DNA from: an uncultured Vicinamibacterales bacterium | GTDB lineage: Bacteria; Acidobacteriota; Vicinamibacteria; Vicinamibacterales; UBA8438 | Direction of reading: 5' to 3' | Length of the DNA stretch: 64,000 nucleotides | Assembly (NCBI GenBank): GCA_958295905.1 | Contig: OY282382.1 | Location: forward strand, 3,496,001 to 3,560,000 | Notes under the pieces: generated by a model | Database searches by the model: none | What the model was told of the DNA's origin: nothing | What the model saw: only the letters and a program-made list of their open reading frames with translations | Part shown: piece by piece, positions 1 through 64,000 of the stretch | How the letters are laid out: every line of letters starts with the position of its first letter | Numbering within the stretch: position 1 is the stretch's first letter | Program-made: the position numbers and the translations under genes

Positions 1-2
1 GA

Positions 3-2483
3 CTCGCCGCCCAGCGCGGCTTCACGTCGGCGGCGCTCCTGACCCTCGCCCTCGGCATCGGCGCCAACACCGCGATGTTCAGCGTCGTGTACGGTCTGCT
101 CCTGAGACCCCTGCCTTATCCGGCCGCCGATCGCATCGTACGGGTGGGAGAGGTCGTAGGCCCTCGGGGGGGGATGCTCACCAACCGATCGATGCCCCTG
201 ATCGCGGAGGCCGAGTCGTTTGAGCACCTCGCCGCCTACCGGGAGAGCTCGCTGGAGTGGTCGGGTCCGGCCGGTTCGACCGCCTTGAGCGGCGCCACCG
301 TCTCGCCGGCCTTGTTCCCGCTGCTGGGGGCGACGCCGCACATCGGCCGGCTCTTCGCGGAGGAGGAGGCGCGCGAGGGTGCGGACCGGGTGGTGCTGTT
401 CAGCCACCGCGCCTGGGCCAACCACTTCGCATCGGATCCGGACATCGTCGGGGCCGCCGTCACGCTGAACGGAGATCCGCACACCGTGGTCGGCGTGCTG
501 CCCGAGGGGTTCTATTTCCCGACCCCGGACAGTGAGTTCTGGACGCCGTTCGTCGTTCCGCCGTACACGCCGCCGCCGGCCACGGGTGCGGGGCAACCGC
601 GCATGGTGTTGATGATGGCCTTCAGCGCCGTTGGGCGCCTGGCGCCCGGGGCATCGCCGGAGCAGGCGGCGGCCGAGGCCGCCACCCTCCTCCAGGCCGG
701 CGCCGATTTCCGCATACTACGCCCCGGCGGTGGAGGTCCCGACAACGGCGTGCGGGTCGTGCCGTTGCTGGAAGAGCTGGTAGGCGCGTATCGGCCGGCG
801 CTTCTGGCCCTGACCGCGGCGACCGTTCTCTTGCTGTTGATCGCCTGCACCAACGTGGCCGGGCTGCTGTTGGCGCGCGGGGTCGCGCGTCAGCGGTCGC
901 TGGCCATCTGCGCAGCGCTCGGGGCGGGCCGCCGGCGGATTGTCCGCCAGCTCCTGGCCGAGAGCGTGTTGCTGGGGGTGGGCGGCGGCGTGCTCGGGCT
1001 GGCCACGGCGGCGATCGTGCTGCGTGCGGCGCCGGCGCTCGTCCCCGGCGACGTCGCGCGGCTGGACGAGGTGGGCGTTGACGGCGCCGCGCTGGCGTTC
1101 ACCCTGGGGCTGTCGGTCGCGGCGGGGCTGCTGTTCGGCGCCGCGCCGGCGTTACAGGGGTCGCGGCCCGCTCTGGCGCGCATGCTGAACGAAGGCGGCG
1201 TGCAGTCCGCCGGCGGCTTCCGGCTGCTCCGCTCGAATCGGACGCGGGCGACACTCGCCACGGCCCAGGTAGCCCTGGCCCTCGTGCTGTTGGTGGGGGC
1301 GGGGCTGCTTCTGCTCAGCTTCGTACGGCTCATCACCGTCGATCGCGGGTACGACCCGTCCAACGTGATCGCCGCCAGCATCCGCAACCCCGACGTCGCG
1401 TTCCGGCCGAACATGACCCCGGAGTCGCTGGCCGAGGTCCGGGCGGCCGGCCGTCGCTTCCAGCAATCGCTGGTGGAAGAGACGGCCCGGCTGACGGCGC
1501 TCTCCGGCGTCGAAGCGGTGGGGGTTTCGTCGCGTCTGCCGCTCGGGTCCGCCGGCGGAAGCGCAACCGTGTTCCGCGTGGCCGGGGCGGCGCTGCCGTC
1601 CGACCCCGGCGACCTTCCGCGGGCCACGGTCAACTTCGTCAGCCCAGGCTATTTCGACGTGATGCGGCTGCGTCTCCGGAGCGGGCGCGCGTTCACCCCG
1701 CTCGACGGGGCTGAGAGCCCGCCGGTGCTCGTGGTGAACGAGACGCTCGCGCGTGACCTCTTCGGCGGCGCGCCGGCCGTCGGGCAACGCCTTCTGCCGG
1801 TCCTCGCCGGCCCCGAATCGTGGGAGGTGATCGGGGTCGTGGCCGACGTTCGCTACGGCGGGCTGACCATCGCCGAGTCGCAGGCCGAGGCGTACATGCC
1901 GCTGCGCCAGATCGGACGGGCGGCGATGTTGGCCGGAATGTCCTTTACCTCGGTGGTCGCGGTGCGAACCGCCGGCGATCCAGTAACCGCCGTTCCCTTT
2001 CTTCGCGAGGCCGTGGCCGCGGCGAATCCGAACGCGGGCATGGACGACGTGATGACGATGGATGCGAGACTGTCGGCGGCGGTCGCGCAGCCCCGCTTCT
2101 ACGCCGTCTTCGTCGGGTTCTTCGCCGCTCTCGCCCTGTTCCTCGCCGCGTTCGGCATCTACGCCCTGCTCAGCTACACGGTCTCGCAACGGCGCCGGGA
2201 GATCGGGGTCCGCATGGCCCTGGGCGCGCGGCGCGGCGATGTCGTGGCCCTCGTCGTCCGGCAGGGGGGCGGCCTCGTCGCGGCCGGCATCCTCCTCGGC
2301 CTGCCCGCGTCCGCCGGCGCCGTCCGCCTCCTGGAGAGCCTTCTGTTCGGCGTCGCCGCGGACGACCGTCTGGCCTTCGTCGCAGCCCCGCTCGTGCTGG
2401 CCTTCGTGGCGCTCGTCGCTTGCTGGCTACCGGGGTACCGGGCCGCCCGCATCGACCCGATGGACGCCCTGCGGATGGAGTAA
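3..2483 (+). CDS. ABC-type permease, MacB/FtsX (ADOP) family, 5' truncated by window edge
   Basis: The reading frame is open from base 3, so the gene begins before the window. The first visible codons encode the conserved ADOP segment around GIGANTAMFSV and LLLRPLPYP, which follows the first membrane helix. A MacB-type periplasmic domain follows, then an FtsX-like block of helices around visible residues 280-400, a second periplasmic domain, and a terminal three-helix FtsX block that includes the RRREIGVRMALGA motif. This duplicated plan is that of the acidobacterial duplicated orphan permeases, which lack an ATPase gene beside them. They are thought to work with MacB-type ATPases in export or envelope stress, but the substrate is unknown. 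A second ADOP gene lies at 15533-18223. Family assignment is firm and the function is inferred. Confidence 0.93.
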   Translation, partial: LAAQRGFTSAALLTLALGIGANTAMFSVVYGLLLRPLPYPAADRIVRVGEVVGPRGGMLTNRSMPLIAEAESFEHLAAYRESSLEWSGPAGSTALSGATVSPALFPLLGATPHIGRLFAEEEAREGADRVVLFSHRAWANHFASDPDIVGAAVTLNGDPHTVVGVLPEGFYFPTPDSEFWTPFVVPPYTPPPATGAGQPRMVLMMAFSAVGRLAPGASPEQAAAEAATLLQAGADFRILRPGGGGPDNGVRVVPLLEELVGAYRPALLALTAATVLLLLIACTNVAGLLLARGVARQRSLAICAALGAGRRRIVRQLLAESVLLGVGGGVLGLATAAIVLRAAPALVPGDVARLDEVGVDGAALAFTLGLSVAAGLLFGAAPALQGSRPALARMLNEGGVQSAGGFRLLRSNRTRATLATAQVALALVLLVGAGLLLLSFVRLITVDRGYDPSNVIAASIRNPDVAFRPNMTPESLAEVRAAGRRFQQSLVEETARLTALSGVEAVGVSSRLPLGSAGGSATVFRVAGAALPSDPGDLPRATVNFVSPGYFDVMRLRLRSGRAFTPLDGAESPPVLVVNETLARDLFGGAPAVGQRLLPVLAGPESWEVIGVVADVRYGGLTIAESQAEAYMPLRQIGRAAMLAGMSFTSVVAVRTAGDPVTAVPFLREAVAAANPNAGMDDVMTMDARLSAAVAQPRFYAVFVGFFAALALFLAAFGIYALLSYTVSQRRREIGVRMALGARRGDVVALVVRQGGGLVAAGILLGLPASAGAVRLLESLLFGVAADDRLAFVAAPLVLAFVALVACWLPGYRAARIDPMDALRME

Positions 2484-2600
2484 GTCGCGTGTGCGGGAAG
2501 ACAGCACCAAGTGACCGCCCCTGATGACGAACGCCGAGTGTGAATCCGGATGTAGGCGTCCACGGGTGTCGACAGTCGCCCCGAAAGGACAGGTCATCGA

Positions 2601-2648
2601 CCACGATTCCGCCTGCGCACGGCGGTGGCGGAGCGTGGGATGGTCCTG
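2601..2648 (-). repeat. Fragment of dispersed repeat family B
   Basis: On the minus strand this 48-bp piece begins CAGGACCATCCCACGCT and is nearly identical to the first 48 bp of the full family B copies at 8535, 39884 and 62119. The rest of the element is missing. It lies in the 250-bp gap between the permease and the molybdopterin gene. Confidence 0.8.
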
Positions 2649-2689
2649 AACGACATGCGCGCATCGTGGCGGCGCGGGGCGAGAACGGG

Positions 2690-2695
2690 TAGAAT
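2690..2695 (+). promoter_or_regulatory. Possible -10 hexamer TAGAAT
   Basis: TAGAAT lies 40 bp before the ATG of the molybdopterin gene. Similar AT-rich hexamers inside otherwise very GC-rich DNA occur before several other plus-strand genes here (22121, 29247, 54170). I see no convincing -35 box, so this is a weak call. Confidence 0.35.
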
Positions 2696-2734
2696 CGCCG
2701 CGATCCCGGTACGGCAACCTTCGGAGGTGCAGCG

Positions 2735-3457
2735 ATGACCCTCTCACGACGCAAGGCGCTTTCCCTGTCCGGTTCCACCCTCGCGGGGCTTTCCCTCGGG
2801 GTCCTGCGGCCCCCGCATTCCAGTGTCCTGCAAGCGCGGGGCCAGGACGACTGGCCGGATACGCTCGTCGAACGCCCGCTGCGCGAGGGGTTCCCCGCGC
2901 CGCTTCCGCTCAACCCGGACGGCTCGGCCCCCGAGCATCCCGAGAGCGCGGCCGGTCCGATCACCGACCCGCTGATGTGGCGCACGCCGGGCCGGCGGAC
3001 CCCGGAGATCGAGTTCGACTACCGGAGCATGGCGATCCGGGTCGACACCCGGGGGATGGCGAGGCTCTCGGGCACGTTGCGCTTCTCGGACCTCGAGCAG
3101 TTGCCGGTCGTCTCCGGCACGTACCTCCTGCAGTGCGGGGCGCCGAACCCGCGCGGCATCGTGAAGTGGACGGGCGTCCGGTTCAGCGACTTCGCGGACA
3201 TGCTCGGGCTCATCCCCGAGGTGCACTACTGCCGGTTCGTCGCGTCCGACCGCTTCTATGTCGACGAGGCGATGACGACGTTGCGCCGGCCGCAGGTGAT
3301 GCTGGCGTGGATGATGAACGACGAGCCGATCCCGCCGCGGCACGGTGCGCCTCTACGGTTGATCGTGCCGTTCCGCTACGGGAACCGGAGCGTCAAGGCC
3401 ATCACCGGGATGACGTTCAGCACACCGGGACCGCGGATGCCGCCCCTGCCGGCTTGA
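2735..3457 (+). CDS. Exported molybdopterin-dependent oxidoreductase (sulfite oxidase/YedY fold)
   Basis: The 240-residue protein starts MTLSRRKALSLSG, a twin-arginine-like leader followed by a short hydrophobic run, so folded export with cofactor is likely. The body matches the oxidoreductase molybdopterin-binding domain: LLQCGAPNPRG near residue 131 carries the likely molybdenum-ligating Cys134, followed by WTGVRFSDF. The C-terminal part has HGAPLRLIVPFRYGNRSVK, which resembles the conserved segment GxPLRLxVPxxYGxxSVK. There is no dimerisation domain, so it is closer to YedY/MsrP or short SoxC-like proteins than to full sulfite oxidase. The substrate cannot be told; methionine-sulfoxide reduction is one possibility. 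A GGAGG ribosome site precedes the ATG. Confidence 0.85.
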   Translation: MTLSRRKALSLSGSTLAGLSLGVLRPPHSSVLQARGQDDWPDTLVERPLREGFPAPLPLNPDGSAPEHPESAAGPITDPLMWRTPGRRTPEIEFDYRSMAIRVDTRGMARLSGTLRFSDLEQLPVVSGTYLLQCGAPNPRGIVKWTGVRFSDFADMLGLIPEVHYCRFVASDRFYVDEAMTTLRRPQVMLAWMMNDEPIPPRHGAPLRLIVPFRYGNRSVKAITGMTFSTPGPRMPPLPA

Positions 3458-3471
3458 ATCGCGCCGGATCG

Positions 3472-3582
3472 GGCCGCGGCGCGGGTCCGGCCGGCGCCGG
3501 CGCGGACTCCCACGTGTCACGAAGGGCGGGATCACCTGCACTCCGGCCGCGGCGCGGGTCCGCCCGCCGCCGGCGCGGACTC
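3472..3582. repeat. Imperfect direct repeat, 73-bp period
   Basis: A 37-bp segment beginning GGCCGCGGCGCGGGTCCG and ending GGCGCGGACTC occurs at 3472 and again at 3545. The end GCGCGGACTC is also a degenerate form of the family A end. The rest of 3458-3681 holds no gene that I can see. Confidence 0.6.
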
Positions 3583-3681
3583 GGTGCGCCGATCGCCGGC
3601 TCGAGGGCCGGAAGTTCAGAGCCGGGAACCGGTCTCAACAGCCCGTGGCGAAACCGCGCGTCGTACCGAGAGCGGCGAACC

Positions 3682-4176
3682 CTACCTGCCTTTCACTACA
3701 AACCCGACCGACATCACAAGGTCATGGCTGCGAACGCCTTCATGCAAGGCATGGCGGTAGTTGCCGGACAATCTGAGCGCCGTTGCGCCGAACGGGATGT
3801 CAACACCTATGCCCGGTTGGAAGGCGAAAGCGGTGCTGTGGACAGAGAAGTCATCGAAGACAACGGACGCGCGTTCCACACCGGCCAGCAGGCGGGCGAA
3901 CACGTTCGAGTTCCCCAGTCCCACCTGGCCGCCGCCAAGAACGACCAGGACGTCGCCGACGCGGTGATAGTGGCCGGACACGCCCCCAACCAGAGCAACG
4001 CGGTCGCCGAGATAGGTCCCACCAGAGACGTTCCACCCCGGGAAGTTGGTGGTTTCTCCAGCGGCGCGAACCATGACGTGCTCGTAGCCGGCAGAGAATT
4101 CCGCCGCCTGTCCATCAGCGTTGGAAGCGGGCAGGAAGACGGCGACAGCGGTGAAGACGACGAGAAGCGATCGCAT
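3682..4176 (-). CDS. Small outer-membrane beta-barrel-like protein, unknown role
   Basis: The frame is open further upstream, but that part is only repeat A read as protein. I place the start at the ATG at 4176, which opens a clear signal peptide (MRSLLVVFTAVAVFLPAS, then NADGQA). The mature part of about 140 residues is made of short alternating hydrophobic strands separated by Gly/Asn turns and ends in a hydrophobic strand (LVMSVGFVVKGR), as expected for a small barrel of the OmpW/OmpX type. No family name is certain. It stands alone, convergent with the molybdopterin gene. Confidence 0.65.
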   Translation of the reverse strand: MRSLLVVFTAVAVFLPASNADGQAAEFSAGYEHVMVRAAGETTNFPGWNVSGGTYLGDRVALVGGVSGHYHRVGDVLVVLGGGQVGLGNSNVFARLLAGVERASVVFDDFSVHSTAFAFQPGIGVDIPFGATALRLSGNYRHALHEGVRSHDLVMSVGFVVKGR

Positions 4177-4337
4177 GGCATCTCCCAATGGGCGCCTGCC
4201 CGCAACCGATGAGCTCGGCGGCCCTGAGCCTCCCGCGTCTGGTGGCGGGGACGGCGCCGCGCGATCGTCCCGCGGCAGGAAACGGGAGGATTGCGCCGCA
4301 TATTTTCCGGGACAGCACGCCGGCCCGCCAGTCCGGC

Positions 4338-4464
4338 AATCGTCGCCGTAGGAATTTCGCGCCAGCGAAACTCCTACGGCGACCGCAAGGTCGCGCTGCG
4401 GCTTCCGATTGCCGCCAACCAACCCTCCAGGGAGTCGGCGCCTCCTGCGGGGGTCGGCGCCGTT

Positions 4465-4480
<16 letters not shown>
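4338..4480 (-). repeat. Dispersed repeat family A, full-length copy
   Basis: On the minus strand it starts GAGTCTGCGCCGTAGAACGG, passes through CTCCCTGGAGGGTTGGTTGG and a CCGCAGCGCGACCTTGCGG arm, and ends with a palindromic module around GTAGGAGTTTCGCTGGCGCG. Close copies lie at 11372 and 34220, with variants at 40068, 40575 and 46211. Its first 15 bases form the end of the upstream hydroxylase gene, including the stop codon. Confidence 0.85.
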
Positions 4481-5330
<850 letters not shown>

Positions 5331-5334
<4 letters not shown>

Positions 5335-7694
5335 GCTTGGCCTCCGTGGATGATCCGCCACAGCTTCTCGGGCCGCAGCATCATGTCGATGTGGGTGACG
5401 CCGAACCCGCTGAGCGCGTCGACCGCGGCCGACACGATGCACGGGGTCGACCCCAGAGTGCCGGCCTCGCCGACCCCCTTGGCCCCGAGCGGGTTGACCG
5501 GGGTGGGCGTCACGGTCGCGTCGAGCTCGAACCGGGGCAGGTCGGCCGCCCGCGGGATGGCATAGTCCATGAACGAGCCGGTCAGGGGCTGCCCGTCGGC
5601 GCCGTAGCGCACCTCCTCGATCATCGCCTGGCCGATGCCCTGGGCGAGGCCGCCGTGAATCTGGCCCTCGACGATCAGCGGGTTGATCAGGTTGCCCGCG
5701 TCGTCCACCGCGACGAGGCGCAGCAGCGCGAGCTCGCCGGTGTCGCGGTCGACCTCGACCATCGAGATGTGGCACCCGAAGGGGTAGGTGTTGTTGGCCG
5801 GTTCGAAGAACGCCTCCTCGCTCAGCCCGGGGTCGAGCCCGGCCGGCAGCGGCACCGGGACGTAGGCGTAGGCCGCGACCTCGGCGAACGTCTTGCCGGC
5901 GTCGGGCGCGCCCTGCACGGAGATGCGCCCGTCCTCGAACACGAGGTCCTCCTCGTGCGCTTCGAGCAGGGCGGCCGCGAACTTGGCCATCTTTTCCCGG
6001 ACCTTGGTCCCGGCCAGGTGCAGGGCGGTGCCGCCCACCGCCTGCGATCGGCTGCCGAAGGTGCCGATGCCCTGCTTCACGACGCCGGTGTCGCCGTGGA
6101 GGATCCTGACGTGCTCGAGGGGCACCCCGAACTGGTCGGCGAGCATCTGCGCGAACGTCGTCTCGTTGCCCTGCCCGTGGGGCGAGGCGCCGGTGGTGGC
6201 GCTGATGCGGCCGTCGCGCTCGATGGTGACCTGCGCGTGCTCCCACCCGCCGGTCGGCAGCGACGCGGACGGGCCGAGGCCGCACACCTCCACGTACATC
6301 GCCAGCCCCAGGCCGACCAGCCGCCCCTCGGCGCGGGCGGCGTCGCGCTGCCGCTGCAGTTCCCGCCATCCCGCGTTCGCGAGCGCGCGGTCGAGGGCCT
6401 TGGCGTAGTCGCCCGAGTCGTAGACGGCGCCCATCTGGGTGGCGTAGGGGAACCGGTCGGCGGGGATGAAGTTCCGGCGCCGCAGCTCGGCCGGGTCCAT
6501 GCCGAGCCGCCGGGCCAGCATGTCCATCCCCCGCTCGACGAAGTAGGTGGCCTCGGGCCGCCCGGCGCCGCGGTAGGCGTCGGTCGGCGTCTTGTTCGTG
6601 AAGACCTCGGTGAGGGTGGTGCGGATGGCGGGGATGTCGTAGGTGGCGTTCGCCATCAGCATCGTCAGGGTGGGGATGGCCGCCGTGAGCAGCATGTTGT
6701 AGGCGCCGACGTCGGCGATGAGCCGCAGCTTCAGTCCCAGCACCTTGCCGTCGCGGGTCGCCGCGACGTCGATATAGCCGATGATGTCGCGCCCGTGAAT
6801 GGTGGCGAGGAACGCCTCGGAGCGGTCCTCGGTCCACTTCAGGGGCAGGCCGAGCCGCCTGGACAGCGACGCCACGACGTACTCTTCGCCGTAGATGTTG
6901 ATCTTGGCCCCGAACCCGCCGCCGACCTCGGGCGCGATGGCGCGCACCTGGTCCTCGCCCATGCCGTTCAGCAGGGCGATGAACGTGCGGAGGATGTGGG
7001 GGTTCTGGGTCGACGACCAGATGGTCATCGTGTCCTTGCCCCGCTCGTAGTGGGCGACGACGCCCCGCGGCTCCATCGCGGTGGGCGCGAGGCGCTGGTT
7101 CACCATGCGCTGCGACACCACGACGTCGGCGTCGGCGAACGCCCGGTCGACGGCGGTGTCGTCCACCGTCTTGCCGTCGGGCGAGACCCCGGTGCCGCTC
7201 GGCACCAGGGGCACCGCCAAGTTGTTGTCGAAGTCGGCGTGGATCACCGTCGGATGGCCCGTCATCGCCACCTCGGGGTCGACCACCGCGGGCCGGGTGT
7301 CGTAGTCCACCACGATGGCGTCGGCCGCGTCCCGGGCCGCGTAACGGCCGGCGGCCACGACCACCGCCACCGGCTCGCCGACGTAGCGGACGACGTCGGT
7401 GGCGACGGCGCGGTGTTCGGGCGAGGGGAACGGGGTCCCGATGGGCATCGGGTCGAGGAACTCGGCGATCTGCGCGCCGGTGAACACCGCCTCGACGCCG
7501 TCCATCGCCTCCGCCGCGGCGGTGTCGATCGAGCGGATGCGGCCGTGGGCCACGTCGCTGCGCTTGAAGGCCGCGTGCCGCAGGCCGACGATCTTCACGT
7601 CGTCGACGTAGGTGCCGAGCCCCTGGATGAGCCGCGGGTCCTCGCGCCGCTTGACGCGCTGGCCCACGAGCTTGGGCAGTACCGGAGCGGCCAT
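5331..7694 (-). CDS. Molybdenum-binding large subunit, xanthine dehydrogenase/form II CoxL type
   Basis: The 787-residue protein starts at ATG 7694 ([12 protein letters not shown], then RREDPRLIQGLGTYVDD). It shows the order of aldehyde oxidase/xanthine dehydrogenase large subunits: the small N-terminal domain, then EVGGGFGAK, then AYRGAGRPEA, then the C-terminal LGAKGVGEAG with the catalytic glutamate region. The loop motif AYRGAGR is that of form II CoxL and related hydroxylases rather than the AYxCSFR of true CO dehydrogenase (form I), so the substrate is probably an organic or N-heterocyclic compound, or CO at low affinity; it is not known. The order small-large-medium and the 1-bp and 4-bp overlaps show a single operon. 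Confidence 0.94.
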
Positions 7695-8158
7695 CACGCC
7701 CTCCCCGCGGCCGCGTTCTGCACGGCGTTGACGATGTGCTGGTAGCCGGTGCAGCGGCAGAAGTTGCCGTCGAGCCCCTCGCGAATCTGCTCTTCGCTGG
7801 GCGACGGGTTGTCCTCGAGCAGGGTGACGGCGGACAGGATCATCCCCGGCGTGCAGTAGCCGCACTGCAGCCCGTGCTCCTCCCAGAACCCGTCCTGCAG
7901 GGGATGGAGGTTGTCGCCGTCGGCCAGCCCCTCGATGGTGGTCACCTCCGAGCCGTCGGCCTGGACCGCGAAGATGGTGCAGGACTTGGCGCTGCGGCCG
8001 TCGACGAGCACCGTGCACGCCCCGCACTGGCTCGTGTCGCAGCCGACGTGGGTGCCGGTCAGGTCGAGCTGCTCCCGCAGGAAGTGCACGAGCAGCAGGC
8101 GCGGCTCGACGTCGCCCGTGCGCTGCTTGCCGTTGACGGTGATGGAAACTTGAGCCAT
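7694..8158 (-). CDS. 2Fe-2S small subunit of the same hydroxylase
   Basis: The 154-residue protein begins [11 protein letters not shown] and carries both cluster-binding motifs of the family: the plant-type ferredoxin motif [15 protein letters not shown] (about residue 40) and the C-terminal [11 protein letters not shown] and CRCTGYQ motifs. It moves electrons from the molybdenum centre to FAD. The stop TGA shares one base with the ATG of the large subunit. It is the first gene of the operon; the promoter must lie in the GC-rich stretch above 8158, which shows no clear box. Confidence 0.95.
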
Positions 8159-8534
8159 ATGCGTCCTCTCGAAGCGGCCCGGGCCGGCCCTCGCGCATGA
8201 AGCGTTCGCCGCCGGCCGCCGATTACGGGTGGATCGACCGGCGCCGCACGCCGGGTCCGAGCCACCGCCGGCCGATATGGTGACCCGGGACGCCCGGCTG
8301 GCGCAAGCCGGCCGCCGGCGACGGTCGCTCCCGCGCGCTGGACACCGGGGTGCGCGTCCAAGAGAGTGAGGCGCTTCCGCCGCCGGCACCCGGCGTGGCT
8401 GGCCGCCGAGGCATCCCCCACGGTGCCGAAGCTCCGACAGACCCGTTCGGGAGGGCCTCGATGCCGAGAACGGCACGGAAATCGCCAACCGAACGGTGCC
8501 GGGGGCAGTCATTGCGCAATCCGACGCGCACCCT

Positions 8535-8707
8535 CAGGACCATCCCACGCTCCGCCACCGTCGTGCGCAGGCGGAATCGTGGCGGGTCCTGGGGCTCTGG
8601 ACGTGCGGAATCGTGGGTCTCACGCGGTGCCGGCCGGTCGGCAAGACGGTGGCGCCCCCTCGAATCGGGGGCGGGCCGTCACGCGCAGTCAGCGTGGGAT
8701 GCCCCTG
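8535..8707 (+). repeat. Dispersed repeat family B, full copy (MITE-like)
   Basis: This 173-bp element begins CAGGACCATCCCACGCT and ends with the reverse complement of CAGGGGCATCCCACGCT, giving imperfect 17-bp terminal inverted repeats. Inside are two GGAATCGTGG(G/C) modules and an inverted GCCCCCTCGAATCGGGGGCG. Copies at 39884 and 62119 match over the whole length, and a fragment lies at 2601. No protein is encoded. Confidence 0.85.
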
Positions 8708-8755
8708 CGCGCACCCTGGACACCGGTTGCAGTTTGCCGGGGCTTCGCCGCGCCG

Positions 8756-9000
8756 CTTACAATCCACGGGCACGCGTCGGGTCGGCGCCGGGTGGGGAGC
8801 CCGTGGCGAACCCGCTGTTGCGCCGAGACCCGGCTGCACTCGATCAGCCTCAAGGAGGGGCGGGGCCGGCTTCCTCGACTTACAATCCACGGGCACGCGT
8901 CGGGTCGGCGCCGGGTGGGGAGCCCGTGGCGAACCCGCTGTTGCGCCGAGACCCGGCTGCCTCGATCAGCCTCAAGGAGGGGCGGGGCCGGCTTCCTCGA
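8756..9000 (+). repeat. Two-unit tandem repeat, 123/122 bp
   Basis: Unit 1 (8756-8878) and unit 2 (8879-9000) start CTTACAATCCACGGGCACG and end GGCCGGCTTCCTCGA. They differ by a one-base indel (GCTGCACTCG against GCTGCCTCG) and an extra CT at the join. Each contains GAGCCCGTGGCGAACCCGC and AAGGAGGGGCGGGGCCGG. Such identity means a recent duplication. The rest of 8159-9245 is repeat B and GC-rich sequence with no gene visible. Confidence 0.9.
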
Positions 9001-9245
9001 CAAGGCCCGGTCGCTGCCGCGGTACGGCGCGGCGGCGGGAAGGCGCCGGCGGGCCGTGAGGCGCCCGCGCGGCCAGGGCGTGGCGAGGGCGTCTTCTCGG
9101 CATGGGCGGCCGCGCGGGCAACGCGGTCTGCGCGGGATGCGGCGCCGGTCGAACGCAGCAGCGTTCTTGCCACGGGCTTCTGAGCATCGGTCCCGTTTCG
9201 AACCGCGGTGACGCGCCGGGGGTCGGGGCGGGCAGGGAGGTTCCA

Positions 9246-10109
9246 ATGAGACAGCGACAGACGAGGCGGGCGACGGCGGGGCGCAACCGGATCCAGTGGC
9301 TCGTGCTCGCGGCCGCGGTGGCGGCCGGAGTCGCGGCGGCGCCGGCCGGCGCGCAGGACGGCGGGCGGCTGAACAAGGTGATCGAGGCGCTGGAGGGCGG
9401 CGGCGCCGCCATCGCGAATCGGGAGTGGCGGTTCGTCGACATGGAGCACTCGCCGTTCTCCGGCGAGCGGGTGCAGCGGGTGCTGGCGGAGATGAACGAG
9501 GAGCGGGACGCCGACGGCCGGCTCAGCCTGACCCCTCTCATCCGCATTCCCCAGGACGGCGACGAGGACTTCAAGTGGGCCGTCAAGCAGGTCCTCGACC
9601 TCGGCGGGTTCGGCATCATCCTGCCGCACGTAGACCGGGGGGAGGAAGCGGTGCGCCTGGTCCAGGCGATGCGTTATCCGCCGGCCCGCGGCTCGGCCGC
9701 GCCGGAGCCCCGCGGCGAGCGCGGGTGGGGGCCCGGCGGGGCGACGCGCCTGTGGGGCCTGAACAGCGTCGAGTATCACGCCAGGGCCGACGTGTGGCCG
9801 CTCGACCCCGACGGCGAGCTGTTCGCGGTGGCGATGATCGAGTCGCAGGAGGCGGTCGACAACATCCAGGACATCCTCGCCGCGCCGGTCAGCGCGATCA
9901 TGGTCGTGCCCGGCGACATGGCCATCGATCTCGGCCTCGGGCCCAACCCGCCGGACCGGAACCACCCCGAAGTCGACGCCGCGTTCCAGACCGTGCTCGA
10001 GGCTTGCCTGGCCCAGGACCGGGTCATCTGCGGATTGGGCGACGGCGCGAGCCGCCTGCAGCAGCGGCTCGACGAGGGCTGGCGCTTCGTGCTGCCCCTC
10101 GGCGGGTAG
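9246..10109 (+). CDS. Exported HpcH/HpaI aldolase-family protein
   Basis: The 287-residue protein starts with GGGAGG placed six bases before the ATG and has a signal peptide ending near APAGAQDG. The mature part keeps landmarks of the HpcH/HpaI (class II pyruvate aldolase) barrel: FVDMEHSPF early, where the family has D-x-EH-x-P; GGFGIILPHVD; AMIESQEAV with the likely metal-binding glutamate; and VPGDMAIDLGLG with the metal-binding aspartate. It also has WGLNSVEYHARADVWPL in place of the shorter cytosolic loop. Reversible cleavage of a 2-keto-3-hydroxy acid is the family reaction, but its substrate and a role outside the cytoplasm are not known. Confidence 0.85.
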   Translation: MRQRQTRRATAGRNRIQWLVLAAAVAAGVAAAPAGAQDGGRLNKVIEALEGGGAAIANREWRFVDMEHSPFSGERVQRVLAEMNEERDADGRLSLTPLIRIPQDGDEDFKWAVKQVLDLGGFGIILPHVDRGEEAVRLVQAMRYPPARGSAAPEPRGERGWGPGGATRLWGLNSVEYHARADVWPLDPDGELFAVAMIESQEAVDNIQDILAAPVSAIMVVPGDMAIDLGLGPNPPDRNHPEVDAAFQTVLEACLAQDRVICGLGDGASRLQQRLDEGWRFVLPLGG

Positions 10110-10280
10110 GCGTTCAGTGGCGGAAGTCCTGCCGCATCCGGCGGGGGCCGTATTCGGGCCGAGAACGTGTCGTACAGCGGTCGAAATCGCCGAAATCAGG
10201 CGATTCGAGCCGTTTCCGCGCCACCGCCGGCCATTGCCGGTGCGCCGCGGAGTTTCGCCACCGGCTGGTAGGATTCGGTG

Positions 10281-10324
10281 CCGTGTCGCGGCGTACCGAT
10301 TGCCGTGTCACGGCGTACCGATTG
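10281..10324 (+). repeat. Tandem 22-bp duplication before the nuclease gene
   Basis: CCGTGTCGCGGCGTACCGAT followed by TG is repeated at once with a single change (GTCGCG to GTCACG). It ends 15 bases before the GTG start of the nuclease gene and abuts its GAGGAGG ribosome site. Confidence 0.85.
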
Positions 10325-10339
10325 TTCGAGGAGGTTGTC

Positions 10340-11386
10340 GTGGTTGACAATGACACGGTGCTGGCCCACTTGGCCCGGTGGTTTCCCTCGCGTGCCGAGA
10401 ACGCGGCCACGGACGCTCTGGCCTACGTCCTTAACCGATCCGCCAAGGCCAGGGAAGCACTGGATGACCTGATACGGTCGGGTGTGGAGAATGTGGCGTC
10501 CGTCGTCAGGGTGCGCACGCAGGTGGTTGGTCCGGACGGGACCAGACCCGACTTGGTCGGCGAAGACGAGGACGGCAAGGAAAGAGTGCTCGTCGAGGTC
10601 AAGTTCTGGGCTGACCTTACAGACAACCAGCCAAATGCCTACCTCGACCGGTTGCCTGACGACGGACCGGCGGTGCTGCTGTTCCTGGTGCCCGACGAGC
10701 GGGTCAAGACCCTGTGGCCTTCTTTGCGCCGGCGTGCGGCAGCGGCCGACCGGCCTGAACTGTTGGATGTGGCCGCCGAGCGGAAGTGCATGCGGGTGGG
10801 TGACAGCGGTCGTCACCTGATGGTGACCGGTTGGACCGGCTTGCTGGACTGCATGGCGACCCGCGTAAGAGATGCCGGGGAATCTGGCATCGAGGCCGAC
10901 ATCCGGCAACTGCGGGGCCTCGCCGAATACGCGGAGATCGAGACGGCGCCGGAGGCCGAAGGCCGCAACCGTTACTTCCGTCGCCTCATCGACTCGGCGA
11001 CCGCACGCGGCGTGGACCAGAGTTGGCTGAGCACGAAGGGCTTGAATCGGACCCCGAGGACTTACGGCTACGGAAGATACGTACGGTTTACCGGATCGGG
11101 AGCCGTGTCCTGGTTCGGTGTCAACGATGTCCGGTACAAGAAGTATGGCGAGACACGGCTGTGGCTCCATTTCAAATCCGCCAAACCGAAAAGGGGGCGC
11201 CTCAACCAGTCCCAGTTCGACGCGTTGCGCAAGCGGTGTCGATTGCAGGACCGGAACGGCCGGGGCTGGGTGCCGCTCACCGTGAAATCGGACGTCGAGC
11301 CTTCCGAGATTCTGGAAGACGTGTTGGACCAACTGGTGCGGATCACCGAGGTCATCGACAATCCGTCGTCGGAGTCTGCGCCGTAG
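10340..11386 (+). CDS. Putative PD-(D/E)XK-fold nuclease
   Basis: I choose the GTG at 10340 because GAGGAGG lies five bases upstream. The 348-residue protein begins VDNDTVLAHLARWFPSR. Near residues 65-100 the segment GTRPDLVGEDEDGKERVLVEVKFWAD carries the spacing PD(x)n-EVK typical of PD-(D/E)XK endonucleases (D in RPDL, E and K in LVEVKFW). A basic C-terminal domain (KSAKPKRGRLNQSQFDALRKR) could bind nucleic acid. The last residues, SSESAP, and the stop codon come from the repeat A that follows. It is followed by an AAA ATPase and two more accessory genes, a setting that fits defence or a selfish unit, but no known system is recognised. Confidence 0.7.
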   Translation: MVDNDTVLAHLARWFPSRAENAATDALAYVLNRSAKAREALDDLIRSGVENVASVVRVRTQVVGPDGTRPDLVGEDEDGKERVLVEVKFWADLTDNQPNAYLDRLPDDGPAVLLFLVPDERVKTLWPSLRRRAAAADRPELLDVAAERKCMRVGDSGRHLMVTGWTGLLDCMATRVRDAGESGIEADIRQLRGLAEYAEIETAPEAEGRNRYFRRLIDSATARGVDQSWLSTKGLNRTPRTYGYGRYVRFTGSGAVSWFGVNDVRYKKYGETRLWLHFKSAKPKRGRLNQSQFDALRKRCRLQDRNGRGWVPLTVKSDVEPSEILEDVLDQLVRITEVIDNPSSESAP

Positions 11387-11541
11387 AACGGCACCGACTC
11401 CCGCAGGAGGCGCCGACTCCCTGGAGGGTTGGTTGGGCGGCAATCGAAAGCCGCAGCGCAACCTTGCGGTCGCGTTCGGAGTTCGCTGGCGCGAAACTCC
11501 TACGGCGACGATTTCCGGGCTGGGAGTCTGCGCCGTGGAAC
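11372..11541 (+). repeat. Dispersed repeat family A, full copy with a second end
   Basis: It starts GAGTCTGCGCCGTAGAACGG, includes CGCAGGAGGCGCCGACTCCC and GAGGGTTGGTTGGGCGGC, then the palindrome around GTTCGCTGGCGCGAAACTCC, and finishes with another GGGAGTCTGCGCCGTGGAACG. It overlaps the last codons of the nuclease gene and ends 19 bp before the ATPase start. Confidence 0.85.
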
Positions 11542-11560
11542 GAGTAGTCGCGGGCACCGT

Positions 11561-12841
11561 ATGGATCCGGTCCGAAACCCCTACAGCCCCGGCGCCGGCA
11601 CTCCTCCGCCGGCGCTGGTGGGCCGCGATGTCGAGCTCGAGGCGTGCAACGTGGCCATCCAGCGCTTCGGTTTGGGCCGACCGGAACGCAGCATGCTCCT
11701 GACCGGCCTGCGCGGTGTCGGCAAGACGGTGCTGCTCAGGGAATTCGGCCGGCTGGCCGACGGTCACCGATGGGCGCATCACGCCATCGAGATCACCGAA
11801 GAGTTGAAGTTCGTGGAGGAGATGAGCGCACTGGCGCACGGGGTGCTGCGGGCGCTGTCGCCCGGCAGGCGCGCGGCGGACCGCGCACGCCGGGCCCTTG
11901 GCGTGCTGAAGTCGTTTCAGCTCAAGTGGAGGCTTCTGGACGGAGGAGACCTGGTCATTGGTCTGGATCCGGTCCCCGGCCCCGCCGACTCGGGATTGCT
12001 CGATCGCGACCTGGCCGGACTGTTCCTCGAAATCGGCGCGGTGGCGCGGGAACGCGGCGTCGGGATCCTGGTCACGATTGACGAAGTGCAGAACCTGCCC
12101 CGGGAACACCTCGGCGCCCTGATGGTGGCGCTGCATCGCGTGAGCCAGGAGCAGTTGCCGGTCATGGTGGCGGCGGCAGGCCTGCCGACGGTTCCGCGGC
12201 TCGCCGGCGAGGCCAAGACGTACGCGGAACGGCTCTTTCGCTTTCGGACGATAAACAGTCTCGCGGATGCCGACGCGCGGGCGGCTCTCGCGACGCCGGC
12301 GGATGCGGAAGGGGTCCGATGGCGGGAGGGGGCGCTCGATCGCGTCCTGGCTGAAACCCGGGGATATCCCTACTTCATTCAGGAGTTCGGCAAGCATGCC
12401 TGGGATGTGGCCGATCGACCGGACGAGATCACGGCTGACGACGTGGACGTTGCGGTACCACGCGCTACCGCAGAACTGGATGCAGGCTTCTTTCGTGTGC
12501 GGCTCGACCGGACCAGCCGGGACGAACAAACCTACCTCGCGATCATGGCTTCATTGGGAGAGGCGCCCTACCACGTTCAGGTCGCCCACGCCATCGAGAC
12601 GTGGAGCGGCGACGATTCGTGGATCGGGAAGGCGGTAGCGGACATCAGGGGACGGCAGCCGCCCGCGCGAAGCACGGAACAGGACGTCACGGAACGGCTC
12701 CGCGACTCCCTGATCGCAAAGGGACTCTGCTACCCGCCCCGCGAGGGCAGAATCGATTTTACCGTGCCGCTGTTCGGCGAGTTCCTGCACCGCCAGCAGG
12801 GCAGGACCGGAGGAATGGAGTCGGCGCCTCCGCCGGCGTGA
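11561..12841 (+). CDS. AAA-type ATPase with C-terminal winged-helix-like region
   Basis: The 426-residue protein is read from ATG 11561 (MDPVRNPYSPGAG). A Walker A motif GLRGVGKT lies near residue 49 and Walker B ILVTIDEVQ near residue 167, followed by the sensor-type segment VMVAAAGLP. The layout is that of ORC1/Cdc6-like or STAND-like single AAA ATPases, which are often taken from mobile elements. The C-terminal 150 residues include an EQTYLAIMASLGE helix run and LRDSLIAKGLCYPPREGRIDFTVPLFGEFL, a winged-helix pattern. The final MESAPPPA reads from a degenerate repeat A end. It probably forms a unit with the nuclease before it, separated by repeat A. Confidence 0.8.
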   Translation: MDPVRNPYSPGAGTPPPALVGRDVELEACNVAIQRFGLGRPERSMLLTGLRGVGKTVLLREFGRLADGHRWAHHAIEITEELKFVEEMSALAHGVLRALSPGRRAADRARRALGVLKSFQLKWRLLDGGDLVIGLDPVPGPADSGLLDRDLAGLFLEIGAVARERGVGILVTIDEVQNLPREHLGALMVALHRVSQEQLPVMVAAAGLPTVPRLAGEAKTYAERLFRFRTINSLADADARAALATPADAEGVRWREGALDRVLAETRGYPYFIQEFGKHAWDVADRPDEITADDVDVAVPRATAELDAGFFRVRLDRTSRDEQTYLAIMASLGEAPYHVQVAHAIETWSGDDSWIGKAVADIRGRQPPARSTEQDVTERLRDSLIAKGLCYPPREGRIDFTVPLFGEFLHRQQGRTGGMESAPPPA

Positions 12842-13183
12842 CCCGGGTCGTTGGGGCGGTCGCAACGCGGGGTGATCTCTCGTGCGGGGGGCGGTAAAGC
12901 AGGCGTCCCGAGACGGAGCAAGCCGGCGGGATGCCGTCTCGTGCTCCCTGATTCGCGGCGCCGGGCTGTTGCGCGGGAATGACGCCGATGCCGTTTCCCG
13001 CCCAGTCGAGACGGCCGTCCACGCGGAATGCGTCGCCCGTCGAATGCGGCGGGGTTCGTCACGGGCTCCTGCTGCGCGGTTTCTCGCATTCGTAGCAGGA
13101 TTCCGGGGCGGTTCGGGACTGCAAAGCGCGGTGGCTCATCGCAACGCGTAGAACCCATCGCCTTGCGCTTCTCCGCGACGGCG
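12842..13183. other. Gene-free spacer with a vestige of a DUF4143 C-terminus
   Basis: No intact gene is seen. On the minus strand 12966-12995 reads GNGIGVIPAQ, which matches the end of the frameshifted AAA/DUF4143 gene nearby (DGIGVIPAGLLSA at about 13910-13945). Around 13050 is TTCGTCACGGGCTCCTG, a degenerate form of the family C end. The spacer therefore looks like worn-down accessory DNA. Confidence 0.4.
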
Positions 13184-13768
13184 CTACGTGAACAAGTCGC
13201 GCACGGGGATCTTGAAGTCCGAAAATACGGGCGCGCCGTCGAGGGCGCCCGGTTCCGGGACCACCGTGGCCGGGCGCGCCGGGCGATGCGCGGTCACCGA
13301 ACGGGTCTCTGGATACATCACCCAGACGAGCCGCGTGCCGGCCCGCAGCCAGTCGTCGACCTTGGCCTGAACGGCGGCGGCGGAATCGCTGGGGGATACG
13401 ACTTCGACCGCGAGGTCGGGCGCCATCTCCAGAAATCCGGTCGGAACGTCGGCTGCTCCCAGGCGGTCGCCGGCGACGAACGCCGCGTCGGGCGCGCGGA
13501 CCGTATCCGGGCCGCGCTGCAGAAGGAATCCCGTTTCGGCTGCGAAGACCCGGCCCAGGTTCCGGGCCATGACGTGGTTGCCGATGACGAGTCCGGCCTT
13601 GTGGGCGACCTGTCCGTGACGTCCTCCCGCCGGCGTCATCACGACCAAGCCTCCTCGTACGAGCTCCGTCCGCTTGCCCTCAAAGGAAAGGCGCGAGGAC
13701 AGAGCGGGAAGCTCCGTCGCCGTCACCAGGGCGGTTCCGGCGGTCGAGACCACTGCTTGTTCACCCAT
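13184..13768 (-). CDS. Uma2 family (PD-(D/E)XK) endonuclease-like protein
   Basis: The 194-residue protein begins MGEQAVVSTAGTALVTATE and matches the Uma2/DUF820 layout: an N-terminal helix, ELVRGGLVVMTPAGGRHG, then AETGFLLQRGPDTVRAPDAAFV and MAPDLAVEVVSPSDSAAAVQ, where the D of PDL and E-x-V supply the PD-(D/E)XK-like centre, then WLRAGTRLVWVMYPETRSV. The family is very common and amplified in some bacteria, and its function is mostly unknown. It lies alone between worn repeats and the AAA/DUF4143 gene on the same strand. Confidence 0.88.
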   Translation of the reverse strand: MGEQAVVSTAGTALVTATELPALSSRLSFEGKRTELVRGGLVVMTPAGGRHGQVAHKAGLVIGNHVMARNLGRVFAAETGFLLQRGPDTVRAPDAAFVAGDRLGAADVPTGFLEMAPDLAVEVVSPSDSAAAVQAKVDDWLRAGTRLVWVMYPETRSVTAHRPARPATVVPEPGALDGAPVFSDFKIPVRDLFT

Positions 13769-13905
13769 CCGCGTTGCCCGGTCGGTCCGTCGCGTCCGGT
13801 CCGGGGCTGCGCTCCGGTCGAGCCGACGCCCGCGCCGACCCCCACGGGGGACCACCCATGCGCCTGGTCGCATTCTACTACCGCGGCCGAACGAGGGCGG
13901 CGCGG

Positions 13906-15176
13906 TCAGGCGCTCAGCAGGCCCGCGGGAATGACGCCGATGCCGTCGGCGCGCCGGTAGGCCTCGTGACCGGTGGTGATGACGGCGGCGTCGAGCAGGT
14001 CGGGACCGAGGCGTGCGGCGAGCCACGCGAGGTGTCGGGTGTCGGCGTCGTCGACGGTCGCCGAGAGCTTCACCTCGAGGGCGACGACCCGGCCTCGCGT
14101 CGTTCGACGATGAGGTCGACTTCGTGCTCGCCGCCGCGCGTCCGGAGGTGTCCGACGCGGGCTTCATTGGTCTGCGCGTAGGTTCGGACCGAGAGCGTGA
14201 CCAGCGATTCGAACAGGGCGCCGAGGAGGGTGCCTTCCCGCGGGATGGGAGGTCCCGCGGGGGCGCCGTCGACCAGCGCCCCGGTGTCGACACCGAGGAG
14301 CCGGGCCGCCAGCCCCGGATCGGCGAGCTGGTGAACGGGGGCGGCCGCGAGTCGCCGCAGCCGGTTCCGGGTGGGCGCCCAGGCGGGAAGCGGCTCGATG
14401 ATCCACAGTTGCTCCAGGGCGACCCGGTAGGGGCGGGTGGTCGTCTTCGCCGGTTTGTCGGATTCGCCCCCGGATGCGGCGTCGCGGATCGTCTCGTAGG
14501 ACGCCGTTGTCGAGGATGCCGCGGCATAGGCGGTGAGCCACCGGCGCAGCGCGCCGGCGTTCCGGACGGGTTTGCCGAGATCGACGAATTCCTTTTCCAC
14601 GATGCGGTCGACGTAGCCGTCGAGCTGGGCGCGAAGCAGGCGTCCGGTGTAGTTCCGCAGGGCCGGGAAACCCGACCGCGTGATCTCGTTTGCGTAGTCG
14701 GTCAGCGAGAGGCGGGTGGCGCCGCCGAGCGCCGGTCTGTCGCCTTGGAGCAGAGCCGCGAGACGCACCGTGGGCGTGGCGATGGCGCGTTCAGCCAGCG
14801 CCATCGGGCGCATGCGCACGGTGACGATGCGGCCGGCGCCCGAGTGCGTCGGCGCATCGTTCGGCGCGGCGGACCCCGCCAACAGGAACCGCGATGGGCG
14901 GGGGTCACGGTCGACGGCGCGCCGTACGAGATCCCAGGATGCCGGCAGCCGCTGCCATTCGTCGACGAGGATGGGCGGATCGCCGGTCGTGAGGCGTGCC
15001 GGCGCGCCGCGGACGATCTCGAGTTGGGCGGGGTCGTCGAGCCGGTGGACCGTCCGGGCTCGACGCAGCGCGGTCTCGGTCTTGCCGACGGCTTTGGGGC
15101 CTTCCAGGGATACCGCCGGCAGCCCCTCAAGGAGCGCATCAAGTTCAGTGTCCACGATCCGCGGCCGGTACTCCAC
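13906..15176 (-). pseudogene. AAA ATPase with DUF4143 domain, broken by one frameshift near the C-terminus
   Basis: The frame from ATG 15176 encodes SLEGPKAVGKTETALRRA (Walker A, about residue 23), ILVDEWQRLP (Walker B) and the DUF4143 part with YVDRIVEKEF. It stops at 14070 after EHEVDLIVERREAGSSPSR. One base away, the frame goes on as VVALEVKLSATVDDADTRHLAWLAARLG and ends GIGVIPAGLLSA at 13906, the normal DUF4143 nuclease-like end with E-V-K. So a single-base shift near 14090 splits the gene. It may be a true mutation or a base-call error. Such ATPases are common, often mobile, and of unclear role. Confidence 0.85.
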
Positions 15177-15195
15177 GCTCTCTACGATACCAGAT

Positions 15196-15264
15196 GGACG
15201 GCATTTACGCTCCCGATTGGACGGCGTTTACGCTCCCGATTGGACGGCGTTTACGCTCCCGATT
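15196..15264 (+). repeat. Three tandem 23-bp units plus a partial fourth
   Basis: The unit GGACGGCGTTTACGCTCCCG plus ATT is present at 15196, 15219 and 15242, with one change in the first copy (GCATTT), and a partial GGACGG follows at 15265. The array sits just upstream (20 bp) of the start of the AAA/DUF4143 gene, so it occupies that gene's promoter region. Confidence 0.93.
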
Positions 15265-15413
15265 GGACGGTATCGCCTGCCATGGCGCACGTGGCGCCCG
15301 CCCCGCCGCCGGCGGGCCGCACCGGCAGGTTGTCCGACGCGTGGGCGTTGCTGTCGGCCATGCCCGCCCCGTGGACGAGCATCGCGTGGTTGAGCAGCGA
15401 CCCGTCGCCGCCT

Positions 15414-15507
15414 TGTCAGGCACGGGCGTTCTTCCCCGCGGGCGCTCTGGCCGCTGACGCTCTCGCCGCTTTCGGGGCGCCGCGGGGTTTCACCACGGGC
15501 TGTTGAC
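15414..15507 (+). repeat. Dispersed repeat family C copy
   Basis: It begins TGTCAGGCACGGGCGTTCTT and ends TTTCACCACGGGCTGTTGA. A matching copy is at 38439-38535. Worn ends with CCACGGGCT occur at 9168, 13062, 36817 and elsewhere. Confidence 0.75.
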
Positions 15508-15532
15508 GCATCCGGCAGCCCGCGGCGCTCGG

Positions 15533-18223
15533 TCACTCGCTTTTGAGGGTCACGAACGGGTCGGCCCGTGAGGCGCGGCGGGCCGGGACGTAGCTGGCGA
15601 GGAGGGCAATCCCCAGGAGCAGCACCGTCGCGGCACCGAACGACGCGGGGTCGGTCGGGCCGATCTCGAACAGGAGGCTGTCGAGCAGGCGCCCCGAGGC
15701 GAGGGCGGCGCCGACGCCGAGCACCGCGCCGACGAGCACCGGCCGCAGGGCTTGGCCGACCACCAGGGCCACGAGTTGCCGGGCGGTTGCGCCGAGGGCC
15801 AGGCGCACGCCGAGCTCGTACCGCCGCTGCGCGGCGATATGGGCGGCGATGCTGTAGATGCCGACCGCCGCGAGCAGCAGGGCAAGGCCCGCGAACGCGC
15901 CGGCCACGAGGCTGTTCAGCCGCTCGGAGCCGACCGATTGCGCCATCCGGTCCTCGACCGTAGCCATGTCGAACAGGGGGATGTCGGCGTGCAGGTTCCT
16001 GAGCTCGGCGCGGATCGCCGGCGCGAGGGCGGCCGGATCGGCGCTCGTCCGGACCAGGAATCCCGGCTCGCCCGCGAGGAACTGCGCATGCGGCTTGAAG
16101 AGGTGCGGCTCGGTTTCGTCCGCGAGACCGAGGGTCCGGGCGTCCGCAACGATGCCGGCGATGGACACCGCCTCGCGGCGGAAACCGCGGGCCGCCACCA
16201 GAAGAAGGAGCTGCGGGCGCTCGAGAATCCGGGCGTCCGGCTCGCCGGGGAAGAAGCGCCGGGCGAACGCCCGGTTCACGATCACGACCGGCGGCGCATC
16301 CGCTCCGTCGCGCGCCGTGAAGCCGCGCCCCGCTTCGAGGCGCATGCGCAACGCGGTGAAGTAACCGGGGCTGACGGTGTCGTCCGGAACCATCGGCGGC
16401 TCCTCCTCCGAAGCGTCTTGCCCCGCGAAGCGGAGGCCGACGCCGACGCCGTCGGTGGATTCGAACGGCAGGCGATCCGTCATGGCGACCGACTCGACGC
16501 CGGGCAGGGAGCCGACGCGTTCGAGGATCCGGTCGACGAACGCGGTCTGCCGCCGCACCTCGTGCACGTGCGAAGCGGCGCGGAACGTCAGAAGATGGCG
16601 GTGATCGAACCCCACGTCGGTCGCGGTCAGCCGGGTCAGGCTCGTCAGGAGCAGCCCGGCGCTCACGAGCAGGACCAGGGTGAGCGCTACCTGTCCGCTC
16701 AGCAGCGCGGTCTGTAGCCGCCGCCGGGGGACCGCGGCCCCGCTCTGCAGGCCGGCCGCCGCCCGATGCAGGAAGCGCGGCAGCCACGCGAGGGCCGCGC
16801 CGACGCTCACGAGGCACATCACGACGACCGTGACCACGGCGAAGCCGAGGGTCGCGCCGTCCAGCCGGATGGTGTCCGCGAACAGCGCAGTGTCCGCGAC
16901 CAGCGCGCGCAGGCCCCCCATGCCCGGTCCGAGCGCGGCGAGCGCGACGGCGGCGGCCAAGCCGCTCAGCGCGACCGTCTCGGTCAGCAACTGCGCCGCC
17001 ACGCGCCGCCGGGTGGCGCCCATCATGAGGCGCACGGCCAGCTCCCGCCGGCGTCCGAGCGTCCGGATCACCTGCAGGTTCCCCACGTTCGCGCACGCGA
17101 TGAGCAGCAGCAGGGCTATCGCGCCCGACAAGAACCAGGCTCGGCCGCGGACGTCGCCGACCAACTGCTCGTGGAGGGGCCGCACCCAGAGCGCGTCGCG
17201 CGTCATCACGGACGCGGCGGCGGACATCCCGGGCGCCGGAAAGAACGTGCCCGCCGCCCGCCGGCGGACGACTTCCAGTTCCGCGGCGGCGCTCTCGGCG
17301 GACTGCCCCGGCGCCAGCCGCCCGATGACGCGGACCGACACCATGAAGATGCGCCGGCGGTCGTCGGCGTCGATCGGCGGGAAGGTGTGCGGGAGGTACA
17401 CGTCCACGCGGTCGCTGCCGGGGAAGCTGAAGCCGGCCGGGGCCACGCCCGCGACCACCTCCGGCCGGCCGTCGATAGTGAGCGTCTCGCCCACCACCGA
17501 CCGGTCGCCGCCGAAACGCCGCATCCAGAACTCGTGGCTCAGCACGGCGACGTCCTCCGCGCCAAGTTCCTCGTCGGCGGCCACGAAGCCCCGGCCGGCC
17601 GGGAACGGCTCGTCGGTCAGCATCGGAAAGAATCCCGCGGTCACCAAGGTGGTCACGACGCGCTCCGGCTCACCGCGCAGGCTGAGGTTGACGTTCCGCG
17701 GCGACATCGCCAACGCGGCGACGGCGTCGAGCCGCGTGGCCCCGTCGCGCCACGCGAAGAAGGAGGGATGCAGGATGACGTCTTCCGGTTGACCCCGGCC
17801 GCGCACCGCCCCGATGGCGACGAGCCGCTCCGCCTCCGGGTAGGGGAGCGGGCGCAGCCACAGCGCCCACGCCACCGCGAACACCAGGGTGGTCGCCCCG
17901 ACGCCGACCCCCAGCGTCAGCAGCGCCATCGCCGTGAAACCCGGCGCGCGCCGCAGTCCGCGCAGGCCGTGCCGCACGTCGCGGGACAGGTTGTCGACGG
18001 CCCGGAACCCCCACGCCGCGCGGCAGTCGTCCTTGGCGGTGTCCAGCGACCCGAACGCGAGCCGCGCCTGCCGCCGCGCTTCTTCCGGGGTCAGGCCGCG
18101 CGCCCGGTTCTTCGCGGCCTCCTGCTCGAGATAGAACGCGATCTCGGCGTCGAGGTCGCGGTTGGCGCGGTCGCGGCGGAGAACGGTGCGAAGCCGCAGG
18201 ACGATCTCGTCGAGCCAGCGCAT
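15533..18223 (-). CDS. ADOP-family ABC permease (MacB/FtsX), complete
   Basis: The 896-residue protein begins MRWLDEIVLRLRTVLRRDRA, with the cytoplasmic N-terminal helical prefix domain (DLDAEIAFYLEQEAAKN, then GLTPEEARRQARLAFGS) that marks acidobacterial duplicated orphan permeases. It goes on with RDVRHGLRGLRRAPGFTAMALLTLG, a MacB-type periplasmic domain, an FtsX core near residues 370-490 (LLIACANVGNLQVIR), a second periplasmic domain and a last FtsX block with RRYELGVRLALGA. It is divergent from the PadR gene at 18315, the usual pairing for ADOP genes, so PadR-controlled expression is likely. The substrate is unknown. Confidence 0.95.
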   Translation of the reverse strand: MRWLDEIVLRLRTVLRRDRANRDLDAEIAFYLEQEAAKNRARGLTPEEARRQARLAFGSLDTAKDDCRAAWGFRAVDNLSRDVRHGLRGLRRAPGFTAMALLTLGVGVGATTLVFAVAWALWLRPLPYPEAERLVAIGAVRGRGQPEDVILHPSFFAWRDGATRLDAVAALAMSPRNVNLSLRGEPERVVTTLVTAGFFPMLTDEPFPAGRGFVAADEELGAEDVAVLSHEFWMRRFGGDRSVVGETLTIDGRPEVVAGVAPAGFSFPGSDRVDVYLPHTFPPIDADDRRRIFMVSVRVIGRLAPGQSAESAAAELEVVRRRAAGTFFPAPGMSAAASVMTRDALWVRPLHEQLVGDVRGRAWFLSGAIALLLLIACANVGNLQVIRTLGRRRELAVRLMMGATRRRVAAQLLTETVALSGLAAAVALAALGPGMGGLRALVADTALFADTIRLDGATLGFAVVTVVVMCLVSVGAALAWLPRFLHRAAAGLQSGAAVPRRRLQTALLSGQVALTLVLLVSAGLLLTSLTRLTATDVGFDHRHLLTFRAASHVHEVRRQTAFVDRILERVGSLPGVESVAMTDRLPFESTDGVGVGLRFAGQDASEEEPPMVPDDTVSPGYFTALRMRLEAGRGFTARDGADAPPVVIVNRAFARRFFPGEPDARILERPQLLLLVAARGFRREAVSIAGIVADARTLGLADETEPHLFKPHAQFLAGEPGFLVRTSADPAALAPAIRAELRNLHADIPLFDMATVEDRMAQSVGSERLNSLVAGAFAGLALLLAAVGIYSIAAHIAAQRRYELGVRLALGATARQLVALVVGQALRPVLVGAVLGVGAALASGRLLDSLLFEIGPTDPASFGAATVLLLGIALLASYVPARRASRADPFVTLKSE

Positions 18224-18252
18224 GCATGCCCCCTTTGCTGCCGTCGCCCGAA

Positions 18253-18286
18253 GATATATGATTTCAATATCGAATGTCTATATACA
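18253..18286. promoter_or_regulatory. Putative PadR operator/divergent promoter
   Basis: The 91-bp gap between the divergent ADOP and PadR genes holds one AT-rich island. It is an imperfect palindrome, GATATATGATTTC - AATATC - GAATGTCTATATAC, whose arms match in most positions when one is reverse-complemented. Its place and dyad form fit a PadR binding site covering both promoters, including TATA-like -10 boxes on both strands. Confidence 0.6.
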
Positions 18287-18314
18287 CGCGGCCCGAGAGC
18301 GCCGGAGCAGAGCC

Positions 18315-18653
18315 ATGAAGCGGCAATCCGACCGGACCGACCTCCTGCGGGGCACCCTGGACCTCCTCATCCTTCGCACCCTCGAGCTACGCCCCCTCCA
18401 CGGCGTGGCGATTGCGGAGCGGATTCGTCAGGTGACGCAGGGAACGTTCGTCGTGCAGCCGGGGTCGCTCTTCCCGGCGCTGCATCGGCTGGAGCACGAG
18501 GCGTGGATTGCCGGGGCCTGGACGACCAACGCCGAGAAGCGGCGGGTGAAGTCGTACCGCCTCACCGCGGCCGGCCGCCGCCACCTCGCGGTCCAGAGAC
18601 GCGAATGGGACCGCATCGTGACCGCCGTGGCCCAGGTTCTGGAAACCGGCTGA
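18315..18653 (+). CDS. PadR family transcriptional regulator
   Basis: The 112-residue protein MKRQSDRTDLLRGTLDLLIL shows the classic PadR winged helix: LRTLELRPLHGVAIAERIRQ, the wing segment VVQPGSLFPALHRLEHEAWI and the TNAEKRRVKSYRLTAAGRRHL motif. The C-terminal dimer helix is short (subfamily 1). It probably represses the divergent ADOP permease and itself through the palindrome at 18253-18286. The inducing signal is unknown. Confidence 0.95.
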   Translation: MKRQSDRTDLLRGTLDLLILRTLELRPLHGVAIAERIRQVTQGTFVVQPGSLFPALHRLEHEAWIAGAWTTNAEKRRVKSYRLTAAGRRHLAVQRREWDRIVTAVAQVLETG

Positions 18654-18755
18654 AGAAGCGCAGGAAGCGCGCGGGGAGGGTGCCGGTCGATCTATGATTG
18701 GCAGGATCGGCAACGCCGAATGGGCCGGATTGTTCCGGACCGGGAGGACCTGACC

Positions 18756-20798
18756 ATGACCCGTCCTGTTTCCGCGCTCGCGCCCCTGATTCTGCTGCTC
18801 GCCGCCGCCGCGTCGGCCGACGTGGTGCGCATCGAGGTCGACGCCCGCCACGACGTCGCGGCCAGCCGCGCCTACGGCCTCGCCGGACCCTACGAGGCGT
18901 TGAGCGGCATGGCTTACTTCGAGGTCGACCCGGCGAACCCCGCCAACGGCATCATCACCGACATCGCCCTCGCGCCCCGGAACGACCGCGGCAGGGTCGA
19001 GTTCCGCTCCAACTTCTTCCTGTTGAAGCCGACCGACGTCACCCGCGGCAACGGCACCGTCCTCTACGAGGTGTCGAACCGCGGCGGCAAGGGCATGCTC
19101 GGCTACTTCAACAACGCCGCCGGCAGCCGCGACCCGCGGACGGCCGAGGAGATGGGCGACGGGTTCCTGCTGCGGAACGGTTTCTCTCTGCTGTGGCTCG
19201 GCTGGCAGTTCGATCCGCCGATGCGCGAAGGCCAGATGCGGCTGCACACCCCGGTTGCGGCCGGCGACGGGACGCCCATCACGGGGTTGGTGCGGAGCGA
19301 GGTGGTCGTGACCGAGCGGGTCTTCGACCGATCGTTGGCCGACCGGAACCACATCGCCTACGAGGTCGCCGATCCGGACGATCCGGCCAACGTGATGACC
19401 GTGCGCGACGGCGTCGGCCAGCCCCGGCGGGTGGTGCCGCGCGACCGGTGGCGCTTCGCGCGGCGCGGGGAGGACGGCGGGATCGTCGACGATCCGACGC
19501 GGGTGCACCTCGGGGGGGGATTCGAGCCGCACAAGCTCTACGACGTCGTCTACGTGGCGAAGGACCCCGCCCTCGTCGGCCTCGGGCCGGCCGCGGTGCG
19601 CGACATGATCTCGCGGATGAAGTACGACGCGAGCCCCGAGCTGGGATTGCCGGCCGGCGCGATCGAGCACGCCATCGCTTGGGGCGTGTCCCAGAGCGGA
19701 CGCTTCCTGCGGACGTTCCTCTACCACGGCTACAACACGGACGAGCGGGATCGCCGGGCGTTCGACGGGGTCATGGCGCACGTCGCGGGCGGCGGCCGCG
19801 GCAGCTTCAACCACCGGTTCGCCCAGCCGTCCCGCGACGGGCACCCGTTCCTGAACAAGCTCTATCCCAGCGACATCTTCCCGTTCACCGACGTCGTCCA
19901 GCACGACCCGGAGACGGACATGCAGGACGGCCTGCTCGCCGGCATACGGCCGGGCCACATGCCGAAGGTGTTCTACACGAACTCGTCGTACGAGTACTGG
20001 GGACGCGCGGCCTCGCTCATCCACACCACCCTCGACGGTGCGGCCGACGCGCCGCTGCTCGACAACGTCCGCATCTACTCGTTCGCGGGCGGACAGCACG
20101 GCCCCGGCCGCTTCCCGCCGCGCCGCACCAGCGGCGAGCAGCCGAGCAACCCGAACGACTACTCGTGGTTCCTCCGTTCGCTGGTGCTGGCCATGGACCG
20201 CTGGATCGACGACGACGCCGCGGCGCCGCCGGCCAGCATCTATCCGCGCATCGCCGACGGCGACCTCGTGGCGCCGGACGCGCTGGGGTTCCCGGATCTT
20301 CCCGGCGTCGGCCAGCCGGCCGAGCCGCACCTCGCCTATCGCGCCGTCTACGGTCCGGCGTTCCGGACCGAGGGCATCGCCACGGTGCAGCCTCCCGAGG
20401 TGCTGTCCGCGTTCCCGATCCTGGTGCCCGCGGTGGATGCCGACGGCAACGAGACCGGCGGCCTGATGATGCCGGAGGTCGCGGTGCCCCTCGCCACCTA
20501 CACCGGGTGGAACCTGTTTCGCGCCGGGGCCGGCCCGACCGCCGTGCTGTCGAGCATGCAGGGGTCGTACATTCCGTTCCCGCTGACGAGCGAAGACCGC
20601 GCGCGCACCGGCGACCCCCGGCGTCCGATAGAGGAACGCTACGGCGGCCGCGACGCGTACCTCGGCCAAGTGACCGAGGCCGCGCTGGCCCTCGCCGACC
20701 GCGGGTATCTGCTGGCCGCCGATCTGGCGCCGATCCTGGCCCAGGCCGCGCGGCACTGGGACTATCTGATGGAAGAGGACGGCGGCGACGATAAGTAG
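18756..20798 (+). CDS. Exported alpha/beta hydrolase-domain protein (Abhydrolase_10-like)
   Basis: GGGAGG stands a few bases before ATG 18756; a signal peptide (LILLLAAAASADV) opens the 680-residue protein. The N-terminal half (YGLAGPYEALSGMAYFEVDP, then VEFRSNFFLLKP and YEVSNRGGKGML) and the middle segment AWGVSQSGRFLRTFLYHGYN, with GVSQSG as nucleophile elbow, match large alpha/beta-hydrolase-domain proteins common in Acidobacteriota and Proteobacteria. A histidine in SFAGGQHGPGRFPP is a likely triad member. It probably hydrolyses an ester or lactone outside the cytoplasm; the true substrate is unknown. Confidence 0.82.
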   Translation: MTRPVSALAPLILLLAAAASADVVRIEVDARHDVAASRAYGLAGPYEALSGMAYFEVDPANPANGIITDIALAPRNDRGRVEFRSNFFLLKPTDVTRGNGTVLYEVSNRGGKGMLGYFNNAAGSRDPRTAEEMGDGFLLRNGFSLLWLGWQFDPPMREGQMRLHTPVAAGDGTPITGLVRSEVVVTERVFDRSLADRNHIAYEVADPDDPANVMTVRDGVGQPRRVVPRDRWRFARRGEDGGIVDDPTRVHLGGGFEPHKLYDVVYVAKDPALVGLGPAAVRDMISRMKYDASPELGLPAGAIEHAIAWGVSQSGRFLRTFLYHGYNTDERDRRAFDGVMAHVAGGGRGSFNHRFAQPSRDGHPFLNKLYPSDIFPFTDVVQHDPETDMQDGLLAGIRPGHMPKVFYTNSSYEYWGRAASLIHTTLDGAADAPLLDNVRIYSFAGGQHGPGRFPPRRTSGEQPSNPNDYSWFLRSLVLAMDRWIDDDAAAPPASIYPRIADGDLVAPDALGFPDLPGVGQPAEPHLAYRAVYGPAFRTEGIATVQPPEVLSAFPILVPAVDADGNETGGLMMPEVAVPLATYTGWNLFRAGAGPTAVLSSMQGSYIPFPLTSEDRARTGDPRRPIEERYGGRDAYLGQVTEAALALADRGYLLAADLAPILAQAARHWDYLMEEDGGDDK

Positions 20799-20928
20799 TG
20801 ACGGTTGCTTCCGGGAGGAGCGGGACCGCGGCGCAAGCGGGGTCCGGCCCGGAGGCGTCGAACGTCGAGGGGCCGGACCGCCGCCCAACGCCACCATGAC
20901 CACCCGCAGCGGCAGGGGAGATCGCGGA

Positions 20929-21621
20929 ATGCGCAACCACTTTCTGCGGCGCGTGAGCGCGGTCGTCGTTCTGTCGTTCGTCGAGGGTGCGGCCTTCGCG
21001 CAGCACGAGGAGGCCGATCGGCTCCAGGCGGCCACCGGCGTGTTCGAAGCGATCATGGACACGCCGGACAACGCCGTCCCGGCGTCCATCTTCGAACGGG
21101 CGGAAGCGATCGCCGTCATTCCCAACACGGTGAAGGCCGGGTTCATCTTCGGCGCCCACCGCGGCAGGGGGGTGATCAGCGCCCGGGACGGGCTCGGCGA
21201 ATGGTCGCAGCCGGCGTTCCTGACGATGACCGGCGGCAGCTTCGGCCTGCAGATCGGCGGCCAGTCGGTCGACGTCGTGCTGGTCATCCTCAACCGGGAC
21301 GGCCTCGACAAGCTGCTGCGGAACGAGTTCAAGTTCGGTGGCGACGCCTCCGCGGTGGTCGGACCGGTGGGGCGGGAGGTCGAGGTTGCGACGGATCTGT
21401 TTCTGCACGCCCAGATCCTCAGCTATTCGCGGAGCCGCGGCCTGTTCGCCGGCATCACCCTCAAGGGGTCGACGATTCGCGCCGATCGGGGTGCCAACGA
21501 GCGCTTCTACGGGCTTCCCTACACCTCCGGACAACTGGTGTTGGAGGCGGCCCCGACGACTCCTTTCGACGCGGCGGCGGTCGCCGGGTGGCAGGCCCTC
21601 CTGGCCCGTCACTCGTATTGA
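20929..21621 (+). CDS. Lipid-binding SYLF/YSC84 domain protein, exported
   Basis: The 230-residue protein begins MRNHFLRRVSAVVVLSFVEG (signal peptide to AFAQ); the start at 20929 has AGGGGAG upstream and is preferred to an ATG at 20896. Conserved segments are IPASIFERAEAIAVIPNTVKAGFIFG-type (here VPASIFERA), GRGVISARDGLGEWSQPAFLTMTGGSFGLQIGGQSVDVVLV and the closing YSRSRGLFAGITLKGSTIRAD. SYLF proteins bind phospholipids; in bacteria their role is unclear, perhaps in the envelope. Its 3' end overlaps the convergent gene at 21609 by 13 bp. Confidence 0.9.
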   Translation: MRNHFLRRVSAVVVLSFVEGAAFAQHEEADRLQAATGVFEAIMDTPDNAVPASIFERAEAIAVIPNTVKAGFIFGAHRGRGVISARDGLGEWSQPAFLTMTGGSFGLQIGGQSVDVVLVILNRDGLDKLLRNEFKFGGDASAVVGPVGREVEVATDLFLHAQILSYSRSRGLFAGITLKGSTIRADRGANERFYGLPYTSGQLVLEAAPTTPFDAAAVAGWQALLARHSY

Positions 21622-22112
21622 CGAACCGGGTCGCCGTCGGGCGGCGGCGTCGCCGGCCGCCCGGGAGCGCGGGGCGCCGCCGCCCGCGCCGCGTCCGACC
21701 AGCGTCGCCGCGCGGCATCAAGCCGGGCGCGCAGCTCGTCGCCCGGCTCGACCCGGGGACAGGTGTCGGCGACGTAACCCAGCCAGTTTCCGACGTAGAC
21801 GGCAAGCCATTGCCGATAGGCGTCGGCCTGTCCCTCGGTCGAGACGACCGCCAGGCCGCGTCCCGCCCAGATGTCGAAGCGCCGCAGCGCGAGGTCGATC
21901 AGTTGCGCGCGGTAGACGGCCGGGTCGAGGGTGACCCGGGCGGTGGCCGCGATGTGGGCGTCGCAACGCTCGATGGCTCGTCCCGCCTCGTCCGTTACCG
22001 TGTCCCAGACCTCCCGCCGCGGATCGCCGTCGGGAAACGGATTCCCGCCTTCGACCGGGTCCCGGTGCGACCAGCGGGGGACGGCGGAGAGGTGGCGGAG
22101 ATCCGGCGACAT
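21609..22112 (-). CDS. Conserved-looking hypothetical protein
   Basis: The 167-residue protein from ATG 22112 (MSPDLRHLSAVPRWSHRD) has a balanced composition and likely helices (YRAQLIDLALRRFDIWAGRG, YRQWLAVYVGNWLGYVADTC), then an Ala/Arg/Pro-rich tail. There is no signal peptide or recognised motif. It may be cytoplasmic. It faces the SYLF gene tail to tail with a short overlap and is divergent from the NHL gene. I do not recognise the family. Confidence 0.6.
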   Translation of the reverse strand: MSPDLRHLSAVPRWSHRDPVEGGNPFPDGDPRREVWDTVTDEAGRAIERCDAHIAATARVTLDPAVYRAQLIDLALRRFDIWAGRGLAVVSTEGQADAYRQWLAVYVGNWLGYVADTCPRVEPGDELRARLDAARRRWSDAARAAAPRAPGRPATPPPDGDPVRQYE

Positions 22113-22120
22113 GCCGAGAG

Positions 22121-22126
22121 TATAAT
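22121..22126 (+). promoter_or_regulatory. Probable -10 box TATAAT
   Basis: GTATAATT stands 46 bp before the NHL-gene ATG in a GC-rich context; the same GTATAATT core recurs before the sodium-pump cluster at 29247. No clear -35 is visible. Confidence 0.45.
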
Positions 22127-22171
22127 TGGCGCGATTCCGCGCAACCCTGCGCAACGAGGAATGAGGTGACG

Positions 22172-23215
22172 ATGTCGAGAACAAGCCTGCATGTCGTGGT
22201 GGTGACCCTGGCGGTGGCGTTGGCCGGGGCGGGTGTGGCGCCGGCCCAGGTGCTGCCGAATCCGTATCGGCAGGTCGACGGGTGGGCGAAGCTGCCCGAC
22301 GGCCGGGAGATGGGCGCCGTCGGCAAGGTGACCATGGATCCGGACGGCGAGCACCTGTGGGCGGTCATCCGGTGCGACGCGTCCGGAGAGTTCTTCGGCT
22401 GGGAGTGTCTCGACTCCGACCTCGACCCGGTCGTGAAGTTTGACATGGACGGCAACGCCGTCGACAGCTTCGGCGGCGGGATGTTCATCTGGCCGCACGG
22501 CATCGACGTCGACAACGAAGGCAACGTCTGGGTCACCGACGCGGTGGCCGAGGCCCGGACCCCCGAGGGTACCCGCGGGCACCAGGTCATCAAGTTCAGC
22601 CCCACCGGCGAAGTGTTGATGACTCTGGGCACGCCCGGCAAGGCGGGCGGCGGCCAGGACCACTTCAACGCGCCGGCCGACGTGGTCGTCGCCGACAACG
22701 GCGACGTCTTCGTGGCGGACGGCCACGCCAACGAGACCAACAACCGCGTCGTGAAGTTCGCGGGTGACGGCACCTACATCAAGGAGTGGGGCCGGACCGG
22801 GTACGCGCCGGGCGAGTTCCGCACCCTGCATGCGATCGCCATGGACGCGGACGGGCGCATCTTCGTCGGCGACCGGTCGAACAACCGCATCCAGATCTTC
22901 GATCAGGAAGGCGGGTTCATCGCGCAGTGGACCCAGTTCGGGCGTCCCAGCGGCATCTTCTTCGACGACCACGGGCGCATCTTCGTGGCCGACTCCGAGT
23001 CGGACGACCTGCAGAACCCCGGCTGGGAGATGGGCATCCGGATCGGCGAGGTGGCCACCGGCTGGGTGACTGAGTTCATTCTCTTCCCGTGGGGGGACCC
23101 GCGCGACCCGGCCGGCAACGGCGCCGAGTTTGTGGCCGTCGACAGCGGGGGCAACATCTACGGCGGCGAGCCGCGCCCGCGCCGGATTCAGAAGTACGTG
23201 CGGGTGAGGCCGTAG
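22172..23215 (+). CDS. Secreted NHL-repeat beta-propeller protein
   Basis: The 347-residue protein (ATG 22172, GAGG just upstream; a GTG two codons earlier is possible) has a signal peptide ending near APAQV. It is built of repeated blades such as WPHGIDVDNEGNVWVTDAV, FNAPADVVVADNGDVFVADG, LHAIAMDADGRIFVGDRSNN and PSGIFFDDHGRIFVADSES, typical of the NHL/peptidylglycine alpha-hydroxyglycine lyase-like propellers that are numerous in Acidobacteriota. A paralog of similar design is at 34439. Enzymatic function (lyase, hydrolase) or simple binding cannot be decided. Confidence 0.85.
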   Translation: MSRTSLHVVVVTLAVALAGAGVAPAQVLPNPYRQVDGWAKLPDGREMGAVGKVTMDPDGEHLWAVIRCDASGEFFGWECLDSDLDPVVKFDMDGNAVDSFGGGMFIWPHGIDVDNEGNVWVTDAVAEARTPEGTRGHQVIKFSPTGEVLMTLGTPGKAGGGQDHFNAPADVVVADNGDVFVADGHANETNNRVVKFAGDGTYIKEWGRTGYAPGEFRTLHAIAMDADGRIFVGDRSNNRIQIFDQEGGFIAQWTQFGRPSGIFFDDHGRIFVADSESDDLQNPGWEMGIRIGEVATGWVTEFILFPWGDPRDPAGNGAEFVAVDSGGNIYGGEPRPRRIQKYVRVRP

Positions 23216-23247
23216 GGCGATTCGTGCCCGTCTTGCTGGAGGACGAC

Positions 23248-24783
23248 ATGGGGAGACACCTTTTGGTCATCGTGAGAAACGTGGGCATCCTGCGCGGTCT
23301 CGCTGCGCTGATCGGGCTCGTCGTGCTCCTCTCGTCGGCGGGAGGACGCGACGGCTCGACGCTGCATGCGCAACCGGCCCAGGCGCCGCCGGCTCCTCCC
23401 GTGGAGGACCCGGCGGCGCCGGTCGAGCCGCTGCCGTTCATGGAAGCACGCTACAAGGAGGATCTGGCCGCGATCGCAGCGTTCCGCCCGGCGCACCCGT
23501 TCTGGCAGCACGTGTTCACGATTCCGGACGGTCGGATCATCTTCGGAAGCGGGGTGGACGGCCGTCTGCTGGCGACGTTCCCGACCAACGGCAACTGGGC
23601 GCGGGAGGGAATCTGGTACGACCCGGCGCTGGAGGACATCCTCGACGGGGTCCGGTTGCCGTCGCCGTTGAGCCGTCGGCGCGACCGGGTGTCCGATCTG
23701 CTGGAGCCGCTCGTCGGCGGTCCGATCGTCGACAATCCCACCCGGGGGGGCTTCGTCGCCCCCCACGCGGAGCGGTTCGGCGCCTTTCTCGATCAGTGGG
23801 GGGCGATTTACGAGCGGTTCGGCGTCCCCGCCGAGATCGGTCTGGCCCAGGCGATGCTCGAGTCGGGGTTCAACGGGCGGGCGCGCTCGGGCGCGGACGC
23901 TCTCGGATTCTGCCAGTGGCTCCGGCGCAACTGGAACCATCTGGACCGACTCGATCCCAACGTCCTCGAGGTGTACAACCAGACGACGCAGGCGCCGTAC
24001 TGCGCGGCGCATCTCACGATCCTGGCCACCATGTACGACAGCTTCATACCGGCCCTGTCCGAGCATCACGCGGGCGGGGTTAATGTCGGCCGGACCGTCA
24101 TCAACGGGATACGGCTGGGCGGGACGGGTACCCGTGAGCAGTACTTCCTGGGGTCGAAGTACGCCGTCGACCTGCGGGCCATCTCCATTCCCCGCTATCG
24201 CGATCTGTTCCGCACCTACGGCATCCGGTCGTTCCTCTACTCGGAGATGGTGTTCGGCAACACCGTCAACATCACGCGCCTGATCGGCAGGACGCCGCAG
24301 GCGCCTATCTTCGCGATGCGCGCGCCGCGCAGCCTGTCGCTGGCCGAACTTCGCGACAAGTCGGGACTGTCGACCGACGAGTTGAAACGGTTCAATCCGG
24401 CGCTCGTCCGCCGCGTGCCGAGGGGGGCGAACATCTACCTGCCGTCGTACGTCGCGGACCTCGGTTCCGACGTGTCGTTCTGGCAACGGCCGGCTCCGGC
24501 CGAGTTCGTGGCGGTGCTCGACGAGTTCGTGCGCCTCGAGTCGGGCGTGGAACGCTGGCACGGCCCCGGGTTCGAGACCACCCTGCGGAGCTTCCAGCGC
24601 CGGTTCGAGGAGACCGGCACCGAAGAAGGCACGGTGATGGCGACGACCCTGCGGTACATCATCGGGGATCTGCGCACGAGTCGCCGGGCCTCGATTCTCG
24701 CCGAGTTTCGCAGCAGCGACCGTATCGAGCGTCTGTTTCAGCGGGGACTGGCCGAACTTCGCGCGGCGGTGTCCGGCAACTGA
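23248..24783 (+). CDS. Lytic transglycosylase-like (SLT-fold) protein
   Basis: From ATG 23248 (GGAGGA eight bases upstream) the 511-residue protein has a hydrophobic leader (GLAALIGLVVLLSSAGG) and a Pro/Ala linker. Around residue 195 the segment FGVPAEIGLAQAMLESGFNGRARSGADALGFCQW resembles the SLT catalytic motif, with the E of MLESGF as candidate general acid and G-x-x-Q/G-F-C-Q-W in place of GLMQ. Near residue 360 a LysM-like stretch (LSLAELRDKSGLSTDELKRFNPAL, then VPRGANIYLPS) suggests peptidoglycan binding. It probably acts on murein in the periplasm. It follows the NHL gene by 32 bp and may share its transcript. Confidence 0.8.
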   Translation: MGRHLLVIVRNVGILRGLAALIGLVVLLSSAGGRDGSTLHAQPAQAPPAPPVEDPAAPVEPLPFMEARYKEDLAAIAAFRPAHPFWQHVFTIPDGRIIFGSGVDGRLLATFPTNGNWAREGIWYDPALEDILDGVRLPSPLSRRRDRVSDLLEPLVGGPIVDNPTRGGFVAPHAERFGAFLDQWGAIYERFGVPAEIGLAQAMLESGFNGRARSGADALGFCQWLRRNWNHLDRLDPNVLEVYNQTTQAPYCAAHLTILATMYDSFIPALSEHHAGGVNVGRTVINGIRLGGTGTREQYFLGSKYAVDLRAISIPRYRDLFRTYGIRSFLYSEMVFGNTVNITRLIGRTPQAPIFAMRAPRSLSLAELRDKSGLSTDELKRFNPALVRRVPRGANIYLPSYVADLGSDVSFWQRPAPAEFVAVLDEFVRLESGVERWHGPGFETTLRSFQRRFEETGTEEGTVMATTLRYIIGDLRTSRRASILAEFRSSDRIERLFQRGLAELRAAVSGN

Positions 24784-24942
24784 ACCGGTCGGTTCGGGCG
24801 CGGGCGGCCGGCGGGGCCGGGAGTCGGGAGTCCGCGCCGCCGGTGGAACGGCGCGGACTCTCGATGAGGTTGGCGGGGCGGCGGGAGAAGACCGCCGGGC
24901 GGCGGTCGGGAGCCGGTTGACGGTTTCGGGCGGTATCGGTCC

Positions 24943-25182
24943 ACCGGGAAGGAACATCCCGGTTTCGTCGAGTCGCCCTCCGTCTTGGCGTCGTCGGTGT
25001 GATCGGGGCGGCGGGACCGTCGGCCGTGTCGGCTCAGGCCGATCCCGACGTTCCCCGCACCTCAACCGGGAAGGAGCATCCATGTCTCGTCGAATCGCCC
25101 TCTGTCTTGGCGTCGTCGGTGTGATCGGGGCGGCGGGACCGTCGGCCGTGTCGGCCCAGGCCGATCCCGACGTTCCCCGCAC
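24943..25182 (+). repeat. Tandem duplication of the leader region of the next gene (122-bp period)
   Basis: Copy 1 (24943-25064) and copy 2 (from 25065) share the ribosome site ACCGGGAAGGA(A/G)CATCC and about 100 bp of signal-peptide coding sequence. In copy 1 the ATG is replaced by CGG (CATCCCGGTTTCG against CATCCATGTCTCG), so only the downstream copy can start. The preceding 24784-24942 holds a short family A-like pair (GGGAGTCCGCGCC and GGCGCGGACTC). Confidence 0.93.
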
Positions 25183-26233
25183 CCCCTCCGGCCGGCCGGA
25201 TCTGTCCGGTACGTACGACACCGCCACCGTGACCCCGCTGCAGCGGCCGCGGGAGTTCGGCGATCGGCTGACGTTGACCCGGGAGGAGGCGGCGATCATC
25301 GCGTCGGACCCGGATGGGCTGGCCAAGGTGTTCAATCTGGCCCCGGCGGGGTCGGATGAACGGGCGGCGGCGCGGGCGGCGGAGCAGCGGGCCGGGTTCG
25401 AGACCCGGGAGGGCGACCGGGGGGCGCCGCCCGCCGGGGGAGACGGGTCGGGCGGGGCGGCCGGTAACGTCGGAGGCTACAACACGTTCTGGATCGATCG
25501 CGGCGAAGCCGCCTTTCAGATCGACGGGCTGATCCGCACGTCGATCATCACCGACCCGCCCGACGGCCGGCAGCCGCCCCTGACGGACGGCGCCCGCGCG
25601 GCGCGGGCGGCCCGGGCCGGGTTCGCGCGGCCCAACGACGGCACCGCGTGGTGGCTCGATGACGACCTCGATGCGCCCGGTCCCTACGACCACCCCGAGC
25701 AGCGTCCGCACGCCGAGCGGTGCCTCATGGGGTTCGGGTCCACCGCCGGACCCCCGATGCTCTCGGTCCTCTACAACAACATGAAGCGCATCGTGCAGAC
25801 CGACGACACGGTGATGATTCTGGTCGAGATGGTGCACGACGCCCGCATCGTCCGCATGAACCAGGAACACAATCCGCCGGAGATCCGGAGCTGGCTGGGT
25901 GACTCGGTCGGCCGCTGGGAGGGTGACACCCTCGTCGTCGACACCACCAACTTCACCGACAACCCGTCCTTCGGCGGGGCCTCCCGGCACCTGCACGTCG
26001 TCGAGCGGTTCACCCGGCTCGACGACGAAACGCTCCTCTATCAGTTCACGGTGGACGACCCCACGGTGTGGACCGCCCCGTGGAGCGGCGAGTACGTCTG
26101 GCCCGCCTCGGACGACCGGGTCTACGAGTACGCCTGTCACGAGGCGAACTACTCGTTCGGCGGCATCCTGCGCGGCGCGCGGGTCCTCGAAGAGGACGCG
26201 CGCGCCGCGGCCGGGGCCGGCGCGCGCGACTGA
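25082..26233 (+). CDS. Secreted protein of a lineage-specific paralogous family, member 1
   Basis: AAGGAG precedes ATG 25082. The 383-residue protein has a signal peptide (MSRRIALCLGVVGVIGAAG to VSAQA). It shares with the proteins at 38689 and 63108 the order RPDLSGTYD(T)..TPLQRP near the start, NTFWIDRG, TSIITDPPDGRQP, ERCLMGFGSTAGPPM, YNN(N/M)..I.QT(D)D, VEMVHDARIV, GRWEGDTLVVDTTNF, ERFTRLDDETLLYQFTVDDP and a final YACHEANYSFGGILRGAR. No catalytic motif is known. The family is abundant in Acidobacteriota, often beside catabolic genes. The charged Ala/Gly-rich insert at residues 90-140 is unique to this member. Confidence 0.75.
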   Translation: MSRRIALCLGVVGVIGAAGPSAVSAQADPDVPRTPSGRPDLSGTYDTATVTPLQRPREFGDRLTLTREEAAIIASDPDGLAKVFNLAPAGSDERAAARAAEQRAGFETREGDRGAPPAGGDGSGGAAGNVGGYNTFWIDRGEAAFQIDGLIRTSIITDPPDGRQPPLTDGARAARAARAGFARPNDGTAWWLDDDLDAPGPYDHPEQRPHAERCLMGFGSTAGPPMLSVLYNNMKRIVQTDDTVMILVEMVHDARIVRMNQEHNPPEIRSWLGDSVGRWEGDTLVVDTTNFTDNPSFGGASRHLHVVERFTRLDDETLLYQFTVDDPTVWTAPWSGEYVWPASDDRVYEYACHEANYSFGGILRGARVLEEDARAAAGAGARD

Positions 26234-26235
26234 CG

Positions 26236-27210
26236 TCAGGGGCGGGGCGGCGAGAGGGCGATTCGGAAGCCGATGAAGGGTCGGCGGGCGCCGGGATCGG
26301 CGCCGCCGCGGGTGGTGGTGCGGAGGTTGCGGGCCGGGTCCGTGAACGAGCCGCCGCGCATGACCCACAGGGCGTCGGCTTCCAGGTCCACGCGGTCCGC
26401 GCCTTCATCGAACGGGTAGGGTCGGAACGGGCTCCGGGTCCATTCCCAGACGTTTCCGCTCATGTCCGCGAGTCCGTAAGGGCATTCGGGGCACGAAACG
26501 CGGCCGGCCGGGGTGGTGCCCCGACTCTGGTGGTTGGCCCGGTCGCGGCGCATCTGCGGGCCCCACGGATAGCGCCGGGCATCGGTTCCGCGCGCCGCTT
26601 TCTCCCACTCCGCTTCCGTCGGCAGCGTGACCCGCCAGCCCGCGCCGAGCCGTTCGGCGAGCGCGGGCGGTGTCTGCGGCGCTTCCCGCAGCTCGCGGTC
26701 GAGCCACCGGCAGTAGGCCAGCGCGTCGGGCCACGACACGTTCGCGACGGGATGGTCGGGGGGCGTCCGCAAGGCCTCGGCGTCGGCGGGGAATCCGGTC
26801 GCGGCGAAAGCCGCGAACTGCGCCACGGTGACCTCGTAGCGGCCGATGAGATACGCCGGCAGGTAGACCGTCCCCTGGGCGGACGCCGCCGACCAGCGCT
26901 CGTTGTCGAAGGCCTCGGGGTCGGTGGTCGGATCGGCGCCCATGGAGAACGGCCCGGCCGGAATCTCGACGAAGCCGAGGCGCGGGTCGTCGGGCAGGAA
27001 CCACGCGTCGGCGCGGAATCCCGGCAGAGCGGCGGGGGTCGCGGAGGCCGGCGGCGTCGCGCCGGCGGTTGCGCCGCCGTCGCCGGGAACCGGCTGAAGC
27101 CCGAGCCAGAGGGCCGCGCCGATGACCAGCGCGCCCAGGATCGCTGGTCCGATCACGCCCGGTGCGGTGGTCTCGGGAGGAGAGGCGGAAGCGGTGGCGG
27201 TGGACGTCAT
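26236..27210 (-). CDS. Formylglycine-generating enzyme/SUMF1-fold protein, membrane-anchored
   Basis: The 324-residue protein has one N-terminal membrane helix (PAILGALVIGAALWLGL) after a Ser/Thr-rich start, then a SUMF1/EgtB fold: VEIPAGPFSMGADP, YEVTVAQFAAFA, HPVANVSWPDALAYCRWLD, RVTLPTEAEWEKAARG, YPWG, DMSGNVWEWT and the end VMRGGSFTDPARNLRTTTRGG plus FIGFRIAL. This is the standard motif order. Whether it makes formylglycine or is a divergent iron or lectin-like relative is open, since the copper-binding cysteines of true FGE are not evident. It is convergent with the secreted paralog, two bases apart. Confidence 0.88.
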   Translation of the reverse strand: MTSTATASASPPETTAPGVIGPAILGALVIGAALWLGLQPVPGDGGATAGATPPASATPAALPGFRADAWFLPDDPRLGFVEIPAGPFSMGADPTTDPEAFDNERWSAASAQGTVYLPAYLIGRYEVTVAQFAAFAATGFPADAEALRTPPDHPVANVSWPDALAYCRWLDRELREAPQTPPALAERLGAGWRVTLPTEAEWEKAARGTDARRYPWGPQMRRDRANHQSRGTTPAGRVSCPECPYGLADMSGNVWEWTRSPFRPYPFDEGADRVDLEADALWVMRGGSFTDPARNLRTTTRGGADPGARRPFIGFRIALSPPRP

Positions 27211-27350
27211 CGGAAACCCTGGCCGCCCCCCGTGGCCGAAGTCCCGGACGGGGCGGCGGCGCGCCGGGGCGGCCCGGGAAGCCGGCGGCTGGCGCGCTGC
27301 GGACGATTCGGTGCGGGCGACGGGGTCTCGGGCGGCATGTTCTCTTGTCA

Positions 27351-28973
27351 CTACGGCTGGCAGGCGAACGACCAGCCGTGCTCGCAGGCCCGCGCCCGGA
27401 GCGCCGGCTCGGGCATGTCCAGCAGGTTGGGGCCGGCCTCTCTGAGCAGCAGCCGGAGGTCCAGGGGGCGCGGATCGGCGCGAACGAGCGACGTCCGGTC
27501 CAGCAGGTTGACGCAGCCGGCCTGAAACCGAAGCTCGCACGCCTGCGAGAAATACTCGAGCGCACGCTCGGCGTCGGCGGGGACCACGCTTCCTTCCCGG
27601 TAGTGCCGGCCGAGCTCGTTGCACGCCCATCCGGCGTTGTCGCCGCAGTAGTTGGTCTCGATCCGGATCAGGCGCGCGCACGCCTGCGGCCGGTCATCGG
27701 CGCAGGTCCGCTCCCAGAAGGGCACGCTGTCTCCGCGATGCCGGCCGTCGGTCGCCCCCGCCGCGGACATCGCCGCGAAGAACAGCACCCAGACCGCCAT
27801 GTGCAGCAGGTTGCCGCCGGCCGGCGCCCAGGCTCCGGCCCGCCGCGCCGGACCGCGGCGGGCCCCCGCCGCGGCGGCGAGCCGATCAATCCACGGCACG
27901 CTCAGGTTCAGCAGCGGCACGCACAGCAGCTTGTCGTAGAAGGTGGGGAGGCCCGCCGTCCCCAGCAGCGCGTAGAGCGCGAATACGCCGAGTCCGTAGA
28001 GAGCGCCGAAGAGGGCCTTGCCGGGCGGCGTCCGCGGAGAGGTCGACGGGTCGGTCACCAGCAGGTGCAGACCGAGGAACACCGCGCTCGGGATCTCGGA
28101 GTCGATGAAGTACGGCACGCCGGCAATCGCCGAGTACAGCGCGCTCGACCCGAAGAGGACGATCGCGGCCGAGCCCGCGACCAGGGTGATCGAGAAGGCG
28201 TACATGACGACGAGGCCGATCGCGAACAGGAACAGATAGATCCGCGGCGCCAGGGTCAAGGTCGAGGCGATGTCCTGGCCCCAGGTCAGGTCGGTGGTGC
28301 CGGTCGCGAGCAGAATCAGCGAGAACAGGCCGAGGGAGAAGGCGGACGGGTTGAAGATGTGGGCGCTGCGCCCCTCGCGCCGCCGGCGCACGAACTCCTT
28401 GCCGAGGAAGCCGGCCGCGAGCATCACGAACTGGAGGTAGAACCAGTCGTCGCGGAACCAGAGGAAGAGGTTGGTGCTGAAGATGATCGGGAACGGGCCG
28501 AACCCCAGCACGTAGTGGTCGCGGCGCGACCAGGACAGCAGCAGGTCGAACGCGTACGCGAAGACGAGCTGGGCGATGAGCAGCCACGCATGGTCGTACA
28601 CCGGCCGCCAGAAGTATCCCCAGTACAGGAACACCGCCATCTGGACTGCGGCCTGCAGGTAGTGCTGCGGCCGCGCGACGACGCGAAACGACCGGCCGGC
28701 CGACGGCGTCCGCAGGCGCAGGTAGAGGACCGCCTGCCACGCCCCCAGCGCCGCCGCGGCGGCCCAGAACGAGCCGGTGAGGACCGCGTTCGACTGCACG
28801 CGGGGCGCCAGCGACACCGCGAGCAGACCGAGCGTGAGCCCCAGGGGAACCGCCCAGGCCCGAAGGGATGGCGTCGCGCCGGCCGGTCCGGCAGCCGCCG
28901 CCGGGCCGGAAGGGGCCGGGGGCGGTTCGTGCCGATGGGGGGGGCGGGAGCGCCGGCGTCGCGCGGCTGACAT
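27351..28973 (-). CDS. NqrB/RnfD-like membrane protein fused to a soluble Cys-rich repeat tail
   Basis: The 540-residue protein has about nine hydrophobic helices in its first 400 residues. It holds motifs that mark the NQR2/RnfD/RnfE family: SAHIFNPSAFSLGLFSL (family HIFNPAAFG) and LLVTDPSTSPRTPPGKALFGALYGLG (family TDPxSSPxTxxG). I do not see the SGAT-type FMN-attachment threonine, so flavin binding is uncertain. After the last helix (residue 410) a tail of 130 residues with CADDRPQACARLIRIE, CGDNAGWACNELGRHYREG and CELRFQAGCVNLLD looks like Cys-rich Sel1/TPR repeats. It is divergent from the sodium-pumping decarboxylase genes, which suggests a shared theme of sodium or electron bioenergetics. 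No other rnf/nqr gene is in the window. Confidence 0.72.
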   Translation of the reverse strand: MSAARRRRSRPPHRHEPPPAPSGPAAAAGPAGATPSLRAWAVPLGLTLGLLAVSLAPRVQSNAVLTGSFWAAAAALGAWQAVLYLRLRTPSAGRSFRVVARPQHYLQAAVQMAVFLYWGYFWRPVYDHAWLLIAQLVFAYAFDLLLSWSRRDHYVLGFGPFPIIFSTNLFLWFRDDWFYLQFVMLAAGFLGKEFVRRRREGRSAHIFNPSAFSLGLFSLILLATGTTDLTWGQDIASTLTLAPRIYLFLFAIGLVVMYAFSITLVAGSAAIVLFGSSALYSAIAGVPYFIDSEIPSAVFLGLHLLVTDPSTSPRTPPGKALFGALYGLGVFALYALLGTAGLPTFYDKLLCVPLLNLSVPWIDRLAAAAGARRGPARRAGAWAPAGGNLLHMAVWVLFFAAMSAAGATDGRHRGDSVPFWERTCADDRPQACARLIRIETNYCGDNAGWACNELGRHYREGSVVPADAERALEYFSQACELRFQAGCVNLLDRTSLVRADPRPLDLRLLLREAGPNLLDMPEPALRARACEHGWSFACQP

Positions 28974-28999
28974 CGACGATCATGATAGCCCGCCCCGCG

Positions 29000-29130
29000 C
29001 CTGCCGCCCGGCCCGACCCTCCGGGAATCCGCACCGCGCCACCGCCGTGGAACGCCGGCCCGCGGCCAACGTCGCCTGCGGCTCCGCCTGCCGCCCGGCC
29101 GACCCTCCGGGAATCCGCGCCGTCGCACCG
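29000..29130 (-). repeat. Family A-like repeat material, two copies of a 32-bp segment
   Basis: CCTGCCGCCCGGCC(C)GACC followed by CTCCGGGAATCCGC occurs at 29000 and 29087. The second copy is preceded by GTCGCCTGCGGCTCCGC, the same arm as in the family A variants at 40575 and 46211. It fills most of the 317-bp divergent gap. Confidence 0.6.
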
Positions 29131-29246
29131 CGCGAACGTCCGGCCCGGCAATCCGCGCCTCTCCGTCCGGGTCGTGCCACGGCGCGGATTTCCGGCGCCC
29201 GGCGAACCGGCTTGCCGCAGCGGCGCCCGGCAACCCCCGCTCGCCG

Positions 29247-29252
29247 TATAAT
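29247..29252 (+). promoter_or_regulatory. Probable -10 box TATAAT for the sodium-pump cluster
   Basis: GTATAATTACCGCGG lies 39 bp before the GTG of the small subunit. The same GTATAATT core is found before the NHL gene at 22121. No -35 box is evident. Confidence 0.5.
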
Positions 29253-29290
29253 TACCGCGGTCCCGCCGCCGTCGGCGGGGGGGGCGTTTC

Positions 29291-29437
29291 GTGGTCACGG
29301 CTACCGACATCTTCATCAACGGCATCATCGGCGTCTTCACGGGCATCACCGTCCTGTATCTGCTGATGCGCATTCTCGCCGCCGCCGTCGGCCGTCCGGC
29401 GCGCGGGTCGGCCCCGGCCGACCGGGCATCCGAGTAG
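29291..29437 (+). CDS. Small membrane subunit (OadG/gamma type) of a sodium-translocating decarboxylase
   Basis: This 48-residue gene is easily missed. From GTG 29291 it reads VVTATDIFINGIIGVFTGIT, then VLYLLMRILAAAVGRP and an Ala/Arg/Pro-rich tail ending DRASE. One N-terminal membrane helix followed by a short polar tail is the plan of the gamma subunits of oxaloacetate, methylmalonyl-CoA and glutaconyl-CoA decarboxylases. Its stop TAG shares a base with the GTG start of the beta-subunit gene (TAGTG), so they are translationally coupled. The position alone makes the assignment likely. Confidence 0.75.
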   Translation: MVTATDIFINGIIGVFTGITVLYLLMRILAAAVGRPARGSAPADRASE

Positions 29438-30540
29438 TGGCGTTTCTCGATCAGCTCGGCGTTCCGGCCGTCACTCCGGGCATGGTGGTCATGTGGGCGA
29501 TCGGGCTGACCCTGATCCATCTCGCGGTACACCGCCGGTACGAACCGTTGCTGCTGTTGCCGATCGGGTTCGGCATCCTGATCGCCAATCTGCCGCTGAC
29601 CGGACTGATGACCCCCGGCGAGGGCCTGATCTGGCGGTTCTATCACTACGGGGTCGAATGGGAGGTCATCCCCCCGCTCATCTTCCTCGGGCTCGGGGCG
29701 CATACCGACTTCGGCCCGCTGCTGTCGCAGCCGCGCCTGATCTTCCTGGGGGCGGCGGCGCAGGGCGGCGTCTACGTCGCGTTCTTTGCCGCGCATGCGT
29801 TCGGATTCAGCCTCGAGGAGGCCGCGGCCATCGGCATCATCGGCGGCGCCGACGGGCCGACCACGATCTTCCTCGCCGCCCAGCTCGCCCCCGAGCTGCT
29901 CGGTGCCTGCGCCGTCGCCGCCTACTCCTACATGGCGCTGGTCCCGATCATCCAGCCGCCGATCATGCGCCTCCTGACGACGGAGCGGGAGCGGGCGATC
30001 CGGATGAAGAGGGCGCGGAAGGTGACGGTCCGCGAGAAGCTGCTCTTTCCGATCGTCGCGGCGATGGGCATCGTGCTGCTGGTGCCCGCCTCGGCGCCGC
30101 TGATCGCGATGTTCATGCTGGGCAATCTCTTCCGCGAGTCGAAGGTCGTCGAGCGTCTGACGGACACCGCGCAGAACGCCCTGATGAACATCGTCACCAT
30201 CTTCCTCGGCCTGAGCGTCGGGGCCACGATGGACGCGGCGACGTTCCTGCGGGCCGACGTGCTGTTCATCTTCGCGCTGGGTCTCGCCGCGTTCGCGTTC
30301 GGCACGGCCGGCGGCGTGCTGCTCGCCAAGCTGATGAATCTGTTCACGAAGGATAAGATCAACCCGCTGGTCGGGGCGGCGGGGGTGTCGGCGGTGCCGA
30401 TGGCGGCGCGCGTCGCCCACCAGGTCGGGGCCGAGGCCGACCGGAAGAACTATCTGCTGATGTTCGCCATGGGCCCGAACTTGGCCGGCGTCATCGGCAC
30501 GGTCGTCGCGGCCGGCATCTTCCTGACGATGCTGGGATAG
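29437..30540 (+). CDS. gcdB: Sodium ion-translocating decarboxylase beta subunit (OadB/GcdB family)
   Basis: The 367-residue, nine-to-eleven-helix protein starts at GTG 29437 (VAFLDQLGVPAVTPGMVVMW). It carries the family landmarks GFGILIANLPL, PPLIFLGLGAHTDFGPLL, GIIGGADGPTTIFLA (with the D of GADGPT needed for sodium transport in OadB), SYMALVPIIQPPIM, LGLSVGATM, KINPLVGAAGVSAVPMAARV and the end MFAMGPNLAGVIGTVVAAG. It uses the free energy of carboxybiotin decarboxylation to export two sodium ions. Because the alpha subunit at 32457 is of the glutaconyl-CoA type, the symbol gcdB is chosen. Confidence 0.92.
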   Translation: MAFLDQLGVPAVTPGMVVMWAIGLTLIHLAVHRRYEPLLLLPIGFGILIANLPLTGLMTPGEGLIWRFYHYGVEWEVIPPLIFLGLGAHTDFGPLLSQPRLIFLGAAAQGGVYVAFFAAHAFGFSLEEAAAIGIIGGADGPTTIFLAAQLAPELLGACAVAAYSYMALVPIIQPPIMRLLTTERERAIRMKRARKVTVREKLLFPIVAAMGIVLLVPASAPLIAMFMLGNLFRESKVVERLTDTAQNALMNIVTIFLGLSVGATMDAATFLRADVLFIFALGLAAFAFGTAGGVLLAKLMNLFTKDKINPLVGAAGVSAVPMAARVAHQVGAEADRKNYLLMFAMGPNLAGVIGTVVAAGIFLTMLG

Positions 30541-30555
30541 GCGTGTGCGCCGTGA

Positions 30556-30740
30556 ACGGTGCGGGCTCCCGGCGGGGTTGGTTGGGCGGCCGTCGGCGCC
30601 GCCGGCGACGATGGCCGGGCCTGGGTTGGTCGGGGCGGCCATCGTCGCCGTCAGGCTGGGGGAATACCCGGGCGGGAGTCTGCGGCGGGCCGCGGCGCGG
30701 ACTTCGGGAGGGTCGGTCGGCCGTCGGAGCGGCCGGGCGG
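30556..30740 (+). repeat. Degenerate family A repeats
   Basis: GTTGGTTGGGCGGC occurs at 30579 and GGCGCGGACTTCGGGAGGG near 30701 with GTCGGTCGGCC after it. Both recall the family A core GAGGGTTGGTTGGGCGGC. They occupy the 247-bp gap between the beta subunit and the biotin carrier. No reading frame here is convincing. Confidence 0.5.
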
Positions 30741-30787
30741 CGGTTGCCCGGCCCGGACGGCGGGTAGAGGCAGGGAAGGACGACGAC

Positions 30788-31006
30788 ATGGCGGAAGACG
30801 TGGTGGCGCCTCTGGCCGGGAAGGTGCTGTCGATCGCGGTGGCGGTCGGCGACGCCGTAGAAGAGGACGACGAGGTCCTGGTGCTCGAGGCGATGAAGAT
30901 GGAGACCGTGGTGTACGCGCCGTCCGACGGCACGGTGACGGCGCTGCGGGTCGCGGTCGGCGATCAGGTCGAGGAAGACGATCCGCTGGTGACCATCGGG
31001 GAGTGA
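30788..31006 (+). CDS. gcdC: Biotin carrier (biotinyl domain) protein
   Basis: The 72-residue protein is one biotinyl/lipoyl domain: MAEDVVAPLAGKVLSI, VAVGDAVEEDDEVLVLEAMK with the biotinylation motif EAMKME (lysine at residue 37), then VYAPSDGTVTALRVAVGDQV. It has no Ala/Pro-rich linker, unlike Acidaminococcus GcdC, so it would be a freely diffusing carrier between the alpha and beta subunits. It ends eight bases before the acyl-CoA dehydrogenase start. Confidence 0.9.
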   Translation: MAEDVVAPLAGKVLSIAVAVGDAVEEDDEVLVLEAMKMETVVYAPSDGTVTALRVAVGDQVEEDDPLVTIGE

Positions 31007-31014
31007 CGACGAGG

Positions 31015-32172
31015 ATGAACTTCGATCTGACGGACGAGCAGAAGCTGGTGCAGGAGACGGCGCGCGAATTTGCGCTGAACGACATCGCGCCGACCCTGGT
31101 GGAGGAGGAGAGGAACCACGAGTTCCGTCTCGATCGGGTGCGGCGCATGGGTGATCTCGGCTTCTTCTCGTGCGCCCTGCCGGAATCGCTGGGGGGCGCC
31201 GGGTTCGGCTTCCTCGAGTCGGTGCTGATGGCCGAGCAGGTCGCCAGGGTCTCGGCGTCGTGGCGGCTCCCGTTCAACATGCAGAACCTCGGGCCGGCGT
31301 TGACGGTGGCGAAGTTCGGCACCCCCGAGCAGCAGGAGCGGTTCATTCCCGGCTGGGTGGCGGGGACGCAGATCGGCTTCTTCGGCATGACCGAGCCCGA
31401 GAGCGGCTCCGACGTGGCCGGCATGACCACCGTCGCCCGCGACCGGGGCGACTACTGGGAACTGCAGGGCAGCAAGATCTGGGTCTCGAACGCCACCCAG
31501 GGGGACGCGGGGCTGCTCTACGTCATGACCGATCCGGAGCGGAAGCACCGCGGCATGAGCGCGTTCATCCTCGAGCCCAAGAAGGTCGACGACCTTGTGG
31601 CGACGGACATCGAGACCAAGCTGGGCCTGCACTGCGCGCCGACCGGAGAGATGGCGTTCCACGGCGCGAAGCTTCCTAAGGACGCCCTGCTCGGGGAGCC
31701 CGGCGACGGCTTCAGGATCTGCATGTGGCAGCTCAACAACACCCGGCTGGGGTGCGCGGCGGGGGCTCTGGGGGTCGCCGGCGCCGCCCTCGACGCCGCC
31801 GTGGGCTACGCCAACGAGCGCACGCAGTTCGGCAAGCCGATCTCGCAGCACCAGATGGTGCAGGCGCAGATCGCCGAGATGGCCCTCGAGCACGAGTCGG
31901 CCCGGATGCTGGTGTACCGGGCCGCGTGGCTGAAGGACAACGGCCGGCCGAACCAGTACGAGACGTCGCTGGCCAAGCTGCAGGCGAGCGAGGCGGCGGT
32001 GCACGCGGCCAACGAGTGCATGAAGATCCACGGGTCGTACGGGTACTCGACGGAGTATCCGGCGGAGCGGCTGTACCGCGATGCCAAGTCGTTGCAGGTG
32101 GTCGAGGGCACCTCGAACATACAGAAGCTCATCATCTCCGGGATCGCCTGCGGCCACGCGCCGAATCGGTGA
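31015..32172 (+). CDS. Acyl-CoA dehydrogenase, probably glutaryl-CoA dehydrogenase
   Basis: The 385-residue protein has the complete acyl-CoA dehydrogenase plan: MNFDLTDEQKLVQETAREFA, LPESLGGAGFGFLE, FGMTEPESGSDVAGM (FAD/substrate motif), the second motif KIWVSNATQGD, RTQFGKPISQHQMVQ and the end YRDAKSLQVVEGTSNIQKLII with the catalytic-base glutamate of VEGTSNIQ. Its place between the biotin carrier and the glutaconyl-CoA decarboxylase alpha subunit suggests that it makes glutaconyl-CoA from glutaryl-CoA without decarboxylation, as in Desulfococcus and Geobacter. The substrate is inferred from context, not from residues. Confidence 0.85.
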   Translation: MNFDLTDEQKLVQETAREFALNDIAPTLVEEERNHEFRLDRVRRMGDLGFFSCALPESLGGAGFGFLESVLMAEQVARVSASWRLPFNMQNLGPALTVAKFGTPEQQERFIPGWVAGTQIGFFGMTEPESGSDVAGMTTVARDRGDYWELQGSKIWVSNATQGDAGLLYVMTDPERKHRGMSAFILEPKKVDDLVATDIETKLGLHCAPTGEMAFHGAKLPKDALLGEPGDGFRICMWQLNNTRLGCAAGALGVAGAALDAAVGYANERTQFGKPISQHQMVQAQIAEMALEHESARMLVYRAAWLKDNGRPNQYETSLAKLQASEAAVHAANECMKIHGSYGYSTEYPAERLYRDAKSLQVVEGTSNIQKLIISGIACGHAPNR

Positions 32173-32372
32173 GGGCAGGCCGCGCCACCGTCCGAACGGG
32201 ATCGTTCGAGCGGGACACACACTGGGTCCCCAACGTTTGTTTCGGGGCCGCCGCGTCGCCACCCACGCGCGGATTACTTCGAGCGGGAACATCTTGACCG
32301 AGCGGTCGTTTCAAGTCGGACAATCGACGGCGGAACCCTGCGCCCGACGCAAGGGGACCCTACCGCATCCGC

Positions 32373-32489
32373 AAGCGTCGAGGATGGTGCAGTGAAGCCG
32401 TATTTCGAGACGATGGACCGGTTCAGGCCCCTGACGGAAGCATCGAGGATGGTGCAGTGAAGCCGTATTTCGAGACGATGGACCGGTTC
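32373..32489 (+). repeat. Tandem duplication (65-bp period) of the start region of the alpha-subunit gene
   Basis: A 52-bp block with the ribosome site TCGAGGATGGTGCAGTGAAG and the first codons (KPYFETMDRF) is present at 32373 and again at 32438. The two copies differ by one base (GCGTCG against GCATCG) and are separated by 13 bp. Confidence 0.95.
32392..32460 (+). CDS. 22-codon upstream reading frame made by the duplication
   Basis: The first duplicated GTG (32392) opens MKPYFETMDRFRPLTEASRM, then VQ and TGA at 32458. The stop overlaps the GTG of the main gene (GTGA, 32457-32460). It has its own GAGGA site. Ribosomes that finish the short peptide could restart on the true gene, so it may act as a coupled leader. 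It may equally be a by-product of duplication. Confidence 0.55.
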   Translation: MKPYFETMDRFRPLTEASRMVQ

Positions 32490-34190
32490 GGCAAGTCCCT
32501 GAAACCGGGCCGGGTGAAGCGGGCCGCCGCGGGCGCAGAGGCGCTGCGGGCGGTGGAGGCGGACATCGCGGCGGCGGCCCGAGCGGTCGAAGAGGCGGGG
32601 TTCCCGGCCGAGAAGATCAACCAGCGGGGCTGGATGACCGTCTACCAGCGCCTCGAGTATCTGCTGGACCCCGGCACGTGGCGCCCGTTGCGCACCCTCT
32701 ACAACCCCGCGGAGAACGAGGAGGGCGTCACCAACGTCGTCGACGGCCTGGGGAAGATCGAGGGCCGCTGGGCGGTGGTCATCGGGTTCGACAACAAGGT
32801 CATGGCGGGGGCGTGGCTGCCCGGGCAGTCCGAGAACATCCTCCGCGCCACCGACCTCGCCCGCCGGCTGAACGTGCCCCTGGTCTGGCTCGTGCATTGC
32901 AGCGGCGCGAAGCTGCCCGAGCAGGAGCAGTTCTACGCGAACCGGCGCGGGGCCGGGACCCCGTTCTTCCGGCACGCCGAGCTCGAGCAGGCGGGCATTC
33001 CGGTGCTGGCCGGCATCTACGGGACCAATCCCGCCGGCGGCGGATACCAGTCGGTCAGCCCGACCATTCTGCTCGCGCACAAGGACGCCAACATGGCGGT
33101 CGGCGGGGTCGGCATCGTCTCCGGCATGGCTCCCAAGGGCGGGTTCGACGCCGCCATGGTCGAGGAGCTGATTGCGAAGACCCGCGCGTTCACCGCCCGC
33201 CCCCCCGGGGACGTCGCCACCCACCACGACGCCACCGGGTTCTTCACCCGGGTCTACGACGAAGAGACCGGCGTCCTCGACGGGCTGAAGGAGTACATGC
33301 GGGCGATCCCCGCCTACGGGCCCGAGTTCTTCCGCGCCGCCGAGCCGAAGGACCCTGCGTTTCCCGTCGACGACCTCTATCACCTGCTGCCCGCCAACCA
33401 GAAGGAGGTCTACGACTTCGACGAGGTCCTCGCCCGGCTCGTCGACGGCAGCGAACGGCTCGAATTCCGGCCGGACTACGGCCCCGAGGTGTTCACCGGG
33501 GTCTGCAAGGTCGACGGCCGGCTCGTCGGCTGCATCGGCAACCGGCAGGGCTATCTGGGGAAGGGCTATCCCGACTACGGCGACTATCCGGGCATGGGGG
33601 GCAAGCTCTACCGGCAGGGGCTCGTCAAGATGAACGAGTTCGTCACCCTGTGCGGCCGCGACCGGCTGCCCGTCGTTTGGTTCCAGGACACGTCGGGTAT
33701 CGACGTCGGCGAGCGGGCCGAGAAGGCCGAGGTGCTCGGCCTCGGCCAGTCGCTGATCTACTCGATCCAGCAGACCGGCGTGCCGATGATGCTCGTGGTG
33801 CTGCGCAAGGGGACGGCGGCCGCGCACTACGTCATGGGCGGCCCCACCGCCAACCGCCACAACGCGTTCACCCTCGGCACCCCCGCCACCGAGATCGAGG
33901 TTATGCACGGCGAGACCGCGGCCGTCGCCACCTATGCCCGCCGCGCCGCCAAGGAGCACGCGGCGGGCCGCCCCCTCGACCCGGTCATCGAGCGGATGAA
34001 CGCGCTGGTCGACCGCTACCACGAGACCTCGCGCCCCGCCTACTGCGCGCGGCACGGCTTCGTCGACGAGGTCGTGGCCCTGACCGACCTGCGGCGCTAC
34101 CTGCAGGCGTTCACCGGCGCCGCCTACCAGAACCCTGTCTCGATCTGCCCCCGCCACCACATGCTGCTGCCCCGCGTCATTCGCGGGTGA
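32457..34190 (+). CDS. gcdA: Glutaconyl-CoA decarboxylase alpha subunit (carboxyltransferase)
   Basis: The 577-residue protein resembles Acidaminococcus GcdA (about 587 residues) nearly end to end by recall: an N-terminal RGWMTVYQRLEYLLDPGTWR, VGGVGIVSGMAPKGGFD, GGKLYRQGLVKMNEFVTLC and DRLPVVWFQDTSGIDVG, then AEVLGLGQSLIYSIQ, RKGTAAAHYVMGGP and the end AAYQNPVSICPRHHMLLPR. It moves the carboxyl group of glutaconyl-CoA to biotin in the cytoplasm; the beta subunit then releases it with sodium export. Two crotonase-fold (carboxyltransferase) halves are present. The start is GTG 32457, with GAGGA eight bases upstream. The 284-bp gap before it holds no other gene. Confidence 0.93.
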   Translation: MKPYFETMDRFGKSLKPGRVKRAAAGAEALRAVEADIAAAARAVEEAGFPAEKINQRGWMTVYQRLEYLLDPGTWRPLRTLYNPAENEEGVTNVVDGLGKIEGRWAVVIGFDNKVMAGAWLPGQSENILRATDLARRLNVPLVWLVHCSGAKLPEQEQFYANRRGAGTPFFRHAELEQAGIPVLAGIYGTNPAGGGYQSVSPTILLAHKDANMAVGGVGIVSGMAPKGGFDAAMVEELIAKTRAFTARPPGDVATHHDATGFFTRVYDEETGVLDGLKEYMRAIPAYGPEFFRAAEPKDPAFPVDDLYHLLPANQKEVYDFDEVLARLVDGSERLEFRPDYGPEVFTGVCKVDGRLVGCIGNRQGYLGKGYPDYGDYPGMGGKLYRQGLVKMNEFVTLCGRDRLPVVWFQDTSGIDVGERAEKAEVLGLGQSLIYSIQQTGVPMMLVVLRKGTAAAHYVMGGPTANRHNAFTLGTPATEIEVMHGETAAVATYARRAAKEHAAGRPLDPVIERMNALVDRYHETSRPAYCARHGFVDEVVALTDLRRYLQAFTGAAYQNPVSICPRHHMLLPRVIRG

Positions 34191-34219
34191 GCCCGCGTCG
34201 TCCGCGCTTGTCCGCCCAG

Positions 34220-34292
34220 GAGTCTGCGCCGTAGAACGGACTCCTGGAGGGTTGGTTGGGCGGTAATCGGAGGCCGCAGCGCGACCTTGCGT
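34220..34292 (+). repeat. Dispersed repeat family A, short form
   Basis: It begins GAGTCTGCGCCGTAGAACGG, lacks the middle CGCAGGAGGCGCC arm, and continues CTCCTGGAGGGTTGGTTGGG and GGCCGCAGCGCGACCTTGCG. A palindrome GGCCGACTC..GGGTCGGCC follows at 34293-34320. It lies 30 bp after the gcdA stop. Confidence 0.8.
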
Positions 34293-34438
34293 CGGCCGAC
34301 TCGACCCTCCGGGGTCGGCCGATGATGCGGTGCGACGGGTTCAGCCTACATTCTGATGACCGATTCCGAACAACCGCGGGAGCTCGGCCTGGGGAACGCG
34401 CCCGATGCGTTGCCGCCCCCATCGTCAAGTCAACCGCT

Positions 34439-35566
34439 TCACCCCCCGAGGCGGTCGAACTTCTGGAAGCGCTGCCCGACGTTGACCTCGGTGGTGTAGA
34501 GGTTGCCCCGCGAGTCGACGGCCAAGTTGTGCAGCCGGTAGAACTGGCCGGCGTTCTTGCCGAGCCGGCCGAAGCGGCCGCGCACCTCGAGGGTGGCGCG
34601 GTCGAGAATCCAGACGACGTTGTTGGTGCCGTCGGGGATGAACAGCCACCGCTGCCCGGGGTCCTCGGACAGGGTGACGCCCGAGACCGATCCGCTGCCC
34701 AGAGTCGCGGGGCGCACGAACGCCTCGGTGATGAACGTGCCCTGCTTGTCGAAGACCTGCAGGCGGTCGTTGGTGCGGTCGGCGACGTAGACCAACCCGT
34801 CGTGGGCGATGGTGACGTCGTGCACCGGACTGCGGTAGTGGCGGATGGGGTCGGCGTCGGGGTCGTAGGCCGGCAGCGGGCGGTCGTCGGGGCGCCCGCC
34901 GTAGGCTCCCCAGTGGCGGCGGTACTCGCCGGTGTCGGCGTCGAACACGATGACCCGGCGGTTGCCGTAGCCGTCGGCGACGTAGACCTCGTTGGCCTCC
35001 GGGTCCACCCGGATGCCGGCGGGGCGTCCCAGGTTCGCGGTGTCGTTGCTCCCCCCGCTCTGGCCGGCGCGGCCGATCTGAAGCAGGAACTCGCCCTCGG
35101 CCGTGAACTTCAGGATGTGGGCGTCGCCGGCCGCGTTCCCGCCGATCCAGACGTGCCCCTGGTGGTCGACGTGAATGCCGTGCTCGCTGTCGGGCCACTC
35201 GTAGCCGTCGCCGGGCCCGCCCCACGACCGCACGACGGCGCCGTCGGGGTCGAGGACGATCACCGGCGGCGCCGGCACGCAGCACATGCCCTCCTCGCCG
35301 CGCTGCCGGGCGTCGAGGGTCCGCGGCCGGTGCAGGACCCACACGTTGTCCTCGGCGTCGACGTCGATGCCCGACACCTGCCCGAGCATCCAGTTGCCGG
35401 GCAGCTCGCGCGCCCAGAACGGGTCGACGCGGAACCGGGGGACGTCGTCGCCGTCCGGCGCCGGCTGGGCCTGTCCGGCGTCGGCCGCGCCGACGGCCAG
35501 CGCGAGGGCCAGCAGCAGAGCCGGAATGGCGTGGTGGTGACGTGGGTTCATCATCATGCCGAGCAC
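34439..35566 (-). CDS. Secreted NHL-repeat beta-propeller protein
   Basis: The 375-residue protein has several possible Met starts in its first residues (MLGMMMNP), then a signal peptide (IPALLLALALAVGAADAGQA). Repeated blades include VSGIDVDAEDNVWVLHRPRT, EHGIHVDHQGHVWIGGNAAG, PAGIRVDPEANEVYVADGYG and VHDVTIAHDGLVYVADRTND, as in peptidylglycine alpha-amidating lyase-like propellers. A CC pair in EEGMCCVPAPP may bind or bridge. It is a paralog of the gene at 22172. Role unknown; extracytoplasmic. Confidence 0.85.
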   Translation of the reverse strand: MLGMMMNPRHHHAIPALLLALALAVGAADAGQAQPAPDGDDVPRFRVDPFWARELPGNWMLGQVSGIDVDAEDNVWVLHRPRTLDARQRGEEGMCCVPAPPVIVLDPDGAVVRSWGGPGDGYEWPDSEHGIHVDHQGHVWIGGNAAGDAHILKFTAEGEFLLQIGRAGQSGGSNDTANLGRPAGIRVDPEANEVYVADGYGNRRVIVFDADTGEYRRHWGAYGGRPDDRPLPAYDPDADPIRHYRSPVHDVTIAHDGLVYVADRTNDRLQVFDKQGTFITEAFVRPATLGSGSVSGVTLSEDPGQRWLFIPDGTNNVVWILDRATLEVRGRFGRLGKNAGQFYRLHNLAVDSRGNLYTTEVNVGQRFQKFDRLGG

Positions 35567-35681
35567 GATACACTACAATTCGACCGACGCACTGCCGGGC
35601 GGTCCCGGCCGCCGCCGGTGGCGGCGCGGGACCGGAGACGAGACCCGGACAGCGGCCGGCGCCGCTGAGGAGGAACGCAGA

Positions 35682-36485
35682 ATGAAGTGGCTATTGACCG
35701 TCGTCGCCGTGCTGGCCCTCGTGGCGCCGGCCCACGCTCAGCTCGCCGTGCCGAACGAGGCGGGGCTGACCTACGGCCACGTGCACCTGAACGTCGCCGA
35801 CATCGAGGTCCACAAGAAGCTGTGGGTCGACTGGTTCGGCGGCGAGGTCGTCGAGAAGGGTCCGCTGACCGCGGTCCGGCTGCCCAACTTCCTGATCGCG
35901 CTGACCGAGCGGGAGCCGACGGGGCCGATGCAGGGCTCGGTGCTCGACCACTTCGGCTTCAAGGTGCGCAACACGGCCGAGTTCGTGCAGCGGTGGCGCG
36001 ACGCCGGCATGGAGGTCGGACCGGAGTTCACCGGCGCCGAGGGGCTGCCGAATGCCTACGTCATGGCCCCCGACGGCGTCTGGGTCGAGTTGCAGGAGGA
36101 CCCGGCGCTGCACGTCCCGATCGCCGGCTACCACATCCACTTCTTCACGCCCGAGTTCGAGGAGCTGCTGGACTGGTACACGGAGGTCTTCGGCCTGCAC
36201 GTCCGGCCGCGCGGCCGCATTCAGACGACGACCGACGTGCCCGGCATGAACATGAGCTTCGGGGCGGGCGGCGTCGACGCGCCGGTCGGCACGCGCGGGC
36301 GCGCCCTGGACCACATCGGCTTCGAGGTGGACGATCTCGAAGCGTTCTGCCAGAAGCTCGAGGCGATGGGCATCGAGTTCGACGTCGAGTACCGCGAGAT
36401 TGACAGCATCGAGCTGAAGATCGCCTTCATCACGGACCCGGCGGGCACCTACATCGAGCTGACGGAAGGCTACGACGCGTACTGA
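35682..36485 (+). CDS. Exported VOC (glyoxalase/dioxygenase-fold) protein
   Basis: GAGGAGG lies eight bases before ATG 35682. The 267-residue protein has a signal peptide (MKWLLTVVAVLALVAPAHAQ) and two vicinal-oxygen-chelate modules: TYGHVHLNVADIEVHKKLWV with later LDHFGFKVRNT and GVWVELQEDP, then GYHIHFFTPEFEELLDWYTE with LDHIGFEVDDL and GTYIELTEGY. The His/Glu residues in these segments could form a metal site. A secreted VOC protein is less usual; the reaction is unknown. It is divergent from the NHL gene. Confidence 0.82.
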   Translation: MKWLLTVVAVLALVAPAHAQLAVPNEAGLTYGHVHLNVADIEVHKKLWVDWFGGEVVEKGPLTAVRLPNFLIALTEREPTGPMQGSVLDHFGFKVRNTAEFVQRWRDAGMEVGPEFTGAEGLPNAYVMAPDGVWVELQEDPALHVPIAGYHIHFFTPEFEELLDWYTEVFGLHVRPRGRIQTTTDVPGMNMSFGAGGVDAPVGTRGRALDHIGFEVDDLEAFCQKLEAMGIEFDVEYREIDSIELKIAFITDPAGTYIELTEGYDAY

Positions 36486-36630
36486 GCCGTCCGTGGCAAG
36501 AGGCCCGGCGCGTTCGATCGGCGATGCCGCATCGCCGCGGGGTTTTGCGCTTGCCGCACGCGGGTGGGGTCCCGGGAGTTTGCGTCCCTTCATACGGCGC
36601 GGGCTCCCGGGCGCGTCCGGCATGGTTGCT

Positions 36631-36746
36631 GGAAGTCTGCGCCGCAGGAAAAATCGGCCCCCCACATATAGTGGAGTCGAAGACCTACTACTACTGCATA
36701 CAGAGGTCTAATCGTGCCCAAAATATCGTTCCACGGCGCAGACTCC
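36631..36746. repeat. Family A-ended element with an AT-rich core
   Basis: The ends are inverted repeats: GGAAGTCTGCGCCGCAGGAA on the left, and on the right the reverse complement of GGAGTCTGCGCCGTGGAACG. The core is far more AT-rich than its surroundings and contains CCACATATAGTGG (a palindrome) and CTACTACTACTGCATA. A sister element is at 46124-46236. The rest of 36486-36886 is GC-rich, with an A-like pair (GGAGTTTGCG, GGCGCGGGCTCCC) and no gene. Confidence 0.75.
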
Positions 36747-36760
36747 TAGCATGGGTAACC

Positions 36761-36829
36761 GGCAAACAACGCAGTCAGCGGGGATGCATCGCCGCTCGAA
36801 GGCGGCGGGCGACGTTCGCCACGGGCTGT
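36761..36829 (+). repeat. Family C' repeat, one arm of an inverted pair around the amidohydrolase gene
   Basis: This copy holds ATGCATCGCCGCTCGAAGGC and ends TTCGCCACGGGCTG. The partner is at 38340-38409 on the other strand. Both read GCIAARRxR..FAT in one frame, which shows their common origin. Confidence 0.7.
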
Positions 36830-36886
36830 CGAGCCGACGTTTCTGCGCGCATCGCCTCCCGCGGTCGATCTCCGCGACAGATCCGC

Positions 36887-38164
36887 CTAATCGGACGCGC
36901 CGCCGAGCCAAGCGGCACTGAGCGCCCCGCGGTCGACCGCTACGCCCCGTAGATAGACATCCACGATGCCGCGGGTGTTCGTGATGTCGGCCAGGGGGTC
37001 GGCCTCGAGCACGATGAAGTCGGCGCTCTTGCCGGCCTCGAGAGTGCCAAGGTCTTCGAGCCCCATCAGCGCGGCGGAGTTCCGGGTGGCGGCGACGATG
37101 ACGTCGGCCGCGGTCATGCCGGTCCGCACCATGTCCTCCATCTCCGCGTGGGGGCTCCAGCCGGCGCCGCCGTCGGTGCCGAAGGCGATTGTGACCCCCT
37201 CGGCGCTCAGCCGCGACAGGTTGCGGGCCTGGATGCCGAAGGCCTCCTGGGCCTCGGGACGGTCCGCCTGCTGCGACTGCATCTGCTCGAGCTGGTCGGG
37301 CGGGATGGTGCCGCTCAGCCAGCTCAGGTCGACCGCCACCCCCGGGCCCGGCAGGTTCGGCACGAGGACGACCTCGGGGCGATCGAAGAACATCTCGACC
37401 ACCTCGTCGTCGATGTCCATGTCGCGGATGCCGTGCGCGAACGCGTCGAGACCGGCCGCGAGCAGACCTTTGGCGTCCTCGAGCGTGAAGACGTGGGCGG
37501 TCACCTTCAGTCCGTGCTGATGGGCCTCGTCGATCACCGCCCCGTACAGCGCCGGCGTCAGCTTGTCGAACTGTCCTCCGCGGTCGTCGACCCAGATCTT
37601 GATCCACTCCAGGTCCTTGGCCGCCAGCTCCTGCACTGCGGCGCGCGCTTCATCCTCGGTCGTGATCCAGTAGGGGACCTCGGTGCGGCCCGGCTCGGGC
37701 GCGGTGATGCCGCGGTCGACGGTGTAATAGCGGGCGGCGTTCGGGATGACTTCGTCCCGGACCGCGAACGCTGCGTCGCCGGTTCCGCGTCCGAGGCTCA
37801 GCACCGCCGCGACCCCGTAGTAGGCCTTGCGCTGCAGGTCCTCGACCAGCGTGTCGCGGTTCTCGCTGCGCAGATGGACGTGGGTGTCGATGATCGCGGG
37901 CATGACCGTACGGCCGCTCAGGTCCACCCGGGCCGCGCCCTCCGGCACCTCGACGGCGGCGCTGTCGCCCACTGCCGAGAGCCGGTCCTCTTCGACGATG
38001 AGGGTGCCGGTCTCGATGACGTCGCCGTTGCCGACGACGACCCGCGCTCCCTCGTAGGCGGTGACGCCGGTGGCCGGCTCGGGCTCCGCCCCCCCACAGG
38101 CCGGCGCCGCGACCAGCAGGCCGGTTGCGGCGAGTGACGACGTCGCTCTCTTCCATTGATGCAT
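36887..38164 (-). CDS. Amidohydrolase family protein, probable lipoprotein
   Basis: The 425-residue protein from ATG 38164 (MHQWKRATSSLAATGLLVAA) has a leader ending APACGG, an atypical lipobox. The metal-dependent amidohydrolase fold shows VMPAIIDTHVHLRS with the HxH metal motif near residue 93, KVTAHVFTLEDAKGLLAAGL, the AFAHGIRDMDI histidine, FGTDGGAGWSPHAEMEDMV with the metal aspartate, and the closing NSAALMGLEDLGTLEAGKSADFIVLEADPL. This resembles imidazolonepropionase/prolidase-like periplasmic amidohydrolases. The substrate is unknown. An inverted pair of 70-bp repeats flanks the gene. Confidence 0.92.
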   Translation of the reverse strand: MHQWKRATSSLAATGLLVAAPACGGAEPEPATGVTAYEGARVVVGNGDVIETGTLIVEEDRLSAVGDSAAVEVPEGAARVDLSGRTVMPAIIDTHVHLRSENRDTLVEDLQRKAYYGVAAVLSLGRGTGDAAFAVRDEVIPNAARYYTVDRGITAPEPGRTEVPYWITTEDEARAAVQELAAKDLEWIKIWVDDRGGQFDKLTPALYGAVIDEAHQHGLKVTAHVFTLEDAKGLLAAGLDAFAHGIRDMDIDDEVVEMFFDRPEVVLVPNLPGPGVAVDLSWLSGTIPPDQLEQMQSQQADRPEAQEAFGIQARNLSRLSAEGVTIAFGTDGGAGWSPHAEMEDMVRTGMTAADVIVAATRNSAALMGLEDLGTLEAGKSADFIVLEADPLADITNTRGIVDVYLRGVAVDRGALSAAWLGGASD

Positions 38165-38339
38165 CAGCGGGTCTCCCGTGGCTTCATCGACATTGGCGGC
38201 GACGGTTCTGGCGGGGATGGACGGCGCTGCGTCTCCTGATACGACGGGCCGGCGCCGCGGTGGCGCGCGATGCCGGCCCGTCCGTCCATCCGGCTCGGTC
38301 GTGCGGCGGACTGCCACGAGCCCGTGAATTCCTGACGGT

Positions 38340-38409
38340 CCGTGGCGAAAAGCCCCCGCTGCCTTCGAGCGGCGATGCAGCCCGCCTGACGGCGTTGTTC
38401 GTCGGTTGC
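38340..38409 (-). repeat. Family C' repeat, second arm of the inverted pair
   Basis: It contains CCTTCGAGCGGCGATGCAGC, the reverse complement of the core at 36761-36829, and starts CCGTGGCGAAAAGCCCC. The remainder of 38165-38688 is family C and GC-rich sequence without a gene. Confidence 0.7.
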
Positions 38410-38438
38410 CTGCCCAAGTTGCGCCTTCCTCACGCCCT

Positions 38439-38535
38439 GTCAGGCACGGGCGTTCTTGGCCCGCGGGCGCTCTTCAGCCCGCCGGCGTCCTCGCCGCTCT
38501 ATGGTGCGACGCGGGATTTCGCCACGGGCTGCTGA
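38439..38535 (+). repeat. Dispersed repeat family C copy
   Basis: TGTCAGGCACGGGCGTTCTT to TTCGCCACGGGCTGCTGA; a diverged match to 15414-15507 over the full length. Confidence 0.75.
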
Positions 38536-38688
38536 GGATCGGCGCAAGACTAAACCCCCGGTTTCGCTGCATCGGTTTCGTGTCGCAGTTCACTGCGGCC
38601 GCATCCCGGTCGCGCATCGGTCGCATTCGGCGTCGATCCCATTGCGACGTGATGACGGCTTCTGAAGGAAGTTGTTCTTGCGCGGACC

Positions 38689-39687
38689 TCAAGGCCGCAA
38701 CTCGCGGCCCAGCAGCTCGAGCTCGCGCGCGCCGGCGAGAATGCCGTGCAGGCCGATGTTGCCTTCGTGGCACGCATACTCGAAGAGCGGACCGTCGGTG
38801 CGGCGGAACGGCATCATCACCGTGAACGGCGCGGTGTAGACCGTGGGGTCGGTGACCGTGTACTCGTAGGCCACCCGGTCGGGGTTGATCCGGGTGAACC
38901 GCTCGATCAGATGCTTGTTCGGGCTGGTGCCCCGGCTCTCCCCGCCACGGAACTGGGTGGTCTCGACGACGAACGTCCCGCCCTCCCAATGGCCGCGCGA
39001 CACCCCGGAGAACTGCTTGAACGGGGGCTTCGCCACATCGTCGATGGGGATGATGCGGGCGTTGTGGACCATCTCGTTGAGAATCACCACGTGGTCTTCG
39101 GTCTGGAAGATCATCACGTTGTTGTTGTACGCCCCGGACGACATCGGCGGACCGGCATTGAAGCCCATGATGCAGCGGTCCATCAGGCTGCGGTTCTCGT
39201 ACGAGTCGTACATGTGCTCGCGGCGGTTGGCGGCGCGTTCACGCGCCGCCGCCTGCGCCTCCGGGGTCCGGGCGGGCAGCCGCCCGTTGGGCGGATCGAT
39301 GATCAGCGAGGTCCGCTTGTCATCGGTCAGATCGACGCCCCGCTCGTACCAGAATTCGTTGTAGGACAACACGCCGCCCTCCGAGCGCGGCGCATATCCT
39401 GCGCTCCGCGCGCCGTCGACCGGGTCAAAGAGGTCGCGATTCTGCCGCGTGCGCTCCGACGCCTCGAACGCGGCGGCGGTCTCCGCGTCCAGGGTCTCCT
39501 GCTCTGCGAACTGCCGGGGCCGCTGGTACGGGGTCAACGTCCGGAACGTGAAGATCCCGGAGATGTCCGGGTCGCCGTGCGGCGTGCGCATCGGCATCGT
39601 CGGGTCCTCCGATTGCGCCAGGGCCGGTTGGGTGAGCGCCAGGACCACGGCCAATGTGAACAACCCCGCGACGCATCTCGTCTTCAT
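38689..39687 (-). CDS. Secreted protein of a lineage-specific paralogous family, member 2
   Basis: The 332-residue protein from ATG 39687 (AGGAGA upstream) has a signal peptide (MKTRCVAGLFTLAVVLALTQ, then PALAQ). Family segments are DPDISGIFTFRTLTPYQRPR, LSYNEFWYERG, RTSLIIDPPNGRLPARTPEA, MDRCIMGFNAGPPM, YNNNVMIFQTEDHVVILNEM, GHWEGGTFVVETTQFRG, ERFTRINPDRVAYEYTVTDP and YACHEGNIGLHGILAGARE. It is nearer to member 3 (63108) than to member 1 in the YNNN..F(Q)TEDHVVILNEMVH segment. Function unknown. Confidence 0.78.
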   Translation of the reverse strand: MKTRCVAGLFTLAVVLALTQPALAQSEDPTMPMRTPHGDPDISGIFTFRTLTPYQRPRQFAEQETLDAETAAAFEASERTRQNRDLFDPVDGARSAGYAPRSEGGVLSYNEFWYERGVDLTDDKRTSLIIDPPNGRLPARTPEAQAAARERAANRREHMYDSYENRSLMDRCIMGFNAGPPMSSGAYNNNVMIFQTEDHVVILNEMVHNARIIPIDDVAKPPFKQFSGVSRGHWEGGTFVVETTQFRGGESRGTSPNKHLIERFTRINPDRVAYEYTVTDPTVYTAPFTVMMPFRRTDGPLFEYACHEGNIGLHGILAGARELELLGRELRP

Positions 39688-39883
39688 CTGTGGTTCTCCT
39701 GCGGGTGGACGCCGCGGCTGTCGGCGCGTCGCCCCCCATGGCGCCGGAACCGCTCCAGGGCGCTCCGGCGCCGGCCATGCTGCTGTGTCCGCCTCGGGCC
39801 GATTAGGGAGCCCCGGCCGGACACAAAACCTCAATCTGGCAGCATACGCAGCCCGCAACGCGAATGCAAGCCAGGAGCCCAGG

Positions 39884-40059
39884 CAGGACCATCCCACGCT
39901 CCGCCCCAGCCGTGCGCAGACAGAATCGTGGCGGGTCCTGCCTGGGGCTCCGGACGTGCGGAATCGTAGGTTTCACGCGGCGCGGCCGGTCGGCAAGACG
40001 GTGGCGACCCCTCGAATCGGGGGCGGGCCGTCACGCGCAGTCAGCGTGGGATGCCCCTG
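39884..40059 (+). repeat. Dispersed repeat family B, full copy
   Basis: Starts CAGGACCATCCCACGCTCCG and ends GTCAGCGTGGGATGCCCCTG plus one G. GGAGCCCAGG stands on both sides (39874 and 40060), a possible target-site duplication of about ten bases, though it overlaps element-like sequence. Confidence 0.85.
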
Positions 40060-40067
40060 GGAGCCCA

Positions 40068-40155
40068 GGAGCCTGCGGTGTGGAACGGCGCAGACTCCTG
40101 AGAGGGTTGGTTGGGCGGCCATCGGAGGCCGCAGCGCGACCTTGCGACGATTTCC
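40068..40155 (+). repeat. Dispersed repeat family A, variant
   Basis: GGAGCCTGCGGTGTGGAACG, then GCGCAGACTCC, GAGGGTTGGTTGGGCGGCC and GGCCGCAGCGCGACCTTGCG, ending ACGATTTCCG next to the zincin stop codon. It directly follows the B copy, so the whole 39688-40156 gap is repeat-rich with no gene. Confidence 0.75.
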
Positions 40156-40156
40156 G

Positions 40157-40552
40157 CTAGCCGTTCCCGGTCTCGCCCCGCCAGTACCGCTCTTCGATCT
40201 CCTCGATCTCCTCCTCGTTCAGCCCGAAGTAGTGGCCGAACTCGTGGATGACGGTCTCGCCGATGGCGCGGACGATATCGTCCTCGTCCTCGCAGTCCTC
40301 GAGGATGGGCCGCTGATAGATCGTGATCCGGTCGGGCAGCACGTTCCCGTGGGTCCAGTCCCGTTCGGGAAGCGGTATGCCCTGGTAGAGGCCGTACAGC
40401 GTATTCGGCGGCTCGATCTCCATCTCGGCCAGCAGCTCCGGCGACGGCAGATCCTCGACCACCACCGCCACGTTGTCCATCTCCCGGCGAAAGCGGGCGG
40501 GAATGCCGCGCACGGCGCGGGCCACGAGTCGCTCGAACTGCTTTCGGGTCAT
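40157..40552 (-). CDS. Metallopeptidase-like zincin (DUF1025/MmcQ-neighbour type)
   Basis: The 131-residue protein MTRKQFERLVARAVRGIPAR carries IGETVIHEFGHYFGLNEEEI with the zinc motif HEFGH near residue 110 and an acidic C-terminus, and the family segment PDRITIYQRPILEDCEDEDD. This is the small zincin-like metallopeptidase family PF06262. It is cytoplasmic, with no signal. Its biological substrate is unknown. GAGGAC overlaps the space just before the ATG. Confidence 0.93.
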   Translation of the reverse strand: MTRKQFERLVARAVRGIPARFRREMDNVAVVVEDLPSPELLAEMEIEPPNTLYGLYQGIPLPERDWTHGNVLPDRITIYQRPILEDCEDEDDIVRAIGETVIHEFGHYFGLNEEEIEEIEERYWRGETGNG

Positions 40553-40574
40553 GTCCTCAACCGAAACGGCTCCA

Positions 40575-40672
40575 GGAGTCTGCGGTGTAGAACGGCGCCG
40601 CCTCCCGCAGGAGGCGCCGACTCCCTGGAGGGTTGGGCGGTGAGCGGAGCCGCAGGCGACGCTCTCCGGGCT
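40575..40672 (+). repeat. Dispersed repeat family A, variant with GTGAGCGGAGCC arm
   Basis: GGAGTCTGCGGTGTAGAACG, CCGCAGGAGGCGCCGACTCC, GAGGGTTGGGCGGTGAGCGG, AGCCGCAGGCGACGCTCTCC. The last arm is shared with 46211-46319 and 29073-29130 and replaces the GCAGCGCGACCTTGCGG arm of the main form. Confidence 0.8.
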
Positions 40673-40781
40673 AGGTGCTCGACGGTATACGATGTTATTT
40701 TCATTCGTGCCTGTCAATCACCGAGCGCGTTGCGTGGACCCGTTCGACGGTCGTCCCGCCCAGGAAGGATGCAGCAGACCG

Positions 40782-42845
40782 ATGCGGAACCCCACGCCGG
40801 CGCCAGCCCGGAAACCGCCGCCCTGCGGCTCCGCCCGCCGCCGAACCGCCCGCCCGGGCGCCCGGGCCGTTCTGCGGCGGCTCCTGGTCGCGGGGCTGAG
40901 CTTGGCCGCAGCGGTGCCGGCCGGGGCGCAGGCCGCCGGCGAATGGCGCTACTTCGGCGGGGACGAAGCTTTCACCCGCTACTCGCCCCTCGATCAGATC
41001 GACCACCGGAACGTGGGTGACCTGGAGGTCGTCTGGCGCCGGCCCGGCGTCGACCCGGCGCTGCGCGCGGCGTTCCCGGACCTGCGCGTGAACGCCTATC
41101 TGCGGTCGACGCCGGTCATGATCGACGGCGTGCTCTACGCCCCCAACGCGCTCGGCCTGCTCGATGCGTTCGATCCGGCCACGGGGGAGACAGTCTGGCG
41201 CCAGGCCCCGTTCGCCGCCACCCTCGAGGAGGTCGCGGGCCGCAGCACGCGGGGGGCCGCCTACTGGACCGACGGCACGGTCCGGCGGCTGCTGCTGGTC
41301 CGGGGAGGGTATCTGTACGCGGTCGATGCGCGGACCGGGCGTCCGGCGCCGTCGTTCGGTCTCGCCGACCAGGGCCGGGTCGATCTGCAGTGGGATCACC
41401 CCCTTGCCGGCAACTTCGACTGGTCGGCGGGACCGATCGTGGTGGGCGACGTGGTGGTCGTGGCCGGCACCACCGGTGGCGCCGGCGACGGCGGGGTCGT
41501 GCGCGAGGCGGCGCCGGAAGACGTTCGCGGCTTCGACGCGCGGACCGGCGAACTCCTGTGGACGTTCCACGTGGTGCCCCGTCCCGGGGAGTTCGGCGCC
41601 GAGACCTGGGGTGACGGAGCCGGGGAGTACTCGGGTGATCTGGGCTCGTGGTGCTGCCTCGCCGCCGACGAGGCGTTGGGCTACGTCTACGTGCCCTTGT
41701 CGGCGCCCACCGGGATGATCTACGGCGGCCACCGGCCCGGCGACAACCTGTTCTCGGACAGTCTCGTCGCCCTTGATGCCGCGACCGGCGAGCGCGTGTG
41801 GCACTTTCAGATGGTGCACCACGACGTCTGGGAGTACGACACGGTCGGACCGCCGACGCTCGGTGCCCTCGTCGTCGACGGCCGTCGCATCAACGCGGTG
41901 ATGCAGCCCAGCAAGACGGCGTTTCTGTACGTGCTCGACCGCGGGACCGGCGAGCCGGTCTGGCCGATCGAAGAGCGCGCGGTGCCGCCGTCGATCGTGC
42001 CGGGCGAGCGGACCTCGCCCACCCAGCCGTTCCCCACGAAGCCGCCGCCCTTCGACCGGCAGGGCGTCACCGAGGACGACCTCATTGACTTTACCCCCGC
42101 GCTGCGGGCGGAGGCGGTCGAGAATCTGGTGCTGGGGCCGCTGTTCACCCCGCCCTGGCCGCGCAGCGGCGGGCCCGGCGGCAAGGTGGGGACGCTGACC
42201 GTTCCCGGCGGGTGGGGAGCCGGCAACTGGCACACCGGGGCGTTCGATCCCGAGACCGGGATCTACTACGCGGTGTCCCACACCATGCCGACGGTGTGGA
42301 GCGTCGCGCCGACGACGGCCGGGGACGCCACGCTGGCGTGGGCGACGCCGCAGGGGGACGAGTTGCGCGTGCCGACCCCCAGGCCCCACGGGCTTCCGAT
42401 CACCAAACCGCCGTACGGACGCATCACCGCCCTGGATCTGAACCGGGGCGGGCTGGCGTGGATGGCGCCCAACGGTGACGGGCCGCGCAACCACCCGCGG
42501 TTGCGGCACCTCGATCTGCCACCCCTCGGTATTCCCAACCGCCCGGCGCCGCTCGTGACCGGCAGTCTCTTGTTCCTCGGCGAGGGCAGCGACGCCATCA
42601 TCGGCACCCTGCGCGGCGACGGCGCCCCGTCAGATCCCGAGCAGGACCAGTCCTGGCGGTGGGGCCGGACCTTCCGCGCCTACGCGAAGGCGACCGGCGC
42701 GGTGGTCTGGGAGACGAAACTGCCGGCCGGCACCACCGGCGCCCCCATGACCTACCTGCACGAGGGCAGGCAGTACATCGTCGTCGCCGTCGGCGCCCGC
42801 GACGAGATCCCCGAGTGGGTGGCCCTGGCCCTTCCGCCGCGGTAG
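40782..42845 (+). CDS. PQQ-dependent dehydrogenase (quinoprotein), exported
   Basis: I choose ATG 40782 (MRNPTPAPARKPPP); an Arg-rich n-region leads into a signal helix (LLVAGLSLAAAVPAGAQA). The 687-residue protein shows quinoprotein propeller features: WRYFGGDEAFTRYSPLDQID near the start, STPVMIDGVLYAPN, the tryptophan-docking blades (AFDPATGETVWR), the C-C pair GSWCCLAAD (the family's vicinal disulfide), FQMVHHDVWEYDT and the closing KATGAVVWETKLPAGTTGAP. It has no C-terminal haem domain, but the convergent gene at 42903 encodes a cytochrome c that could accept its electrons. The alcohol or sugar substrate is unknown. A truncated relative is at 61485. Confidence 0.93.
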   Translation: MRNPTPAPARKPPPCGSARRRTARPGARAVLRRLLVAGLSLAAAVPAGAQAAGEWRYFGGDEAFTRYSPLDQIDHRNVGDLEVVWRRPGVDPALRAAFPDLRVNAYLRSTPVMIDGVLYAPNALGLLDAFDPATGETVWRQAPFAATLEEVAGRSTRGAAYWTDGTVRRLLLVRGGYLYAVDARTGRPAPSFGLADQGRVDLQWDHPLAGNFDWSAGPIVVGDVVVVAGTTGGAGDGGVVREAAPEDVRGFDARTGELLWTFHVVPRPGEFGAETWGDGAGEYSGDLGSWCCLAADEALGYVYVPLSAPTGMIYGGHRPGDNLFSDSLVALDAATGERVWHFQMVHHDVWEYDTVGPPTLGALVVDGRRINAVMQPSKTAFLYVLDRGTGEPVWPIEERAVPPSIVPGERTSPTQPFPTKPPPFDRQGVTEDDLIDFTPALRAEAVENLVLGPLFTPPWPRSGGPGGKVGTLTVPGGWGAGNWHTGAFDPETGIYYAVSHTMPTVWSVAPTTAGDATLAWATPQGDELRVPTPRPHGLPITKPPYGRITALDLNRGGLAWMAPNGDGPRNHPRLRHLDLPPLGIPNRPAPLVTGSLLFLGEGSDAIIGTLRGDGAPSDPEQDQSWRWGRTFRAYAKATGAVVWETKLPAGTTGAPMTYLHEGRQYIVVAVGARDEIPEWVALALPPR

Positions 42846-42902
42846 CGCCGTCGATCGTTCGCGCGGCCGCCGGCCGCGCCGCCGGCCGCGGCCGCGCTCC
42901 TA

Positions 42903-43322
42903 CTACCGAACCTCCTGCAGGATCTCGCGCAGCACCGGGATGTCCTCGGCATCGGGGGACGCCGGCGGCAGCGAAGTGAGAAAGGCGTAGATGTCGGCCA
43001 GCTTCCGGTCGGAGACGTCGGCCTGCCGGTACGGCGGCATCTGCCGGGGGTTCGGCGGGTTCCGCAGGTAGCCGATGAACTGCCGCTGCGGCAGTCGCGG
43101 CGGGTTCAGCCGCGGTCCCCGGCCGGTCTCGCCGGTGTAGCCGTGGCAGCCGTAACAGGTGTAATCCTCGAAGAGGGCGGCGCCGCGTTCGGCATCGCCC
43201 TCGATCGCCGCCCGCTCCTGCCCGGGCGCCGAGGCGGCCGCCGGCGGCATCGTTGCGGCGGCCGCCAGGAGGCCGAGCAGCGCTGAGGTTCCGGGGACGA
43301 CGCCGATCGTTCGGGCCATCAT
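42903..43322 (-). CDS. Periplasmic monohaem cytochrome c
   Basis: The 139-residue protein has a signal peptide (MMARTIGVVPGTSALLGLLA), one haem motif CYGCH near residue 56 in FEDYTCYGCHGYTGETGRGP, and a likely Met ligand in PRQMPPYRQADVSDRKLADI, the usual c-type fold. It ends DIPVLREILQEVR. It lies 57 bp from the PQQ dehydrogenase stop on the other strand, and just downstream of the broken thiamine-diphosphate enzyme. Confidence 0.92.
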   Translation of the reverse strand: MMARTIGVVPGTSALLGLLAAAATMPPAAASAPGQERAAIEGDAERGAALFEDYTCYGCHGYTGETGRGPRLNPPRLPQRQFIGYLRNPPNPRQMPPYRQADVSDRKLADIYAFLTSLPPASPDAEDIPVLREILQEVR

Positions 43323-43334
43323 CTGCGCACCTCC

Positions 43335-43894
43335 TCACCGCGGTTGGCTGACGACGTCGATCATGGCCGGCTCGCCGGCCTTGGGCACGTGGTCGCAGTA
43401 GGCGTTGTAGATCGCCATCGAGGCGTGCTGGATGCCCACCGTCCCGTGCAGCAGCGCCATCATCGGTTTGCCGGCGACCTTGGCGTAGCCGTGGCCATCC
43501 CCACTGCCGACTCTTCGTGCAGGCAGGTCAGGAACTCGGGCCTCCGGTTGCCGCCGTGGTTGACCATCGACTCCTGCAGCCCCTCGAAGCTCGAACCGCA
43601 GTTCGAGGCGCAGTACTCGATGTCGAGCGCCCGCAGCACGTCCACCACGTAGTCCGAGCCCGGATGCTCCACGATGTAGGTTTCGACGGCCCGCGACGGG
43701 GGCGGCGTCCGGGTCTCGCGCGCGAGCTGCGCCTCGGTCGGCGGCGGCGCGGCGGGACGTGCGGGGGCCGCCGGCTCCGCGCCGGCCGCGGGGTTCGCGA
43801 GGGTGGCCGCGCCGCCGGCGGCACCGGCCGCGGCGCCCTTCAGGAAACTCCGCCGGTCGACCGCCGCCGGCGGGTTCGCTGCGTGCTTCTTCAT
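43335..43894 (-). pseudogene. Remnant of an exported thiamine-diphosphate-dependent enzyme
   Basis: From ATG 43894 (MKKHAANPPAAVDRRSFLKG, a Tat leader) the frame runs through TYIVEHPGSDYVVDVLRALD to CLHEESAVGMA, a typical ThDP-enzyme N-terminal domain with its catalytic-type glutamate region, and then shifts by one base near 43490. In the next frame it continues GHGYAKVAGKPMMALLHGTV, GIQHASMAIYNAYCDHVP and jumps straight to KAGEPAMIDVVSQPR and TGA. The last segment is the normal C-terminus of such enzymes (GEPALVDVV.QPR), so most of the middle and C-terminal domains have been lost. Only about 185 of some 600 residues remain. It is dead. Confidence 0.85.
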
Positions 43895-43992
43895 GGCTGA
43901 AGTTCTCTCCCGGTGTCGTCCCGGCGCCGCCGCATGGATCGCCGCCGGACTTGGCGGGACGTCCGTCGGGCTTCCTTCCGCTTGCGTCGGCT

Positions 43993-44451
43993 CTACGGAT
44001 CGACGAAGTGAAAGTCGGCCGGTCCGTCGCGGCGCGCGAGCAGGACCGCGTCGGCCTCCTCGTGCGTGAACCACGCGTGATGCGCTTTCGCCGGGATGAT
44101 GACGTAGCTGCCGGGGGTGGCCGTGTAGCGGGTCCCGTCCATGACGACGTCCACGGCGCCTTCGAGCACGACCACCGTCTCGGTGTAGGTGTGCCAGTGC
44201 GGGGCGAACTCCGACCCCGACGGGAACCGCGCGAGATAGGTCGGGCCGCCCGTCTCCGGATCCGTGGCGACCGGCGCGTTGCGAATGCCGGCGGGGAAGC
44301 CCGGCGTGTTCGTCGGCGGCCCCCAGTCCGCCGCCTCCCACTGCAGTACGAGCGGCGACACCCCGTGCTGGACTTCCTGGGCGGCGGCGGGCGCCGCCAG
44401 CATGAACGCGGCGGCGAGCGGGCAGAGAGCCATCCGTCTCACGGTTCTCAC
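43993..44451 (-). CDS. Exported cupin-domain protein
   Basis: The 152-residue protein has a signal peptide (MALCPLAAAFMLAAPAAAQ). The cupin core shows FPSGSEFAPHWHTYTETVVV (motif 1, with HxH and E) and ATPGSYVIIPAKAHHAWFTH (motif 2), then LLARRDGPADFHFVDP. The metal-binding His/Glu residues are present, so it may be an enzyme or a sensor. The role is unknown. It lies upstream of the broken ThDP enzyme on the same strand. Confidence 0.88.
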   Translation of the reverse strand: MRTVRRMALCPLAAAFMLAAPAAAQEVQHGVSPLVLQWEAADWGPPTNTPGFPAGIRNAPVATDPETGGPTYLARFPSGSEFAPHWHTYTETVVVLEGAVDVVMDGTRYTATPGSYVIIPAKAHHAWFTHEEADAVLLARRDGPADFHFVDP

Positions 44452-44605
44452 CTACCTTATATGCAGTGTTTCGTTTCGGCGCACAGCGTATCGCCTTTCC
44501 TTGGACCGTGCAAACCTCCCGCTGGGTCCTCCTGGAGCGCTGCCATCGCGTCCCGCGGCACGGCCCGCTTCCCCTGCGCGGGCCTCGATGATGTCCTGCG
44601 TCCGC

Positions 44606-44709
44606 CGCTTCGTGCGGAGGGCCATGACGCCGGGGGGCCCTGGGGCGTGGGCATCCTGAGTGCGGTCTGGATGCAGGCCGCTTCGTGCGGAGGGCCATGA
44701 CGCCGGGGG
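44606..44709 (+). repeat. Direct repeat, 31 bp, period 73
   Basis: CGCTTCGTGCGGAGGGCCAT then GACGCCGGGGG is found at 44606 and 44679. No gene is seen in 44452-44873; the repeat takes up its centre. Confidence 0.85.
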
Positions 44710-44882
44710 CCCGCGCCGATGTCGGTCACCCAGCTCAACTGGGAGTCTTCGGTTCACGGCGCCTCCGTCGTGAGTCCGGCCACGCCGCGCCCGACGTTGC
44801 CGCGTCGATGCGATGGCCTGCCGACGGGAGTGCGCGACGGGTCGGTTTCCCCGCTGGCGTCGTTTCGTATATCGTGTTAGCT

Positions 44883-45704
44883 GTGACACTTCAGAGAGTC
44901 GACAGCTTGGTGCAAGCAGTGCGACAGCGGATCGAGACGGAGGGGTTGCGACCCTTCGCCACGCGGACCGGGATTCCTCTCGGCCAGCTTCGAAGCGTTG
45001 TCCAGGGCCGGGCGGCGCGATACACGACCCTTCAGTCGATTGCGTCGGTAATGGGGATGCGGTTGTTCATCGGTCCGGCGGAGTGGGGCAGCGGGGAGAC
45101 TCCGCCGCTCCCGGCGGAGATCGCCAAGGCGCTTCATCTGCCCTCGGACGCCACGGTCGTCGATGCGGTGGGTCTGATCGACAAGGATGCCATGGCGTCC
45201 AAGCTGCGTGAGGGGATGCGGGTGGTGCAGGATCTGACACAAAGTGCGGAGGTGGCGGCGGAGTTGCTGCCGCGGCTGGTCGGAGAGTCCTCGAAGACAC
45301 GGATGATGCCGTTCGCCGAGCACGTCCGGTTCAGGGCGGATACCGGCGAGGTGGAGTTCGAGGAGTCGGCTCACTTGCGGATAGCGGTGGCGGAGCAGGT
45401 CTTGCCGTCCTGGGCGCGAACGGACCACCTGACGTGCGTGCGGGCGGCCGGCGATTCGATGGAGCCCACGCTCCGGGACGGCGATCTCGTGGTCGTCGAT
45501 CAAGACCAACGGGCGGCCGTGGACGGTCAGATGTTCGTCTTGCGCACCGCCGAGGGGTTTGTCGTCAGGCGCGTGCGCCGGCTCGGTGGCCATTGGAATC
45601 TGGTCAGCGACAACCCGGCTCATCTGTCGAGACCCATGATGGAGGGCGATCGGATCGGGGGCCGGGTGGCGTGGTGGGGGCCGCACAGCGATGCGGTCGT
45701 CTGA
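44883..45704 (+). CDS. S24-family (LexA/CI-like) transcriptional regulator
   Basis: I take GTG 44883 (VTLQRVDSLVQAVRQRIETE); a GTG at 44874 is possible. The N-terminal 60 residues form a helix-turn-helix (FATRTGIPLGQLRSVVQGRA, then TTLQSIASVMGMRLFI). The C-terminal part is an S24 peptidase-like fold: CVRAAGDSMEPTLRDGDLVV with the G-DSMEPT nucleophile serine, and GQMFVLRTAEGFVVRRVRRL with a basic residue in the place of the catalytic lysine. This is the plan of phage-type CI and LexA-like repressors, which are cleaved on DNA damage. The DNA just upstream (TCGTATATCGTGTTAGC) is AT-richer and may be its promoter. Confidence 0.85.
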   Translation: MTLQRVDSLVQAVRQRIETEGLRPFATRTGIPLGQLRSVVQGRAARYTTLQSIASVMGMRLFIGPAEWGSGETPPLPAEIAKALHLPSDATVVDAVGLIDKDAMASKLREGMRVVQDLTQSAEVAAELLPRLVGESSKTRMMPFAEHVRFRADTGEVEFEESAHLRIAVAEQVLPSWARTDHLTCVRAAGDSMEPTLRDGDLVVVDQDQRAAVDGQMFVLRTAEGFVVRRVRRLGGHWNLVSDNPAHLSRPMMEGDRIGGRVAWWGPHSDAVV

Positions 45705-45734
45705 CCCGCGACGAGGAGGACGCCCCGATGGGCA

Positions 45735-46016
45735 TCAGCCCGGGCGCCGATCCGGGGGGGCGCTGCCCTCCGGGTTGTCGCGGGGCGGAACCGGCCTCGG
45801 GATGTCGGCCGGCCACGCGACGGTGTCGGGCCAGTTGTCCGAGAGAAAGCGCAGAGTCCGGTCCAGCCTTCGGGTCGTTATCGCGCCGCCGCGTTGCAGT
45901 CGGGCGACCGTGTCCCCACTCCCGGTCGCGAGACGGGACACGGTCGACACGCTCAGCCCCGTGTGCGTCGCGAACAAGCGCAAGAGCGAAACCAGACGGC
46001 CTGCCGTGCCGCACAT
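45735..46016 (-). CDS. Small helix-turn-helix regulator
   Basis: The 93-residue protein reads LVSLLRLFATHTGLSVSTVS, RLATGSGDTVARLQRGGAIT and TRRLDRTLRFLSDNWPDTVA: a short HTH (GLSVSTVSRLATGSGDTV) followed by a helix and a Pro/Arg tail. The ATG at 46016 lies inside a perfect palindrome (TGACACA-GCCAG-TGTGTCA), so the protein may repress itself by binding there; an internal start is possible. It is convergent with the S24 regulator gene. Confidence 0.65.
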   Translation of the reverse strand: MCGTAGRLVSLLRLFATHTGLSVSTVSRLATGSGDTVARLQRGGAITTRRLDRTLRFLSDNWPDTVAWPADIPRPVPPRDNPEGSAPPDRRPG

Positions 46017-46034
46017 GACACAGCCAGTGTGTCA
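46016..46034. promoter_or_regulatory. Perfect palindromic operator candidate
   Basis: TGACACAGCCAGTGTGTCA: 7-bp arms that are exact reverse complements with a 5-bp spacer, overlapping the start codon of the small HTH gene. The half-site GTGACAC also occurs at the start of the S24 gene (44883), which suggests a possible link between the two regulators. Confidence 0.6.
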
Positions 46035-46123
46035 CGACCGTGCCGGTTATGGCAAGCCGTTTCCGGGAGGGCGTGTTTCTTTCGGCACGACCCCGGCGGG
46101 CGTCCGCCTGCCGACCGGAGCCT

Positions 46124-46236
46124 GGGAGTCTGCGCCGCAGGAAATTCTGACTACCATATGTGGCGCAAGCGCTGGCGATTGACTACTACATATTGTGCCA
46201 GATCGGATCCAAAATCGTTCTACGGCGCAGACTCCC
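46124..46236. repeat. Family A-ended element with an AT-rich core, sister of 36631
   Basis: Left end GGGAGTCTGCGCCGCAGGAA; right end the reverse complement of GGGAGTCTGCGCCGTAGAAC. The core contains CTACCATATGTGGCGCAAGC, GACTACTACATATTGTGCC and GATCGGATCC, again much more AT-rich than the flanks. Confidence 0.75.
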
Positions 46237-46319
46237 AACCCGGAGAGCGTCGCCTGCGGCTCCGCTCACCGCCCAACCAACCCTCCAGAAGTCCGCGCCG
46301 TTCTACGGCGCAGACTCCT
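46211..46319 (-). repeat. Dispersed repeat family A, variant with GTGAGCGGAGCC arm
   Basis: On the minus strand GGAGTCTGCGCCGTAGAACG, then GGACTTCTGGAGGGTTGGTT, GCGGTGAGCGGAGCCGCAGG, CGACGCTCTCCGGGTTGGGA and another GTCTGCGCCGTAGAACG that is also the right end of the sister element. The elements thus share one end, as if nested or chained. Confidence 0.8.
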
Positions 46320-46345
46320 GGGGGGAGCAACCCGTCGCCCCGTCC

Positions 46346-47611
46346 TCAGCGCACTTCGGTATCGACCCCTTCCTCGCCTTCCGAGCGGGCGATGATCGCG
46401 GCGCCGCACGAGTCGCTGAAGACGTTGATGGCGGTGCGGTACATGTCGAGGGGGCGGTCGATGGCGAGCATCGCCAGCACGATCGCCTCGGCCTGCGGGT
46501 GGCCGCCCAGCCCGATGGCGTCGAGAACGATGAAGATGACCACCAGTCCCGCCGAAGGCACCGCCGCCGCTCCGATCGACGCGAGCAGCGCCGTCATCAC
46601 CGCCACCGCCTGAGCGCCGAGCGACAGATCGAACCCGATCACCTGCGCGATGAAGAGCGCCCCCACGCACTCGAAGACGGCGGTGCCGTCCATGTTCACG
46701 GTCGCCCCCATGGGGAGGACGAACGAGGACACCTTGTTCGAGACCCCCACCCGGCCCTGAACCGTCCGCAACGTCACCGGCAGGGTCGCGGCCGACGAGC
46801 TGGTCGAGAAGGCGATCAGCAACGGGTTGCGCAGGTTCTTGAAGTGGATGGCGGGGGAGATGCGCGCGAGCGCGATGAGGACGACGGGCAGGGTGACGAA
46901 CAGGTGGACGGTGAGCCCCGTCCCGACGGTCAGGAAGTACCGGATCAGGGGTGCGAACGACTCGAACCCGGTGGTGCCGACCATCCGCGTGATGAGCGCG
47001 AACACCCCGATGGGGAGCAGGGTGATGATGCCGGCGGTGAGGGCCACCATCGCCTGGAAGAACGCTTCGAAGAGCCCGAGCAGAGTGGTGCGGGGGCGGT
47101 CCGCCTTCAGCGTGGTTATCGCGGCGCCGAGGACGATGCTGAAGAAGATGACGGGCAGCATGTCGCCCGCGGCGGCCGCCGTCAGCACGTTCGGCGGCAC
47201 GATGTCGAGGAGCAGGTCGACCCCCGACGTGGGGATGTCGAGCTCGGGCATCTCGCCGCCCGCCGCCGCGTCGCCGAGGGAGGCGCCCACCCCGGGCTTG
47301 AACAGGTTGACGACGATCAGGCCGGTGGACGCGGCGAGGAAGCTCGTCAGCAGGTAGTAGCCGAGCGTCTTTCCGAAGAGGCGTCCGATGGCCCGGCCGC
47401 CCCCGATGGAGGCGACCCCGGAGACGATGGAGGCGAATACCAGGGGGACGATGATCATGCGCAGCAGGCGCATGAACAGATCCCCGATCCAGCCGATGGC
47501 GTTGGCCGCGCCCTCTCCGAAGATCAGGCCGGTCAGGGCGCCGAGGAGCATGGCGGCGAGCACCTGCCAGTGCAACTTGAGATACCAGATGCGGTCTTGG
47601 TTGATGTCCAT
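46346..47611 (-). CDS. Dicarboxylate/amino acid:cation symporter (SLC1/DAACS family)
   Basis: The 421-residue protein has eight transmembrane helices and two re-entrant loops, as in GltPh/DctA. Signature motifs are MLRMIIVPLVFASIVSGVAS, the serine-rich hairpin LLIAFSTSSSAATLPVTL, PMGATVNMDGTAVFECVGAL (NMDGT sodium site), AAVPSAGLVVIFIVL and DRPLDMYRTAINVFSDSCGA, where the D in MYRTAINVFSDS is the usual substrate-binding region. It imports glutamate, aspartate or C4-dicarboxylates with sodium or protons. Sodium coupling would tie in with the sodium pump at 29-34 kb. The specificity is not determined. Confidence 0.94.
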   Translation of the reverse strand: MDINQDRIWYLKLHWQVLAAMLLGALTGLIFGEGAANAIGWIGDLFMRLLRMIIVPLVFASIVSGVASIGGGRAIGRLFGKTLGYYLLTSFLAASTGLIVVNLFKPGVGASLGDAAAGGEMPELDIPTSGVDLLLDIVPPNVLTAAAAGDMLPVIFFSIVLGAAITTLKADRPRTTLLGLFEAFFQAMVALTAGIITLLPIGVFALITRMVGTTGFESFAPLIRYFLTVGTGLTVHLFVTLPVVLIALARISPAIHFKNLRNPLLIAFSTSSSAATLPVTLRTVQGRVGVSNKVSSFVLPMGATVNMDGTAVFECVGALFIAQVIGFDLSLGAQAVAVMTALLASIGAAAVPSAGLVVIFIVLDAIGLGGHPQAEAIVLAMLAIDRPLDMYRTAINVFSDSCGAAIIARSEGEEGVDTEVR

Positions 47612-47633
47612 GGTCTCAGGGGCGTTCGCGGGG

Positions 47634-48863
47634 TCAGGGGCGTTCGCGGGGAGTCGCGGCGGTGACGGGTGACCAGTTGGCGGCGCGCCGCTGGGCGGTG
47701 GCGAGGGGGCCGGGCGTCAACTGCTGCGCGACGATGGCGCGTCCCCGCAACAAGCTCGTCCGCGCCGGTTCCGCGGCCCGCGACGCGGCGAGGGTGAGCC
47801 ACACGTACGCGGCGACCAGGTCCTGCGGCACGCCGTCGCCGTTGGCGTGCATGATGCCGAGATTCTGCTGCGCCGCGGCATCGCCCTGGTCGGCGGCCCG
47901 GCGGAACCAGCGCGCCGCCTCACGTGCGTCCCGCGCGACCCCGGCGCCGGTATCGTAGCTCATCCCCAGGTTGAACTGAGCCCGGACGTGGCCCTGCTCG
48001 GCCGCGAGCCGGACCAGCCGGACCGCCTCCGCGAGGTCCCGCCCGACCCCCCGGCCGTTGAAGTACAGGTTGGCCAGCGCGAACTGCGCCTCCGCGTGGT
48101 TCTGGTCGGCCGCCCGCCGGATCCAGCGGACCGCCTCGGCGTCGTCCTCGGGCACCCCGGCGCCGGCGTCGTAGAGATAGCCGAGGGTGACCTGGGCGGC
48201 GGGGTCGCCCTGGACCGCCGCGAGGCGGTACCAGCGTACGGCGAGGGCGGGGTCCCGGTCGACGCCCGAGCCCGTCTCGTGCATGCTGGCGAGGGTGACC
48301 TGGGCGGCGGGGTTGCCCTGGGCCGCCGCCATCCGCACCCAGTGCGCCGCGCGCGACCGGTCCTGCGGGACGCCGCGGCCGTTGTAGTGCATCTGCCCGA
48401 GGTTGAACTGCGCCTCGGCGTGGCCCTGGTCGGCCGCGCGCCGGAACCAGCGGACCGCCTCGGCGTCGTCGCCGCCGACGCCGGCGCCGCGGGCATACAT
48501 CCGTCCGAGCCTGAACTGGGCCTCCCAGTGGTCCTGGTCGGCCGCCCGGCGGTACCACTGGACCGCCTCGGCGTCGTCCTCGGGCACCCCGAGACCGGCG
48601 TCGTAGCGGAGCCCCAGGGCGTGCTGGGCGCCGGCGTGGCCCTGGTCGGCGGCCAGCCGGTACCAGCGCGCGGCGCGCCCGTCGTCCTGCGGGACGCCGG
48701 TGCCGGACACGTGGAGGCGGGCGAGGTTGAACTGCGCCGCCGCATCGCCCGCCTCGGCCCGGGCGCGCAGTTCGCCGACGTCCCGCTGGGCCTGCGCGGG
48801 CGCCGCGAGCAGCGCCGCGCCCGCGCCGATGACGAGCCTCAGAAGCAGCGGATGCCGGCGCAC
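47634..48863 (-). CDS. Exported Sel1-repeat protein
   Basis: The 409-residue protein has a signal peptide (LVIGAGAALLAAPAQAQ), then about nine 36-residue Sel1-like repeats such as DGRAARWYRLAADQGHAGAQ, each with GxGVPxDDxEAVRWxRRAAD and AQFxLGxMYxxG. It forms an alpha-solenoid for protein contacts in the periplasm. The DNA repeats are near-identical, so the copy number may vary between strains. A short GGGGCGTTCGCGGGGTCA tandem lies just after the stop. Partner unknown. Confidence 0.93.
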   Translation of the reverse strand: MRRHPLLLRLVIGAGAALLAAPAQAQRDVGELRARAEAGDAAAQFNLARLHVSGTGVPQDDGRAARWYRLAADQGHAGAQHALGLRYDAGLGVPEDDAEAVQWYRRAADQDHWEAQFRLGRMYARGAGVGGDDAEAVRWFRRAADQGHAEAQFNLGQMHYNGRGVPQDRSRAAHWVRMAAAQGNPAAQVTLASMHETGSGVDRDPALAVRWYRLAAVQGDPAAQVTLGYLYDAGAGVPEDDAEAVRWIRRAADQNHAEAQFALANLYFNGRGVGRDLAEAVRLVRLAAEQGHVRAQFNLGMSYDTGAGVARDAREAARWFRRAADQGDAAAQQNLGIMHANGDGVPQDLVAAYVWLTLAASRAAEPARTSLLRGRAIVAQQLTPGPLATAQRRAANWSPVTAATPRERP

Positions 48864-48867
48864 GACT

Positions 48868-50538
48868 CTATCCCGCAGCGGGGATCGGCGCGGTGTCGAC
48901 GATGCCCGCGCCTTCCTCGACGGTGATCGTCCGGCCGGCGGGCACCGCGCCGAGCCGGTCCACCCGGCCGCTCGGCCAGGTGACGGTGACCGCGTCGGCC
49001 CGCGTCCGGTCGCCGAGGCCGAAGGTCACCGGCTGCTCGCTCTGCGACAGGTAGCTCGACCCCGTCTTGACCACCTGCCACCGGGTGCGTCCCCCCGCCG
49101 TCACGTCGATGCGGGCCCCGATGCCGTCGCGGTTCGAGGTCGTCCCCACGGTTCGGATGCGCAGCATTCGGTTCTCGTTGCCGCCGTCGTTGCGGAGCAG
49201 CCGCGGCGCGCCGCCGTTGGCGGTCACCAGCACGTCGAGGTCGCCGTCGCGGTCGAAATCGGCGTAGGCGGCGCCGCGCCCCACCTGGGGGGCCCCGAGG
49301 GCGGTGTCGGGGGCGGCCACCTCTTCGAACCGCCGCCCGCCGTCGTTGCGGAACAGTTGCGGCGGTTGCGCGTAGGTGATGCGGGCCTGCACCCGCTCGA
49401 CGTCGTCGGCGACGTGTCCGTTGGCGGCGAAGATGTCCGGCCAGCCGTCGAGGTCGAAGTCGAAGAAAAAGCAGCCGAACGTCAGGGTCAACAGGGTCGA
49501 CCGGCCGATGGCCGAGCGCGGTCCCTCGTCGATGAAGAGGCCGTTGCCCTCGTTGTGATAGAGGGCCATCATCTCGGTGGAGAAGTGGCCGATGACGAGG
49601 TCGGGCCGGCCCGAGCCGTCGTAGTCGGCGGCGTCGACCCCCATTCCCGCGCGGGCCACCCCCGCGTCGCTGAACGCCACCCCCGCGAGGACCCCGATGT
49701 CCTCGAACGTGCCGTCGCCGCGGTTCTCGAAGAGCTGGTCGGGCTGGGTGTCGTTGGCCACGAACAGGTCCATCCAGCCGTCGCCGTTGAAGTCGAGCAT
49801 GACGACGCCGAGCGCCTTCGCCGAGGGGGCGCGCACGCCGGCCGACGTCGTCACGTCCTCGAAAGTCGAGTCGCCCCGGTTCCGATAGAGCGTGCCGCTC
49901 TGCCCCTGATAGGACTCCGGCGTGCAGTACGACTTGGTGTCGCCGGTCAGCGAGCAGAACAGGTCGGTCTCCGGCGTCCAGCGCACGTAGTTGCCGACGA
50001 ACAGGTCGAGGCGCCCGTCCTTGTCGTAGTCGAACCAGAGGGCGGCGGTCGAGAACCCCGGGTCGCCGACCCCGGCCGACTCGGTGACGTCGGTGAACGT
50101 GCCGTCGCCCGCGCCCCGGAACAGGCGGTTGGGCCCGAGCACCGTGAGATAGACGTCGACGTGCCCGTCGTTGTCGAAGTCCGCGGCGGCGCCGCCCAGG
50201 CCGTACAGCGGCACGTCGAGCCCCGAGCCGCGGGTGATGTCGGTGAACGTCCCGTCCCGGTCGTTGCGGTACAACGCGGCGTGGGTCCCGGCCTCCCCCC
50301 GCTCGGGCCAGCCGGTGCCGTTGACGAGCAGCACGTCCTGCCAGCCGTCGCCGTCGGCGTCCAGCCACAGGACCCCCGAGCCGAAGGTCTCCGGCATGTA
50401 CTTGGCGCCGAAGGCGCCGGTGTTGTGGTCGAAACGGATGCCCGCAAGTTCGGTGACGTCGGTGAAGACCACCGGCGCGGCCGCCGCCGGGACGTTGGAA
50501 ACGGATACGGCGAGGGTCAGAGCCAGGAAGCGTGTCAT
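48868..50538 (-). CDS. CRTAC1-family FG-GAP/ASPIC protein, exported
   Basis: The 556-residue protein has a signal peptide (FLALTLAVSVSNVPAAAA), then integrin-type FG-GAP/VCBS repeats with DxDxDG calcium loops (LWLDADGDGWQDVLLVNGTG, AADFDNDGHVDVYLTVLG, LDFNGDGWMDLFVANDTQPD, DFDLDGWPDIFAANGHVADD) and a C-terminal ASPIC/UnbV domain (IRTVGTTSNRDGIGARIDVT, then WPSGRVDRL). Such proteins often sit beside TPR and cytochrome genes in Acidobacteriota. Its start is 4 bp from the stop of the pentahaem gene, so the two form an operon. The job is unknown; it may be a cell-surface scaffold. Confidence 0.92.
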   Translation of the reverse strand: MTRFLALTLAVSVSNVPAAAAPVVFTDVTELAGIRFDHNTGAFGAKYMPETFGSGVLWLDADGDGWQDVLLVNGTGWPERGEAGTHAALYRNDRDGTFTDITRGSGLDVPLYGLGGAAADFDNDGHVDVYLTVLGPNRLFRGAGDGTFTDVTESAGVGDPGFSTAALWFDYDKDGRLDLFVGNYVRWTPETDLFCSLTGDTKSYCTPESYQGQSGTLYRNRGDSTFEDVTTSAGVRAPSAKALGVVMLDFNGDGWMDLFVANDTQPDQLFENRGDGTFEDIGVLAGVAFSDAGVARAGMGVDAADYDGSGRPDLVIGHFSTEMMALYHNEGNGLFIDEGPRSAIGRSTLLTLTFGCFFFDFDLDGWPDIFAANGHVADDVERVQARITYAQPPQLFRNDGGRRFEEVAAPDTALGAPQVGRGAAYADFDRDGDLDVLVTANGGAPRLLRNDGGNENRMLRIRTVGTTSNRDGIGARIDVTAGGRTRWQVVKTGSSYLSQSEQPVTFGLGDRTRADAVTVTWPSGRVDRLGAVPAGRTITVEEGAGIVDTAPIPAAG

Positions 50539-50542
50539 CGGG

Positions 50543-53356
50543 TCAGGGGGCGGCCGTCCGCGAGTCCGGGTGCCGGTGCTCGTGAATGGCCTGCCGTTCG
50601 TTGTTGTCGTGGGGCGAGGCGCGGCGAAACGCGCCGGTTATCGCCTGGGCGGCTTCGTCCGCCTTGAACCGTTCATAGAGCGCGCGCTCCCGCATCGCCT
50701 CTTCCCGGTCGCCCGCGCCCTGATGGGCCAGCATCAGATTGTAATGGGCGGAGACGTCTTCGGGGTCTATCGCGAGCACCGCCTCGTAGGTGGCGATGGC
50801 CGCTTCGTACTGCCGGTTGAGGAACTGCAGGCGTCCGATCTGGCCGAGGACCACGCGGTCGCGCGGATACTGGTCGCGGGCCGCCGCCAGGTGCTCCAAC
50901 GCTTCCTCGTAGCGGCCGAGGGCGCGCAATGCGGTGCCGAGGAAGAAGTGGGCGCGGGCGAGGTCCGGCTCGAGGGCGAGGGCCTGCTCGAGAAGCGGGA
51001 TCGTCGCGTCGACGTCCCCTTCCTGCAGCCGGGCCCGCGCCGCGTTCACCGGTCCGTCGGGATAGTCGGGGTCGATGGCCATCACCCGGCGGAACGCCGC
51101 CTCGGCCCCGCGCAGGTCGCCCTGCAGCAGGAGGCCGATGCCGTAGTCGTTCCAGCGCTCCCGGTGCCGCGCGTCGCCGGGCGGCGGGACCGGCGGCGCC
51201 GGCAGCGGCGCGTCGGGGTCGATGACCGACAGGGTCGCGGCGGCCTCCGCCATCACCGTCGTGGGGATGTCCGGAATCGCCTTCACCTGCCCCGACACCC
51301 CGCTCGTGTCGCCGGTGAAAACCCACCGGCCGTCGTCGTGGGCGCTGGTGACCGCCGGCGCCGGGTCCGACGGATCGCGGACGCCGGCGAACGCCCACTG
51401 GGTGAACCACCACGCGAACTTCCGGTAGTTGACCTTGGCCCGCAGGGTGATGCGGTCCCCGGCGTCCTCGGGAATCTGCAGCCGGTAGTGGACGGTGTCG
51501 GCCGCGCCGGGCGGGATCAACCGCACATAGGCGACGGATCGGGTCGCCCAGGCGTTCCGCTTGTTGATGGGGTTGCCGTGTTCGTCGAGCTGCAGGCTGC
51601 GGTAGAAGTGCGCGCTGGGGTCCACCGGCCCGCTGCCCCCGTCCGCCGCCTCGCCGCTGTGGAGCAGCACGCGGCCCCGGTCGTCCACCGCTTCCAGCTC
51701 GACCCACACGTCGAAGGCGTCGACGGTTCCGCCGGGGAAGAAGTGACCGACGTTGCGGGTGCGGACCACCACCTCGAGGCGCACCGACTCGCCGCGCCGC
51801 ACCGCCACCGGCGACAGATCGAGAGGCGCTATCACGTCGGCCGGCGGGGGTCCGCCGGGCAGTCGCCGCGCCGCCCCGAACTGCAGCGACTCTTCGCCGA
51901 CCGCGAACGTGCTCGACAGGGCGGGCTCGGCGCCCGGCGCGATCGCCGCGGCGCGGACCGGCGCGTCGGCCACGCGGGTGATGCCGAACACGTCTATCGA
52001 CACCTGCCCGGCCCGCAGGAAGTTCTGCACCGCCTCGAGTTGCGCCCGGTCGCGGTTCACGAACGGCAGGGCGGTGTTCGCGCCGGGGAAGCGGTGCGAC
52101 CGCACGAAGCCGTCGCGGGCGGCGGGGTCGTCGGACCGCACCAGGGGCATGTGGCACGAATTGCAGGTCTGCGGCGTTTCGGGGTAGTAGAACGACCGGG
52201 CGCCCTGCCCGGAGACCCCCGACGCCTGCCAGTTGTCGTACTCGTTGAATCCCCGCACCCAGCGGTAGTCGTTGACCGGCAGGTCGAGGTGCACCTTGTG
52301 GCACGACGAGCAGAACTCGGCGCTCTGCCCGCGGTGGAACGGCTTCATGAACGTGTCGCGGTGGGGTCCGGGGGCGAGCCGCAGCAGCAGGTCGTGCGCG
52401 CTCCGCAGCAGCGGGTGCCCGCTCGCCGCGAGGTCGTGCAGCGGGGGGTACTCGATGGTGAAGCCGCCCTGGCCCATGGTGCTGCCGACGTGCACGATGG
52501 AGTGGCACGACGTGCAGCCGAGCCCCGCCTGCGCCTCCGGGGTGTCGATCTGGTCCACGATCGGCCGGTCGAAGCGCCCGTTGAAGAACACCGCGTGGTC
52601 GTGGCAGCCGGCGCACCACTTCGACGGCCGGGTGCCCACCACCTCCTGCATGTACTCGATGGACCGCCGGTACCACTGGTTGTTGAACGACGAGAAGTGG
52701 TGGGCCGAGGCGTTCCACTGCTCGTAGATGTCGGCGTGGCACCGGCCGCAGGTCTCGCTGGTCAGGAAGAAGTCGGCGGGAATGGCGCCGCCGGTGTTCG
52801 TCGTGGCCGACGACGGCGCGAACGGGCTGGACGCCCCGGCTCCCTCCTCGGCCATGCTCGCGGGGGGGCGGACGGGGTTCTCGATGCGGTGGGTCTCGCG
52901 CCAGTCCGCGTCCCGCGCCGCGCGCAGCAGGGGCGCGCTCAGCCCGGCTGCGGCGGCCGCGACGAGGCCGATGCGCACGGCCGCCGCCCACCCGCGTGTC
53001 CCGGCGGGGGCGCGCCAAAGGTGGACGCCCCACAGGACCGCCCCGGCCACGGACACCGCGACGTGGATCTGCAGCAGCGGGGCGTGGTCGCGGGTGGCCC
53101 CGGCCGCGGCCACCGCCAGCCCGAGGACCAGCCCCGCCGCGAGCAGGCCGACCCCGGCAGGCGCCACGACGTTTCCGCGCCGCGGGCGCCGCCACGCCGC
53201 CCGGACGAGCGTCCCCACCAACACGAGGCCCAGCAGGGGATGCAGGCCGACGGTGGCGAAGTACGCGAGGGACGCGGCCGGCGCCGCGACCAGATGGGCC
53301 GCGGTCAGCAGCAGAGCGATGAAGCCGAGCGCGGCCAGCCGGGAGGTGCTCGTCAT
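50543..53356 (-). CDS. Membrane-bound pentahaem cytochrome c with TPR tail
   Basis: The 937-residue protein has three parts: (1) four hydrophobic helices in residues 1-150 (FIALLLTAAHLVAAPAASLA and others); (2) a periplasmic multihaem domain with five CxxCH sites: CGRCH, CAGCH, CTSCH, CSSCH and CNSCH, plus a later beta-rich region; (3) a C-terminal set of TPRs (NDYGIGLLLQGDLRGAEAAF, PEDVSAHYNLMLAHQGAGDR). This resembles cytochrome c554/DmsE-type proteins fused to TPR. It could move electrons across the membrane to a periplasmic partner, perhaps the CRTAC1 protein downstream. The DNA just above its start is an amplified copy of its own 5' end. Confidence 0.9.
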   Translation of the reverse strand: MTSTSRLAALGFIALLLTAAHLVAAPAASLAYFATVGLHPLLGLVLVGTLVRAAWRRPRRGNVVAPAGVGLLAAGLVLGLAVAAAGATRDHAPLLQIHVAVSVAGAVLWGVHLWRAPAGTRGWAAAVRIGLVAAAAAGLSAPLLRAARDADWRETHRIENPVRPPASMAEEGAGASSPFAPSSATTNTGGAIPADFFLTSETCGRCHADIYEQWNASAHHFSSFNNQWYRRSIEYMQEVVGTRPSKWCAGCHDHAVFFNGRFDRPIVDQIDTPEAQAGLGCTSCHSIVHVGSTMGQGGFTIEYPPLHDLAASGHPLLRSAHDLLLRLAPGPHRDTFMKPFHRGQSAEFCSSCHKVHLDLPVNDYRWVRGFNEYDNWQASGVSGQGARSFYYPETPQTCNSCHMPLVRSDDPAARDGFVRSHRFPGANTALPFVNRDRAQLEAVQNFLRAGQVSIDVFGITRVADAPVRAAAIAPGAEPALSSTFAVGEESLQFGAARRLPGGPPPADVIAPLDLSPVAVRRGESVRLEVVVRTRNVGHFFPGGTVDAFDVWVELEAVDDRGRVLLHSGEAADGGSGPVDPSAHFYRSLQLDEHGNPINKRNAWATRSVAYVRLIPPGAADTVHYRLQIPEDAGDRITLRAKVNYRKFAWWFTQWAFAGVRDPSDPAPAVTSAHDDGRWVFTGDTSGVSGQVKAIPDIPTTVMAEAAATLSVIDPDAPLPAPPVPPPGDARHRERWNDYGIGLLLQGDLRGAEAAFRRVMAIDPDYPDGPVNAARARLQEGDVDATIPLLEQALALEPDLARAHFFLGTALRALGRYEEALEHLAAARDQYPRDRVVLGQIGRLQFLNRQYEAAIATYEAVLAIDPEDVSAHYNLMLAHQGAGDREEAMRERALYERFKADEAAQAITGAFRRASPHDNNERQAIHEHRHPDSRTAAP

Positions 53357-53672
53357 CTGTCATCCAGCCGCCGGGCGGCGCGACCGAACACCACCGGTCC
53401 TGACGGGCTCGTCATCTCTCCATCCGGTCTCAACCAGCCGCCGGGCGGCGAAGCCGAGCGCGGCCAGCCGGGAGGTGCTCGTCATCTCATCCAGCCGCGC
53501 AGGGCCACGAAAACCGAACGCCGCCGGTCCTGACGGGCTCGTCATCTCATCCAACCGCACAGGGCGATGAAGCCGAGCGCCGTCGGCCGGGAGGTGCTCG
53601 TCATCTGTCATCCAGCCGCCGGGCGGCGAAGCCGAGCGCCGCCGATCTTGACGGGCTCGTCATCTCTCATCG
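53320..53672 (-). repeat. Alternating tandem array of about six units derived from the cytochrome gene 5' end
   Basis: Units of roughly 45-70 bp alternate between type a (plus strand GGGAGGTGCTCGTCATCT) and type b (CCTGACGGGCTCGTCATCT). Read on the minus strand, each carries ATGACGAGC(A/C)CC: the start codon and the first codons of the pentahaem gene (a: TSTSRLAALGF; b: TSPSGPAAFGF). Six such ATGs occur between 53356 and 53665. The a-b dimer repeats about every 120-130 bp. The sequence CATCCAGCCGCCGGGCGGCG recurs between them. Confidence 0.88.
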
Positions 53673-53820
53673 TAACGCAGGAACGGCGCCGCTGGCGCCG
53701 CGTGGCCGGACTCCCCGCACCCGTCAGTCAGGTCCCGGCGCGGGCATCGACGGGGACGGGGCGCCGGCGCACGGTCGTGGTCACCCTGTCGGGACGGCGG
53801 CGCCGGTCGTGTCCGGCGCC

Positions 53821-54109
53821 CGGCGGGTCGACGTCATCGTCGGCGACGTGCGCGAACCGCCCGCCGATCCCTCGGTCGACCGCAACCCGACGACCCGGGT
53901 CCTCGCCCGGTTCACGCGCGAGGTCCTGGCCCGCGACGGCGACCGGTACGCGCTCGAGGCGGCGCTGCCCGCGGTCGACCGCGATCTCTACGTCCGGGTG
54001 CGCGGCACGAGCACCGGCGACCTCAGAGCCCCGGATGGACGGCCCCGAAGAGAACCTCTGGCACGACCTCTGGTTCTACTCGAACCCGATCTTCATCGAG
54101 GTCGAGTGA
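53821..54109 (+). pseudogene. Broken copy of the 3' end of the downstream phosphoesterase gene
   Basis: This stretch is nearly identical to 55450-55737, the last 96 codons of the PHP-type gene: RVDVIVGDVREP, DPSVDRNPTTRVLARFTREV, LARDGDRYALEAALPAVDRD. A single extra base (CTCAGAGCCCC against CTCGAGCCCC) shifts the frame before the final FYSNPIFIEVE. Upstream of 53821 homology fades. It is a partial duplicate, not expressed as a full protein. Confidence 0.93.
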
Positions 54110-54183
54110 CGGCGCCCTCTTTGGGGACATGTGCGGCTTGAGCGACGGATTCCCGCTCCGCGCCGGTGGTAGAATGATCCGCG

Positions 54184-55737
54184 ATGCCTGCGCCGCGATC
54201 CGCCTCTCCGCGTCTCGTGTGGTCCTGCGGGCTGTGCGCCCTGACCGCCCTCGCGCTGGCCGCGCCCGCCGCGGAGCGCGAATGGCTGGCCGGCGACTCG
54301 CACATCCACAGCCACTGGAGCACCGGATACGACTACCGCACCAGTCCGCCGACCCCGATCAAGGGGCGGGACGCCCTCTACTCGACCCCGCGGAACGCGG
54401 CGATGGCGCGGCGGTTCGGCCTGCGCTGGATGGTGACGACCGACCACGGCGGCCCGTATCACTCGAAGGTGAACCTGGAGCAGGCGCACCGCGAGTTGAC
54501 CTTGTCGCGCGAGCTCGTTCCCGAGGTGCTCCAGTTCTACGGCATGGAGCTCAACATGCCGGGCATGGACCACCACACCCTGATCATTCCCCGCGCCGAG
54601 GACGAGGCGTCGGTGCTGCACGAGATAGAGAGCCGTTTCGACGCCAACGAGGACTGGGCCCGTCCCCCCGACCCCCGCCGGCGGCCGGCGGCGCTCAGGC
54701 GGCAGGCGCTTGCGCACATGCAGGCGCTCGATCGACTGCCGATCCTGTTCGCCAACCACCCGTCCCGGTCGGCGAGGGGGATAGGGCTCTACGGCCGCGA
54801 CGAGCCGTGGGAGATCCGGGAGAACAACGACCTCGCGCCCGACGTGTACCGCGGCATGGAGGGCGCGCCCGGCCACCAGGCCGACACCTTCAGTGACCGG
54901 GACCGCAGCGGCCGGGACCCCCGCAGCCGGTCCCGCGCTTCCTTCTGCAACCCCGGGGCGCCGACCCCGGGCGGCTTCGACCAGACGACCGCCGCCGTCG
55001 GCGGTCTGTGGGACGCTTACCGCGGCTCCTACTGCCCCGGGGCGCAGACCCTGGGCGGCTTCGACCAGATGACCGCCATCGTCGGCGGCCTGTGGGACGC
55101 CCTGCTCGGCGAAGGGCGCCGGTTCTGGATCGTGGCCTCGTCAGACTCGCATTTCCACTACAACGAGCCGGTGAGATCGGGAAGCGACTTCTGGCCCGGC
55201 GAGTTCCACAAGACGTGGGTCGAGGCGCACCCGACCTACGCCGACGTCCTCGACGGCCTCCGGCAGGGCCGCGTCTTCGCCGTCGCCGGTGACCTCGTCA
55301 CCGAGCTCGGCGTGCATTTGACGGGTCCCGGCGGGCAGGAAGCCGGGCTCGGCGGCACGTTGCGGGTCGCGCGCGGAGCGCAGGTCACCGCGGCGGTCCG
55401 GTTCCGCGACCCCGAGACCCCGAACGGGGCGGGGGAGAACCCCGGCGTCCGGCGGGTCGACGTCATCGTCGGCGATGTGCGCGAACCCCTCTCCGATCCC
55501 TCCGTCGACCGCAACCCGACGACCCGGGTCCTCGCCCGGTTCACGCGCGAGGTCCTGGCCCGCGACGGCGACCGGTACGCGCTCGAGGCGGCGCTGCCCG
55601 CGGTCGACCGCGATCTCTACGTCCGGGTGCGCGGCACGAGCACCGACGACCTCGAGCCCCGGCTGGACGGCCCCGAAGAGAACCCCTGGCACGACCTCTG
55701 GTTCTACTCGAACCCGATCTTCATCGAGGTCGAGTGA
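54184..55737 (+). CDS. Exported PHP/DUF3604-like metal-dependent phosphoesterase
   Basis: The 517-residue protein has a signal peptide (LCALTALALAAPAAERE) and PHP-type metal motifs: LAGDSHIHSHWSTGYDYR (HxH), RWMVTTDHGGPYHSKV (TDH), YGMELNMPGMDHHTLI (E and H), LFANHPSRSARG and VASSDSHFHYNEP (SDSH near residue 325). It therefore probably hydrolyses phosphoesters or related bonds outside the cytoplasm. An 84-bp internal tandem duplication (54969-55136) repeats GGFDQ(M/T)TA(I/A)VGGLWDA, 28 residues per unit, in frame. A possible -10 TAGAAT is at 54170. The C-terminal third is also present upstream as a pseudogene. Confidence 0.88.
   Translation: MPAPRSASPRLVWSCGLCALTALALAAPAAEREWLAGDSHIHSHWSTGYDYRTSPPTPIKGRDALYSTPRNAAMARRFGLRWMVTTDHGGPYHSKVNLEQAHRELTLSRELVPEVLQFYGMELNMPGMDHHTLIIPRAEDEASVLHEIESRFDANEDWARPPDPRRRPAALRRQALAHMQALDRLPILFANHPSRSARGIGLYGRDEPWEIRENNDLAPDVYRGMEGAPGHQADTFSDRDRSGRDPRSRSRASFCNPGAPTPGGFDQTTAAVGGLWDAYRGSYCPGAQTLGGFDQMTAIVGGLWDALLGEGRRFWIVASSDSHFHYNEPVRSGSDFWPGEFHKTWVEAHPTYADVLDGLRQGRVFAVAGDLVTELGVHLTGPGGQEAGLGGTLRVARGAQVTAAVRFRDPETPNGAGENPGVRRVDVIVGDVREPLSDPSVDRNPTTRVLARFTREVLARDGDRYALEAALPAVDRDLYVRVRGTSTDDLEPRLDGPEENPWHDLWFYSNPIFIEVE
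54969..55136 (+). repeat. In-frame 84-bp tandem duplication in the phosphoesterase gene
   Basis: GGGCGGCTTCGACCAGA(C/T)GA begins at 54969 and at 55053. The first copy has drifted more (TTAAVGG, YRGSYCPG) than the second. The duplication lies just before the last metal motif (SDSH). Confidence 0.85.
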
Positions 55738-55747
55738 CGGCGCCCTC

Positions 55748-56491
55748 TTGATCGCCGATCCGTGGTTCTACCTCGCCGCGACGGTCGCGGTGCTGATTGT
55801 CGGCATCGCCAAGGGCGGCCTCGGCGGCGGCATCGCGGTCGTCGGGGTGCCCCTGATGGCGATGGTCGTGAGCCCCGCCCAGGCTGCGGCGGTGCTGCTG
55901 CCGATCCTCCTGGTCATGGACGCCCTCGCGATTCGCGCCTACTGGGGGGCGTGGGACCGGCGCAACCTGCGGGTGCTCGTGCCGGCGGCGCTGCTGGGCA
56001 CGGCGCTCGGCGCGGTGACCTTCGACCACCTCACCCCCGACGGCCTGCGCGCGCTGGTGGGGGTCATCTCCCTGACCTACTCGCTGCAGCACTTCGCGCC
56101 GCGGTCCGAGTCCCCGGGTGGGTCTCCGCGCCCCGCGGCCGGCGTCTTCTGGGGGGCGCTGGCGGGGTTCGCCAGCTTCTCGGTGCACGCCGGCGGACCG
56201 CCGCTCCAGGCCCATCTGCTGCCCCAGCGCATGGACCGCACGACGTTCCAGGCCACCGGCGTGGCGTTCTTCTTCGTCGTGAACTGGTCGAAGGTGGGCC
56301 CCTACGCCTGGCTCGGCCAGTGGAACGCCGACAACCTGCTCACCTCGCTGGTGCTCCTGCCCCTCGCGCCGCTGGGCATCTGGATCGGCCGCCGCCTGCA
56401 CGAGCGCGCGAACGACGAGCTGTTCTTCCGCATCGTCCACGCCTCGCTGTTCGTCATCGGCGTGAAGCTGCTGTACGACGTGACGTTGTGA
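55748..56491 (+). CDS. TauE/SafE family membrane permease
   Basis: I choose TTG 55748 (LIADPWFYLAATVAVLIVGI), since the frame upstream is inside the previous gene and no other start fits. The 247-residue protein has seven to eight helices and the motifs of sulfite exporter TauE/SafE: GIAKGGLGGGIAVVGVPLMA near the start, AGFASFSVHAGGPPLQAHLL in the middle and GIWIGRRLHERANDELFFRI near the end. It is thought to export organosulfonate-derived sulfite or related anions. It starts 11 bp after the phosphoesterase stop and probably shares its transcript. Confidence 0.9.
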   Translation: MIADPWFYLAATVAVLIVGIAKGGLGGGIAVVGVPLMAMVVSPAQAAAVLLPILLVMDALAIRAYWGAWDRRNLRVLVPAALLGTALGAVTFDHLTPDGLRALVGVISLTYSLQHFAPRSESPGGSPRPAAGVFWGALAGFASFSVHAGGPPLQAHLLPQRMDRTTFQATGVAFFFVVNWSKVGPYAWLGQWNADNLLTSLVLLPLAPLGIWIGRRLHERANDELFFRIVHASLFVIGVKLLYDVTL

Positions 56492-56524
56492 TGTTTGCGA
56501 TACCGTGGTAATGTTTATCGAAAC

Positions 56525-56722
56525 ATGGAAGCCGACAGACTCATCGCGGTGGGGAACTTGCTGATATCGATGGCCACCGCCATCGGCCTCGTCATCGGCA
56601 TGTGGATGCTCAACGGGAAGATCGACGAACTGAACGGCAAGTTCGACAGGTTGACCGGTCGCGTCGACACGCTGGAGACCGGCCACACGGCGCACGTCAA
56701 CAGCGGCCTGCACGCGCGTTGA
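56525..56722 (+). CDS. Small membrane-anchored coiled-coil protein
   Basis: The 65-residue protein MEADRLIAVGNLLISMATAI has one membrane helix (LLISMATAIGLVIGMWML) followed by a short coiled coil (KIDELNGKFDRLTGRVDTLE). An inverted repeat ATGTTT-ATCG-AAACAT overlaps its ATG. A similar plan, longer, is found at 62595. The function is unknown. Confidence 0.65.
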   Translation: MEADRLIAVGNLLISMATAIGLVIGMWMLNGKIDELNGKFDRLTGRVDTLETGHTAHVNSGLHAR

Positions 56723-57078
56723 TGGACCGTTCGCACACCAGCGTTTCTGGCCGGACGCGGCGCTTCCTGCCGGACGCGGCGCTGTTCTAACCGCGACTTG
56801 GCCTGCCGCCTCGAGGGCGGCCAACGCCGAGGCGCAGTTCGCGCGCTGCCACCGGCCACGCCCATCGCGGAAATCGAACGCTTCACACACGCGGTCGGCG
56901 ACCTGCCCGCGGCTGCCGATGCCCTGCGCCACCACGCTCCCCAACACATCGCGCAGGCGGGCGAGGTTGTCCCGCGCCTCTGCATGACTTAATTCTGAAT
57001 CTCCATGCCCGCCATGGGTAGCGAAGTGGCCTCATGAAGTCCAGTGAAAAGTTTCTGGGGCAAGGGCAGCCCTAGTCT
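56723..57078. other. Gene-free flank upstream of the insertion sequence
   Basis: A GCCGGACGCGGCGCT(T/G)(C/T)TC motif is repeated at 56752 and 56769. I see no convincing gene; short minus-strand frames are GC artefacts. The last part (AAAGTTTCTGGGGCAAGGGC) lies next to the left end of the IS. Confidence 0.4.
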
Positions 57079-58545
57079 CCTAGCAGCCCGTGGTGAAAGT
57101 CGGCGTCCAGGGATCGACAGGGCGGCCCCCATGTACTACACTGGCGGGCATGGCAATGGGCACGGTGCGCGACGACGGGTCGCAGCAGTCGATGTGGGTC
57201 GCGACGGCGGATCTGTCGCAGAGTGCGGGGCATCCGTTCTACGAGCGACTGAACCGGATTCTGGAGGCGGCAGGGTTCGACGCGTTCGTCGAAGGCCTGT
57301 GCGCGCCGTTCTACGCGGTGATGGGCCGGCCGAGTCTGGCTCCCGGACGGTACTTCCGATTGCTGCTCATCGGGTACTTCGAAGGGCTGGACTCGGAGCG
57401 GGGCATCGCGTGGCGCGCGGAGGATTCGCTGAGCATGCGGGCGTTTCTGCGTTTGGCGGCGCCGGCGGCGCCCCCGGACCATTCGACGATTTCGCGGACG
57501 CGTCGGCTGTTCCCGGTGGAGACCCATCAGGCGGTGTTCACTTGGGTGCTGGAGCAGTTGGCGGGGGCGGGCTTGGTTGCGGGGAAGACGTTGGGCGTCG
57601 ATGCGACGACGCTGGAGGCGAACGCGGCGATGCGGAGCATCGTTCGGCGTGACACGGGCGAGGATTACACGGCGTTCCTGACCCGTTTGGCGAAAGCTTC
57701 CGGCATCGAGACGCCGACGGCGGAGGAGTTGGCGCGTTTTGACCGGAAGCGGAAGAAGAAGACGTCGAACAAGGATTGGACCCACCCCCACGACCCGGAC
57801 GCGAAGGTCGCGAAGATGAAGGACGGCAGCACCCACCTGGCCCACAAGGTGGAGCATGCGGTGGATCTGGAGACGGGTGCGGTGGTGGGTGTGACGATCC
57901 AGGGGGCGGACAAGGGGGATACGGCGACGATGGCCGAGACCCTCGTGACGGCGACGGAGCAGGTGGAGACGGTGTTGCCGGAGGCGGCGGGGGTTTCGGA
58001 GGTGGTTGCGGACAAGGGCTACCACAGCAACGAGACGATGGTGGATTTGGCGGCGGTGGAGGTTCGGAGCTACATTGCGGAGCCGGACCGGGGCCGGCGG
58101 AGCTGGAAGAACGCGCCGGAGGCTCGGGACGCGGTGTATGGGAACCGGCGCCGGATCCGGGGCAAGCGGGGCCGGCGTTTGCTGCGGCGTCGTGGCGAGC
58201 TGGTGGAGCGTCCGTTTGCGCACCTGTTTGAGACCGGCGGGATGCGCCGGGTGCACCTTCGGGGGCATTCGAACATCCTGAAGCGCCTGCTGGTGCACGT
58301 CGCGGGCCTCAACCTCGGGCTGCTTCTGCGTCAGGCGATCGGCGCCGGCACGCCCCGCGGCCTGCGGGGCGGGGTGGTATCCGCCGTCTGCGGGCTGATT
58401 GGGCGGTTTGTGGGCCTGTGGAGCGGTCTGGAGCGGCTCTTGACGCGATTCCGGCCCAATTCGGCGCGGGTCGCCGCGCTATCGAGCCACCGGCCCCTTC
58501 AGCCAGCCATCTGAACACCGGGGACTTCTACCTCGGGCTGCTAGG
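57079..58545 (+). mobile_element. Insertion sequence, IS1182-like, complete
   Basis: The left end CCTAGCAGCCCGTGGTGAAA (57079) and the reverse complement of the right end, CCTAGCAGCCCGAGGTAGAA (ending 58545), form inverted repeats of about 24 bp with few mismatches. Both ends contain CTAG. A further CTAG lies a few bases outside the left end (57073). No clear target-site duplication is visible. The single gene within is intact, so the element could still move. Confidence 0.85.
57150..58514 (+). CDS. IS1182-like DDE transposase
   Basis: The 454-residue protein starts at ATG 57150 (MAMGTVRDDGSQQSMWVATA). The N-terminal DUF772-type part has GYFEGLDSERGIAWRAEDSL and DHSTISRTRRLF; the catalytic DDE domain shows LGVDATTLEANAAM (first D), EVVADKGYHSNETMVDL (second D) and RRRGELVERPFAHLFETGGM (E). 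A positively charged linker FDRKRKKKTSNKDW lies between the first two. No frame break is seen. It catalyses transposition of the surrounding element. Confidence 0.93.
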   Translation: MAMGTVRDDGSQQSMWVATADLSQSAGHPFYERLNRILEAAGFDAFVEGLCAPFYAVMGRPSLAPGRYFRLLLIGYFEGLDSERGIAWRAEDSLSMRAFLRLAAPAAPPDHSTISRTRRLFPVETHQAVFTWVLEQLAGAGLVAGKTLGVDATTLEANAAMRSIVRRDTGEDYTAFLTRLAKASGIETPTAEELARFDRKRKKKTSNKDWTHPHDPDAKVAKMKDGSTHLAHKVEHAVDLETGAVVGVTIQGADKGDTATMAETLVTATEQVETVLPEAAGVSEVVADKGYHSNETMVDLAAVEVRSYIAEPDRGRRSWKNAPEARDAVYGNRRRIRGKRGRRLLRRRGELVERPFAHLFETGGMRRVHLRGHSNILKRLLVHVAGLNLGLLLRQAIGAGTPRGLRGGVVSAVCGLIGRFVGLWSGLERLLTRFRPNSARVAALSSHRPLQPAI

Positions 58546-59120
58546 GTCGTGCCCAGCGACGCCAGTTGGCGTCGAGGTCGCCAAGGCCGGCCTAGCTCCT
58601 CGAGGTCGTGGCGGACGGGAATCTCCCGGTCCTTGCCGTTCTTCTTCGAGGAACCGAAGCACGCGTTGTGTTCCGTTCCTTGGTCCTGCAGGTCGCGGCA
58701 TCGGAGCCGCGCCACGGCGCCGACGCGCGCCCCCCGTGTAGAACCAGCGTCCCGAGGACCGCGCGGTCCCGCAGCCAACGACCGTCGAGACGTCGGATCG
58801 AGGCCAGCAGCCAGCGGGACCTCCTGGTCGGCCGTGATCTCGGGCGTCTTCCCGTCGGTGTGGTGTTTCTGCGTCCGGACGGTGGCGAAGGCGGTCAGGG
58901 CGGTGACGGCAGCTCCTCGATGAAGCGCCCGGCAGCGCCAAGGCTCACCATGGCCAGGTCGATGTCCTGGCGGTCGCACCAAGTCGAGGAATCGGCGGAC
59001 GGACCCGCGCGTAGGCCCGGCGCGTGTGCGGATTGACGATGCAGGCGCTGAAGAACTGGTCGGCCGCGAACGTGCCGCCCGGCGCGCTGCAGGGCTGGGT
59101 GGGTGGCCGAAGGGTCAACG
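58530..59120 (-). pseudogene. Decayed tyrosine recombinase/integrase
   Basis: In minus-strand frames, pieces of a phage-type integrase can be read in order: FSACIVNPHTRRAYARV, then FLDWCDRQDIDLAMVSLGAA (core-binding domain), TALTAFATVRTQKHH, DVSTVVG, YTGGARVGAVARLRCRDLQD (catalytic-domain arginine region, family YTGARVGEALxLxxxDV) and KKNGKDREIPVRHDLEEL (family GKxREVPxxHxLxxxL). Frames change at least three times and the C-terminal R-H-R-Y part is lost at the IS. The IS may have inserted into or next to it. It is inactive. Confidence 0.75.
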
Positions 59121-59208
59121 AGCGACGTCGGCACCCGCGGGCTCGGCGTGGCGGCTGGCGATCGCGGGTCCGGGTGAGGTGCCGCGCGCGCCCGCGTCCT
59201 GGTCACCT

Positions 59209-60066
59209 TCACGACCACTTCAACCAGATCTCGAGGATGTGGCGCATCGCGACCTTCAGGCGGAGCTGCGTCCAGGAAAACGACTGCTCGAACTCCGGGA
59301 ATTCGTCAACATGAACTGCGGTGTTGAAGAGCTCGATGAGCGCGAGAGCGGAATCGAGCTCGGTGAGCAGGAACTTCCGGTAGCTCTTGTTGGGAATCGA
59401 TCGGCAGAGCCAAGCGATTCTCGTACGGCGGGTTGGGCGGTCGTGCTCGTCGAGCTGGTGCTTGGGGCTCGTCACCCAGGGCATCACGAGGTCGTTCGGC
59501 GCAGCGGCGTGGAGCACGCCGAGGAACAGCTTGCGTTCCGAGGCGGCAGCCTGGGTCCACCAATCGGGCCCGCGCTCTTCGCTGCGCTGCAGCGATCCGC
59601 GAAATTGGCAAGGGAATGCCGGGTTGAGCATCCCGAGCGTCCGCTCGAGGAACGCGTCGATATCGTCGGGGCGATGGGTCGGATGACGGTGCTGACGCCG
59701 CGGCCCTCGAGGCCGGCCCGAAGGTAAGCGCCCCGGAAAGTCGAGAAGCTTGCGGTTGGCGTGGACGTCGAGACCGGCGCTGACGGCGCCGATGCTGAGG
59801 TCGAGGCCGGCGCCGGCGGTGCCGACGCTGGCGGCGAGGTCGCCGAGGCCGGCGAGGCCGGCGGTGAGGCCAGGGCTGAGGCCAGGGCTGACGGCGCCGA
59901 TGCTGCTGAGGTCGAGGGCGTGGATGCTGCCGAGGCCGGCGCTGACGGGCTCGAGCTGGCCGCCGATGCTGAGGTCGAGGCCGGCGCCGGCGGTGCCGAC
60001 GCTGGTGCCGAGGCCGTCGAGGCCGTCGAGGGTGGTGCTGCCGAGGCTAGAAGGGAACTTCGTCAT
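59209..60066 (-). CDS. Unknown protein with Gly/Leu-rich repeats, partner of the HTH gene
   Basis: The 285-residue protein starts at ATG 60066, overlapping the stop of the HTH gene by four bases (ATGA). Residues 1-110 are low-complexity repeats of GTAGAGLDLSIG and GAVSPGLSPGL type. Then comes a basic linker (RLPSGRPRGPRRQHRHP) and a helical C-terminal domain: IDAFLERTLGMLNPAF, RKLFLGVLHAAAPND, then RRTRIAWLCRSIPNKSYRKF and LDSALALIELFNTAVHVDEF. The C-terminal part vaguely recalls predicted pPIWI-associated or abortive-infection-type nucleases, but I cannot confirm this. The coupling with an HTH protein in a mobile region suggests a defence or replication unit. Confidence 0.65.
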   Translation of the reverse strand: MTKFPSSLGSTTLDGLDGLGTSVGTAGAGLDLSIGGQLEPVSAGLGSIHALDLSSIGAVSPGLSPGLTAGLAGLGDLAASVGTAGAGLDLSIGAVSAGLDVHANRKLLDFPGRLPSGRPRGPRRQHRHPTHRPDDIDAFLERTLGMLNPAFPCQFRGSLQRSEERGPDWWTQAAASERKLFLGVLHAAAPNDLVMPWVTSPKHQLDEHDRPTRRTRIAWLCRSIPNKSYRKFLLTELDSALALIELFNTAVHVDEFPEFEQSFSWTQLRLKVAMRHILEIWLKWS

Positions 60067-60473
60067 CTGAGAGCCGCCTTTTCCACAGGGACATTGGTCT
60101 GCACCAGGAGCTTGTTGAAAAGTGGGGTCAGGTCGAAGAGGTTGGTGTTTCCGGTCCGGCGTATCCGGTGCAGGCACCCCTTTCGCTCGAGATTCTGCGC
60201 GTAGCGCCGAGCCATCTTCACCGTGACGCCCATCCTGCTCGCCAACTTCGCATAGCTCGGGAACGGTGCTTCCTGGTCCCACTTGAACTCCATGAGATGG
60301 AGCACGAAGAGGGCTTCGGCGTGGGTCAAGGCATGCGGTTCCAGCCGGCTGTAGTGCTGGAGGAAGCCGGATGGAACGACGAGATACCCCGCCTTCAGGA
60401 GTTCAGGGTATTTCCACCGGTCGGCGTAGCTTCTAGAAGGTCTCGCTGGAGTAGCCGATTCAAGATCCGACAT
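60063..60473 (-). CDS. HTH_36-like winged-helix protein
   Basis: The 136-residue protein MSDLESATPARPSRSYADRW has a typical replication-initiator-type helix-turn-helix: HAEALFVLHLMEFKWDQEAP, FPSYAKLASRMGVTVKMARR, YAQNLERKGCLHRIRRTGNT, NLFDLTPLFNKLL. Such HTH_36 domains occur in plasmid/phage replication or regulatory proteins. It overlaps the next gene by ATGA. The tRNA-like gene lies 30 bp upstream on the same strand. Confidence 0.8.
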   Translation of the reverse strand: MSDLESATPARPSRSYADRWKYPELLKAGYLVVPSGFLQHYSRLEPHALTHAEALFVLHLMEFKWDQEAPFPSYAKLASRMGVTVKMARRYAQNLERKGCLHRIRRTGNTNLFDLTPLFNKLLVQTNVPVEKAALR

Positions 60474-60503
60474 CCGTTACGTCCCTTCTTCGAGGAGTCT
60501 AGG

Positions 60504-60596
60504 TGGCGGAGAGGCTGGGAATTGAACCCTGTCCCTGGAAGGGACATCGGCGCGATGTGTAAAGTCGCGTGGCCCACCAGAGCCCGAAGCCTCTCC
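60504..60596 (-). tRNA. Unusual tRNA-like gene with 9+3 acceptor/T-stem (allo-tRNA-like)
   Basis: On the minus strand a 93-nt RNA begins GGAGAGGCT (60596-60588) and ends AGCCTCTCC G CCA (60516-60504): a perfect 9-bp acceptor stem, discriminator G and an encoded CCA. The T-arm is GGG-TTCAATT-CCC, only 3 bp, directly stacked on the 9 bp. A long variable arm TGTCCC-TTCCA-GGGACA (6 bp) comes just before. The D-arm is GGCTC-TGGT-GGGCC and the anticodon arm CGCGA-CTTTACACA-TCGCG. Nine-plus-three geometry with G73 and a long variable arm is known from allo-tRNAs (SerRS-charged or Sec-like), not canonical tRNAs. The loop allows UAC or UUA as anticodon, and the spacer CCGA before the variable arm is odd. 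It may be a pseudogene or an element-borne tRNA. Confidence 0.55.
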
Positions 60597-60775
60597 GCGG
60601 AGTCGAGCGCTCGAGAATGGCACGATCGGCCAAGTTCCGTCAACACCCATCTGATTCTTACTTCTCAGCGATTATTGGTTTATAGTTCTATATTCTACTT
60701 ATATCTGGACATTTTACGGACAGGGATATGCTCAAAATAGGGCTCCCACAAAAGCGGCCTTGCTATGATTGGAGC

Positions 60776-60808
60776 TGTGTAAAGTCGCGTGGCTCAACCA
60801 TGAGCCAC
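60776..60808 (-). repeat. Partial copy of the tRNA-like D-arm/anticodon 5' half
   Basis: TGTGTAAAGTCGCGTGGC is identical at 60556-60573 and 60776-60793. Next to it the D-arm pairs with compensatory changes: GTGGCTCA-ACCA-TGAGCCAC on the plus strand (8 bp, loop ACCA), against GGCCC-ACCA-GAGCC in the first copy. No acceptor or T-arm is recognisable here, so it is not a second tRNA. The 60597-60775 stretch between is unusually AT-rich (TTGGTTTATAGTTCTATATT) and has no gene. Confidence 0.7.
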
Positions 60809-60849
60809 CAAGCGGGAGTGGGGGGGGTTCCTCCCCCTCCCGCCCCCTG

Positions 60850-61480
60850 CTGCTGGGGCGTGAGCTCGAAGCCCAGCTCGCGCAGGGCCGCGGCGGTTCT
60901 CATCTGGGGCACCGTCTTCATCGGGACGTGCTTGAGGCGCTGGGCACGGACTTGGGCGGCCGCGTTCTCGCCAACCTGGAGACCGAGGTCCTGCGGCTGG
61001 AGCGTGAGCTTCGGGCGGGGGACGTGGCGGCCCGACGGCTACGTCTCGTTCGAGATACGGGGACCCGAAGCGCCGGACGATCTCGGACCGCGCCGTTCCG
61101 CGACCGGGTGGCGCACCACCCGGTGCACGCTGTGGGTGGCGCCGCTGTTCGAGCGCGGCTTCATCGAGCACACCTACGCCAAACCGGGTGGGCAAGGGGA
61201 CGCACCGGCGCTGGACGCGCTAATGAACGCCTGCGCGATCGTCATCGCTACGTTCTGCGGGCGACATCTTCCGGTACTTCCCGGTCATCGACCACGAGGT
61301 GCTGAAGTCGGACCTCCGGTGGCGCATCGTGTGCCGGCGGACGCCGGGCGACGACCTGTTCACACCGTTCGACCACTTCGTCACCGTCGACGACTTCGCG
61401 CTGTTCGCTGCCGACCCGGTCCGGCTCGTGGCGCGGCCGTCTGGAGGCGTTCCTTGGCGCGCCGGCGCCTGTCGCTGCGG
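60850..61480 (+). pseudogene. Decayed reverse transcriptase
   Basis: Pieces of an RNA-directed DNA polymerase can be read across the three plus-strand frames: LANLETEVLRLERELRAG, YVSFEIRGPE, RTAPFRDRVAHHPVHAV, APLFERGFIEHTYAK, RHRYVLRA, GDIFRYFPVIDHEVLKSDLR, PGDDLFTPF, then FDHFVTVDDFALFAADPVRL. The last is the YxDD-type active site after a deletion of the usual GLPIGNLTSQ block. The family is that of diversity-generating/group II-like RTs (APFRDRVVHHAL, IDHxVL). At least three frameshifts and one deletion make it inactive. At about 61480 it joins a truncated PQQ gene. Confidence 0.75.
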
Positions 61481-61484
61481 GTCG

Positions 61485-61879
61485 TCCTCGGCACCGGGCT
61501 TCGGCTGCGGGGTGTGCAGCCAGATGGTCTCGCCGGTCGCCGCGTCCACCGCCGCGACCTCGCTGGCCCCGGTCGAAGTGTAGAGCACCCCGCCGATCAT
61601 GATCGGGGTCGACTCGAAGTTGAAGAACGGGCGCTCGGCCGAGTTCTCGGCCCGCCACCGCCACGCCACCTCCAGGTCGTTCACGTTCGACGCGTCGATC
61701 TGGTCCAGCGCCGTGTATTGCGTATGGCCGCCGTCGCCCGCGTAGAACCGCCACTCGCCGTCCGCCGCGCCGTACTGGGCGAGGGCGGGGCCGGCCGAGG
61801 CCAGGATTGCGCCGGCCAACACGCAGGGCGCGGGCGCGCAGGGGAGGAAACGCCGCCGGGTTGCAGCAGTCATCGGCAT
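61485..61879 (-). pseudogene. 5' fragment of a PQQ-dependent dehydrogenase gene
   Basis: From ATG 61879 (MPMTAATRRRFLPCAPAPCV) the frame has a Tat-like leader, then WRFYAGDGGHTQYTALDQID, NVNDLEVAWRWRAENSAERP, FNFESTPIMIGGVLYTSTGA and ATGETIWLHTPQPKPGAEDD, the first blades of a quinoprotein dehydrogenase. After about 131 codons similarity ends where the reverse transcriptase remnant begins. The intact relative is at 40782. It looks cut by the mobile element. Confidence 0.85.
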
Positions 61880-61910
61880 CGTCCTGTAACGGTCTCGCGG
61901 GGACTCGGTT

Positions 61911-62093
61911 GCGCGGCCCGGCCGCCTGCCGCGCGCATGGTGTCGGCCGGCGGGGGAGTGCAACGATGCAGGCATTTCATGTTGCGCGGTCCGGCCGCCT
62001 GCCGCGCGCATGGTGTCCGCTCGCCGCGGATCTCCTCAATGATAACGGCTCCCGCACCGGCGCGGTCCGGCCGCCTGCCGCGCGCATGGTGTC
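61911..62093 (+). repeat. Three copies of a 34-bp segment
   Basis: GCGCGG(T/C)CCGGCCGCCTGCC plus GCGCGCATGGTGTC is found at 61911, 61984 and 62060, spaced 73 and 76 bp. Spacers are unrelated. They lie in the former 5' region of the truncated PQQ gene. Confidence 0.88.
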
Positions 62094-62118
62094 CGCCGGA
62101 GTCCGCGAAGTTCGCCGG

Positions 62119-62290
62119 CAGGACCATCCCGCGCTCCGGCACCGCCGTGCCCGGGCGGAATCGTGGCGGGTCTGGGGCTCCGGACGGGAGGAATCGTGGG
62201 TCTCACGCGGCGCCGGCCGGTCGGCAAGACGGTGGCGACCCCTCGAATCGGGGCCGGGCCGTCACGCGCCGTCAGCGTGGGATGCCCCTG
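62119..62290 (+). repeat. Dispersed repeat family B, full copy
   Basis: Starts CAGGACCATCCCGCGCTCCG and ends CGTCAGCGTGGGATGCCCCTG less the last shared variants. It matches 8535 and 39884 throughout, with a few substitutions (for example GGGAGGAATCG for GTGCGGAATCG). Confidence 0.85.
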
Positions 62291-62300
62291 GTCCACCGGT

Positions 62301-62464
62301 GTCCGCCGGGGTCCGCCGGGGTCCGCCGGGGTCCGCCGGGGTCCGCCGGGGTCCGCCGGGGTCCGCCGGGGTCGTCCTGCGCGACGGTGGGCTCGTGGCG
62401 GCGCTCGGCGGGGGTCCGCCGGGGTCCGCCGGGGTCCGCCGGGGTCCGCCGGGGTCCGCCGGGG
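62301..62464 (+). repeat. 10-bp minisatellite GTCCGCCGGG in two blocks
   Basis: Seven perfect units lie at 62301-62370 and five at 62411-62460; a 40-bp unrelated segment (GTCGTCCTGCGCGACGGTGG and on) separates them. The array starts at the right end of repeat B. No CRISPR-like spacers occur; the units are contiguous. Confidence 0.95.
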
Positions 62465-62594
62465 CTCGGTACGGTCGAATCTGCTATGCTCAGAAAAGCG
62501 GGCGGCGACCGGCCGTCTCCCGGCAGTTCGCACGGCCGATTCCGAACCGTGTTCTCGGGTTTGCGCGGGTTGCCGTGCGCCCGGCGGAGAATCC

Positions 62595-62963
62595 ATGGAT
62601 CTGGACTTCACGTCCGTCGTGGTCGCGCTCGCCACGTTGTTCGTCGGCATCTGGTTCGGCGGCCGGAGCGACCGGTTCAACCGGCGGGCCGACCGGCGGG
62701 GGGAGCGGGCCGAGCAGGCGCAGCAGATCGCCGAGGCCTTGAAACCTGTCCGGGCCGACATCGCGGGTTTGCGCGACGCGAACGAGACCGCCCACGCCGC
62801 CATTACGGTGAACATCAAGGCCCTCGACCGGCGCATCGACGATCTGAGAGGGCACGTCGATGCGCGGTTCGACGAACAGGGACAGCGCATCGAGAGCATC
62901 GACCGGCGGACCGGCGGCATCGAAGCCCACCTGCGTGGGGGAGGGGCGTCGGCCTCGGCCTGA
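62595..62963 (+). CDS. Membrane-anchored coiled-coil protein
   Basis: The 122-residue protein MDLDFTSVVVALATLFVGIW has one N-terminal membrane helix, a basic stretch (RSDRFNRRADRRGERAEQAQ) and a long heptad-bearing helix (IKALDRRIDDLRGHVDARFD, then EQGQRIESIDRRTGG). It resembles the smaller protein at 56525 in layout and in the LxGRVDTLE/LRGHVDARF segment. A GGAG site lies upstream. The function is unknown. Confidence 0.7.
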   Translation: MDLDFTSVVVALATLFVGIWFGGRSDRFNRRADRRGERAEQAQQIAEALKPVRADIAGLRDANETAHAAITVNIKALDRRIDDLRGHVDARFDEQGQRIESIDRRTGGIEAHLRGGGASASA

Positions 62964-63107
62964 GATCCAGCGAGGCTTAGCTTCAAACCGACGAGACCTG
63001 CAGGTTGCATGATCGCCGACACTGTGGTCCGTCCACCGACGGCGAACACGATCGAACTTGACTCGACTGTAGAGATCACACCCGTTCTAAGGTGAGGAGG
63101 ACATCCG

Positions 63108-64000
63108 TGGGCAATCGACCCGTCGTGCTGTTCGTGGCCGTGGCCCTGTCAGGCGCGGCCGTCCAGCCTGTTCTCGGGCAGGAACCGACCGGAAGTTGGG
63201 AGCCTCCACGGTTGAGCGACGGCCGCCCCGACCTGCAGGGGGTGTGGGACTTCCGCACCGCCACGCCGTTCGAGCGCCCCGACGGGCTCGGCGAACGGCT
63301 GACCGAGGAGCAGGCGGCGGCCATAGAATCGTTCGCCGCGGCCGCGCAGCAGGCGGCCGACCAGCCCCCGCCGGACGGCAACGTCGGCGCCTACAACGCC
63401 TTCTGGCTCGACTTCGGGACCTCCGTCGGCGACGACCGCCGCGCGTCCCTGATCGTCGCGCCCGAGAACGGCCGGATGCCCGAGCTGGTCGAGGGCGTCG
63501 CCCGCCAGGCGGGATCGCTCGACGTGGACGTCGCGGGCGAGCGGCCCTGGCGGGTGCGCTCGGCCGGCATCGGTGCCGACGGTCCCGAGGACCGCGGCCT
63601 CGCGGAGAGGTGCCTGGTCGGGTTCAACTCCGGCCCCCCGATGATGCCCAGCGCCTACAACAACAACATGCAGCTCTTCCAGAACGAGGACCACGTGGTC
63701 ATCCTGAACGAGATGGTCCACGACGCCCGGATCGTCCCGCTCGCGCCGCGGGACCATCTGCCGGCGACGGTGCCGCAGTTGAACGGCGACTCCCGCGGCC
63801 GGTGGGAGGGCGACACCCTCGTCGTCGAGAGCCGCAACTTCTCGGACCTGCGGGCCAGCTTCGAGCCGAACGCGCTGGTGGCGCTGGGCGTGGGCTCGAC
63901 CCTGCGGCTCACCGAGCGGTTCACCCGGGTGAACGACGACACGCTGCTCTACGAGTACACCGTCGACGATCCGGCCACGTTCACGGCCCCGTTCACCGCC
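63108..64000 (+). CDS. Secreted protein of the paralogous family, member 3 (3' cut by window end)
   Basis: GAGGAGG lies six bases before GTG 63108. A signal peptide (VVLFVAVALSGAAVQPVLGQ) leads into RPDLQGVWDFRTATPFERPD, NAFWLDFG, RASLIVAPENGRMPELVEGV, ERCLVGFNSGPPMMPSAYNN, FQNEDHVVILNEMVHDARIV, GRWEGDTLVVESRNFSDLR and ERFTRVNDDTLLYEYTVDDP. At the window end about 297 codons are visible and the frame is still open. Function unknown, as for members 1 and 2. Confidence 0.8.

Follow-up and report, generated by a model that had tools for sequence, protein, structure and literature searches.

An UnbU-like membrane protein with a Sel1-repeat tail is encoded beside an FGE-domain protein in three bacterial phyla

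Introduction

NqrB has both its N and its C terminus in the cytoplasm. The same orientation is given for RnfD (PMC9588780). The riboflavin ligands of NqrB from V. cholerae include T162, N200, N203, and D346 (Hau et al., PMC10643135), and the ApbE motif, at which FMN is covalently attached, is [S/T]GA[S/T] (PMC10979944). Nqr/Rnf-like two-subunit systems have also been described (PMC8238504 and PMC10979944). In these, a lone NqrB/RnfD-like subunit which has lost the flavinylation threonine carries a fused soluble domain, the cytosolic NAD-binding NqrF domain PF00175, and is accompanied by an RnfG-like partner.

UnbU is part of a set of genes that enediyne clusters have in common. Judging from gene position, we take it to be E4 of the E3/E4/E5/E/E10 cassette. 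To our knowledge, neither a structure of UnbU has been solved nor has a biochemical role been established. The cassette as such is named in PMC5181780.

The PF03781 (FGE-sulfatase) domain is shared by the FGE-fold proteins CalU17, PorK/GldK, PvdO, and EgtB. CalU17 is a protein of the calicheamicin cluster. Sel1 repeats with C-x7-C cysteine pairs occur in the Hcp proteins of Helicobacter, which are secreted on their own.

We analyzed 64,000 nucleotides of contig OY282382.1 from an uncultured Vicinamibacterales bacterium (the window; all coordinates refer to it unless stated otherwise). It codes for a protein, P0001, which combines an NqrB/RnfD-type membrane part with a Sel1 tail, and for an FGE-domain protein beside it. 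Modules of this UnbU-type plus FGE-type composition are widespread. In the literature searched (open-licence PMC) they are undescribed: we found there no description of the pair or of an RnfD with a Sel1 tail.

Results and discussion

The gene and the fold of its membrane part

P0001 (540 aa, ATG start) is encoded at 27351..28973 on the reverse strand. A sequence-only reading had assigned the motifs HIFNPSAF and TDPSTSPRTPPG to a single gene with a fused, Cys-rich tail, and both motifs are indeed found exactly in the translation of this open reading frame. P0001 has matches in every one of the 27 further genomes from its family f1, and 340 stretches of GTDB genome contigs match it as well; a search with the single protein gave matches in 7 of 149 genomes. 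Among 80 GTDB loci inspected, 78 have a readable ORF (it is missing in L103 and L154, and the gene of L136 is truncated by a contig end). The membrane part and the tail share one frame in every readable gene, which rules out that the tail is a separate gene.

An AlphaFold2 model of P0001, computed from a 67-row alignment, has a mean pLDDT of 82.5 and a pTM of 0.77. Comparison of this model with RnfD and NqrB by VIA-align resulted in Z 20.2 for RnfD (8rbq_D, 4.2 Å over 265 residues) and Z 19.9 for NqrB (8a1x_B, 3.5 Å over 272 residues), the match extending to about residue 379 of P0001. Because these values of about 20 are well ahead of the next fold families, Rh/Amt (Z 13.5) and urea channels (Z 9.7), the modeled membrane part is assigned the NqrB/RnfD fold, which bears out the relationship that had been proposed from the sequence. 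Foldseek with the whole chain found nothing at E ≤0.001; NqrB came closest (1.8e-3). The Pfam matches are weak as well: NQR2_RnfD_RnfE (PF03116) is found by hmmscan at residues 225–365 with 24.7 bits (E 1.8e-5; cut-off 27.7), and in a six-frame search of the genome P0001 scored 28.5, just above this cut-off.

The membrane part (residues 37–404; 27762..28865, reverse strand) was delimited by the helices of the AlphaFold2 model, the VIA match range, and loop charges. In the model, 13 membrane helices were counted: two at the N terminus, the ten-helix NqrB/RnfD core, and one extra C-terminal helix. Because the short loops carry 21 Lys/Arg residues on the inside as opposed to 4 on the outside, it is well supported by the positive-inside rule that the N terminus is cytoplasmic and that the tail is located outside the inner membrane.

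The second-best folds raise the question of a channel or a transporter for solutes or ions, which would have lost the covalent flavin and would use the periplasmic Sel1 and FGE parts as a gate or a substrate receptor. RnfD and NqrB are related to Amt and UT (PMC12174285), and the canonical FMN motif is absent from P0001. We nevertheless consider a transporter unlikely, given that NqrB/RnfD scores about 6 Z units above Amt and that two residues of the riboflavin site, N208 and D308, are invariant.

Flavin-site residues

The motif HIFNPS (residues 205–210; 28344..28361, reverse strand) aligns with the NqrB sequence KNFLNPA and the UnbU sequence RHxMNPSN, and in the motif TDPST (residues 307–311; 28041..28055, reverse strand) D308 aligns with D346 of NqrB. 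Sequence and profile alignment, on which the register of N208, D308, and H205 relative to NqrB depends, thus match the NqrB riboflavin ligands N203 and D346 with N208 and D308, both of which are retained in 67/67 sequences of our larger alignment (A2) and 40/40 of the smaller one (A1). Ligand N200 is replaced, as it aligns with H205, which is equally invariant (67/67 and 40/40). T162 is not kept, the aligned position of P0001 being occupied by F161. The invariant polar residues of the core are H104, Q107, H205, N208, D308, and K348 (67/67 and 40/40), and H303 is kept in 67/67 and 39/40 sequences, respectively.

At the columns aligned with the NqrB motif SGAT (position of Thr236), P0001 has no [S/T]GA[S/T] motif for covalent FMN attachment. 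The earlier statement that such a motif is lacking is thus correct for the canonical motif; S237/T238 or the invariant T230 are candidate attachment residues which could occupy the place of the FMN threonine, as the residue-level alignment is uncertain here. One paralog from the same genome (L044) has SGAT in the T230 column. The genome carries two ApbE genes. Loss of the flavinylation threonine has a precedent in NqrB/RnfD-like subunits of Nqr/Rnf-like systems, for which it is reported in PMC10979944.

The Sel1 tail

The Hcp-like Sel1 tail (residues 405–540; 27354..27761, reverse strand) was delimited from phmmer and Pfam matches and from its Cys pairs. It matches HcpC (1ouv, E 6.6e-16) and HcpB (1klx, 1.8e-9) in phmmer searches, and Pfam Sel1 is found at residues 450–481 (26.8 bits, E 7e-6), below the cut-off of 30.7. 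The cysteines which had been noticed in the tail number eight and are arranged as four C-x7-C pairs (424/432, 443/451, 479/487, and 530/538). Because all four pairs are unbroken in 67/67 sequences of alignment A2, the pattern is not due to chance; by analogy to the Hcp proteins, the pairs probably form disulfides. As distinct from those free-standing secreted proteins, the Hcp-like domain of P0001 is fused to a membrane core.

Tails vary among the paralogs and may be an 8-Cys Sel1 domain, a 14-Cys Sel1 domain, or a Cys-free TPR domain (L059, L061, L076–L079, and others). Locus L059 carries two paralogs with different tails, with an FG-GAP protein encoded upstream.

The FGE-domain partner

Downstream of P0001, on the same strand, a membrane-anchored protein of 324 aa with an FGE-sulfatase domain is encoded (26236..27210, reverse strand). 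PF03781 scores 151 bits on the longer ORF 26236–27681, against a cut-off of 23.3. A survey of neighbors in other genomes identified this gene, which the sequence-only reading had not mentioned, as a conserved neighbor of P0001. In 18 of 20 relatives' loci, an FGE-domain gene lies beside the P0001-type gene, and the pair is kept even where the other neighbors seen in the window differ or are gone. The partner was found in 76 of the 80 GTDB loci, which cover three phyla (among the 66 loci that were aligned, 26 are from Pseudomonadota, 25 from Acidobacteriota, and 15 from Gemmatimonadota). At L103 and L154, the intergenic gaps of the pair are distorted by the broken reading of the first gene. In one MAG, from Gemmatimonadota (L121), both genes are joined in a single frame of 828 residues (P0002); this fusion lacks the last Cys pair (C530, C538) and the partner's anchor helix. 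Its AlphaFold2 model, based on a mixed alignment, is poor beyond residue 530, in the FGE part, and was left out of the conclusions. Because of the frequency of the partner in both sets of loci and the one-frame fusion, P0001 and the FGE-domain protein are considered a two-gene module. The suggested single-gene device is therefore not upheld.

The partner is missing from four of the 80 loci. One of these is at a contig end (L136); the remaining three (L100, L102, and L122) group in a single clade. In both the L100 and the L102 genome, an FGE copy (63–65%) is present at another site; its contig and position identify it as the one belonging to the paired copies L086 and L087. In a quick tree with 96 rows, the FGE-linked sequences fall within one clade of 70 rows (SH-aLRT 99), which also holds L100, L102, and L122, together with three paralogs that lack an FGE gene. 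No FGE gene was detected at the 40 loci of paralogous or partial members (L044–L083).

Several members of the partner family have N termini which, judged by eye, resemble signal peptides or lipoboxes. From its sequence, the partner therefore seems to be exported, or anchored to the side where the Sel1 tail lies. Only two of its cysteines are invariant, C240 and C243 (25/25 sequences), which form a C-P-E-C motif (26482..26493, reverse strand). The segment RGGS..C....C, which holds the copper-binding Cys pair of FGE, is devoid of Cys in all 25 sequences. The partner thus differs from FGE in having an invariant CxxC instead of cysteines in this copper-site segment.

Its best match in the PDB is CalU17 (E 6.3e-31), followed by PorK (1.2e-25), and PorK/GldK is matched by 25/25 sequences. 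This lead is too small to claim kinship to CalU17 from sequence comparison. The PorK/GldK matches could point to an envelope scaffold or assembly factor, with the Sel1 and FGE-like (GldK/PorK-type) domains as interaction modules and the membrane part as their anchor, and the exchange of tails among the paralogs would suit such a role. A mere anchor, though, has no need of the seven conserved polar residues in its core (H303 included), so that a scaffold appears improbable to us, to about the same degree as a transporter.

Relation to UnbU and to enediyne clusters

Five plasmid records match P0001, four of them in the tail region. The fifth, a Streptomyces "enediyne biosynthesis protein" (E 0.8), matches in the membrane core. 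Its gene has as neighbors CRTAC1/UnbV and an "SDR family" protein of very large size, which occupies the place of the type I PKS in other records. When profiles were compared by hhalign, P0001 matched UnbU with 96.3% (E 1.6e-9, 198 columns) and NqrB/RnfD with 68.5% (E 4.6e-5, 69 columns), while UnbU matched the same four NqrB/RnfD sequences with 10.2% (E 3.1e-3). By this ranking, which is based on 7 UnbU and 4 NqrB/RnfD rows, the membrane part of P0001 is nearer to UnbU than to NqrB/RnfD; fold matching was unable to rank UnbU.

UnbU resembles P0001 in its borderline Pfam NQR2/RnfD score (25.5 vs. 24.7 bits), in the His of the motif HxxNPS, in the motif TDPxTxP, and in the lack of SGAT. It differs from P0001 in having no Sel1 tail and in being encoded with UnbV/CRTAC1 and a PKS, in stretches without an FGE-domain gene. 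The Streptomyces UnbU proteins L185, L186, L188, and L190 have a short Cys-rich end (e.g., CKDGTCFHGKC) which is unlike the Sel1 tail.

The similarity to UnbU, together with CalU17 as the partner's best PDB match, could be taken to indicate a biosynthetic function: the UnbU-like and the FGE-like protein would together carry out an oxidation in the synthesis of an unknown metabolite, comparable to that in enediyne pathways. The lead of CalU17 over PorK is small, and neither unbV nor an enediyne PKS, nor any other polyketide synthase, was found beside the pair among the window neighbors. A search of the genome for DUF1702 was silent, as were the control searches. We thus regard a biosynthetic pair as quite improbable.

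The genome also codes for UnbV_ASPIC proteins at other places; of these matches, the nearest is at 48922–49125. At 47634–53356 (reverse strand), adjacent genes encode a Sel1-repeat protein, a CRTAC1-type protein (UnbV_ASPIC/FG-GAP-like), and a large protein in which CxxCH-like motifs occur; this UnbV-type setting is about 20 kb away from the UnbU-like gene.

Relation to Nqr and Rnf

P0001 shares with NqrB/RnfD the fold and the equivalents of N203 and D346. It differs from them in the lack of SGAT and of an nqr/rnf operon, in its extra helices, and in its periplasmic tail. The NCBIfam cut-offs are missed by a wide margin (nqrB, 15.7 vs. 349.9; rnfD, 16.2 vs. 207.05), and no operon of nqrA,C-F or rnfA-C,E,G was found among the window neighbors or the commonest neighbor clusters of the 80 loci. 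Membership of P0001 in Nqr or Rnf is ruled out by motif, operon, and NCBIfam scores. The claim that other Rnf/Nqr genes are lacking holds for the neighborhood but not for the genome, which has a bona fide NqrB at C1:5188345 (508.5 bits, SGAT present). With respect to INDEPENDENCE from Nqr/Rnf, two of four other carrier genomes showed no true NqrB/RnfD in a PF03116 search; only borderline UnbU-like matches were obtained from OM182 bacterium MED-G28 (G198) and from a Gemmatimonadota MAG (G199), both of which are draft genomes that may have missed such a gene.

The lone subunits of Nqr/Rnf-like systems resemble P0001 in their fused soluble domain and in the loss of the flavinylation threonine (PMC8238504 and PMC10979944). 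Instead of the NqrF domain and an RnfG-like partner, P0001 has a periplasmic Sel1 domain and an FGE-like partner. A C-terminal PF00175 domain is absent, as Pfam found only Sel1 in the tail.

A gene for the beta subunit of oxaloacetate decarboxylase (OAD_beta; 29482..30540, forward strand, 511.8 bits) is the divergent neighbor of P0001 in the window. It is probably not part of the module: it adjoins the gene divergently in 13 of the 80 loci, all of them Acidobacteriota records, and is found downstream in 2 more. A single-gene sodium device acting with the decarboxylase is ruled out, since this neighbor is lineage-specific. Support for a function related to sodium did not turn up either. P0001 is neither a sodium pump nor a subunit of Nqr or Rnf.

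A tentative mechanism

The anatomy of P0001 (fold, tail, and pairing) is well supported, and a function in electron transfer is possible. The best explanation, which we favor tentatively, is an UnbU-type electron conduit that serves a periplasmic redox partner of the FGE fold; beyond the anatomy, we infer the flavin, the flow of electrons, the docking, and the chemistry of the partner. The membrane core would keep a non-covalent flavin in a pocket equivalent to the riboflavin site of NqrB, with N208 and D308 retained and N200 replaced by H205, and would connect the quinone pool with the periplasm by electron transfer. The extra C-terminal helix places the Hcp-like Sel1 domain in the periplasm, where it might dock the FGE-like partner, and the CxxC or another site in the FGE fold of the latter would perform periplasmic redox chemistry.

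Several points count against a conduit. P0001 has neither the canonical FMN motif nor T162, and His takes the place of N200. In addition, the tree holds 29 paralogs that lack an FGE gene and have to function on their own. The partner shows no Cys in the copper-site segment of FGE, and its CxxC may be structural. Neither a c-type haem nor an Fe-S or further flavin domain was found in the pair. We are more doubtful about a wider proposal, in which the UnbU-type conduit with its non-covalent flavin, the disulfide-rich Sel1 dock, and a CxxC oxidoreductase of the FGE fold would make up a self-contained periplasmic redox machine, distributed over at least three phyla and related to the orphan UnbU but found outside antibiotic clusters.

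Recurrent PQQ dehydrogenase neighbors would suit a periplasmic electron device. PQQ genes are near 24 and a c-type cytochrome is near 10 of the 80 loci. PF01011, the PQQ dehydrogenase domain, is matched 99 times in the genome (6.3 Mb), although several of these matches are pieces of one gene; within the window, they are at 40944–42599, 42666–42779, and 61493–61753. The genome thus belongs to an unusually quinoprotein-rich bacterium. Because PQQ genes are so common in it, their adjacency is weak and is given no weight, and PQQ dehydrogenases and cytochromes c were set aside as partners.

The NqrB/RnfD fold has thus found at least one further use in which the remaining Nqr/Rnf machinery is lacking. 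A relative of UnbU outside enediyne clusters represents a small system for testing the chemistry of this membrane family: it is made up of two genes or, in one case, of one chain. Among its carriers is a sequenced isolate, LSUCC0112 (record L149, not labeled as a MAG). This isolate (G197) holds a true NqrB, the UnbU-like gene, and a further RnfD-like protein (L181), in which DGFATATP replaces SGAT.

Two other genes recur near the module. The "GRPDLSG" secreted protein (25082–26233, forward strand), which is without a Pfam family, is found near 32 of the 80 loci, and an NHL-repeat protein (22172–23215, forward strand) near 29. Both also occur near the module in Gammaproteobacteria, in another arrangement.

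Follow-up and report, generated by a model that had tools for sequence, protein, structure and literature searches.

A 9/3 allo-tRNA gene upstream of an HTH-nuclease gene pair in an uncultured Vicinamibacterales bacterium

The allo-tRNA locus

The window (the whole 64,000-nt stretch of contig OY282382.1 that was analyzed) encodes a 93-nt 9/3 allo-tRNA on the minus strand, with genes for an HTH protein and a predicted nuclease following in the same direction. The features of the locus are as follows.

57090..58514, plus strand: DUF772/DDE transposase (Pfam), convergent with the operon
59209..60066, minus strand: 285-aa protein with C-terminal pP_pnuc_1 domain (PF18165, predicted pPIWI-associating nuclease; Pfam 4e-10)
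60063..60473, minus strand: 136-aa HTH_36/DnaD_N protein (Pfam 6e-9 / 9e-9), with a 60% identical homolog at the same place in L076/L101
60504..60596, minus strand: 9/3 allo-tRNA with encoded CCA, 5' end at 60596, anticodon UAC, G73 (fold, tRNA-Sec match, homologs, covariation)
60530..60546, minus strand: long variable arm of the allo-tRNA, 6 bp (UGUCCC/GGGACA; fold and covariation)
60559..60561, minus strand: anticodon UAC (positions 34-36) in a 7-nt loop with a closing C31.A39 mismatch (covariation of pair 31-39 in the family)
60571..60584, minus strand: D-arm of the allo-tRNA, a Sec-like long D-stem of 5 bp (GGCUC/GGGCC) with the 4-nt loop UGGU (fold and covariation)
60638..60643, minus strand: TTGACG, a hexamer resembling a -35 element, 47 nt upstream of the allo-tRNA
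60776..60807, minus strand: incomplete, diverged second copy of the D-arm and 5' anticodon half, lying 220 bp upstream of the allo-tRNA and oriented like it (sequence search)

The 3' end of the allo-tRNA lies 30 nt from the HTH start codon, and no terminator-like site was found between them. The HTH stop codon overlaps the ATG of the nuclease gene (ATGA). The original prediction placed the tRNA beside a two-gene operon, which is correct but understated, as the tRNA is co-directional with both genes, immediately upstream of them, and the arrangement is conserved (see below). A consensus scan upstream of the allo-tRNA was negative for a full sigma-70 promoter; the -35-like hexamer has a counterpart in the L076/L101 homolog (TTGACGGA, 41 nt upstream). 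The nuclease has a PADLOC match of only 0.002. Low-complexity repeats (GLGDLAASVGTAGAGLDLSIG type) occupy the N-terminal half of its product (59750-60040).

The transposase is presumably IS1182-like, and a broken PQQ-dehydrogenase gene lies to the right of the locus. No IS1595 gene was identified nearby, and no inverted repeat pairs the region upstream of the allo-tRNA with the far side of the operon; an IS1595 transposon was thus rejected for this locus. A phage origin was also rejected, since neither the HTH protein nor the allo-tRNA has a match in viral contigs. Two blocks of a 10-bp tandem repeat (TCCGCCGGGG) occur at 62282-62467.

Searching the genome with a 17-mer of the allo-tRNA (up to 2 mismatches) recovered only one other site, the partial copy at 60776..60807, which is perhaps a degraded second allo-tRNA. 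The direct repeat that it forms with the gene (60556-60576 / 60776-60796, two copies in the genome), together with the transposase and the broken PQQ-dehydrogenase gene, could be read as an integration site or a decaying mobile-element remnant in which the allo-tRNA is the attachment site and the half-copy is the other end. This is very improbable, as the repeats enclose only 220 bp and no integrase gene occurs among the neighbors examined. Moreover, all stems of the allo-tRNA are intact and covary, which argues against decay.

Structure of the allo-tRNA

The RNA reads, 5' to 3', GGAGAGGCU UCG GGCUC UGGU GGGCC A CGCGA CUUUACACA UCGCG CCGA UGUCCC UUCCA GGGACA GGG UUCAAUU CCC AGCCUCUCC G CCA. 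The minimum free energy structure of the minus strand is the cloverleaf (-45.2 kcal/mol, z -4.18), and none of 200 shuffled sequences folds as well; the plus strand has a z of -3.29 without a cloverleaf. All nine acceptor pairs and all three T-stem pairs form, giving a 12-bp branch that has the total length found in normal tRNAs but is divided 9/3. Along with this branch, the other sequence traits of allo-tRNAs are present: a long D-stem with a short loop, a long variable arm, and serine identity elements (the variable arm and discriminator G73) combined with a non-serine anticodon. Acceptor pairs 1-7 are identical to those of the host tRNASer(CGA), and the tertiary contacts (GG in the D-loop, T-loop UUCAAUU) are intact. 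The allo-tRNA structure is certain. The original prediction of an allo-tRNA-like gene had the exact coordinates, stems, variable arm and encoded CCA, and left the D-arm and the strand unmentioned.

Neither ARAGORN nor Rfam at its gathering thresholds calls a tRNA at 60504-60596. A canonical 7/5 tRNA is ruled out by the lack of a 7-bp acceptor and 5-bp T-stem and by the failure of ARAGORN and RF00005 to detect one. The Sec-model search that the original prediction proposed does give a match (RF01852, 36.7 bits, E 1e-5), although below the 47-bit cut-off. Given this score, the 12-bp branch (rather than 13 bp as 8/5 or 9/4) and the anticodon UAC (rather than UCA), we also rule out a tRNASec. Standard tRNA annotation thus misses genes of this kind.

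Two tandem short tRNASec-like copies were noted just downstream of a real tRNASec gene in one genome (G000:C1:213040-213245; L061:541-624 and 669-750). They retain the 8-bp acceptor, variable arm, 5-bp T-arm and CCA, with a shorter sequence in place of the D and anticodon arms.

Homologs and covariation

A covariance model built from the window allo-tRNA alone, run over 162 genomes of the order, recovered one further 9/3 allo-tRNA (50.8 bits) and otherwise ordinary tRNASec genes. The second gene is in Acidobacteria bacterium MGR_bin331 (genome G100, locus L076, on the same contig as L101, JACDDJ010000319.1), from another family of the order. The two sequences differ on both sides of 8 pairs, with every cell paired. 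Widening the model recovered 8/4 and 9/3 allo-tRNAs across the phylum. With five sequences (including the window), 24 of the 28 pairs have both-side changes and 94% of cells are paired, versus about 47% with the partners slid; with 33 sequences, both-side changes occur in 26/28 pairs and the signal is again lost on sliding. Fitting the alignments to the structure biases the counts in its favor, but the contrast with slid partners is large. Compensatory pairs in homologs, the check put forward with the original prediction, are therefore found.

G73 is present in 28 of 30 acidobacterial allo-tRNAs. No full-length DNA homolog was identified in 100 genomes of the order, only T-arm and acceptor matches to tRNASer-type ends. 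Two same-genus genomes lack the allo-tRNA, and we conclude that it is accessory.

Tandem T-arm clusters in two genomes (G037 and G064) were considered as allo-tRNAs and rejected, as those examined are partial tRNASer 3' ends. On contigs G037:C51 and G064:C77 (L042 and others), several such ends (T-arm, acceptor and CCA) occur kilobases apart; they were probably left behind when elements integrated serially into a tRNASer gene.

Anticodon, charging and the genetic code

The original prediction left the anticodon as UAC or UUA. Across 30 acidobacterial allo-tRNAs pair 31-39 is mostly U-A, C-G, A-U, G-C or U-G, and a C.A or A.C mismatch occurs in others, including the window, L076, L109 and L113. 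This covariation fixes the 7-nt loop and U33, so that the anticodon is UAC (reading GUA), and the ochre-reading UUA is not supported. Other family members have UAG (L076) and UAU (16 others), but GCG, GCA, GCC, GAG and GUC also occur in this sample, which is biased by the seed sequences. Thus, reading of NUA codons is not general to allo-tRNAs.

The suggestion that the tRNA serves reassigned codons found no support. A canonical tRNA-Val(UAC) is present in the host, along with an otherwise ordinary tRNA set, a separate tRNASec (63 bits) and a single SerRS gene; reassignment is therefore not indicated. The SerRS gene is about 2.8 Mb from the allo-tRNA, contrary to the proposed linkage, and as the only one in the genome it leaves no dedicated enzyme for the allo-tRNA. 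In 119 roughly called genes, GUA makes up about 1.8 per 1000 codons and 2.3% of valine codons; CUA and AUA, like GUA, are each below 2 per 1000. GUA occurs in neither the HTH nor the nuclease gene, so the operon does not depend on in-frame GUA.

The allo-tRNA is likely charged with serine, judging by G73, the variable arm, the acceptor pairs shared with tRNASer(CGA) and experiments on other allo-tRNAs (PMC7609411; PMC7590224). For example, 9/3 allo-tRNAs from Silvibacterium insert serine in E. coli according to their identity elements rather than their anticodons (PMC7609411). The ordinary host SerRS would be the charging enzyme. These SerRS features and the intact tertiary contacts would also suit an ordinary missense or suppressor tRNA. 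Such a tRNA would decode some GUA codons across the genome ambiguously, as serine, and would stand before the HTH operon only incidentally, through hitch-hiking on a mobile element. We regard this as unlikely, because the host already has tRNA-Val(UAC), GUA accounts for only about 2% of valine codons, two same-genus genomes lack the gene and its order with the HTH gene is conserved.

Conservation of the operon

The L101 locus has the order 9/3 allo-tRNA (UAG), 17 nt, HTH gene (60% identical), 4-nt overlap and effector; the overlap is common to both loci, and a related transposase lies beyond the effector here too. The L101 effector (497 aa, nuclease-like) matches PADLOC PDC-M36A (E 1e-19) and differs from the PF18165 protein of the window. 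Among 84,980 species genomes and some 550 searched relatives, L101 has the one close HTH homolog, and a 9/3 allo-tRNA stands in the corresponding position there; no second close copy was found in 396 genomes of the phylum. The tRNA and HTH searches separately led to the same two loci, the only ones with the exact allo-tRNA-HTH-effector order.

The close spacing without a terminator-like site would fit a non-coding regulatory leader, in which the tRNA-like structure controls the HTH-nuclease mRNA via RNase P/Z processing or charging-dependent attenuation and does not work on the ribosome at all. In several allo-tRNAs of the family CCA is not encoded, and some UAU allo-tRNAs are inactive in translation in E. 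coli (PMC7609411), both of which are consistent with a leader. However, a mere leader does not need the anticodon loop, U33, G73 and (here) CCA that are kept, and the anticodons are specific and diverse. A leader without translational function thus seems improbable to us.

Proteobacterial plasmids carry more distant HTH relatives (about 34% identity), and DUF3800, Shedu or VapC genes lie close to several of them. None of these plasmid relatives has an allo-tRNA upstream, so the allo-tRNA is not essential to the HTH protein. In the plasmid loci (L091-L100), HTH_36/DnaD_N genes precede DUF3800 or large unknown genes, with Shedu, VapC or MazF genes nearby, and GACAT..ATGTC-like repeats precede several of the HTH genes. 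Another acidobacterial HTH relative precedes a gene that, by eye, we take to be Abi_2-like.

Other acidobacterial allo-tRNA loci

At 30 allo-tRNA loci, the tRNA often lies between co-directional genes. Two kinds of protein recur as partners: RmrA-type XRE-ImmA proteins (three loci, 9-20 nt upstream) and DUF5343-like proteins (four loci, two with a PDC-M34A match). A PD-Lambda-2_C protein, a Gp49/RelE-like toxin and a PDC-S42 protein are each found once. One IS1595-family element with 38-nt inverted repeats (L159:3539-6780) carries an XRE-ImmA (RmrA-like) gene together with a UAU allo-tRNA. Some allo-tRNA groups (GCG, GCC, GAG and GUC) adjoin ordinary genes. Each of two 9/3 allo-tRNAs with anticodon GCA (L171 and L173) is followed, about 280 nt downstream, by a co-directional gene; the two genes are related, and that of L171 encodes a SWIM-domain DDE transposase.

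By a crude count, the number of PADLOC matches in adjacent genes is not clearly above that of the ordinary tRNASec/tRNASer control, and thus the link of allo-tRNAs to defense is suggestive rather than statistically shown. The suggested difference from the control lies in the kind of adjacent gene, not clearly in number; five of the control matches are cold-shock proteins.

Proposed role

We consider it somewhat probable (about 0.55) that a functional serine-type allo-tRNA is the first element of a mobile, effector-swapping defense or toxin-antitoxin cassette. The cassette would be a three-part accessory operon of allo-tRNA, DnaD_N/HTH_36 regulator and nuclease effector, probably expressed as a single transcript starting upstream of the allo-tRNA, from which 3'-end processing would release the tRNA as well as the mRNA. 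The allo-tRNA may act for the cassette rather than in general translation, either as a missense tRNA that brings serine to NUA codons rarely used by the host or as a sensor of processing or charging. The former (at GUA, CUA and AUA) is attractive, although not general to all allo-tRNAs, and the allo-tRNA could about equally well serve as a leader or sensor. It is a quite doubtful extension that acidobacterial allo-tRNAs are working parts of mobile defense or toxin-antitoxin operons. In this view, a Ser-charged tRNA bearing an off-identity anticodon (UAC here, but UAU or UAG in relatives) would be expressed or released alongside the nuclease and would mistranslate codons used often by AT-rich invaders but rarely by the GC-rich host.

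Earlier authors have suggested suppression, regulation, and links to transposons or toxin-antitoxin systems as natural roles for allo-tRNAs. A concrete, testable proposal is now offered by the conservation of a tRNA-regulator-nuclease operon whose effectors are swapped, and by related allo-tRNAs that adjoin toxin-antitoxin or candidate defense genes, one of them on a transposon.

Comparison with known systems

The tRNASec family (RF01852) shares the long D-stem with 4-nt loop and the long variable arm of the window allo-tRNA, which is set apart from it by branch length, anticodon and score, as described above. The PD-lambda-2 and RmrA-type systems are not known to include a tRNA. Other acidobacterial allo-tRNAs, at L110, L163, L166 and L174, have proteins of these kinds as neighbors; in the window operon, a DnaD_N/HTH_36 regulator and a PF18165 nuclease take their place (PMC9519451; PADLOC). 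PD-lambda-2 resembles toxin-antitoxin systems and defends E. coli against phage lambda (PMC9519451). The phage defense candidate PDC-M36A of PADLOC is represented by the effector of L101, and the window effector is unrelated to it. Also among the closest counterparts are previously described 9/3 allo-tRNAs (Mukai et al., 2017, via the review PMC7609411; PMC7590224), which share the 9-bp acceptor, 3-bp T-stem, long D-stem, long variable arm, serine features, non-serine anticodon and occurrence in Acidobacteria, although the anticodons listed in the review (PMC7609411) are those for Arg, Leu and ochre rather than UAC. As far as could be checked, this is the first description of a 9/3 allo-tRNA heading a conserved HTH-nuclease operon.
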